In this document: positions 1 to 35,496 of the stretch, piece after piece
How the letters are laid out: each line of letters opens with the position of its first letter
How positions within the stretch are numbered: the stretch's first letter is position 1
DNA from: Planctomycetota bacterium
Lineage (GTDB): Bacteria > Planctomycetota > UBA8108 > UBA1146
Length of the DNA: 35,496 nt
Assembly (NCBI GenBank): GCA_015664425.1
Contig: DQQH01000222.1
Location: 1-35,496, forward strand
Direction: 5' to 3'
Program-made: the position numbers and the translations under genes
The notes under the pieces: model-generated
Database searches by the model: none
Told to the model about the DNA's origin: nothing
The model's input: the letters and a program-made list of their open reading frames with translations, nothing else

Positions 1-438
1 CCAGAAGTTGCCGCTCGAATCGATGCGCGGGCCGAAAGCGTACTCGTGGTAGTTCCCCGAGATGGTCCAACTGTCGCAGATCGTCTCCAGTTCATCGCTC
101 TGGCCATCGCCATCGCTGTCGCGCAGACGGCTCAACTCGCCACGTTGGGCGGTGTACAGCCAGCCATCTCTCCACAGCAGCCCGAGCGGTTCCTGCAGCC
201 CATCGGCCCACAGGCTGAACTCCGGCTCGGGGCCGTAGGCGGCCTCGATGCGCCAGATGTCGCCACGGCGGGTGCTGGCGTAGATGACCCCTTTTTCAGG
301 AGCTGCGATGCCGCCGACCTCGAGCACGATGCCGGCCGGAATCTTGACGGTGGTGATCTCGTAGTAGTCCGATTCCTTCGGCACGTCCGCCACGGGAACG
401 ACGTTGCCCAGCAGCAGGGTCAGGATCATGGTATTCAC
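1..438 (-). CDS. Secreted beta-propeller / PQQ- or NHL-like (membrane-bound dehydrogenase-type) protein, truncated at the window edge
   Basis: Minus-strand reading from GTG 438 / ATG 429: (MNT)MILTLLLGNVVPVADVPKESDYYEITTVKIPAGIVLEVGGIAAPEKGVIYASTRRGDIWRIEAAYGPEPEFSLWADGLQEPLGL..., with no stop to the window edge. AGGAGGTGATCC lies just upstream of the GTG. A GTGA overlap joins it to the upstream cytochrome gene. Confidence 0.7.
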   Translation of the reverse strand, partial: MNTMILTLLLGNVVPVADVPKESDYYEITTVKIPAGIVLEVGGIAAPEKGVIYASTRRGDIWRIEAAYGPEPEFSLWADGLQEPLGLLWRDGWLYTAQRGELSRLRDSDGDGQSDELETICDSWTISGNYHEYAFGPRIDSSGNFW

Positions 439-3143
439 CACTGGATCACCTCCTCGATCGTTGCACCCCCGGCGGGGACGGTGACTCGAAGTTCCTGCTC
501 GCCATCGACAGTCAGCAGCCGTGTAGGAGCACCATCGACGGTGATGAAGAGCTGATCTCCCACCTGCCAGCGATGGTTTCCGGCCGGCCGGATCGTCTTG
601 TCACGGGCGAGCCGCAGCTGCACCCCGTCAGAATTCTCGTTGCCTCTGATGTCGAAGACCCGCAGGAGGTTGGTGCCCTCGGCGGTCATCTGCGGAATCG
701 ACACCTCGGAAATCTCCACGCTGCCCTTCTGGTAGCGGAAGATGGGACGGCGCGCCTCATCTCGGCGGTAGCCCTTGAAACGCCAGCCGCCTTCGCGGGC
801 ATCGCCCAGGGGCCAGATGGCATCGGGTCGCTCGAGCAGGGCGACCGCCATTCCACCTGGCATCGAGATGACCGAGGTACCGGCGGGAACCTCGAGAGCG
901 CCGGCGCGCCCCTGCCAGGTGCCCTGGGCGTTGATGAAATCGCCGCGCCAGGCCAGGGCCATGCGGATGTTTTCGACGTCGAAAGCGATGGAGACCCGTT
1001 CGGGATAACCGACCGCGATCGTCCGGGCGCTGTGGCCGCGCAGGAAGATCCCTGTCATCGCCGGTTCTTCGGCTGACGGCACGACGTCGAAACTTCCGCG
1101 GTCGACGATCAGTCCCTTGGGCAGTGGCGCGGATTCACCCCCTGAGAGGTAGGTCCAGGTGGCATCGATCTGGCGAGTCGGATCGCCGCCGAGGAGGTCG
1201 GGGAAGAACTCGATTCCCTCGGCCCAGTAGGCGGGCATCCGCGTTCCCTGGCGCTTTGACTGCGGATCGAACATGTACTGGCGGTACCACCCGGGTTGCA
1301 GCCGGTCGGTGGTGTCGGCGAGGTCGAGAGCCGGTTCGCCGAGTGAGTGATGGCCGGAAAAATTGTGGCAGTCGATGCAGCGGAAGCCGTCGGTGCCGAC
1401 CAGTTGATGGCCTGCTCGCTGCGATTCGATGGTGAAGGTCGGGCCGACGTTGTCATGAGCATCGGCACCCGCTGCGATGAAGAGCTGGGCGAGTTCTTCG
1501 GCGCGTTCGTCGCCGTAGTGGGGCATGCGCGTCACCATGTAGGGACGCACACTCTCGCCATTAGCGATCACCTTTTTCAGCCAGTCAGGCTTCAGCTTGC
1601 CACCGACGCCCGTCAACGGCGGCGGCAATCGGCCCTCATCACCGAGTTCAGCGGTGCCGGTGAAGAGGCGGGCATGTTCGGCATCGGGGCCCCATCTTCC
1701 ATCGAGGGAGTGGCAGGAGGTGCAGCCGATGTCGCCGACGCGCAGGGAAACCCCTTCAGCGGGTGTCGGCATCGCTGTCGGCTCCGATGCCAGGCGCAGA
1801 ACCTCGATGATGGCGTCCTTCTCCTCGGCGTTGAAACGGTAGGCGGGAACGGCAATCGCCGGGTTCTCGGAGAGACAACCGGTTCGCGCCGGTTTGAGCT
1901 CGGCGAGGGGAGTTCTGGCGATTCCGGGTCCATCGTGGCAACTGATGCAATTGAGCATCTGGTAGAGGACTTTCCCTCTCTTGACCCGGTCAGGATCGAG
2001 AGAAAAGGGTTCTTCCGGCGGACGCAGCACTCGTGTTACCGATCGCATCGCCGAGGGGGGGACCTCGCCGTAGGTCCCAGATCCTGCGACCTGCCAGCGG
2101 AACTCGAGGTGCTCGCCACCCCCGAACTCGTACATCCGGACCTCGAATGGGTGCCAGCCCGCCTCCAGGGTCGCCTTGCCCTTCTTCTCGGAGGGAGCGT
2201 GATCGCCATCGTTTTCGATCACCTCGACGCCATCGATCCACAGCCGCGAGCCATCATCGGACCACAGGCCAAAGGTGTGCTCACCGCTGACTGGAATCTC
2301 GAGTTCTCCGGTGAAGCGCAGACCGAAGTATTCGTTGCGGGTGCGGGGATCGACCGAGATCTTGCTGGCGGTGCCACTCTCGACCGGAGTGTGATCATCG
2401 AAATCGAGAACGCTGTGCACCTTCAACTCGTAGGCCTCGTAGTGAACTCCCGATGCGACATCCATCAGTGGTTTGCCATCGGCTCCGTTGCCCTGGTCGC
2501 GCAGCAGCCAGGCGGCGATCGCCTTCGCCTCGGTCACTTCCAGACCGAGCGCCGGCATTCTTCCCGATCGATGGACCTCCGTCGCCGTCATCAGGCGCTG
2601 GGACAGCCCTGCGAGAGTTGTTCGTCGAGACTGGTCGACGATGGCGGGCTCATCGGGTTCGTGACAGGCAGCGCACCCGATCGACTGGTAGAGCGCTTCC
2701 CCCTCCTTGAACCAGGCACCGTCGAGAGCGGCAGCGGAGGTGTCGATGGGACCCCCGCGAGAGACGAGGAATTGGACCAGGTCGGTGATGCTCTCCCTGC
2801 CACCTTGAACATCGAAGCCGTGAAGAATGTGGGGCATCCGTGATTGGGGATCGACGGCGTAGGGGTTGCTGAGCCGGCGCTCGATGAAAGAGGGCAGGAG
2901 CCGTGACCCGACGGTGGTCAGGGCCGGTGCCTCGAGGGGCCGCAGCCACGCTGCCACCTCGGGGCTTGGAGCCCGGTGGCAATTGAGGCAGCCGTGGTCT
3001 CGAACCAGCCGGATCCCCGCATCGAGGCCGGCATCGAGGCCGGGGTAGGCCCAGCTGGAAACGGTCGCCCGCCCCTGGCCTGTCGGCAGGAGCCACAGGC
3101 CCAGGGCCAGCATCGCAATCAGGCTGAAACTGGATCCACGCAC
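435..3143 (-). CDS. Multiheme c-type cytochrome with PA14-like domain
   Basis: 902 aa, N-terminal signal peptide, five CxxCH motifs (CLNCH, CAACH, CISCH, CTSCH, CIDCH). PA14-like segment 'GLRFTGELEIPVSGEHTFGLWSDDGSRLWIDGVEVIENDGDH'. Confidence 0.9.
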   Translation of the reverse strand: MRGSSFSLIAMLALGLWLLPTGQGRATVSSWAYPGLDAGLDAGIRLVRDHGCLNCHRAPSPEVAAWLRPLEAPALTTVGSRLLPSFIERRLSNPYAVDPQSRMPHILHGFDVQGGRESITDLVQFLVSRGGPIDTSAAALDGAWFKEGEALYQSIGCAACHEPDEPAIVDQSRRTTLAGLSQRLMTATEVHRSGRMPALGLEVTEAKAIAAWLLRDQGNGADGKPLMDVASGVHYEAYELKVHSVLDFDDHTPVESGTASKISVDPRTRNEYFGLRFTGELEIPVSGEHTFGLWSDDGSRLWIDGVEVIENDGDHAPSEKKGKATLEAGWHPFEVRMYEFGGGEHLEFRWQVAGSGTYGEVPPSAMRSVTRVLRPPEEPFSLDPDRVKRGKVLYQMLNCISCHDGPGIARTPLAELKPARTGCLSENPAIAVPAYRFNAEEKDAIIEVLRLASEPTAMPTPAEGVSLRVGDIGCTSCHSLDGRWGPDAEHARLFTGTAELGDEGRLPPPLTGVGGKLKPDWLKKVIANGESVRPYMVTRMPHYGDERAEELAQLFIAAGADAHDNVGPTFTIESQRAGHQLVGTDGFRCIDCHNFSGHHSLGEPALDLADTTDRLQPGWYRQYMFDPQSKRQGTRMPAYWAEGIEFFPDLLGGDPTRQIDATWTYLSGGESAPLPKGLIVDRGSFDVVPSAEEPAMTGIFLRGHSARTIAVGYPERVSIAFDVENIRMALAWRGDFINAQGTWQGRAGALEVPAGTSVISMPGGMAVALLERPDAIWPLGDAREGGWRFKGYRRDEARRPIFRYQKGSVEISEVSIPQMTAEGTNLLRVFDIRGNENSDGVQLRLARDKTIRPAGNHRWQVGDQLFITVDGAPTRLLTVDGEQELRVTVPAGGATIEEVIQW

Positions 3144-3332
3144 GAGAGCCTCCCCCTGATCTGGGCCGGTACAGCCGCCGGAACCTCGTCTTCAAAGCAT
3201 GTCCCGGATGCTCGACGACGGCGACGGCGCTGTCAACGACGTCGATCGATCCGGGGTCCGAATACCGACGCGCGGGAATTGCCTTCCAGCGGCGTCCATC
3301 CTCCCGGTGAAGCCTCCCCGCGAGGAGATCCG

Positions 3333-4412
3333 ATGGCGATGGCCCTGTTTTTTCTTCTCTCCTGTACCCTTCCTTGCCCCGCTCCTGGCGATTCCTCCTC
3401 GGGGCAGCTGCCCTCGGGACTGCGCTGGCACATCGAGGAGAAGGGTCCTCGAAGGATGTCCTTGCCAGTGATGGTCGAGATCACCCTGGAAATCGCTGCA
3501 GGGGAGCGAGGAGACGAGGTCGGTGACGGCCGTGCGGTCAGCGCCGGTGAGCTGGCCAGGGTTCATCTCGCAGAAGCCCTCTCGAGTTGCTGCGATCAAC
3601 CCATCGTCATCGCCGAGGTCGAGACCGATCGCACCATCATTCACCTCGCCATTCCCAGGGGAAACCTCGATCCGCTGTTTGGCGCCATAGCCAGCCTTCT
3701 CGATGGGAGAGCGTTGCCGCCTCGCCCCATCGAGGTGAGCCCAATCCGTCGATCGGCACTTCTCCGCGCCCATCGCTGTCTCCTCGACGCCCTCGATCCG
3801 CTGCCATCCCTTTCCCCGCGGGGAGGAGACCCCACCCTGCGCTCGGGTCTCGACTGGGCAAGTGTCGAAGGGTGGCGCCGTCGCTGGCATCGACCGTGCA
3901 GGTCATCGCTTCGGATCGAGGGGGCGCTCCTTCTGCCGACGACCATCGCCTCCTTCAGAAAAACCCTGGCTTCCATCGATCCCGGAGAAAGGCTGGAGAT
4001 GCCCTCGACTGGGCCTCTGCCAGCGACCGACATCCCCTTCCCCCCTCGTCTCGGAAGGGGAGACCTCGGCCCCTTCGTCGCCTGCGGCTGGCGCCTTCCT
4101 CCCAGGGGGAAGAAGAGGGATGCACTCATCGAGCGACTGGTCGGGGAACTCCCGTCGCCAGCGGAGGGTTGGCCAGGTCACCTGGGTGGTTCGGCTCGCC
4201 GCCTGGAAGTGCTGGTTCTCGCCGAGCCCCTTCGCAGCGATGAAGCCCCAGCAGAGGCCTTACTCAGGCTGGAACGTCGCCTGCTGAGAGCCCTCACCAC
4301 CCTTGACCTTCGGCTCGAGGAGGATGGCAACGAAGGATGGCAACGGCTCCGTAAAGCGCTGACCCGATCGAAAGGAATGTCGATCTTCGTCACCGGCGAG
4401 GATTCCCCTTGA
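3333..4412 (+). CDS. M16 peptidase-like protein, apparently non-catalytic
   Basis: ATG 3333 gives MAMALFFLLSCTLPCPAPG (signal peptide). The segment 'ARVHLAEALSS' aligns with 'GLAHLIEHLLIT' of the next gene, but HxxEH is replaced by HxxEA. Confidence 0.55.
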   Translation: MAMALFFLLSCTLPCPAPGDSSSGQLPSGLRWHIEEKGPRRMSLPVMVEITLEIAAGERGDEVGDGRAVSAGELARVHLAEALSSCCDQPIVIAEVETDRTIIHLAIPRGNLDPLFGAIASLLDGRALPPRPIEVSPIRRSALLRAHRCLLDALDPLPSLSPRGGDPTLRSGLDWASVEGWRRRWHRPCRSSLRIEGALLLPTTIASFRKTLASIDPGERLEMPSTGPLPATDIPFPPRLGRGDLGPFVACGWRLPPRGKKRDALIERLVGELPSPAEGWPGHLGGSARRLEVLVLAEPLRSDEAPAEALLRLERRLLRALTTLDLRLEEDGNEGWQRLRKALTRSKGMSIFVTGEDSP

Positions 4413-4461
4413 ACCCGACCGCCCCTGAGGTGCAATTGGGCTCCCGTGGAAAGGACCTTCG

Positions 4462-5778
4462 GTGGCGGGCAGAAGAGAACGGCGATCGATCATCCTGGTA
4501 GTGGCGATGGTGGCGATCTTCCTCGCTTCCGGGGACTTGCCGGGGCAATTCGAGGAACTCGACAACGGCGCGCGCATCCTCTTGTCTCACATTTCATCGA
4601 TCCTCCCTCCCGAGCAACAACGGGTGGCGGTGCTTCTCCTCCTCGACATCGGCGAGGAACACGACCCCGAAGGACGATCCGGGCTCGCTCATCTCATCGA
4701 GCACCTGCTCATCACCTCAGCAGCTGGCGAGTTCGAGGCGACCACCGCTGGCGAGTGGATGGCACGCCATGGCGGTCAGTGCAATGCCCAGACCTCTGGC
4801 AACACCACCCTCATCGCCGAGATGGTTCCTCCCGAGAAGACGATCGAGGCGATCACCCGGATGGCCGCTCGCCTCGGCGATCTCAAACCGACAGCGGAGA
4901 TCCTCGAGCGCGAGAAGGCGCGTCTGCTGGTGGAACTCACCAACATGCAGCAGAGAATCCCCCGACTTGCAGCGGCCAACCGCATCCGTACTGCGGTCAA
5001 CCCCCTTCCTGGAGATGGCCGCCACGGCGGGATTGCCGATGAGGTCTCCGCAATCACTCTCGAAGAAGTCGAGGAGAGGCTGGCCAGTTACTACAAGGCC
5101 AGCCGGATGAGACTGGCCCTCGTCGGCCCCTTCGATCCGATAGTGGTGAGAGCTGCTATCGCAGAAATTGTCGCGCCGCTGCCAGCAGGTTGCCCTCTTC
5201 CGGTCAAGGCGAAGCGGCTGGAGGTTGTCAGAGGAACTCTCTCACCTGGGATTCCATTTCCGCAGAACGCCGGTGCCTTCAAACCCTTTGTCTGCAAGGG
5301 ATGGCGAGCGCCAACTCCCCTCGATGACGACTATCTTCCATTCTTGATCGCCGCCGCTCGCCTCCTCCATCGTGGCATCGGCATCCCCGAACTCCCTCCT
5401 CCGGCTTTCTGGGCCCCCGTCGATGACCCCGAGTTGTTCATCTTGACGGAGCCTCTCGAAGATGGAGAAGACGTTGCAGCCGCCGTCGAGCGCATCGATG
5501 CCAGGATGAGAGCCGCAACCCAGGGCCCCATCAAAGACATCGATCATTCCCGCACCCAGTCCCTGCTGGGGCTCTACACCGGATTGCAAACCGTCCCCAT
5601 CAGAATCACCCTCGCCAACCCCTACCTCCCCGCTCTCATCTTCGCACGCCATGACCTGTGGAAAATCGAGGGCCACAAGTGGCGACGAGCTTTCGCCCGG
5701 GTGACCGCGGAGGATCTCGAAGCTCTCGCAGAAGATCGGCTCGCCATCGAAAATAGCGCGTGGATCGAGGTGCGCTGA
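4462..5778 (+). CDS. M16 family (insulinase-like) zinc metallopeptidase
   Basis: 438 aa, GTG start, HLIEH (HxxEH) zinc motif in 'GRSGLAHLIEHLLIT', with the downstream Glu helix 'LEREKARLLVELTN' at typical M16 distance. Confidence 0.85.
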   Translation: MAGRRERRSIILVVAMVAIFLASGDLPGQFEELDNGARILLSHISSILPPEQQRVAVLLLLDIGEEHDPEGRSGLAHLIEHLLITSAAGEFEATTAGEWMARHGGQCNAQTSGNTTLIAEMVPPEKTIEAITRMAARLGDLKPTAEILEREKARLLVELTNMQQRIPRLAAANRIRTAVNPLPGDGRHGGIADEVSAITLEEVEERLASYYKASRMRLALVGPFDPIVVRAAIAEIVAPLPAGCPLPVKAKRLEVVRGTLSPGIPFPQNAGAFKPFVCKGWRAPTPLDDDYLPFLIAAARLLHRGIGIPELPPPAFWAPVDDPELFILTEPLEDGEDVAAAVERIDARMRAATQGPIKDIDHSRTQSLLGLYTGLQTVPIRITLANPYLPALIFARHDLWKIEGHKWRRAFARVTAEDLEALAEDRLAIENSAWIEVR

Positions 5779-5833
5779 GCATCAAACGAGGCAGCCCTGA
5801 GGCATTCAACCGCTAAATAACCGTCGGTTTCTG

Positions 5834-6928
5834 TCAGGGGCAGGGAGAGAAGTCGCAGTCGAGGCTGTCGGCGGAGGGATCATCTCCACAGATTCCAGGA
5901 CTCGGTGCCGGAGGCGCGTCACCAGAAGAAAAGAGATAGGTGAGCCAGTAAATAGGATCCGAGATATCGAGGGCACCATCGTCGTTAATGTCGCAGGCAT
6001 CGCGACAGAAAACCGCTCCACCACCACCGAAGAGTAGATCGAGAAGAACCACGGCATCGGCGATGTCGAAGGTTCCCGAACCGTTGCAGTCTCCCCTGGA
6101 AAAATCGATGGAAAACGGCAACGTATCAATGGTTCTACAGGTCGCCATCGGAATGATCGGCTCATTCTGGTCGGTGATGAAGTTCGTCACCACCTGCGGG
6201 TCCCCCAGTGTGCTGCAGGGACAAATCGTCGAGATTCCAGGGGTGGGAATGGTGTATTCGACTCTATGGATCTCGCGGAAGCTTCCTCCAGGAAGCACCG
6301 CTGATCCGTCGAAACTGATCACCACCGCAGCGGTGAAGCCTTCGGGGTAAATTTCGTAGGCGAGAAATTCGGGACCACCGGTGTTGTTGAGTGCATTTCC
6401 CTCATCCAGCTGATCGATCTCCAGAAAGGTGCTGTCGTGACATATACCAAAAGCCCAGCCAGAGAGAGAGTCGGGAGTATTGATGCAAATCCTGGAACTG
6501 ACGATGTCGGGATTGTTGCCGAACTGCTCCAGAAAAATCAGATGCAGCGGCGACGGCCCCACCGGATCGAGAGGAGAGCAGCCGACGTCGCAACCCAGGC
6601 TGTCGGCTGTCGGGTCCCCAGCACACTCACCGACAGGAGCGGGAAGTGGGCCGTCGAGGTAGAGATAGGAGAGGATCGCCATCGGATCGGAGAGATTGAT
6701 GATGCCGTTGTCATCGGCATCGCAGGAATCTTCGCAGATGATCGGGGGCTGAGAATTGACCAGGTAACTGAAAGCAAAGGTTGCATCGGCGAGGTCGACC
6801 CGACCGTCGGTGAAGCAGTCTCCCCGGCGGAATTCGCCGTTGGTCGCCTGGGCAGCGAGATCGCTCGCCCCGCAGGAAAACCAGCAGAGTTGCAACAACA
6901 ACAGGCACAGCAGCCAGGAACGTGGCAT
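5834..6928 (-). CDS. Secreted protein with two EF-hand/dockerin-like modules (N- and C-terminal)
   Basis: 364 aa, signal peptide; 'FRRGDCFTDGRVDLADATFAFSYL...CDADDNGIINLSDPMAILSYLYLDG...GDPTADSLGCD' and C-terminal 'SRGDCNGSGTFDIADAVVLLDLLFGGGG...CDINDDGALDISDPIYWLTYLF...GDDPSADSLDCDFSPCP*'. Confidence 0.8.
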   Translation of the reverse strand: MPRSWLLCLLLLQLCWFSCGASDLAAQATNGEFRRGDCFTDGRVDLADATFAFSYLVNSQPPIICEDSCDADDNGIINLSDPMAILSYLYLDGPLPAPVGECAGDPTADSLGCDVGCSPLDPVGPSPLHLIFLEQFGNNPDIVSSRICINTPDSLSGWAFGICHDSTFLEIDQLDEGNALNNTGGPEFLAYEIYPEGFTAAVVISFDGSAVLPGGSFREIHRVEYTIPTPGISTICPCSTLGDPQVVTNFITDQNEPIIPMATCRTIDTLPFSIDFSRGDCNGSGTFDIADAVVLLDLLFGGGGAVFCRDACDINDDGALDISDPIYWLTYLFSSGDAPPAPSPGICGDDPSADSLDCDFSPCP

Positions 6929-7270
6929 CAGGTCTTCCTCGACGCGAGTGGTGGGAAAACACGAGCCTCTCTGCTGAGGGCACCGTCAACCCAGTATCAT
7001 CCTACCCACGATCCCTGAAGCGACAAGGCGCCCTTTTTTCCCGGGGGAGGGTGGAGCGACAACCATCGAGGCCTTCCCCGGAACCGCTGCAAACGTCGTC
7101 CAGCGAGGCGGTAGCAGCAACTCACGATTCCTTGCGCAGGAGCCACTTGCGGATATCATCGACGATGAACCGGGTTCATCTTCTACCCTCGAAACTGTAG
7201 TGGTTCCTTCTGGCAGCGGATGCCCCGAATACCTGCTCCTGGAAACACCAACGAGGGAGATATTGCCGTA

Positions 7271-9163
7271 ATGTCGTTCGTCGCCCGCTGCCTTCTTCTT
7301 CCCATCCTCGCAATGGCTCTGCCCCTTTCGGCGCAGATTCAGCCGTTCACTGAAGAAGCTGTCAGTCGAGGCATCGTCGGCATCACATACTTCGGTCATT
7401 TCACCTTGCCGTTCGGAGCTGGAATTGCCTTCAACGACCTCGATGGTGATGGCGATGCAGACTGTGTCCTGACCAGCGAAGGGATCGGGAGGATCCGCCT
7501 CTTCGAGAATGACGGCACAGGGAATTTCATCGACCGAACCCTCGTCACCGATTGGCCCCCAGGTTACCTCTACAGTGGGGTTTCGGTTGCGGACTACGAC
7601 GGCGATGGCGACCTTGACTTGTACATCAGTGCCTGGGATCTACCCAATCTGTTGATGCGAAACACCGGTGATTTTCTCTTCTTCGATGTCGGCCAAGAGG
7701 CTGGGGTCGACGATTCAGGCCAGGCCACCAGTTCGGTGTGGGGCGATTACGATGGCGATGGCTGGCTCGACCTCTATGTCTGCAATCGTACCGCCAGCGA
7801 GGATAACCTCGAAAACACCACCCCCAATCGCCTCTTCCACAACGAAGGAAATGGGACCTTTACCGAGGTCTCCGAGCAATTCGGCGTCGACGACCCATGG
7901 AAGACCATCGAGGCGGCCTTCTTCGATCACGACCTCGATGGGGATCTCGACCTCTACGTCTCCAATGACAAGGGGAACGGCATTGGCACCAACGAGAACC
8001 GACTCTTCGAGAACCGGGCCGGAATCTTGTCGGAAATCAGCGAGGAATCAGGTTCCAACGTCCACATCGATTCGATGGGTCTGGACTTCACCGATTTTGA
8101 TCGAGATGGTGACTTCGATCTTTACGTAACCAACGTCCCTTCCAGCGGGAACCGATACATGATGAACAATAACGATGGAACATATTCCCTCGAGGATGTG
8201 AGCCACGGATTATTCGGTGGAGATAGCGGCTGGGCTTGCCTCTTCTGGGATTTCGATAACAACGGTTGGTCAGACCTCTTTGTCGCCAACAACATTGCCA
8301 ACAACTATTTGTTCTCCAACAACGGAGTGTTCCCCGTCACGGACGTTGCCGTTGAATACAATATTCACGATGCCGGATATCAGGCACCTGGAACTTTCCC
8401 AGGAAACACCTACTGCGTTGCAAAAGCTGATATCGACCTCGATGGAGACCTCGACCTCCTGGTCCAGACCTGGAACGAACCCCTGGCTCTCTACATCAAT
8501 CACGAGGGTGAGTTGAGGAACTGGTTGCGTCTGAAACTAAGGCAGCCAGGGCCAAATATTTTCAGCGTCGGTGCGCTCGTTCAGATCCAACACGGCATTG
8601 AATACCAGAGACGCATGCTGAAAGCCGGGCACGGCATGAAAAGCTCTTCCGAAATGGTCCTCCACTTCGGCCTCGATGATGTTGCCACCGTTGATCGAAT
8701 TACCGTTCGCTGGCCAGATGCGGAAATCTCTGTGCTGGAAAACATCAGTGCCAATCAGGTGCTGGTCATCGATCGAGACGTGACCGGAGCTCAACTCGAC
8801 TGCGATCGCAATTTGATCCCCGACTCCGAACAGATCGCGGCCGACCCCGGTCTCGACGCAAACGGTGACGGCTTGATCGATGGTTGCTCCTCCGACTTCA
8901 TCCGCGGGGACGTCAACCTTGACGGGGCCGTCGACCTGAGCGATGCGATCAGCGCCCTATCGCATCTCTTCGCCTCCGTCGAAGCGGCTTGTTACGATTC
9001 CTGCGATGCAAATGACGATGGGGCCATAGACATCTCCGATCCGATCACCCTTCTCGGCTACCTCTTTGGCGGCGACGGGCCATTGCCACCGCCCTTCAAT
9101 TCCTGCGGGGGAGATCCGACGGTTGACTCTCAGAGGTGTAGCACACTGACCAGCTGCTCCTAG
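7271..9163 (+). CDS. FG-GAP/VCBS repeat protein with ASPIC/UnbV-like domain and C-terminal EF-hand/dockerin-like module
   Basis: Repeated D(L/Y)DGDGDxD motifs. ASPIC/UnbV-like 'NWLRLKLRQPGPNIFSVGALVQIQHGIEYQRRMLKAGHGMKSSSEMVLHFGLDDVATVDRITVRWPDA'. C-terminus 'RGDVNLDGAVDLSDAISALSHLF...CDANDDGAIDISDPITLLGYLFGGDGPLPPPFNSCGGDPTVDSQRC'. Confidence 0.85.
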   Translation: MSFVARCLLLPILAMALPLSAQIQPFTEEAVSRGIVGITYFGHFTLPFGAGIAFNDLDGDGDADCVLTSEGIGRIRLFENDGTGNFIDRTLVTDWPPGYLYSGVSVADYDGDGDLDLYISAWDLPNLLMRNTGDFLFFDVGQEAGVDDSGQATSSVWGDYDGDGWLDLYVCNRTASEDNLENTTPNRLFHNEGNGTFTEVSEQFGVDDPWKTIEAAFFDHDLDGDLDLYVSNDKGNGIGTNENRLFENRAGILSEISEESGSNVHIDSMGLDFTDFDRDGDFDLYVTNVPSSGNRYMMNNNDGTYSLEDVSHGLFGGDSGWACLFWDFDNNGWSDLFVANNIANNYLFSNNGVFPVTDVAVEYNIHDAGYQAPGTFPGNTYCVAKADIDLDGDLDLLVQTWNEPLALYINHEGELRNWLRLKLRQPGPNIFSVGALVQIQHGIEYQRRMLKAGHGMKSSSEMVLHFGLDDVATVDRITVRWPDAEISVLENISANQVLVIDRDVTGAQLDCDRNLIPDSEQIAADPGLDANGDGLIDGCSSDFIRGDVNLDGAVDLSDAISALSHLFASVEAACYDSCDANDDGAIDISDPITLLGYLFGGDGPLPPPFNSCGGDPTVDSQRCSTLTSCS

Positions 9164-9219
9164 CTTCCCGGCGACGCGATCCTCTTCTCCTGTTGCCTCC
9201 GCGAGTAGTCACAATACTC

Positions 9220-9361
9220 ACTCTCGATCTCGCCGATCCCATCTCGCTGCTCGCGTATCTCTTCGCCGCTGGCGCCTCCGCTGAGAGCCCTTCCCCGGCT
9301 GCGGCGTCGACATCCGACTGCAGACCTTCTCGGCTGCGACCTCGCCTCAAACTGTCCCTGA
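9220..9361 (+). pseudogene. Decayed C-terminal EF-hand/dockerin-like module
   Basis: Three reading frames are needed to restore the module: 'TLDLADPISLLAYLFAAGA', then 'PFPGCGVD', then 'PTADLLGCDLASNCP*'. Compare the intact 'DISDPITLLGYLFGG...CGGDPTADSLxCD..CP*'. Confidence 0.7.
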
Positions 9362-9363
9362 GT

Positions 9364-11964
9364 TCATTCCGGCACCCTCGGCGGCGGCGTGAGCAAGCTG
9401 ACAACGCAGCCTGTGGCGAGGGCAGTGACGATGCCGATCACCGGGTAAAGATAGAAGTTCACCTGCGGCAGACCTCCGACCTGGATCACACCCTCGAGAG
9501 CCGCCAGCACGACGATGCTCGCGATGGCACCAGCGAGCACACCGGTCTGGGTCGCTCTACGGGTGAAGATCCCCAGGATGAAGATCGCCACCAGCCCGCT
9601 GGTGGTCAGACCGAGAACCTTCTGGAAGAACTGGAAGAGCCCCGGGATGTCACCCATCCGCGCGAAGATCGCCGCCACCAGACAACCGAGAGTCCCCATC
9701 ACCACCACCGTCACGCGAGCAACGCGGAGCAGATGCCGATCGCTGGTGAGTGGGCGGAACTTGCGCCAAAAATCATGAGTGAACGCGGTCGCCACCGAGT
9801 GCATGCTCGAGTCGAGACTCGACATCGAAGCGGCGAAGATCCCGGCGATCACCAGGCCCGCCAGCGGTGCGGGCATCTGAGACGCGACAAAGAGGGGAAA
9901 GACGGAGTCGTTCTTCATCCCCACCTGTAGCATCTCGGGGTGCTGGCGAAAGAAGATCCAGAGCCCCGTTCCAAGCAGGAAGAAGACCAGACCGACCGGG
10001 ATCGCCAGCAGGCCATTGAGCCAGATCCCGCGTGCCGCCGCCTTTTCATCGGTGGTGCTCAGGTAGCGCTGGATCACCGCCTGGTCGGTGGTGTAGGGGT
10101 GAAACTGCAGGGCGAAGACGCCGATCAGTATTACCCAGGTGGTCATGTCGGCGAGACCACCCTGCCAGCGGAAGAGACGCATCTTGCCTTCATCGACGGC
10201 GGTCGAAAGCATCGCTCCTGCCCCATCATCGACCAGGCAGAGGATGATGCCGAAGATGACCGCAGCGGTCAGCACCGCCGTCTGCAGCACATCGGTCCAG
10301 ACCACCGCCTCCATCCCACCGAAGACGGTGTAGACGGTGGCGAGGACTCCCATGCCAGCGATGCACAGGTAGATGTCGATGCCGGTGATCGCCGACAGCG
10401 CCAGCGCCGGCAGGTAGGTGACGATCGCCATCCTCAGCAGCTGGAAGATAATGAAGGTCGAACTGCCGTAGAGTCGCGTGGTCACACCGAATCGTTGTTC
10501 GAGGAACTGGTAGGCGGTGGTGATGTCGAGCCGACGAAAAAAGGGCAGGTAGAAAAAGATCACGATCGGCGCCATAAGCGTGATCATCAGTTTTCCAGGC
10601 AAGAGCACCCAGTCCTGGGCGAAAGCAAGGGCCGGGAGCGCGATGAAGGTGATCGCCGAGAGCTGGGTAGCGAAGATGCTGATCCCTGCCGCCCACCAGG
10701 GGATCCTGCGGCGGGCGAGGAAGAAACTCTCGGTGTCGGTGTTGTTGCGGGAGAAGCGCACCCCCATCCACACCAGCACCACCAGATAGCAGATCAGCAC
10801 CCCCCAGCCGGTCAAACCCAGCGGCACCGGTGCCGGTGCGACAGCGAGGGACTGAACTCTATCGGTGCGCACTCCCGGGCGCACCTCCCCCGTCGGAACG
10901 ACAATGTTTCCACGCCACCAGGTAGCGGTGGTGGTCACCACCTCCTGGGGCATTTCGCCGGCGACGACCCAGCTGTCGGTGATGGTGTGGTAGGCGAGGA
11001 GGTCCTTCGGAAAAGGAGGGCGCTCCGCCGGCGCCCGTTCGATGCCGGCACCGTCGGCGCCAGAAAAGATGATGATGTGAGCATCGCCTGTTCCGATGGC
11101 GGCGGCGGCGGCGCAGGGGCGCGGCGGCGCTGCGATTGTTTCCCAGCGCTCCTCTTCGGGGATGTAACGGAAACCATCGGCGGGGTATTCCCGCTCGATG
11201 GCACCATCGACCCCCGCCGTCGGAATCTCGCCCGAGATCAGGAAGAAGAGGCGTCGCTTCATGCCGCGACGATCGACGTTGCCATCGCCCTGCACCACGC
11301 CGACCGTCTTGATGCGGCCTCCTCCGGGCCATGGCGGCAGATCGCGCCAGCCGGCGGCGATTCCCTCCTCGCTCAGATCGAGAGCCCAGAATCGATGCTG
11401 AAGATCGAGGGGATCGGGGGACCTCTGCCCCGCCGCAACGTAGATGGTGTCGCCGATCATTCCGGCCGAGAGAAACCCACTCGGTTCCGGTAGCGGCGGC
11501 AGGTGATGGTCGATGGCCAGCGACCTCTCACCCGTCTCATCGGCAATCCACCTGAGATGTAGCACCGTGTCGTGGCAGCGCTCTCGATCGAGACCTCCGA
11601 TGAGGATGATCCCATCGGCAGTCGAGATGGTGGCGCCGTAGGCACTCGCAAGGGGCAACTCCCCGGCCGTGATCCAGCGGGGTTCGTCTACGCTCCCATC
11701 GAGGAGGTAGACCTCGCGGTGCCAGATCTTCTCGCCAGCGAGGGGATTCGCTTCGCGATCGCTGTCGCTGACCTGCCAAGGCACTCCGTGCGGGAAGTTC
11801 GCGCCGCCAGCGACCATCAACATGTCGCCACTGCTGCCGACGAAGGGCCCGCCGAGGCCGATCGGAACTGGGATGGTCGGAAGGTCCTTCCACGAACCGA
11901 TGGGACCATCCGCCCACAGGAGTGGCGAGAGAAAGAGCAGGAACAGAAGTGAGCAGCCTCTCAT
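9364..11964 (-). CDS. Fusion of Kelch-type (cyclically permuted mutarotase/NanM-like) domain with sodium:solute symporter (SSS family)
   Basis: Start MRGCSLLFLLFLSPLLWADG (signal peptide). N-terminal half has Kelch-type segments (WKDLPTIPVPIGLGGPFVGSSGDMLMVAGG). C-terminal half is hydrophobic SSS-like ('TDTESFFLARRRIPWWAAGISIFATQLSAITFIALPALAF'). Confidence 0.85.
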   Translation of the reverse strand: MRGCSLLFLLFLSPLLWADGPIGSWKDLPTIPVPIGLGGPFVGSSGDMLMVAGGANFPHGVPWQVSDSDREANPLAGEKIWHREVYLLDGSVDEPRWITAGELPLASAYGATISTADGIILIGGLDRERCHDTVLHLRWIADETGERSLAIDHHLPPLPEPSGFLSAGMIGDTIYVAAGQRSPDPLDLQHRFWALDLSEEGIAAGWRDLPPWPGGGRIKTVGVVQGDGNVDRRGMKRRLFFLISGEIPTAGVDGAIEREYPADGFRYIPEEERWETIAAPPRPCAAAAAIGTGDAHIIIFSGADGAGIERAPAERPPFPKDLLAYHTITDSWVVAGEMPQEVVTTTATWWRGNIVVPTGEVRPGVRTDRVQSLAVAPAPVPLGLTGWGVLICYLVVLVWMGVRFSRNNTDTESFFLARRRIPWWAAGISIFATQLSAITFIALPALAFAQDWVLLPGKLMITLMAPIVIFFYLPFFRRLDITTAYQFLEQRFGVTTRLYGSSTFIIFQLLRMAIVTYLPALALSAITGIDIYLCIAGMGVLATVYTVFGGMEAVVWTDVLQTAVLTAAVIFGIILCLVDDGAGAMLSTAVDEGKMRLFRWQGGLADMTTWVILIGVFALQFHPYTTDQAVIQRYLSTTDEKAAARGIWLNGLLAIPVGLVFFLLGTGLWIFFRQHPEMLQVGMKNDSVFPLFVASQMPAPLAGLVIAGIFAASMSSLDSSMHSVATAFTHDFWRKFRPLTSDRHLLRVARVTVVVMGTLGCLVAAIFARMGDIPGLFQFFQKVLGLTTSGLVAIFILGIFTRRATQTGVLAGAIASIVVLAALEGVIQVGGLPQVNFYLYPVIGIVTALATGCVVSLLTPPPRVPE

Positions 11965-12050
11965 GGCCGACAGGATACTGGATTTCCCTCGGGTCGGGCT
12001 TCCCCCCATCGCCTCGGTGGCTCAGACTGAGTGACTTCGAAGGAGGAGGG

Positions 12051-13013
12051 ATGACCCTGTCGACAGAAGCCGGTGCCATCGCCACCGCAGAAGGGACGAT
12101 CCGCGGCGCCACCCGGGAAACTCCCGTCGATCCAGATCTCCAAGATAGCGCTGCCACCGGCGCAGAGGTCTTCTACAAGCGCGAAAACCTCCAGGTCACC
12201 GGTTCATTCAAGGCTCGTGGCGCTCTTCACAAGCTCCTTTCCATCGACAGCCAATCGCGTTCTGCCGGGGTTGTTGCCGCCTCCTCCGGAAACCACGGGG
12301 CGGCGGTCGCCTGGGCGGCAGCACGGCTGGGATGCCCGGCCACCGTCTACGTGCCAAACCATGCCTCTCCAGCGAAGATCGAGGCCATCAGAAGTTACGG
12401 TGCCAGGGTTCATCTTCACGGCGCTGACTGCCTCGAGTCCGAAAGTCGCGCCAGGGAACATGGAGCCCGCAAGGGCTTGCCCTATATCTCTCCCTACAAC
12501 GACATCGAAGTGATGCGTGGCCAGGGTAGCGTCGGTGTCGAACTCGAGCGCCAGCTCGACAACCTCGATGCCGTCTTCATCGCCCTCGGCGGTGGCGGTC
12601 TGATCGGCGGAGTCGGCACTTACCTGAAAGAAACCTGTCCGGAAACCGAGATCATCGCCTGCTCGCCTGAACGATCGCCGGCGATGCACCGGTGCCTCGA
12701 GGCGGGCAAGATCATCGAGGTCCCCTGTCACGACACACTCTCCGATGGAACCGCCGGAGGTGTCGAGGCGGGCTCTGTCACCTTCGAGGTGTGCCAGCGG
12801 GTGGTCGACCGTTCCCTTCTCGTCAGCGAGAAGGAGATCCGCGACTGCACCGCTGACCACATCGCCCGCCATCACCAGTTGATCGAGGGTGCAGCAGGCG
12901 TTGCCATCGCCGGCTGGCGGCAGATCGCCTCGGAATTCGCCGGGAAACGGGTCGCAATCGTCATTTGCGGCGCCAATATCGGAATCGACACGCTTCGAAA
13001 GGTGATCGGATGA
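12051..13013 (+). CDS. PLP-dependent threonine/serine dehydratase family protein (EutB/BhcB-like by context)
   Basis: RBS AGGAGG before ATG 12051. PLP Lys motif 'TGSFKARGALHKL', 'SSGNHGAAVAWAA', 'GGGGLIGGVGTYLK', 'SDGTAGGVEAGSVTFEVC'. Confidence 0.85.
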   Translation: MTLSTEAGAIATAEGTIRGATRETPVDPDLQDSAATGAEVFYKRENLQVTGSFKARGALHKLLSIDSQSRSAGVVAASSGNHGAAVAWAAARLGCPATVYVPNHASPAKIEAIRSYGARVHLHGADCLESESRAREHGARKGLPYISPYNDIEVMRGQGSVGVELERQLDNLDAVFIALGGGGLIGGVGTYLKETCPETEIIACSPERSPAMHRCLEAGKIIEVPCHDTLSDGTAGGVEAGSVTFEVCQRVVDRSLLVSEKEIRDCTADHIARHHQLIEGAAGVAIAGWRQIASEFAGKRVAIVICGANIGIDTLRKVIG

Positions 13014-13975
13014 ATCCGATGATCCTCACGTGGAACCAGATCGTCAATCTCCTTGGCGACATCGATGTCGTCGGCGCAATCGCTGCCGGCTTCGATGCCG
13101 ATGCTCGCGGTGACGTGGTCATTCCGCCCGTAGGTGAGATGACTTTCAAAGACCCCCCCGGTGATGTGCACATCAAGTACGGCTACATCGAGGGTGGTTC
13201 CCATTACGTGGTCAAGATCGCCTCCGGTTTCTACGACAACCCCGAGCTCGGGATCTCATCGAGCCAGGGGCTGATGCTGCTCTTCGAGCAGAAGACTGGA
13301 GAGCTCGCGGTGGTGCTTCTCGATGAAGGCAATCTCACCGACATTCGAACCGCAGCGGCCGGGGCTGTTGCTGCCAAGTTCCTCGCTCCTAGCGCCATCG
13401 GGAAGATCGGTATCGTCGGCACCGGCATCCAGGCACGCAAGCAGGCGCAATACTTGCGTTGTGTCACCGACTCCAGGACGGTGGTTGTCTGGGGACGGAA
13501 CACCGACCACCGCAACGCCTGCACTGCCGACATCGCAGAGCTTGGCTTCGACACCTCGACGGTAGAATCGGTCGAAGAGCTCTGCGCTCATTGCAATCTG
13601 ATCGTCACCACGACTCCGGCGAAAGAGCCGTTGATCCGTTCGGAGTGGATCGCCCCGGGTACTCATATCACTGCCATCGGCTCCGACACACCGGGAAAGC
13701 AGGAACTCGACGCAGAAGTCTTGCTGGGCGCCGATCTTGTCGTCGCCGACCGCCTCAGCCAGTGTCGCCAACGGGGGGAGATCGCCAGCGCTCTCGCTTC
13801 CGGGAATTTTGACGAATCCCGTGTTATCGAGCTCGGGGACATCGTGGGCGGTCGCACCGCTGGACGCAGCAATGACGACCAGATCACCGTCGCTGATCTC
13901 ACCGGGGTCGCCATCCAGGATCTCCAGATCGCTCTTGCCGTCTACAAGGTTGCACGCGCCATCGACCACATTTGA
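13010..13975 (+). CDS. Ornithine cyclodeaminase / mu-crystallin family protein (EutC/BhcD-like by context)
   Basis: ATGA overlap with the previous gene. 'GFYDNPELGISSSQGLMLLFEQKTGELAVVLLDEGNLTDIRTAAAGAVAAKFLAP' and the Rossmann motif 'IGIVGTGIQARKQAQYL'. Confidence 0.9.
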   Translation: MNPMILTWNQIVNLLGDIDVVGAIAAGFDADARGDVVIPPVGEMTFKDPPGDVHIKYGYIEGGSHYVVKIASGFYDNPELGISSSQGLMLLFEQKTGELAVVLLDEGNLTDIRTAAAGAVAAKFLAPSAIGKIGIVGTGIQARKQAQYLRCVTDSRTVVVWGRNTDHRNACTADIAELGFDTSTVESVEELCAHCNLIVTTTPAKEPLIRSEWIAPGTHITAIGSDTPGKQELDAEVLLGADLVVADRLSQCRQRGEIASALASGNFDESRVIELGDIVGGRTAGRSNDDQITVADLTGVAIQDLQIALAVYKVARAIDHI

Positions 13976-14108
13976 CCCCGGACTTCTTCACAATTGGGGC
14001 TCTTCCTCCGGCGTCTCCTGTGGCAAAATGCCCCGCGACCCGGGCAAAGGATGTTCTCAATTGGGGATCATCCCCGCTCCTTCAGGGGCGGGTGGAGTGG
14101 AGTGATCC

Positions 14109-15353
14109 GTGGCCGATTTCCAGTCGAAAGTTTCCGACTTCCGCGGCGTGGAAACGGCCACCGATTGTGGCCCCTGCTTCCTCAAGCCGATGCCTCCGAT
14201 GGGAATCTACGAGACCCTCTACGCCTTTGGGGCCGCCTTCGGCCAGCCGATGGGAGGAGAGGGAACCCATCCCTGGAGTCAGGGTTATCCGAGAACGGTT
14301 CAATTGCCGGGTGGACCGGAGTTGCCCGCCCATGTCAAAGTCACCTCCGAAAACCTGCTCTATCCGAAGGCATGGGGAATGCCGGCTCTCAGGGAGAGGA
14401 TCGCTAGCTACTATTGTGAACACTACGGCGCTTCGATAGACGCCGAGAACGTCATGGTCTTTGCCGGTGGTCGGCCGGCGACGCTTGCAGTGCTGCTCTT
14501 TCTCGAGAAAGGAGTCGGGGTCAGGGTCGCATCGACGGAGTACACACCCTACTACGACATGCTCGAACGGCTCGGTGTGCCCTACGATCTGGTGGAGAGT
14601 GATGCAGAAAACCGCTTCTGCCCGCCGATCGAAAACTACACATCCCCCCCCACGCACTCACGATCGATGATGCTTGTGAGCAACCCGTGCAATCCCACTG
14701 GCGTCACCCGCTCCAGCACCGATATCGAATCGCTCGTCGCCGCTGCCAGTTCACCCGACTGCGGGCTCCTCATCGACGAGGCGTACGAGATGTTTCACGA
14801 CCCGCCCGTCAGTGCCCTCGCCAAAATCCCTGACATCGACCAGACCAACATCTTTGTCGTCGGGGCCGCCACCAAAGGTCTGCAGTCCCCAGGGATCCGC
14901 ATCGGCTGGGCGATCGCCTCCAGGCGTCACATCGAAATCCTCGGCAACTTTTCATCGTTTGGCATGGGCGGGGTCTCTCACCCATCCCAGTGCTATGCCC
15001 TCGAACTCCTCGAAAAAAATCGCATCGAACAGGTGCGCAGCGCGGTTCCCGCCTTCTACGGCGGTCAGCGCCAGCGTTACGGCGAGGCGTTCGAAAAGAT
15101 GGGGCTGCGACTCTTCACCGGCGATGGCGGATTCTATCACTGGTGTGAGATCCCCGGCGGGATGACCGCCACGGAACTCAACCAGCGCCTCTTCCCGGAA
15201 GGTGCCGCGATCCTGTGTGGCAATGACTGCGACATGCGTCGCTTCGGCAGCCTCTCGCCACTGCGCAACTTCTTCCGCTTCTCCTTCGGCCCGCTGGCAC
15301 CGGAGTCCTTCGCCGAAGACATCGAGATCCTTCAACGGGCGCTCGATGCTTGA
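14109..15353 (+). CDS. Class I/II PLP-dependent aminotransferase
   Basis: 414 aa, GTG start; 'MMLVSNPCNPTGVTRSS', 'LLIDEAYEMFHDPP', 'VVGAATKGLQSPGIRIGWAIAS' (PLP-Lys and Arg region). Confidence 0.85.
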   Translation: MADFQSKVSDFRGVETATDCGPCFLKPMPPMGIYETLYAFGAAFGQPMGGEGTHPWSQGYPRTVQLPGGPELPAHVKVTSENLLYPKAWGMPALRERIASYYCEHYGASIDAENVMVFAGGRPATLAVLLFLEKGVGVRVASTEYTPYYDMLERLGVPYDLVESDAENRFCPPIENYTSPPTHSRSMMLVSNPCNPTGVTRSSTDIESLVAAASSPDCGLLIDEAYEMFHDPPVSALAKIPDIDQTNIFVVGAATKGLQSPGIRIGWAIASRRHIEILGNFSSFGMGGVSHPSQCYALELLEKNRIEQVRSAVPAFYGGQRQRYGEAFEKMGLRLFTGDGGFYHWCEIPGGMTATELNQRLFPEGAAILCGNDCDMRRFGSLSPLRNFFRFSFGPLAPESFAEDIEILQRALDA

Positions 15354-15362
15354 AATGCCTCT

Positions 15363-15932
15363 TCAGGGGTGAGGGCGGCGGCGAAACAACCGGATTCCGA
15401 CGAATGTTGCAATCGAGCCGAAGACGAGGAAACTCGCCAGCACTAGATTACCGATCAGCGCCTGTCCCTCCGATCCCCCCCGCTCGAGCACCGATTCTTC
15501 AGGGTTCCCCGGCTGGAAGTAGACGGTGATATCGCTGCCAGCGGGATAGGCGTCGACGATCCGCTGGGCTTCGTCGCGGTCGTAATTCTTGCCCATGATC
15601 GAGCGCTGATTACTCTCGTACCGATCACCATCGAGGATGAACTCGTAGCGAATGCGCGGCAGATAGTGAGTCTTTAAACTGCTGCTCTCTCCGCTCGAGG
15701 TGTAGATAATCAGCCGGCTCTCGAGCACAACTCCTCTGGCTGAAGGCCAGTGGAGGCTCTCCTCGGACAGGTTCTTCTCCCCGGTCCACCAGCTGAAGCC
15801 CAGGATGCCACCGATCAGGAACAGGCCGCCAGCGAGAGTGAAGCAACCTCCGAAAAGGCGCAAGAGATCGATGGGCCCTTCGCCTCTTCCCTCACGGCCA
15901 GAACTCCTCCCCATTTCGTTATCTTCCTTCAA
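15363..15932 (-). CDS. DUF3592 domain membrane protein
   Basis: 189 aa; TM near the N-terminus, 'YLPRIRYEFILDGDRYESNQRSIMGKNYDRDEAQRIVDAYPAGSDITVYFQPGNPEESVLERG', second TM. Confidence 0.8.
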   Translation of the reverse strand: MKEDNEMGRSSGREGRGEGPIDLLRLFGGCFTLAGGLFLIGGILGFSWWTGEKNLSEESLHWPSARGVVLESRLIIYTSSGESSSLKTHYLPRIRYEFILDGDRYESNQRSIMGKNYDRDEAQRIVDAYPAGSDITVYFQPGNPEESVLERGGSEGQALIGNLVLASFLVFGSIATFVGIRLFRRRPHP

Positions 15933-15933
15933 A

Positions 15934-17664
15934 TCAGGGGCAATCGATCAGAACGGTGCCACCGAGGGTCTCGATATCGTTTCCTCCGCCGCTGAAGGCG
16001 CCCCGATTCGTCACCACGATATCAGGGTCGCCATTGCCATCGAGATCGCCGAGGGCAGCGCCTGTGGCATCGGAGCCGACCTCGGTCTCGCTGACGTTGA
16101 AGAAGGTGGCGGTGCCATCGTTGATGAGGACATGCACCGTGCCGCTGGTTCCAGAGGAATTGATGTTGTTGAGGACGAAGGCATCGAGATCCCCGTCTCC
16201 GTCCGGATCCCCGAGGCCGACGAACTGCGGGGAGATCCCAACGGTGAGGGTGGAATTAATGGAGAACACGCCGGCGCCATCGTTGAGCACAATGATGGCA
16301 CTGCCGTTGGCCCCGGGGGCGCTGGCGCCGACGATGATGGCATCGATGTCGCCATCGCCATCGATATCACCGACCGAGAGATCCTCCACCAGTGAGAAGA
16401 TGGGAGGCGTCGACGTGATCGCAAAGGCCCCCATCCCATCGCCGTTCTCGAGCACCACGAGAATTCCGATGGAACCAGGATTGACCTGCACCACCACCAG
16501 GGCGTCGCTGTCACCATCGCCATCGATGTCAGCTGAACTTATCGCTCTCGGAATCCCGGGAAGTCCCGCCTGAGCATCAACCGAGAAATTCCCGGATCCG
16601 TCGTTGAGCAGCGAGAAAAACCTCGGAGCGTTGACTGTACCTTGACCCTGGCAAACGAGGGCATCGAGATCGCTGTCGCCATCGACGTCGACGAGGGTGA
16701 TCGCCTCGACAGGGGCATCGCCGAAGGGGATGGGGTCCATGGAGCCCAACAGGGTGTACCCACCGCTGCCGTCGTTGATGTAGACCTCCAGGAGCCCCGT
16801 TCCATCGCTGGCATCATCGCCCTTGAGAAGATCGAGATCACCATCGCCATCGACATCGCCGAGCGCCAGTGAGATCCCCGAGGCGGCAATGGTGCTTCCG
16901 ATGGTGAGTGCGCCGCTGGTGTCATTGATCAGGATGCTGGTCTGGACTCCTGCGCCTCCAGGTTCGAGGCTGAGCACCACGGCGTCGAGGTCCAGATCGC
17001 CATCGACATCGCCGATCGCCACCGCCTCGGAGCCGAGACCGGTGGAGATACCGCCATTGATGGATAGGTTCACCTCCAGTTTGCACAGCTGGAGGATCGG
17101 GGTGTTGACCACGAGGATGCCGTTGATCATGAAACCGAGGGGCATTGCCAGCTGCTGGACATCGCCTGCCGGGGAGATCAACAGAACCTGCAACACGATC
17201 TGGAAGAGCCCCGCCGGCACTTCGAAAGTGAAGAAACCATTGGAATCGGCGGTCGCTATCGGGCCGAAGATGCTGAGAGTAACAACCGCTCCCACCGCCG
17301 CGTTGAGGTCGAAGTCGAGGATGGTGCCACTGACGACACAGGTTCCATCGAAAACGAGTGGATTGGATCCGAACTGGTTCTCGATACTATCGTTGAATCC
17401 ATCATTGTCATCATCGACATCGACGAAGTTGCAATCGCCGTCTCCATCGCTGTCGACCGGCACCGAGTTGAAATCGGACGGGTTGGTGCCGCAGAGGGCT
17501 TCCTCCGAATCGGTCCAACCGTCTCCATCGCTGTCGAGGTTGAAGGTGAAGGGGCTCCCTTCTCCACAGCCGGAAATCACCGTCAGCAGGACAAGCAAGC
17601 TCCAGACTCCACCCCATCGAAAGAAAAGAACTCGCTGTGTTTCCTTCGGCATCGCTCTCCTCAT
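15934..17664 (-). CDS. Secreted FG-GAP/VCBS repeat protein
   Basis: 576 aa, signal peptide, many 'GDVDGDGDLD' repeats. Start codon overlaps the upstream decarboxylase stop (ATGA, 17661-17664). Confidence 0.85.
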   Translation of the reverse strand: MRRAMPKETQRVLFFRWGGVWSLLVLLTVISGCGEGSPFTFNLDSDGDGWTDSEEALCGTNPSDFNSVPVDSDGDGDCNFVDVDDDNDGFNDSIENQFGSNPLVFDGTCVVSGTILDFDLNAAVGAVVTLSIFGPIATADSNGFFTFEVPAGLFQIVLQVLLISPAGDVQQLAMPLGFMINGILVVNTPILQLCKLEVNLSINGGISTGLGSEAVAIGDVDGDLDLDAVVLSLEPGGAGVQTSILINDTSGALTIGSTIAASGISLALGDVDGDGDLDLLKGDDASDGTGLLEVYINDGSGGYTLLGSMDPIPFGDAPVEAITLVDVDGDSDLDALVCQGQGTVNAPRFFSLLNDGSGNFSVDAQAGLPGIPRAISSADIDGDGDSDALVVVQVNPGSIGILVVLENGDGMGAFAITSTPPIFSLVEDLSVGDIDGDGDIDAIIVGASAPGANGSAIIVLNDGAGVFSINSTLTVGISPQFVGLGDPDGDGDLDAFVLNNINSSGTSGTVHVLINDGTATFFNVSETEVGSDATGAALGDLDGNGDPDIVVTNRGAFSGGGNDIETLGGTVLIDCP

Positions 17665-19136
17665 CCCAATTTCCGGGCGGCGCTATCGATGCGCTGCCAG
17701 GCTCGGTCGACATGTTCCTTGCCGGTGGTCGTACCGCCGATGCAGATTCGCATCACGTGGCAGTCCTTGACCGCTGCGTGAGTCACAAACATCGTGCCAT
17801 CGGCGTTGACCGTCTCGATCAACTGCCGTGTCGCCTCATCGCCCAGGCGATGGCGAAGGCAGACGAGATTGACGGTACGCGGTGCGGCCAGCTCGAGATC
17901 CGGGTGCTCCAGCACCCGCTCTTCGAGTTCCCCAGCCCAGGAGATATGCTCGCTTATGTATCTCCGCAGGCCTTTGACTCCGTAGTGACGCATGGTGAAC
18001 CACAACTTGAGCGAGCGAAAGCGGCGGCCAAGGGGGATGTGCCAGTCGCGATAGTCGATCACCTTTCCCGATTCTGTCGCACTGTTACGAAGATACTCGG
18101 GAAGGACGCTGAGTGCCCTGACCAGCGCCGATCGATCTCGAACCCAGAAGGCGTTGCAATCGAAATTGACGAACATCCACTTGTGCGGGTTGAAACAGTA
18201 AGAGTCGACCAGTTCGAGACCATCGTGAATCCAGCGCATCTCCTCCAGGACCGCAGCGGTGCCGGCGTGGGCCGCATCTGCATGGAGCCAGATCCCGCTC
18301 TTGAAACAGACCTCTGCGATCTTCCTCACCGGATCGATGGCGGTGGTGGCGGTGGTTCCGATGGTGGCGACCACCATCACCGGGGTGATGCCGGCATCGC
18401 GATCGGCGTCGATTGCCACTCGCAGGGCGCCGGGATCCATCCGAAGGTCATCATCGGTGTCGATCAGGCGCAGGTTCCGCTGGCCAATCCCGGCGATCCT
18501 GACCGATTTCTCCACCGAAGAATGCGCCTCCTTCGAGGCGTAGACCGCCAGCGGACCGTCGACACCCGAGCGGTCGACTTCGAAGTTGGTCGCTCTTTCT
18601 CTCGCCGCCACCAGCGCACAGAGGGTCGCGCTAGAAGCGGTGTCCTGGATCACCCCGCCTCCCTCTCCCGTCGACAGAAAGGTATCGGGCAGCCCCAGGA
18701 GTTCGACCAGCCAGTCGAGCATGCGGGTCTCGACCTCGGTGCAGGCGGGACTGGTTTGCCACAGCATCCCCTGAACCCCGAGCCCAGATGAGACGAGGTC
18801 AGCGAGAATCGATGGCCCCGAGGTGTTGGCGTTGAAGTAGGCGAACCAGGAGGGGTGTTGCCAGTGCGTGATACCCGGCATGACGATCTTGTCGAGATCG
18901 GCGAGGATCGCTTCGAAGGGTTCTCCGCTGGCGGGGGGATGTTCCGGCAGGGCAGCAAAGATCTCTCCCGGCTCGATCTGTGAGCAGACCGGCAGCGATT
19001 CGACCGTTTCGAAGTAGCGAGCGAGCCAGTCGATCACCTGGTAACCGCGGCGACGGAATTCCTCGGCGTTCCAGTGCTCCCCGGCAGGTTGATCCTCGAG
19101 GGGCGGTTTCTCATCGAAATGACCTTGCTCAGACAC
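17661..19136 (-). CDS. Pyridoxal-dependent (aromatic-L-amino-acid type) decarboxylase
   Basis: GTG 19136: MSEQGHFDEKPPLEDQ...; 'HWQHPSWFAYFNANTSGPSILADLVSSGLGVQGMLWQTSPACTEVE' and PLP-Lys 'SYCFNPHKWMFVNFDCNAFWV'. Confidence 0.9.
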   Translation of the reverse strand: MSEQGHFDEKPPLEDQPAGEHWNAEEFRRRGYQVIDWLARYFETVESLPVCSQIEPGEIFAALPEHPPASGEPFEAILADLDKIVMPGITHWQHPSWFAYFNANTSGPSILADLVSSGLGVQGMLWQTSPACTEVETRMLDWLVELLGLPDTFLSTGEGGGVIQDTASSATLCALVAARERATNFEVDRSGVDGPLAVYASKEAHSSVEKSVRIAGIGQRNLRLIDTDDDLRMDPGALRVAIDADRDAGITPVMVVATIGTTATTAIDPVRKIAEVCFKSGIWLHADAAHAGTAAVLEEMRWIHDGLELVDSYCFNPHKWMFVNFDCNAFWVRDRSALVRALSVLPEYLRNSATESGKVIDYRDWHIPLGRRFRSLKLWFTMRHYGVKGLRRYISEHISWAGELEERVLEHPDLELAAPRTVNLVCLRHRLGDEATRQLIETVNADGTMFVTHAAVKDCHVMRICIGGTTTGKEHVDRAWQRIDSAARKLG

Positions 19137-19218
19137 GGGTCTTGCTCCCACTTCATCGAAAATGGCCAGCCGGTGTGATGGTAACCGATAGTGGCTGGAG
19201 CGGGGAACTCCACCCTCT

Positions 19219-19824
19219 TCAGGAGGGAGGTGAACCCTCCTCGAGCGATACCCCTCGCTGAGGGGGACCCGGGACGCTCGGCCACACCTTCCAGGCGAGG
19301 ACAAGAAGCAACAGAGCGATGACAATCAGGGTGATGGTGGCCGATTCGGTATCGGTGACCAACTCCGAATCGAGAGCCACTCCCGGTTCCAGCAGGCTTC
19401 GCTGGGGATCCTCGGGGTCGTAATGGACGGAGACCTGGGCACCAACGGGAAACCGCGCCTGAATCTCGCGAGCCTTGTCGCCGCTGAGCAATTCAGACGG
19501 CAAGGTGTGCAGCCGCGTTCCCTCCAGCTGCTGGCCATCGATCAGGTACCGGTAGCGCATGGAGAGGCTGTGAGTCTGGTCGCTGCCGGGTCCAGCGGCG
19601 AGACGAGGAGAGATCTCGCTCTCGAGGATCTCCCCTGGAACACTCGGCCAGTCGAGAGCCTCCTGGGCCTCGGTGTCTGCGCTCAGATACCAGAAGTAGA
19701 GCGCCGACGTCATCACCAGCAGCGCCACGCCAAAACTGAAGAGGCAGCCTGCCCCCACGCGCCGCAGCACCTCCCGTGCCTCCTCGGCAGCGACCTCATT
19801 CTGTTTGCGATCGGGCTCGTTCAA
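19219..19824 (-). CDS. DUF3592 domain membrane protein (paralogue of 15363..15932)
   Basis: 'MRYRYLIDGQQLEGTRLHTLPSELLSGDKAREIQARFPVGAQVSVHYDPEDPQRSLLEPGV'. TTG start at 19824 with GGAG upstream is preferred because the longer ORF would run through the terminator hairpin. Confidence 0.75.
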   Translation of the reverse strand: MNEPDRKQNEVAAEEAREVLRRVGAGCLFSFGVALLVMTSALYFWYLSADTEAQEALDWPSVPGEILESEISPRLAAGPGSDQTHSLSMRYRYLIDGQQLEGTRLHTLPSELLSGDKAREIQARFPVGAQVSVHYDPEDPQRSLLEPGVALDSELVTDTESATITLIVIALLLLVLAWKVWPSVPGPPQRGVSLEEGSPPS

Positions 19825-19840
19825 AAGCGTGACTCCAGCG

Positions 19841-19880
19841 AAAAAGATGCCCCCGCAGATGTGCCGACATCCGCGGGGGC
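19841..19880 (-). terminator. Rho-independent terminator of the MFS gene
   Basis: GCCCCCGCaGATGT-GCCG-ACATCcGCGGGGGC: 14-position stem with one mismatch (19849-19880), followed on the minus strand by CTTTTT. Confidence 0.8.
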
Positions 19881-19908
19881 GCCCTTTACTGACCAATCAG
19901 GCGCCTGC

Positions 19909-21243
19909 CTAGACCCCCGCCGTCTCCTGGACCGGGTCCGACTGGGAAGCGGAACCGCTCGAAATCGACTTCGTGCTGTACCCTCCCTGGCCGAACCGAC
20001 GATGCATCATCCAGAAGATGATCGCCAATGGAATCGCACACACCGCCACCCACTGGAAACTGGCGCGCAAACTGGCGGCTGTGGGGTTGTTTGCATCGGC
20101 CACGGCTTCAAAGCCCACGGCGAAACTCTGGATCTGAGGAATCGTGACATAGCCAGCGATGAGCATTCCCACTCCACCCATCAGGCACAGTCCCACCGCA
20201 CCTGTTCTGGGAATCTGCTCTGCAACCACACCGAGCATCGTCGGCCAGTAGAAACAAACTCCAACGTAGAAAACAGTGGCGGAGATGATCAGCATCCAGG
20301 GATCCTGCGCCCCCGACATCGCGTACAGGCCAAGACCCGCCAGTATCGACGAAGCAAAGAGTATTCCGGTGGGAGCAAATCTCTTCACCAACCCTCCGGC
20401 ATAGAAGCGCAGAACAGCCATCAGCGCGCTGCCGTAGACCAGAACTAGTATCCCACTGTCTGTGACGTTGAAAGCGCTCTCCACCGACGGGCCCATCGCA
20501 AGTCGCATCCAGCGATTCGGTCCCAGCTCAAGGCTGGCGGTGAGCATCATGCAGAAGAGCATCAACATGAAGAAAGGAGACTTGACCGCGTCCCACATCT
20601 GAGCGTCTGAGACCTTGGACTGGACGCGCTCCGTCTGCGGAATGATCTGATTTCGAAACATGTATCCGTAGATGAGAGTAGGGACGAGAATCAGGGCCAG
20701 CTTGGCCTGCAGGGCATCTAGCCCAAAGAGACTCCACCCCTCGACCCCCGCAGAAACACCGCTGATCCAGTATCCGAACATCGCCCCGACAATGATCCCT
20801 ACCGGCCAGAAAACATGGAAAACGTTGAGTTTCGTTGTCTTGTTATTGGGGAACAGAGTGGCGACTAGCGGGTTGCACCCGGCCTCGACGGCACCGTTGC
20901 CAAGTGCGATGACTGATGCCCCGAGAAAGGCCATCACAAAGGAACCGGAGAACATCAGAATCAAGGTTCCGATCAGATGACAGAAAAACGCCATCCGGAT
21001 GGTCACGGCAATTCCGATCTTGTCGATTGCCGGTCCCAGAAGGATGATTGCAAAGGCAAATCCAGAAATTGCAGCACCCAGCACATAACCGAGCTGGTTT
21101 CCTTCGAGGCCATACTGGTCTGGAAGTTCACTTGCACTCTCGGTGATGACCCCGAAGGCGACCGAGGTCGAAATTAGCGCCAGGCAACTGGCCCAGAAGA
21201 GCCGGTTGCGCTGAGCGTTATCCAGAACGTTCGTCATGAGCAT
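19909..21243 (-). CDS. MFS transporter
   Basis: 444 aa, about 12 hydrophobic segments; 'FAIILLGPAIDKIGIAVTIRMAFFCHLIGTLILMFSGSF', typical MFS loop 2-3 region. Confidence 0.8.
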   Translation of the reverse strand: MLMTNVLDNAQRNRLFWASCLALISTSVAFGVITESASELPDQYGLEGNQLGYVLGAAISGFAFAIILLGPAIDKIGIAVTIRMAFFCHLIGTLILMFSGSFVMAFLGASVIALGNGAVEAGCNPLVATLFPNNKTTKLNVFHVFWPVGIIVGAMFGYWISGVSAGVEGWSLFGLDALQAKLALILVPTLIYGYMFRNQIIPQTERVQSKVSDAQMWDAVKSPFFMLMLFCMMLTASLELGPNRWMRLAMGPSVESAFNVTDSGILVLVYGSALMAVLRFYAGGLVKRFAPTGILFASSILAGLGLYAMSGAQDPWMLIISATVFYVGVCFYWPTMLGVVAEQIPRTGAVGLCLMGGVGMLIAGYVTIPQIQSFAVGFEAVADANNPTAASLRASFQWVAVCAIPLAIIFWMMHRRFGQGGYSTKSISSGSASQSDPVQETAGV

Positions 21244-21437
21244 TCTCCTCTACCGACGACAGCCCCGGGGAATCCGGACGGGTGGGCCCCCGGGTCACGC
21301 GGCGGTGACAGTTGGGCAAGAACGATTGGAAAAGTCAATTCAGAGGATATTTTCACCGCTTACCATCGTTCGGACCAGCGGGTAGATTGAACCCAGAGAA
21401 GCTGGCTGCCGACGACCAGCAGAGAAAGGAACTGGCG

Positions 21438-22691
21438 ATGAAATTTGCGCTTACAGCTGCGTTGATGGCCTCGCTCACTCTTATTCTCGGCTCTTTTCTC
21501 GCCGCCGACAACGCCCAGGACGCCTCCAACCAGCTGGAAAAACCGATCCTTCTCGAGGCCTCGGGAAAGCCGATCGACACCGACATCGGACATGCCGCTC
21601 CGTATCTGTGTGACTGGGATTCCGATGGCGACCGCGACCTGCTCGTCGGCCAGTTCGGCGATGGCAAGCTGAGGATCTACACCAACGTCGGCACCGACAA
21701 GAAACCGCGCTACGAGGGCCCCACCTGGTTCGAAGCCGGTGGTGAGATCGGCACCATCCCTTCCGGCTGATGCATCGGCTTCGGTCCGCAGTTGGCGGAC
21801 CTCGACGGCGATGGCATCGACGACATGATCAGCGGCTCCTACTGGCCCGGGGACATCTACATCTTCGAAGGCACCAGGACCGGCTTTGCCAAGGGCCACC
21901 CGATGAAGGACGCCTCGGGAAGAGACCTCAACGCTGGACCTCCCTGGGCCGACGACGAAAGACCCGAACTCGAGAGTCTCGCCTCCGCTCCGCGCGCCCA
22001 CGACTGGGATGACGACGGTGATCTCGACCTGCTGGTCGGCAACATCACCGGCACCGTGATCCTCATCACCAACGAGGGCAGCCCAAGAAAGCCCTCTTTC
22101 TCGACCAAGAGGCGCTCCCTCGAGGCGAACGGCGATCTCATCGAGGTTCCCGATGGTGATTCCGGCCCGGTCATCGCCGACTGGAACCGGGATGGGCGCG
22201 ATGACCTCATCGTCGGCGCCGGCGATGGCTCCGTCTGGTTCTACCGCAACAAGAGCAAGACCGGCGAGGAGCCTGTCTACGACAAGGGGATCGCTCTTCT
22301 CGAGGCTCCCGGCTTCGACTGGGACAATTTGCCCAACGAGGGTAGCGAACCGACCGACCGCGGGACTCGTGCCAAGGTCGATGTCAGCGATATCGACGGC
22401 GATGGCTGGCTCGACCTGCTCGTCGGTGGGATCCAGTGGATGCATCAACCGCCACCCGATCTCGATGCCGAGCAGACGGCGCTGCGCGACCGACTTCAGG
22501 CGGAAAAAAAGAAGATCGGAAGCGACCTCGACGAAGCGGTGGAAAAACATGGCAAGTACGACTCGGGCATCCCCGAGATCAAAGCCATCCTCGTGCGCAC
22601 GAAGAACAATTACATCGAACTGGAGCCTCTCGTCGAGGGCGACATCCCCCACGGGTTCGTCTGGTACTGCCGACGGATTCCGCCGGTCTAG
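21438..22691 (+). CDS. FG-GAP/VCBS repeat secreted protein with in-frame TGA at 21768-21770 (codon 111); candidate selenoprotein, 417 aa if read through
   Basis: MKFALTAALMASLTLILGSFLAADNAQD (signal peptide)...GTIPSG-[TGA]-CIGFGPQLADLDGDGIDDMISGSYWPGDIYIFEG...RRIPPV*. Both sides are in the same frame, with domain continuity across the TGA. RBS-like GAAAGGA sits upstream of ATG 21438. Confidence 0.75.
21783..21801 (+). promoter_or_regulatory. Candidate bacterial SECIS-like hairpin downstream of the in-frame TGA
   Basis: GGTCCGC (21783-21789) - AGTTG loop (21790-21794) - GCGGACC (21795-21801): perfect 7-bp stem. Loop starts 19 nt after the TGA, and the second loop base is G. A further outer pairing CATCG (21773-21777)/CGATG (21809-21813) is possible. 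Confidence 0.55.
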
Positions 22692-23887
22692 CTGCGCGTT
22701 GCCTCTTTCCCCCGCTCGTCCGATCGATAACACCAGAAGATCCAGGCGAACACCCCCGCGACAATTCCGCCGAGGTGAGCGGTTCCGCTGACCATGCTGC
22801 TTCCCTGGATCTCCCGGTAGGCGAGGAAAAGCTGAAGGACGACCCAGACGATGAACAGGGATCGAGCCTTGGCGGTGAGAACTATCGGCCTGAAGTAGTA
22901 GAGGAAGACCATCCGCAGCCGCCGGCGGGGATAGGCGAGGGCATAATAGGCCATCACTCCCGAGATTCCGCCGCTGGCGCCGATTCCAGGGACCGCCGAG
23001 GCGGGGTTGGAGAGGTAGCGCAGCAGCGTCGCGACGAGGGTCGCAGCCAGCAGCAGCAGGAGAAAACGCCGCCAGCCCAGTTCGCTCTCGACGTCATCGC
23101 CGGTCAGCCAGAGGAAGTAGAGATTTCCAAAGAGGTGCACCCAGCCGGCGTGAAGAAAAAACGAGGTGAAGATGGTCGCTCCGCCGAATCGGCTCCAGTC
23201 GGCGGGAACAAACCCCCACACCTCGAAAAAGCCAATCACCTGGGGGATCAGAGGTGGTATTGCTTCGCGCCCGAAGCGCTGCTCGGGACTGAAGGAGAGC
23301 AAGACCGCCGTCGAGACGAAGGCGACCAGCAGCATCACGCTCCAGGTCACCCAGGGGATCACGAGCCATTTTTCTTTCTTGTCTTCCAGCGGCATCCCCT
23401 GGAGAACCAGCGCCTTGAGAAGGTCCTTCCCCGGCTCCTCCGAGTACTTGAGTCCACTGTCGCTGGCTTCCTTGCGCTTCTTCCTCGAGGACAACTCGAA
23501 GCGTCCGAGAGCTTCGCGCGCTTCCATCGACAGACGCTCTTCCTCTGGCGGCATCTCTTTCGCTGGGGCGTCCTCGAGTTCTCCTGGATCGAGCCAGATC
23601 AGCTGGCACGACGGGCACACATCGATCTCTGTGGGTTGTTGCCCCTCCCCGCCTGCAACCACCACCGATCTCGTTTCTCCCAGGCAAGAAGGGCAAGGAA
23701 CTCCGCTGCCACTGCCTCCAGAGCGCGCCCGGTTCCACAGGTCATTGGCGAAATCGCGGTCGATAAGCCGGCGCAACAAGCCGATGGTGACTGCGACTCC
23801 CTGACATCCGGGGCACCGGTAGCAGACCATTCCGTCCTTGAGCTTACGCTCGAGAATCTGGTGATCTCGCGGGCAGGTGAGCAGCAT
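22688..23887 (-). CDS. Rhomboid-family intramembrane serine protease with two N-terminal TFIIB-type zinc ribbons
   Basis: 'LTCPRDHQILERKLKDGMVCYRCPGCQG' and 'VPCPSCLGETRSVVV...IDVCPSCQLIWLDPGELE'. Rhomboid 'HLFGNLYFLWLTGDDVESELG', 'GIGASGGISGVMAYYAL', 'GTAHLGGIVAGV'. Confidence 0.9.
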   Translation of the reverse strand: MLLTCPRDHQILERKLKDGMVCYRCPGCQGVAVTIGLLRRLIDRDFANDLWNRARSGGSGSGVPCPSCLGETRSVVVAGGEGQQPTEIDVCPSCQLIWLDPGELEDAPAKEMPPEEERLSMEAREALGRFELSSRKKRKEASDSGLKYSEEPGKDLLKALVLQGMPLEDKKEKWLVIPWVTWSVMLLVAFVSTAVLLSFSPEQRFGREAIPPLIPQVIGFFEVWGFVPADWSRFGGATIFTSFFLHAGWVHLFGNLYFLWLTGDDVESELGWRRFLLLLLAATLVATLLRYLSNPASAVPGIGASGGISGVMAYYALAYPRRRLRMVFLYYFRPIVLTAKARSLFIVWVVLQLFLAYREIQGSSMVSGTAHLGGIVAGVFAWIFWCYRSDERGKEATRS

Positions 23888-24029
23888 GGCCAGGGCCTTC
23901 CTCGGAGCAGATCATAGCAAGGGCAGTGTGACCTGTGGGTCCTGGTGGAAGGCCGTTGACGACCTGTGTCCTGGCACCGACACTCGATGAGATTCTGGAA
24001 TCGAGACCACCCGCGAAGAGGAGATCATC

Positions 24030-24647
24030 ATGAAGACCCTGCTTCTGGTGCTGGCGGTAGCCGCAACCTGCTTCTGCCTGGCGATGCCGCCTCTGGTGAC
24101 TGGCCCCTTTCACCTCAGTATCCCTGTTGACGGCATCAGTGAGGACTCGCTGCCGATTCTGGCGAAGATCTTCGATGAGCGTTTCGGAAGAGAGAGCTTC
24201 ATTTATCCCCAGGTTGAAGACGGCATGCTTCACTTCTTATACTTCGGCGGCAGTATCAAGGCGTTGCTTGGCCTCGAGGAGGTGGCGATGGCACTGAAGG
24301 AAGCAGGGCTCGAGGTCGATCGCACCATCTGGAGGTTGAAGAAGCAGATGATGGGGGTCTGCCTCTCCTCGAAGGAGGGGATAAAGACCACCGACGTGAT
24401 CGCTGCTCTGAATTCCATCGAGGGGATCAGCGTCGAGGAGTCGCTGCTCTTCGGTGATCGGACCTGCCACGTGATCCATCTCGGCCGTGCCATCAACTAC
24501 GTCGATTTTATCGCCAGTATCGAAAAGTCAAAACTCGAGGTCGATGACCTCATCTGGAGTCACTGGAAACACGGCTGGGAAATAGATGAGGGCGAACACG
24601 GCGATCACGAAATGGGTATGGTCTTCATCGAGGTGATCGAAGACTGA
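24030..24647 (+). CDS. Secreted protein with two HMA/ferredoxin-like repeats, no CxxC (tandem paralogue A)
   Basis: MKTLLLVLAVAATCFCLAMPP signal peptide. Two beta-alpha-beta-beta-alpha-beta-like repeats. C-terminus 'HWKHGWEIDEGEHGDHEMGM'. RBS GAGGAG. Confidence 0.75.
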   Translation: MKTLLLVLAVAATCFCLAMPPLVTGPFHLSIPVDGISEDSLPILAKIFDERFGRESFIYPQVEDGMLHFLYFGGSIKALLGLEEVAMALKEAGLEVDRTIWRLKKQMMGVCLSSKEGIKTTDVIAALNSIEGISVEESLLFGDRTCHVIHLGRAINYVDFIASIEKSKLEVDDLIWSHWKHGWEIDEGEHGDHEMGMVFIEVIED

Positions 24648-24813
24648 TCAGGGAGAAGTGACGATGATGGCGTTGAGGCTGTGACCGCCGTCTCTCGGAC
24701 AGGCTAGCCGGCCCCTACCCTTGTCGGGTAGAAGACCGTTGACGCCCCACCCTCAGGCCCCGACACTCGACTACAATCGACATTCCAAGGATACCCGCGA
24801 AGAGGAGATCTTC

Positions 24814-25437
24814 ATGAAGACCCTGTTTCTCCTGGTGGCCCTCGTCGCAACCTGTCTTTGCCTGGCGATGCCGCCTGTTGTGACTGGTCCCTTTCTGTTC
24901 AGCATCCCCATCGTTGGCATCAGCGAAAACTCTGTGCCGGTACTGGAAGATGCTTTCCATGAACTCCTCGGGGACAGGAACTTCCTGCACCCAGAGATCA
25001 AAGACGGTGAATTGCATTTCTACGGCGGCGGCGGTGGGTTCAAGGCGTTACTAACTCTGGATAAGGTGACGGCGGCGGTGAAACTGGCCGGATTCAAGGT
25101 CGACCGAACTCTCTGGCGACTCAAGCCTCAGATGCTGGGGATTTCCCTCTCCTCGAAGGAGGGGGTCAAGACCACCGAGGTGATCGCGGCTCTGGGGGCC
25201 ATCGAGGAAGTCAGTGTCGAGGACTCTCTGCTCATCGGCGATACGACCTATCACGTGATCCATCTCGGCCGCGCCACCAACTACTCCGATTTTGTCGCCG
25301 CTATCGGCGAGTCAAAACTCGAGGTCGATGACCTGCTCTGGGGTCACTGGAAATACGGCTGGGAGATCGAGGAAGACGAGCACGGCCACAGCCACGACAT
25401 GGGCATGACCCTCATCCGAAAGACCGCTTCCGACTGA
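24814..25437 (+). CDS. Secreted protein with two HMA/ferredoxin-like repeats, no CxxC (tandem paralogue B)
   Basis: MKTLFLLVALVATCLCLAMPPVVTGPF...; colinear with paralogue A over the full length. C-terminus 'HWKYGWEIEEDEHGHSHDMGM'. RBS GAGGAG. Confidence 0.75.
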   Translation: MKTLFLLVALVATCLCLAMPPVVTGPFLFSIPIVGISENSVPVLEDAFHELLGDRNFLHPEIKDGELHFYGGGGGFKALLTLDKVTAAVKLAGFKVDRTLWRLKPQMLGISLSSKEGVKTTEVIAALGAIEEVSVEDSLLIGDTTYHVIHLGRATNYSDFVAAIGESKLEVDDLLWGHWKYGWEIEEDEHGHSHDMGMTLIRKTASD

Positions 25438-25465
25438 AGGCGCCAAAAATCAGGAGGTGTTGTTG

Positions 25466-26998
25466 ATGATGCTACTGGGGATGCTACTGCTGTCTCTTTC
25501 ACAGCCTGTAGATGACGCTGCCAACCCAGCGGTCGCTCCCATCAACATCGTCATCGTCCTGGCCGACGACCTCGGCTACGGAGATCCCGGTTGCTACAAC
25601 GACCAGTCGAAGATCCCGACCCCGAACATCGACCGCCTCGCCGCCGAAGGACTGCGCTTCACCGATGCTCACACGCCATCGAGTGTCTGTTCGCCGACTC
25701 GCTACGGCCTTCTGACCGGGCGTTACGCCTGGCGGACAAAATTGAAACGCAGCGTCCTGTGGCCCTGGTCATTACCGCTGATCGAGCAGGATCGTCTGAC
25801 GCTGCCGGCGATGCTCCAGCAGCACGGCTACCACACCGCGTGTATCGGCAAATGGCATCTGGGATGGGATTGGCCCATCGATGCAGACGGTCATGTCAGC
25901 GATGAGTTCGATGGGGTCGCCATTGCGGCCAACAAGCGCGTCCCCCTGGGCAAGCGCGTCGCTTTCTCGCGACCGATCGCCAGTGGTCCCACCTCTCGCG
26001 GTTTCAATTATTACTTCGGCGATGACGTGCCGAATTTCCCACCGCGTTGTTTCATCGAGAATGATCACACCGTCGGCATTCCGAGCGTCGACAAGCCCAA
26101 GGGGATGTTCGGCCACGATGGACCGACGCTGGCTGGCTGGGATCTGTCGGTGGTATTGCCGACTCTGGCCCAAAAAGCCGCCGCTTACATCGAGCAGCGT
26201 GCGAAACATCCCGAGCAACCGTTCTTTCTCTACGTACCGCTGACCGCTCCGCACACCCCCATCGCACCGTCGCCGCACTTCACCGGCAAGAGCGAGGCCG
26301 GGCTCTACGGTGATTTCGTCAACGAGGTCGACTGGGTGCTCGGCCAGGTTCTGTCTGCACTCGATCGTACCGGTGCCGCTGAACGCACCCTCGTCATCTT
26401 CACCAGCGACAATGGTTCACCGCAGCGCAACGGCGTCGGCATGAGCGGTCCCACCGGTTCGGTGAAAGCCTTCGGCCACGACCCTTCGCGGCCGTGGCGG
26501 GGGATGAAGGCGGATGCCTGGGAAGCGGGCCACCGCGTGCCTTTCATCGTCCGCTGGCCAGGAAGGGCCCCGGCAGGGGAGACCTCCGACGAGCCGATCA
26601 TCCTCACCGATCTGATGCGCACCTTTGCCTCCTTGGTCGGCCATCCGTTGCCTGCCGACAGCGCCGAGGATAGTTTTGACATCCTCGGTGCTCTCGAGGG
26701 CAAGAGACTTCACCATCCCGTTCACGACCACCTGGTACACCACTCCGGCAACGGCGTCTTCGCCATCCGTCGCGGGCCCTTCAAGTTGATTCTCGGCAAG
26801 GGATCGGGCGGTTTCACCCGCTTCAAGCCCGCCGCCGATGCCCCTCGCGGGCAGCTCTACAACCTCGATGATGACCCGGGTGAAATGAACAACCTCTACA
26901 ACGACAAACCAGAGGTCGTCGAGAAACTCAGCGAACTGCTGAAGCAGGTGCGAAACAGCGGCAACTCGCATCATCTTGGAGCCAGCAGTCGTGACTGA
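25466..26998 (+). CDS. Sulfatase (arylsulfatase family)
   Basis: AGGAGG RBS; 'NIVIVLADDLGYGDPGCYN', formylglycine-type motif 'SSVCSPTRYGLLTGRY', 'GKWHLG', 'FTSDNGSP'. Confidence 0.93.
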   Translation: MMLLGMLLLSLSQPVDDAANPAVAPINIVIVLADDLGYGDPGCYNDQSKIPTPNIDRLAAEGLRFTDAHTPSSVCSPTRYGLLTGRYAWRTKLKRSVLWPWSLPLIEQDRLTLPAMLQQHGYHTACIGKWHLGWDWPIDADGHVSDEFDGVAIAANKRVPLGKRVAFSRPIASGPTSRGFNYYFGDDVPNFPPRCFIENDHTVGIPSVDKPKGMFGHDGPTLAGWDLSVVLPTLAQKAAAYIEQRAKHPEQPFFLYVPLTAPHTPIAPSPHFTGKSEAGLYGDFVNEVDWVLGQVLSALDRTGAAERTLVIFTSDNGSPQRNGVGMSGPTGSVKAFGHDPSRPWRGMKADAWEAGHRVPFIVRWPGRAPAGETSDEPIILTDLMRTFASLVGHPLPADSAEDSFDILGALEGKRLHHPVHDHLVHHSGNGVFAIRRGPFKLILGKGSGGFTRFKPAADAPRGQLYNLDDDPGEMNNLYNDKPEVVEKLSELLKQVRNSGNSHHLGASSRD

Positions 26999-28991
26999 AA
27001 AAACTGTTCCCGAAGAAACTCCGGCGGAGATCGATCGCCGCGGTTTTCTCCTCGGCGCCGGATTGATGGCCAGCTGCACCATCGGCATCGATGGCCGCCG
27101 ATTCCTGTCGGCGGTCGAGGGCGATGGGTTGAGTGAAGAACGCCCCGACGAGCCCGCGCCAGTTCCGACACCAAAAAACTCCTCCGCCCCCGCCAGTGAA
27201 CCCCACATGCGCATCATCGACATCGACGTCGATGTGATGGTCGCAGGGGGCGGCATGGCCGGGGTGTGCGCGGCGATCTCTGCAGCCCGCAACGGCGCGC
27301 GCACCCTGCTCGTGCAGGACCGCTCCCGCCTCGGCGGTAACGCCTCGAGTGAGATCGGCATGCATATCGTCGGTGCCGACTGCCACGGCACCCATCCCGG
27401 CTGGCGCGAGGGCGGCCTGATCGACGAGATCCGCCTCGAGGACGCGGTCCGTAACCCTCACCGCGCCTTCGAGTTGTTCGATCTGACCCTGTATGACCTG
27501 TGCAAGCGAGAGGCGCTTCTCGACCTGAAGCTCGACACCTCCGTCTACCGGGCGGAGGTCGCCGACGACCGGATCACCCGGGTGTGGGCCCGCTGCGACA
27601 AGACCGAGACGATCTACCGCGTCACCGCCAGGGCCTTCTGCGATTGCACCGGCGATTGCCGCCTGGCCCTGGAGGCAGGTGCCAACTACCGCACGGGACG
27701 CGAGCCGCGCTCCACTTACGACGAATCTCTGGCCCTCGAAAAAGGCGACTCACATTCCCAGGGGTCTACGATTCTGTTCACCGCCAGGAAACACGACGAG
27801 CCGATCGCCTTTGTTGCTCCTCCCTGGGCGAGAACGATCACCGAAAACGATATGCTATTTCGCAAGATCCCTCGCGGCCATTACGAGTACGGCTACTGGT
27901 GGATCGAACTGGGGGGAACCCGCGACGTCATCCACGACAACGAGGAGCTGCGCTTCGAGCTGCTACGTATCATCATGGGGCTGTGGGACTGGATCAAAAA
28001 CTCCGGCGAGCGTCCCGACTCCGCCAACTGGGCGCTCCAGAGAGTCGGAATGCTCCCCGGCAAGCGCGAGAGCCGCCGCCTGACCGGCGCCCATATCCAG
28101 ACCCAGCAGGACCTGACCGACGGTTGGCGTGACCGCGATGATGGGGTCGCCATCGGCGGCTGGGCCTTCGATGAGCATCCCCCGGGGGGGTTCGACGACT
28201 GGGATCAACCGCCCTTCTACTCCCGTCCCATCAAGGAGCCCTACAACATCGCCTTCGAAGCGCTCTACAGCGCCAACATCGTCAATTTGCTGATGGCGGG
28301 GCGCAACATCTCCAATTCCCACGTCGCCTTCACCTCGACACGGGTGATGGCGACCTGTGCCTGCTGTGGCCAGGCGGCCGGCACGGCAGCCGCCATGTGT
28401 GCAGATAAAGGTATTTATCCCATGGGTTTACGTAGTTCGGCGATAGCCGAGTTGCAGCAGACGCTGCTGCGCGATGACCAGTCGATCAGGGGGGTGAGCA
28501 ACGCCGATCCAGACGATGTCGCGCGCAAGGCAATGGTGTTCGCCTCGTCAGCACTCGAGGGCGCCGAACCTGTCCACGTCATCGACGGCGAGGTTCGCGA
28601 TGTCCCCGGCGAGTGGAGCCATCGCTGGGGGGCGAAGGTATCAAAAGGCGGCGAGTGGATCGAGCTGCGCTGGGACACGCCGCAACTCATCGACGAGGTC
28701 CAGATCACCTTCGACAGCGCCTTCCACCGTCAATTAACCCTGTCCGCCTCCGATGCCGTGACCGCCACCATGATTCGCGGCCCTCAGCCAGAGACGGTAA
28801 AGGACTACAACATCACCGCCGTCACCGACCAGGGTACCCTGACTGTCGCGGAAGTCCGAGGAAACTACCAGCGCCAGCGCCGTCACAACTTCGATGAAGT
28901 GCAGGTGAAATCGCTTCGATTACATGTGCTCTCCACCTGGGGTTCAGAACAGATCCGCGTCTTCGAAATTCGCTGCCGCAAGAGAAATTAA
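26991..28991 (+). CDS. FAD-dependent oxidoreductase, probable Tat-exported
   Basis: GTG 26991 overlaps the sulfatase stop by 8 nt (GTGACTGA). 'DRRGFLLGAGLMASC' Tat-like motif. FAD motif 'DVMVAGGGMAGVCAAISAARNGARTLLVQDRSRLGGNASSEIGMH'. Confidence 0.88.
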   Translation: MTEKTVPEETPAEIDRRGFLLGAGLMASCTIGIDGRRFLSAVEGDGLSEERPDEPAPVPTPKNSSAPASEPHMRIIDIDVDVMVAGGGMAGVCAAISAARNGARTLLVQDRSRLGGNASSEIGMHIVGADCHGTHPGWREGGLIDEIRLEDAVRNPHRAFELFDLTLYDLCKREALLDLKLDTSVYRAEVADDRITRVWARCDKTETIYRVTARAFCDCTGDCRLALEAGANYRTGREPRSTYDESLALEKGDSHSQGSTILFTARKHDEPIAFVAPPWARTITENDMLFRKIPRGHYEYGYWWIELGGTRDVIHDNEELRFELLRIIMGLWDWIKNSGERPDSANWALQRVGMLPGKRESRRLTGAHIQTQQDLTDGWRDRDDGVAIGGWAFDEHPPGGFDDWDQPPFYSRPIKEPYNIAFEALYSANIVNLLMAGRNISNSHVAFTSTRVMATCACCGQAAGTAAAMCADKGIYPMGLRSSAIAELQQTLLRDDQSIRGVSNADPDDVARKAMVFASSALEGAEPVHVIDGEVRDVPGEWSHRWGAKVSKGGEWIELRWDTPQLIDEVQITFDSAFHRQLTLSASDAVTATMIRGPQPETVKDYNITAVTDQGTLTVAEVRGNYQRQRRHNFDEVQVKSLRLHVLSTWGSEQIRVFEIRCRKRN

Positions 28992-29033
28992 ATGGCCGTT
29001 GCAATTGCAAACGCTATTCGATAGTTTGCCTCC

Positions 29034-29993
29034 ATGATCGGGCTCGCTTCACCAAGACCTGTTCTCCTTTTCAAAACCACTCTTCTCCTCAGAACAGGTT
29101 TTCTCCTCACTCTTGCCTTCTTCCTTCTCGCCCCTCACGCAATGCTGCCCTGGATTCCCGCTTCGGCACCTGGGGGTCTTCTCTGCGGCCAGTCTCCGGC
29201 TTCCGTCGATAGGAAGGTGCGGGCAGAGGCAACCAGAAGCGCCGAGTTGATCGACTGGGTGCGCGATGACGACATCCGCGGGAACGCCACCACCGCCGCA
29301 GATATTCTCGTGAAACGCCTCGAGGACCCTTTCCAGCACGAGGAAATCGTCCGTCTCCTCGAGCCCCATCTGACCTCCGACGACTACCAGCTGCGATATT
29401 TCGCCATCGGCACCCTGCAATGGGCAACTGAATTGACCTTTCCAGGGGTTTACCAGACCCGGCCGAGCGAAGCCTTGCTAAAAGCAACGGCCAATTTCGT
29501 CATCGGCTACGACTTCGTTTCTCGGCCTGTCTGGATCCGAAAACAGGCCTGTGACCACAGTTCCGCGCTTTTTCTGCTGCGCCACATCGACAGAGCTCGA
29601 CCTTTCTTGATCGAAAAGCTCAAAAGCGTCGCAAAAGAAGACCGCTTCATCTACGCGTTCTTGCTCGCCTATTCGGGTTCAATCGTTTCTCTGAACCTGG
29701 TGATGCCGCCGCTTCTCGATGCTTTGTGCAACAACTCCATCGAGCACGATGCGGTGATGAGCCTGACCGCTCTCTACCAGCTGGGCCGAGGTATCGAGAG
29801 ACGCCTCGAAGATGCCCTCGCCAGATGCGACGATGAGCAGCAACGAAAGTGCCTCGAACTGCTCCTGCTCGAATTCTACGATCCCGCTGAAACCATCGAA
29901 GAGGGAGATCAACGCGCCAGGGATTTGAAACTGAAGCTGGTATGTACCCTTCACAATCCCCTCGACTGGGTCTACTGGAAGGACTCTCGATAA
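29034..29993 (+). CDS. Hypothetical secreted/anchored protein with helical, possibly HEAT-like repeats
   Basis: 319 aa, N-terminal hydrophobic segment, then alpha-helical repeats ('IVRLLEPHLTSDDYQLRYFAIGTLQWA'). Confidence 0.6.
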   Translation: MIGLASPRPVLLFKTTLLLRTGFLLTLAFFLLAPHAMLPWIPASAPGGLLCGQSPASVDRKVRAEATRSAELIDWVRDDDIRGNATTAADILVKRLEDPFQHEEIVRLLEPHLTSDDYQLRYFAIGTLQWATELTFPGVYQTRPSEALLKATANFVIGYDFVSRPVWIRKQACDHSSALFLLRHIDRARPFLIEKLKSVAKEDRFIYAFLLAYSGSIVSLNLVMPPLLDALCNNSIEHDAVMSLTALYQLGRGIERRLEDALARCDDEQQRKCLELLLLEFYDPAETIEEGDQRARDLKLKLVCTLHNPLDWVYWKDSR

Positions 29994-30077
29994 CCGGGCA
30001 TTGCCCCAGGCGATCGATGCGATTACCCTCCTGGATGTCGCTGTTTTCCACCGACATCCATTACAGGAGGTCCACCG

Positions 30078-30527
30078 ATGCAGAGCACTGCTGCCACCCC
30101 CAAGGAATACATCGATTCGCTTCCCGAGGATCGCCAGCCTACGATCAGGAAGCTGCGCTCCCTCATCCGCAAACACCTGCCCAAGGGTTACAAGGAGGCG
30201 ATGCGCTGGGGATTTATCACCTACGAGGTGCCGCTGAAGGTCTGTCCCGAGACCTACAACGGCGAACCCCTGATGTACGCCGCCATCGCCTCGCAGAAGC
30301 GCCACTACGGCGTCTATCTCTGCGGCATGTACTCGATTCCCGCCATCCAGAAAAAACTGGTCAGTCAGTGGAAGAAGCGCGGCACCCGCCTCGACATGGG
30401 CAAGAGCTGTATCCGCATCGCCAGCTGGGAAAAATGCGAGCCCGATCTCATCGCCGAGGCGATCGCATCGGTGCCGATGGAGGAATTCGTCAAGGTCTAC
30501 CAGGCGATGCACTCGAAAAAGAAGTGA
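30078..30527 (+). CDS. DUF1801 domain protein
   Basis: 149 aa; AGGAGG-like RBS; 'TPKEYIDSLPEDRQPTIRKLRSLIRKHLPKGYKEAMRWGFITYEVP'. Confidence 0.85.
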   Translation: MQSTAATPKEYIDSLPEDRQPTIRKLRSLIRKHLPKGYKEAMRWGFITYEVPLKVCPETYNGEPLMYAAIASQKRHYGVYLCGMYSIPAIQKKLVSQWKKRGTRLDMGKSCIRIASWEKCEPDLIAEAIASVPMEEFVKVYQAMHSKKK

Positions 30528-30533
30528 CTGCTG

Positions 30534-30860
30534 TCAAGCCGTCGCTTTCTCCCTGCGCCAGGCGATGTGCCACAGGCGAAGGGCGACCAATGCCCCGATG
30601 ACAATCGCCTGGGTTCCCTCCTGGCTACCGATGGGATAGATGCCGAGATAAGCGAAGGGCACGAGGATCACGCAGCAGATGGCGATGATCTTCGCCGCCT
30701 TCCTGATTCCTTCCGCGCTCCCGCGGTTATTCATCACCCAGCCCAGAATCAGCCACAGGATGATGGCCCCGGCGAGAAGACCGCCGGCCATTATCGCCAT
30801 CAACGGCCACATCTCTGAGAAACCAAAACTCGCCAGCGAGCCAGGAACCTCGGGAATCAC
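30534..30860 (-). CDS. Small membrane protein, unknown function
   Basis: 108 aa with about 3 hydrophobic segments. Confidence 0.6.
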   Translation of the reverse strand: MIPEVPGSLASFGFSEMWPLMAIMAGGLLAGAIILWLILGWVMNNRGSAEGIRKAAKIIAICCVILVPFAYLGIYPIGSQEGTQAIVIGALVALRLWHIAWRREKATA

Positions 30861-30872
30861 GGTTCATTCTCC

Positions 30873-31319
30873 CTATCGAGGTGGCATCATCTCTTCTAGC
30901 GGAATATCGCGGGTGTGGGTGGCGAACTTCCAGTGGTGGCCTTCCGGGTCGACGGCGGTGTAGACGCGGTCGCCGTAGAACATATCTTCCAGCTCACTGA
31001 AGATCACCGCACCGGCCGACTGTGCGCGCTCGTGGTGGGCGTCGACATCATCGACGTAGATGTAGACCCCCTGGGTCTTGGCGCCATCGAGCATCTTCGG
31101 GCTCGTCTTCTTCTCATCGGGGCAGGCGGGCCCAACCATGATCACCCCGCCTTCGATCGTCAACTCGGCGTGGACCGTCTTGCCATCCTCGCCGGGTATC
31201 TTCAGCCGGGTCTCGAAACCAAAGGTCTTTTCCAGCCAATCGATCGCCGCATCGACGTAGAGGTAATAAACGCCGGAGTTGACCCGGGCCATGTCCGCAG
31301 GGGGGTTCTGAACCATCAT
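30873..31319 (-). CDS. VOC (glyoxalase/bleomycin resistance) family protein
   Basis: 'GVYYLYVDAAIDWLEKTFGFETRLKIPGEDGKTVHAELTIEGGVIMVG...VYIYVDDVDAHHERAQSAGAVIFSELEDMFYGDRVYTAVDPEGHHWKFA'. Confidence 0.9.
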   Translation of the reverse strand: MMVQNPPADMARVNSGVYYLYVDAAIDWLEKTFGFETRLKIPGEDGKTVHAELTIEGGVIMVGPACPDEKKTSPKMLDGAKTQGVYIYVDDVDAHHERAQSAGAVIFSELEDMFYGDRVYTAVDPEGHHWKFATHTRDIPLEEMMPPR

Positions 31320-31477
31320 CGGTATCCTCTCTCGCCCGCGGCCCGCGAAGGATCACTCCCCACGACCGGGCCGGGCCAGGGGGGGATTGTGGCATCCCGA
31401 TCGGCGGGAGAGAAGGGGCTAAAACACCCCAGCACCGGGGGAATCTTGCATCGACTGCGTCGCCCCGGATCGGCCTT

Positions 31478-31960
31478 TCAGCGGCAATTCTCCGCCTGTT
31501 TCAGCAGCGATTCCAGCTGGAACTGGTGGCGGATGGCGTGCATCACCGCGTGTTCGAGCATGGCGTCGACCGAGGTCTCCACCCCCCAGGGGGCGCTGTG
31601 AGCGGGGCTAAAAAACGCCTCCTCCTCGACCCCCACCAGCGGGCCGTCCCATCTGGAAATGAGATGCTCCAGATACTCGCCAGCCTTCCCCTCGACCTCG
31701 CCGGCAGTGGGTGCCTTTTCGATTTCAGGATTGCCCAGTCGGAGCACCTTGCACATCCACATCATGTAGCCCCGCGCCGCCGCCAGGACATGACTGAGCA
31801 ACGCCTCCAGCGAAGCGCAGTCGGGATCCTCGGTGGTCGGCATCGCCACGCCGAGTTCACGCGCCCGCTGCCACACATCGAAAAAAGAGCGCAGGTGCTG
31901 CTGTTGAAGTTGCACCATCGCACCGGCACCCCGGTAGGAGTAATTGGCCACGTCCGTCAT
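31478..31960 (-). CDS. DinB-like four-helix protein
   Basis: 160 aa from ATG 31960 (MTDVANYSYRGAGAMVQLQQQHLRSFFDVWQRA...). His-containing helices 'LLSHVLAAARGYMMWM' and 'MLEHAVMHAIRHQFQLESLL'. Confidence 0.6.
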   Translation of the reverse strand: MTDVANYSYRGAGAMVQLQQQHLRSFFDVWQRARELGVAMPTTEDPDCASLEALLSHVLAAARGYMMWMCKVLRLGNPEIEKAPTAGEVEGKAGEYLEHLISRWDGPLVGVEEEAFFSPAHSAPWGVETSVDAMLEHAVMHAIRHQFQLESLLKQAENCR

Positions 31961-32027
31961 CGCTCGCTCCTCGCCGTCATGAGTCAGCCCATCATTGCAG
32001 ATTTCCTTGTTCAGTAACAACAAGCCA

Positions 32028-32882
32028 TCAGCGCTGACTGGCATCGTGGAGTATCCGGTGCAAGGCCGCACTCGCCGAGGGAGGCAAATCTCGCACCAGC
32101 GCCTCGAGCTCACCTCCGCTGCCAAAGCGCCTCAGGCACGTCACGGCGTTGTCGAAGGCGACGACATCGATGTCTGGCATCCGCGCCAGCGCTTCCACCC
32201 GGTTGAGAATCCGCCCTCTCTCTTCCTGCCAGCGGTTGGAAATGGCGACGTCACCGTGTGGATCCTCGGATAAGCGGAGTCCCTGCTGAAGGGCCAGCGA
32301 CAGCGCGACACGGTTTGAGAGCCCGGGGTGCCCAGGCAACCCTTCCCGGGGCGCAGCAAACCCGTCCTCGAGGAGAGCATCGGTGGTCGCCACAGAAAAA
32401 GTAGCGGCAGCAGCGAGCACCCGGTATCGAAACGCCAATTCTGGTGAGTCCTCATACAGCCTGAAGATGAGGTCATCGAGCCGCGGGAGAGGCGCTGCTT
32501 CCCCCGCCAGAGCTCGCAGGGTGTTTTCGCTGTTGAGGGCGGTGAGCAGCGCCAGCATCATCCCGGGGTCGGTCTCGCTCAGGAGTCGATCCATCGCCCT
32601 GTCGATGGCTCTGGAATCTCCAGCCCACAGATCTGCAAGCCGAAGCGCCGCGTAAGTACCGACGGGAGAAGCGATAAGGTCCTCGCTGCTGGTAACGAGC
32701 AGCACATCCTCCTCGTCCGTCATCTTCATCACGGCAGCGCGCTTCGCGTCGAACGACACCGCATCAAAATACTCATCCAGTGGCGACCGATCTGCTGGCG
32801 GACTCCACCACAGCCCGAGCCCAAGGACGCCAAACGCCAGAGCCATCAGCGACCCCAGCAGAAAGAGCGCAGGAAATCGCAT
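32028..32882 (-). CDS. Hypothetical membrane-anchored helical protein
   Basis: ATG 32882: MRFPALFLLGSLMALAFGVLGLGLWW then a helical region. Confidence 0.55.
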   Translation of the reverse strand: MRFPALFLLGSLMALAFGVLGLGLWWSPPADRSPLDEYFDAVSFDAKRAAVMKMTDEEDVLLVTSSEDLIASPVGTYAALRLADLWAGDSRAIDRAMDRLLSETDPGMMLALLTALNSENTLRALAGEAAPLPRLDDLIFRLYEDSPELAFRYRVLAAAATFSVATTDALLEDGFAAPREGLPGHPGLSNRVALSLALQQGLRLSEDPHGDVAISNRWQEERGRILNRVEALARMPDIDVVAFDNAVTCLRRFGSGGELEALVRDLPPSASAALHRILHDASQR

Positions 32883-33009
32883 CTGAGTCTTTTCGTCATC
32901 GGAATCGGCTGCCAGGCATCCATCCCCACCGAAGCGGGCCCCAACATCTACCGATCGGCCGTCGCCAGCACAAGAGTCCGTACCCGGACGCGCCATCCTC
33001 GACCTCGAC

Positions 33010-33044
33010 AAAAAAATGCCCCCCACCGGAGTCCGGCGAGGGGC
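33010..33044 (-). terminator. Rho-independent terminator-like hairpin near FG-GAP gene 33066..34571
   Basis: On + strand: A7 (33010-33016), T, then GCCCCcCaCCGGagtCCGGcGaGGGGC (33018-33044). On the minus strand this reads as a hairpin followed by ATTTTTTT. Confidence 0.7.
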
Positions 33045-33065
33045 GAGGTCCAACCCGCTAGGGTT

Positions 33066-34571
33066 CTATGGACAGACGGAGAAGGTCATACATGTGAGCG
33101 AATCAGCGCTGGGATCTTCTCCGCAATTGAAATTGGGCGGCGGCGGTGCTGGTCCGCCGTCGAAGAGGTACGACAGCGTGCCGATGGGGTCGGCGATGTT
33201 GAAGCTGCCGTCATCGTTGAAATCGCAAGCATCGATACAGAGCGGAGTTCCCCCCATCATGAAGAGAATCTGAAGGCCGCTGACCGCATCGGCGACGTTG
33301 TTTGAACCATCGATGTTGCAATCACCCCTCTTGAAATCGACCCCTCCACCCCCTCCTCCACCGACGTCTGTTTCGTTGTGATAGGGGGTGACGGTGTTGA
33401 CGGGCCCATTGGCGGCAATCAGATCGGGCCTGCCATCGAGGTCGATATCGGCAGTATTGAGGGTGTAGCAGTCCTGCGAGGGAATGGCGCTATCGGCGGT
33501 GAAGCCGCCGATGCCATCGCCCTTGAAGATCACGATGTTGGTGGCCCCCTGCGCCAGTGTGTTTCCTGCCACTGCCACATCGACGTTGCCGTCGAGATCA
33601 AAATCGGCGGTGGTGGAATTGGCGGAAAGAACCCCGCCTCCAGGATAAGCAGTCGACATTCCAAAATTGCCGCTGCCATCGTTGATCCAAACCCGGATTC
33701 CCCCGATCTGCTCATCGGGAATGACGATGTCGAGATAGCCATCGTTGTTGAAGTCCGCCAGATCGATGCTCCACATCGAAAAGGATCCCGGCACCGAAAG
33801 ATCCTCTGACAGAACAAATTCACCGGGGCTAATCGCCAGGTAGACGTTGACCCCGATGAACCCCCCGTTCATGTGCGGAATCACCAGATCGATCAGACCA
33901 TCAAGGTCGAGGTCTCCCACCGCTGCAGTGGCGGAATATGCCCCCACCGTAATGGTGTCGTCCGGAGAGAACTGGCCGGTGCCATCTCCACGGGCGTAGT
34001 TGAAGGAGAGGTTCCACGAGCCCGGAAGCAGCAGGTCGAGAATCCCATCGCCGCTGTAGTCGGCGGCGATCAGATCGAATGAACCTGAGCCAGGGAGGGA
34101 AACCATGTTGGTCGTGTAATCGAAGGCGCCGTTGCCGAGCATGATGACAACGTTGCCACTGAAGACATCGCCGATGAGGATGTCCTTGATGCCGTCGAGG
34201 TTAACATCGCCGATCTCGAGTCCCCACGGCTGACCCTGGGCGGTGAGGGGATAGATGATCGGCATCGCCGAAAACACCCCCGGCGCGGTACCCGGATAGA
34301 TATAGAGCAACTTGGTTCCCGCCACCGGAACGTTGAGAGCGATCAGATCGACAAAGCCATCGCCATCGAGATCGCTCGCTTCAGACTCGGTGACACACAC
34401 CGCCGACATCGCCGTGCCTGGAACAAGCACGATGGTTGCACCCGCCTCCGAAACCAGACCGAGAACAGACAAACAGAACACGAAACCACGCACACCATCG
34501 GAAAGAGACAAAGCCCTCCCCCTCCCTGCGGGCAACCCGTGAATCGTGAAATCTGAGCCCAGAAGTTGCAC
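33066..34571 (-). CDS. FG-GAP/VCBS repeat secreted protein with C-terminal EF-hand/dockerin-like module
   Basis: 501 aa; 'DLDGDGFVD' repeats. C-terminus 'KRGDCNIDGSNNVADAVSGLQILFMMGGTPLCIDACDFNDDGSFNIADPIGTLSYLFDGGPAPPPPNFNCGEDPSADSLTCMTFSVCP*'. Confidence 0.85.
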   Translation of the reverse strand: MQLLGSDFTIHGLPAGRGRALSLSDGVRGFVFCLSVLGLVSEAGATIVLVPGTAMSAVCVTESEASDLDGDGFVDLIALNVPVAGTKLLYIYPGTAPGVFSAMPIIYPLTAQGQPWGLEIGDVNLDGIKDILIGDVFSGNVVIMLGNGAFDYTTNMVSLPGSGSFDLIAADYSGDGILDLLLPGSWNLSFNYARGDGTGQFSPDDTITVGAYSATAAVGDLDLDGLIDLVIPHMNGGFIGVNVYLAISPGEFVLSEDLSVPGSFSMWSIDLADFNNDGYLDIVIPDEQIGGIRVWINDGSGNFGMSTAYPGGGVLSANSTTADFDLDGNVDVAVAGNTLAQGATNIVIFKGDGIGGFTADSAIPSQDCYTLNTADIDLDGRPDLIAANGPVNTVTPYHNETDVGGGGGGGVDFKRGDCNIDGSNNVADAVSGLQILFMMGGTPLCIDACDFNDDGSFNIADPIGTLSYLFDGGPAPPPPNFNCGEDPSADSLTCMTFSVCP

Positions 34572-34766
34572 TTCCAGTGTGAAAACGTCCGCGAAAGAAG
34601 GTGAGTTCCCGCTTACTGCCTCCTAATTCGACGACCAGGGGTCCAGAATACGTCTCGCAAGCGAGAGTCAGCCCGGTTTCATGCAGTTGACGGTTGTCAC
34701 CCGGCAGGATGTTCCTGCTCGCCAGTGGTCAGTGCTGTTCACAAAAAACCTGCAAGGAGTTGTTCA

Positions 34767-35324
34767 TTGAAGCATTGGATGGTCCTCATGGGGTTGCTGG
34801 TCCTCACAAGCGCTTGCATCAACGCCAAGCCGCCGGCGCCGAAAGTCGTCGCAAGAGATTACCTCGAAAGGATTATCGAACAGAAAGGGGAGCTAGGCCG
34901 CCTCGCCATCGCCGACTGCCCCGAAGGGCTTCGGAAGATATCGAGGACCCGCATTCCAACCGTCGATTGGAATCAGGTCACCGATTTCGTCATCGAAACC
35001 GGGCTCAGCAGGGGGCCGGGCGCAGTGGCGGCAGGACCCGGCGCTTTCCGTTGCACCACCAAGAATTGCGACGGCATCATCCCACTCAGCACAAACCTCT
35101 GCCCCGACTGCGGAAAAGAGCTCCACGAAGCCCCGAAGTACGCCATCGCCTCGGTAAAATACGGCGCCATTACCTATAGCAATCTCGTTTCCATCGATTT
35201 TCCGTTCAAACTCACCACCAGCGATGGAACCACCCACAGAACCACCCACACCGGCCGCCTCGCCCTGCGCCCCCAGAACGGGGAGTTGAAGGTGATTCCG
35301 CCGCCGCTGGATGAGAGTGAGTGA
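34767..35324 (+). CDS. Putative lipoprotein with zinc-ribbon-like Cys cluster
   Basis: TTG 34767 with AAGGAG upstream: MKHWMVLMGLLVLTSACINAKPP (lipobox TSAC). 'FRCTTKNCDGIIPLSTNLCPDCGKEL'. Confidence 0.6.
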   Translation: MKHWMVLMGLLVLTSACINAKPPAPKVVARDYLERIIEQKGELGRLAIADCPEGLRKISRTRIPTVDWNQVTDFVIETGLSRGPGAVAAGPGAFRCTTKNCDGIIPLSTNLCPDCGKELHEAPKYAIASVKYGAITYSNLVSIDFPFKLTTSDGTTHRTTHTGRLALRPQNGELKVIPPPLDESE

Positions 35325-35496
35325 TCAGTGGGGTGAGGGAGTTCAGCAACGCGGAGACGACTTGAACCCCGATACCCGCATCTCTTTTTAACCATCAGGG
35401 GCAGGTTCAGGAGGCCGCCTGGCACCACGTTTTGAATTTTCGGGGACTCTCGGTCGAAACAGACGGGCTGTGAGAGCCCTTCATTGGGTGGTGATC

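Follow-up and report, generated by a model that had tools for sequence, protein, structure and literature searches.

The gene at positions 21,438 to 22,691 of the window, which is the whole 35,496-nucleotide stretch of planctomycete DNA analyzed here, very probably belongs to an undescribed selenoprotein family, in which the in-frame TGA at codon 111 of this gene encodes selenocysteine (Sec or U). As judged from sequence comparison, the family is widespread, is predicted to consist of secreted beta-propeller proteins, is almost certainly Sec-containing and has no entry in the current bacterial selenoprotein catalogue.

The gene and its surroundings

The preliminary description of this DNA had reported an in-frame TGA at codon 111 in a frame that is otherwise open, and this is borne out. 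In frame 21438-22691 of the forward strand, the TGA at 21768-21770 is the sole stop ahead of the terminal TAG and lies in the motif SG-U-C-IGFGPQ; 110 codons precede it and 306 follow, which greatly exceeds what chance would give. The protein read through the TGA matches the family profile over residues 1-414 with 457 bits. The features of the gene, all on the forward strand, are:

21426..21430, forward: Shine-Dalgarno-like AAGGA, 7 nt 5' of the ATG, by direct sequence reading
21438..22691, forward: CDS of the candidate selenoprotein, 417 residues with TGA read as Sec at codon 111; stop codon TAG at 22689-22691
21438..21506, forward: signal-peptide-like N-terminal hydrophobic segment of about 23 residues, MKFALTAALMASLTLILGSFLAA
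21612..21638, forward: Asp-rich (DxDxDG) blade loop 1, with conserved D59, D63 and D67
21768..21770, forward: TGA codon 111, putatively read as Sec (TGA in 117/125 orthologues, Cys in 8)
21771..21773, forward: Cys112, the vicinal partner in the U-C pair (Cys in 116/117 Sec forms and 8/8 Cys forms)
21784..21800, forward: bSECIS-like hairpin, stem 21784-21789/21795-21800 (GUCCGC/GCGGAC) and loop AGUUG at 21790-21794, from folding and covariation
21798..21824, forward: Asp-rich blade loop 2, immediately after the U-C loop, with D121, D125 and D129
22002..22028, forward: Asp-rich blade loop 3, with D189, D193 and D197
22179..22205, forward: Asp-rich blade loop 4, with D248, D252 and D256
22389..22415, forward: Asp-rich blade loop 5, with D318, D322 and D326
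22467..22631, forward: insert forming a helical hairpin within the final blade (residues 344-398), from the AlphaFold2 model

The N-terminal segment is likely to be a signal peptide, and the AlphaFold2 model places a helix at residues 2-29 that overlaps it. Antisense to the gene is an open frame of 457 codons (21360-22733, reverse strand), which GC-rich codon usage would probably account for. The gene is flanked in the window by those for an MFS transporter and a rhomboid protease. Three more FG-GAP proteins are encoded in the window (7220-9163, 15934-17664 and 33066-34571), one of which has an UnbV_ASPIC domain; none of the three is a strong match to the Sec-family profile in the own genome. 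A peptide-pattern scan of genome contigs returned four generic FG-GAP relatives only. At 435-3143 on the reverse strand, the window also encodes a 902-residue protein with several cytochrome c-like matches, of which SoxX is just over the NCBIfam cut-off.

Predicted propeller and proposed role of the Sec-Cys pair

Pfam FG-GAP repeats (PF13517/PF01839) are found in the protein over their gathering scores (70 bits versus 26.9 and 31.8 versus 22.1). The AlphaFold2 model built with the family alignment (pLDDT of 92.8 and pTM of 0.89) is mostly beta with five Asp motifs; judging from the number of motifs, the propeller would have five blades, with the helical hairpin in the last. By analogy with the FG-GAP family, the Asp-rich loops may bind Ca2+. 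The U-C pair, which besides Asp, Gly and one Pro is alone invariant in an alignment of 37 sequences, is found six residues ahead of the first strand of blade 2. Propeller loops of this kind often face the central channel or carry ligand sites. Foldseek returned only weak propeller matches (ITFG2, phytase and GH43) with TM-scores < 0.5, so that structure assigned no function, and the weak profile matches are integrin alpha-IIb, ITFG2 and CRTAC1. The PDB relatives are generic propellers, with no homologue of known function among them.

We propose that Sec would be inserted by the standard bacterial route, in which SelB with Sec-tRNA(Sec) would bind the hairpin (stem from about 13 nt past UGA111). 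The 417-residue product would then be secreted or periplasmic and is predicted to adopt an FG-GAP beta-propeller fold that has five Asp-rich loops for Ca2+; Sec111-Cys112 would sit in the loop that leads into the first strand of blade 2. There the pair would probably cycle between selenolate/thiol and a vicinal selenenylsulfide for extracytoplasmic redox catalysis, or it may serve as a ligand for soft metals or electrophiles. Given Sec insertion, we lean slightly toward a redox-active vicinal Sec-Cys pair, by analogy. Whether the proteins form a widespread family of extracytoplasmic beta-propeller selenoenzymes with a vicinal Sec-Cys active site, whose chemistry would be unlike that of the known, mostly thioredoxin-fold, selenoproteins, is in our estimate an even proposition.

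A variant of the redox proposal and its chief rival, which we regard as tentative and as having roughly one chance in three, also has Sec inserted, with the U-C pair serving as a ligand for soft metals (Hg, Cu or As) or electrophiles, or as a structural vicinal linkage, and not in redox chemistry. The scaffold, which is predicted to be a binding propeller and not a thioredoxin fold, would suit this role, and several catalogued CU-type selenoproteins, such as MbdU, SaoL and HgcA, are metal- or organomercurial-related, whereas most characterized selenoproteins are oxidoreductases (PMC13188914). The genes beside the family also give this variant no backing: clustering of 672 neighboring ORFs, to which product names were not systematically assigned, revealed no conserved operon partner that would hint at a substrate and no gene family that recurs at a fixed place. 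A sigma-factor-like ORF is found in 7 loci, at varying distance from the gene.

Conservation of the TGA codon and its probable decoding

A search of 118 relatives yielded homologues with exactly one in-frame TGA each, and in 30/30 of the first homologue loci examined the TGA is at the identical aligned position and is followed by Cys. A profile search then extended this to 392 genomes of the phylum, and 127 distinct profile matches were read at the TGA column. Two of them, L017 (Ser) and L154 (Asn), were rejected as orthologues because they are FG-GAP proteins with multiple repeats. Among the remaining 125 orthologues, the column holds TGA in 117 and TGC or TGT in 8, with no TAA, TAG or codon for any residue other than Cys. 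Cys follows directly in 116/117 Sec forms and in each of the 8 Cys ('CC') forms. In the exceptional Sec form, L217 (G178:C58), Arg (CGC) replaces the partner Cys (TGC) and the hairpin sequence is retained.

The CC pair that the preliminary description expected in relatives is found in 8 homologues, and the genomes of six of these lack selA. The Cys forms are full-length ORFs without interruption. Six belong to one genus; another, in G206, occurs alongside selA; and a Fuerstiella (Planctomycetota) assembly holds the CC homologue L216, whose placement on the tree is unsure and whose branch is long. On a quick maximum-likelihood tree, CC forms are found in three places, each forced by well supported branches, which amounts to at least three independent switches between Sec and Cys. 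On the same tree, the window protein groups with those of G041, G085, G312 and G206, apart from its own taxonomic family; it may be an old paralogue or have arrived by horizontal transfer. Sec-form paralogues, in tandem or as multiple copies per genome, include L162 (G175), L160, L161 and L215 (G386), with four in G386, and at least two subfamilies can be distinguished by the motifs NW-U-C-IGM and xG-U-C-IGF.

Shortly downstream of the TGA, the window gene can form a hairpin that the preliminary description does not mention, GUCCGC-AGUUG-GCGGAC, whose loop is 19 nt after the TGA, which falls inside the bSECIS range given below, and whose stem is extendable by G21783-C21801; the folding energy is -23.2 kcal/mol over 51 nt. 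The published bSECIS model specifies a loop of 3-9 nt with G in the first two loop positions followed by G or U, at 16-37 nt from the UGA and with an MFE <= -7.5 (PMC13188914). As applied here in a slightly looser form (spacing from 14 nt and a stem of at least 4 bp), the model is satisfied in 37/44 genes, versus 13% with synonymous codons resampled and 9% elsewhere in the same genes. The loops of the family hairpin are of the AGUU or AGGU type, and G followed by G or U within the first two loop positions is found in 105/109. In the alignment, 94.4% of the stem cells are paired, versus 30-46% with the partner slid, and 13 stem cells show double changes. The covariation score and the pairing were matched by 0/500 shuffles, a control that does not remove relatedness, which the slid control keeps. 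Columns 21-29 (26 AU and 11 GC) are an example in which the synonymous third base of a Pro codon covaries with the second base of an Ala/Val codon three codons on, so that the pair is retained. No hairpin was predicted in the 7 Cys homologues folded.

In the genome from which the window derives (G000; 2.22 Mb, 293 contigs, 82% complete), the search for the Sec machinery advised by the preliminary description succeeded for selB, which is full length (356 bits), and not for selA, selD and selC (tRNA-Sec). The tRNA-Sec-like matches (48 bits) in this assembly were rejected, as ARAGORN calls them mostly tRNA-Ser and none tRNA-Sec. In the same-family genomes G009 and G001, selA, selD and tRNA-Sec(TCA) form a compact cluster of some 3 kb (L114:8824-11669; L116:8925-11607), so that one missing stretch would remove all three; we attribute their absence from the own assembly to this clustering together with its 82% completeness. 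The selD genes of these clusters have an in-frame TGA themselves, in SCAGUAAK or SCAGUASK. Full-length selA is found in 89/92 genomes with a TGA form, and the three exceptions are incomplete. Among the 118 relatives, full selA is found in 34/35 Sec-form genomes versus 53/83 others (Fisher p = 6e-5, which is indicative only because the genomes are related), and in the second genome set in 55/57 Sec-form genomes, the two without it being 77% complete. In the genus with six CC forms, selA is absent from six genomes that are 99-100% complete and contain only paralogues of 41-49 bits. In several genomes, such as G039 and G062, two or three genes score above the family cut-off for selB. Sec is presumably inserted in the cell from which the window derives, too.

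That the TGA is instead read as Trp, Gly or Cys through an altered genetic code or a suppressor tRNA, with no selenium involved, is highly improbable: the lack of selA, selC and selD in the own assembly would fit such a reading, but the family has the SECIS-like hairpin with compensatory changes, its TGA genes occur almost only alongside selA, the substitute residue is always Cys and the same-family genomes have a genuine tRNA-Sec with anticodon TCA. Even less credible is a broken gene, whether a decaying pseudogene in which the TGA is a true stop or a pair of genes, the second of them re-initiated at the internal TTG 21792. An ORF of 299 residues does start at this TTG, and the missing selA, selC and selD of the host would agree with a true stop. 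Against both versions, the frame, the residues and purifying selection carry on past the TGA in all relatives, the column never holds TAA or TAG, the Cys forms are uninterrupted and a re-initiated product would be without the signal peptide and the first blade. Decay after the TGA in close relatives, which the preliminary description considered damaging to its proposal, was looked for; dN/dS in close pairs is instead 0.07-0.29 downstream of the TGA and 0.02-0.12 upstream, which indicates that purifying selection also acts after the TGA, if somewhat more weakly than before it. The least probable reading by our assessment is that TGC/TGT or TGG was turned into TGA by an error of sequencing or assembly, as might be suspected from the fragmentation of the assembly into 293 contigs and the existence of Cys homologues, because the TGA recurs in 117 distinct genes, which come from dozens of independent assemblies, the single-contig genomes G367 and G386 among them.

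Relation to known selenoproteins and FG-GAP proteins

The prokaryotic selenoprotein catalogue of 2026 lists 119 families in its Table 1, none of which is an FG-GAP, VCBS or propeller member or has a plain U-C pair (PMC13188914), and no model of NCBIfam 20.0 scores over its cut-off for the window protein. With the near invariance of the TGA and the next Cys, these results support the preliminary proposal of an undescribed FG-GAP selenoprotein, and none of the outcomes that the preliminary description named as refuting it was encountered. The main text of an earlier study assigns full Sec machinery and SECIS-based selenoprotein predictions to Planctomycetes P1 and P2, and the candidates that it names include fdhA and fmdB (PMC4807772). 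Among the open-access papers searched, none has Sec together with FG-GAP or VCBS, and an earlier mention in a subscription paper or in the supplement of PMC4807772 is conceivable. We ourselves know of no Sec-containing FG-GAP protein.

With these proteins, the bacterial selenoproteome would gain a large family built on a new scaffold. Standard-code translation of each of the 117 verified Sec-form genes stops at the TGA, and ordinary gene callers will therefore split or truncate them. The switches between Sec and Cys, one of which is in the genus without selA, offer a natural experiment on the reasons for retaining selenium, and a U-C pair within a propeller would be a new active-site architecture that can be tested.

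In the propeller enzyme PQQ-dependent methanol dehydrogenase, a vicinal Cys-Cys pair is found at the central active site; its likeness to the window protein is an analogy only, and no sequence relation between the two was found. With the bacterial selenoproteins decoded by SelB and bSECIS, the new family shares the in-frame UGA, the hairpin 16-37 nt downstream, the G[G/U] at the loop start, the Cys homologues and probably the selA/B/C/D genes in hosts. The nearest motifs in the catalogue are GxUC and CU, which are found in 2Fe-2S/CopZ-type and other metal-linked proteins (PMC13188914). With FG-GAP repeat proteins (PF13517 and PF01839), such as integrin alpha propellers, ITFG2 and CRTAC1, the family shares the repeats, and it differs from them in its nearly invariant U-C (or CC) pair, its about five Asp-rich motifs and its helical-hairpin insert.

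Follow-up and report, generated by a model that had tools for sequence, protein, structure and literature searches.

A probable SECIS hairpin inside an FG-GAP gene points to a candidate selenoprotein family across a bacterial phylum

The window, by which we mean the whole 35,496-nucleotide stretch of Planctomycetota DNA that was analysed, holds a gene interrupted by an in-frame TGA and, just downstream, a hairpin that is very probably a functional bacterial SECIS element, such that UGA codon 111 would be decoded as selenocysteine (Sec). The earlier note had proposed this hairpin as a SECIS, and the proposal is borne out by homologues, with the core stem present in 96 of 103 homologues that carry the TGA and in 0 of 7 that carry Cys. 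At the level of sequence, the evidence is a conserved in-frame TGA, a selected and covarying stem, the loss of that stem with Cys, co-occurrence with selA, and a linkage to DsbD_N domains; from these patterns we infer Sec incorporation, a redox role, and an electron partner. On balance we favour a broader reading in which this gene belongs to a phylum-wide, unlisted family of FG-GAP selenoproteins that would perform Sec-Cys redox chemistry outside the cytoplasm, with domains of the DsbD type supplying the power, and whose SECIS stem would dictate residue 120 of the protein. Positions are collected in Table 1.

Table 1. Positions in the window of the candidate selenoprotein gene, its hairpin, and a neighbouring gene.
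Feature	Position	Strand	Remarks
Predicted selenoprotein gene	21438-22691	+	417 aa with TGA as Sec; TAG end at 22689-22691; frame otherwise open
N-terminal hydrophobic signal sequence MKFALTAALMASLTLILGSFLAADN	21438-21512	+	predicted, by eye from the translation
Proposed Sec codon (in-frame TGA, codon 111)	21768-21770	+	column shared by homologues
Spacer TGCATCGGCTTC, TGA to hairpin	21771-21782	+	12 nt
Outer arms CATCG and CGATG	21773-21777 and 21809-21813	+	able to pair in the window's MFE fold
Predicted SECIS hairpin, bacterial type	21783-21801	+	7-bp stem GGTCCGC/GCGGACC, 5-nt loop; core TCCGC/GCGGA is 21785-21789 with 21795-21799
5' arm GGTCCGC	21783-21789	+	read directly
Covarying pair 21788/21796	21788-21796	+	third position of the Pro117 codon against second position of the Ala120 codon
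Apical loop AGTTG	21790-21794	+	starts 19 nt past the TGA; G at loop position 2
3' arm GCGGACC	21795-21801	+	read directly
Convergent neighbour	22688-23887	-	zinc-ribbon and rhomboid-family protein (PF13453, PF01694)

The TGA is the sole stop interrupting the frame, and a mechanical ORF list cuts the gene at this codon into two pieces (21312-21770 and 21792-22691). When translated through, the product matched Pfam FG-GAP_3 at 2.6e-19 with four repeats and scored 70 bits for PF13517 and 31.8 bits for PF01839, above the respective gathering scores of 26.9 and 22.1, and its nearest solved relatives are integrin alpha, ITFG2, and CRTAC1. Hydrophobic N-termini are alike across the homologues, and the gene product is predicted from its translation to be an exported FG-GAP (integrin-type beta-propeller) protein. 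A single-sequence AlphaFold model of the product (pLDDT 35) was set aside, and a plasmid search returned none.

Re-reading placed the TGA, and GGTCCGC-AGTTG-GCGGACC 12 nt after it, exactly where the earlier note had put them. The bSECIS rule expects a loop of 3-9 nt lying 16-37 nt from the UGA, a stem of 4-16 bp, a G among the first two loop bases, and an MFE of at most -7.5 kcal/mol (PMC13188914). The window hairpin falls within all of these numerical bounds (19 nt, 5-nt loop, 7 bp, -22.8 kcal/mol, G then U), which confirms the agreement in loop distance and loop G (19 nt, AGTTG) that had been claimed for it. Only 3 of 200 dinucleotide shuffles folded as well as the window's hairpin region (MFE -22.8 kcal/mol; z -2.8), and none of 2000 synonymous recodings of its peptide reached the hairpin's stability (z -4.2). 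About 0.9% of positions are followed by a perfect 7-bp stem within reach, as are 8 of the 1032 TGAs on the two strands, and an Rfam scan of the window gave zero matches. The perfect stem alone is unusual but not decisive; it is conservation that decides.

Across 392 genomes of the window's phylum, the homologue search returned over 100 homologues, full-length or partial, the stronger of which mostly show one internal TGA. Aligning the proteins of 110 loci with the TGA kept as its own letter placed TGA at the residue-111 column in 103 loci and a Cys codon (TGC or TGT) in 7, with residue 112 being Cys in 109 of 110, such that a vicinal U111-C112 pair runs through the family. The only Sec homologue with the following Cys replaced, L096, reads TGA-CGC (Sec-Arg) and has an intact stem. 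TGA-bearing genomes made up 91 of the 392 sampled, about a quarter of them. One of these (G367), which is 99% complete and a single contig, holds two TGA-bearing genes, so assembly error cannot explain the TGA in general. In several genomes, G386, G013, and G367 among them, there are two to four paralogous TGA-containing copies, which suggests family expansion. Scanning contigs with a short peptide pattern yielded just four distant relatives, and these were left out of the analysis.

With +1 as the first base past the TGA, the core pairs run from +15/+29 to +19/+25 and are individually paired in 96, 100, 100, 97, and 100% of TGA loci. All five form together in 96 of 103 TGA loci, against 3.98 expected when synonymous codons are drawn with each gene's own usage. 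Coding constraint alone, which the earlier note had allowed might create the hairpin, falls well short of this, the peptide by itself being expected to yield the stem in roughly 4 of 103 loci. The 7 imperfect loci each lack one pair, either the outermost +15/+29 or, through a C-T mismatch, +18/+26. Within the loop, the first two bases are AG in 96 of 103 TGA loci, and the G at loop position 2 is followed by U or G. Four loci (L064, L070, L066, and L073) keep the stem with neither of the first two loop bases being G (AAGGC/AAGGT, TCGTA) and lie outside the bSECIS loop rule.

The pair +18/+26, which joins the wobble base of Pro117 to the middle base of codon 120, had the highest corrected mutual information (MIp) among all column pairs within 54 nt and was filled by A-T in 71 loci, G-C in 23, G-T in 6, C-T in 3, and A-C never. 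On a protein tree from which the SECIS codons had been left out, +18 and +26 change 14 and 13 times, and among phylogenetically independent pairs the two move together in 4-6 and oppositely in 0, the pairs being few and the median sign-test p being 0.06. As +26 is a replacement site, whether residue 120 is Ala or Val depends on the RNA stem. Compensatory stem changes, by which the earlier note had proposed to judge the element, were found: CCA/GTG against CCG/GCG recurs repeatedly, and single loci compensate elsewhere in the stem, L094 with TCTGC/GCAGA and L028 with TCCAT/ATGGA, the latter keeping its stem despite amino-acid changes on both sides. A further suggestion, that the outer CATCG and CGATG extend the structure, stood for the window's own MFE fold, where these arms pair, but not for the family; their pairing across homologues was no better than with shuffled partners, and we rejected them as a conserved part. 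The conserved element is therefore the inner 5-bp stem with its loop.

The 7 Cys homologues occupy two places on the tree, L017 alone and the other six in one clade of a single genus. The complete core stem occurs in 0 of 7 (0.01 expected), with +17/+27 paired in 0 of 7 and +15/+29 in 1 of 7, and the third base of codon 120 is a pyrimidine in 7 of 7 Cys genes and a purine in 103 of 103 TGA genes. L017 sits beside L016, nested among Sec genes with intact stems, and its own stem is destroyed (TCCGCAAATGGCCGA); its genome retains selA, and the six one-genus genomes all lack it. The stem was thus neither missing from TGA orthologues nor kept in Cys ones, the two outcomes that the earlier note had named as counting against a SECIS, and the pattern is that expected if the hairpin serves UGA decoding alone.

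Evaluating the Sec machinery across the phylum, we found selA in 88 of 91 TGA-bearing genomes versus 157 of 301 others (Fisher p 1e-17, a value overstated since genomes of the same phylum are related). The three TGA-bearing genomes without selA are all drafts (77-82% complete); SelB is present in two, one of which is the window's own. The window's genome is a draft in 293 contigs with a full-length SelB (356 bits; contig C151, L013 10331-12364, minus strand); selA and selD were not found in this 82%-complete draft, and a search of it for tRNA-Sec (selC) returned ordinary tRNAs only, the matches above cut-off being tRNA-Ser (ARAGORN), with zero tRNA in the 20 kb around its selB. Relatives of the same family have selA, a UGA-containing selD, and tRNA-Sec on one contig, no more than a few kb apart, with selB elsewhere, so the joint absence of selA, selD, and selC from the window's genome is as expected if one contig is missing. 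The selD genes of relatives (L128, L129, and other loci of the family) have one in-frame TGA, and selenophosphate synthetase is itself probably a selenoprotein in the window's bacterial family.

These data bear on three other accounts of the TGA and the hairpin. The stem falls within a stretch coding for a conserved FG-GAP motif in which CC (Pro), CA (Gln), and GA (Asp) are set by amino acids, and the hairpin could be a by-product of encoding the conserved G-P-Q-x-A/V-D with no RNA function. We consider this highly improbable, as the stem was observed in 96 of 103 loci against 4.0 from synonymous recoding, Cys genes with similar peptides never form it, and there is both wobble-to-residue covariation and a stem in L028 that is kept with different flanking amino acids. 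Least credible is that the TGA genuinely terminates translation, marks a pseudogene, or arose as an error of sequencing or assembly, leaving two proteins or a broken gene; the ORF listing does split the gene at the TGA and the assembly is a fragmented draft, yet an identical TGA column recurs in 103 loci, two of them in the near-complete single-contig G367, protein similarity extends on both sides of the TGA, and the frame is otherwise without stops. The failure to detect selA, selD, and selC in the window's genome would suit a TGA that is reassigned to Trp or Gly, or read by a near-cognate tRNA, in place of Sec decoding, and this too we hold very unlikely: of the window's 27 long open frames, which are mechanical ORFs and not all of them genes, 16 end in TGA, homologues swap the TGA for Cys codons only and never for Trp or Gly, and SelB is present alongside the strong selA association and a hairpin whose position and loop fit the bSECIS rule.

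Under the SECIS reading, SelB together with Sec-tRNA(Sec) would bind the hairpin loop on the mRNA and selenocysteine would be inserted at UGA codon 111 of the exported FG-GAP beta-propeller protein, where Sec111 and the near-invariant Cys112 may form a Sec-Cys selenylsulfide. The protein would probably act as a thiol/selenol redox agent outside the cytoplasm, trading electrons with DsbD-type N-terminal domains. A C-terminal DsbD_N domain (PF11412) is fused in five Sec homologues over the Pfam cut-off (L026, L051, L056, L058, and L062), with a sixth fusion, L078, below that cut-off and its sequence stopping at the end of the fetched stretch; the fusions occupy at least three distinct positions on the tree. 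Three genes of the Cys clade are followed, with an overlap or a gap of a few bases, by a gene for a DsbD_N-like protein (e.g., L038 2799-3440 and L043 2805-3416; Pfam scores of 22.8 and 18.4, below the cut-off of 25), which is a probable lipoprotein. Because of these fusions and neighbours we lean towards a thiol/selenol redox protein that is exported and has partners of the DsbD type, a role that we rate as moderately probable. It is possible, if doubtful, that the SECIS and Sec are real and the protein is not a DsbD partner, the Sec-Cys pair binding metal or Se/Hg species, or Sec being structural in a binding or adhesion propeller. The familiar roles of FG-GAP propellers are adhesion and calcium binding, vicinal CU motifs are found among metal-related selenoproteins (PMC13188914 Table 1), and the window's gene has neither a DsbD_N fusion nor a neighbouring DsbD gene; against this stand DsbD_N domains fused at at least three separate places on the tree and adjacent in the Cys clade.

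The current selenoprotein list does not include the protein family. No FG-GAP, VCBS, or beta-propeller selenoprotein is among the 119 prokaryotic families of PMC13188914 Table 1 (2026), self-described as the most comprehensive inventory, and NCBIfam has zero models above cut-off for the family. A literature search for selenocysteine with FG-GAP found none, though an earlier mention is possible in supplementary candidate lists (PMC4807772); one VCBS match, a Mycobacterium abscessus biofilm paper with each word once, was discarded. Selenoproteins are reported from Planctomycetes in PMC4807772. Read as we propose, the present genes would add a widespread selenoprotein family (91 of 392 genomes) on a fold with no known link to selenium chemistry, one hidden from standard gene callers with each gene split at its TGA. 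They make Sec use in these bacteria testable, supply roughly 100 natural SECIS variants that share a single core for SelB recognition studies, and offer a clean example of an RNA signal constraining its own protein sequence, such that breadth, fold, and clear RNA-level selection are together what is notable here.

Among known systems, the closest likeness is to the bacterial SECIS, with the E. coli formate dehydrogenases as prototype, which has the same in-frame UGA, within-CDS hairpin, and bSECIS dimensions; the stem and loop TCCRC-AGNTN-GYGGA is specific to the FG-GAP selenoprotein family, unlike E. coli elements, which have another stem and loop sequence. The predicted protein shares with FG-GAP/VCBS propellers (PF13517, PF01839; integrin alpha, ITFG2, CRTAC1) the same repeated DxDGDG calcium-type motifs and differs from them in an added conserved U/C-C pair at residues 111-112; propellers of the integrin alpha, ITFG2, or CRTAC1 type are not known for thiol or selenol chemistry. 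The DsbD N-terminal domain (PF11412), with its conserved cysteine pair CDxxxCLP, is found fused to or beside family members, whereas it is absent from the window's gene and the propeller does not belong to the Dsb proteins. Like the 119 inventoried prokaryotic families, this one has a single Sec aligned with the Cys of non-Sec homologues. Vicinal Cys-Sec pairs are known in few of those families (KCU-star, SaoC, SaoL, HgcA, and MbdU; PMC13188914 Table 1), and in contrast to the inventoried families the pair here has the order U-C and would sit in an exported protein that is propeller-type rather than thioredoxin-like.
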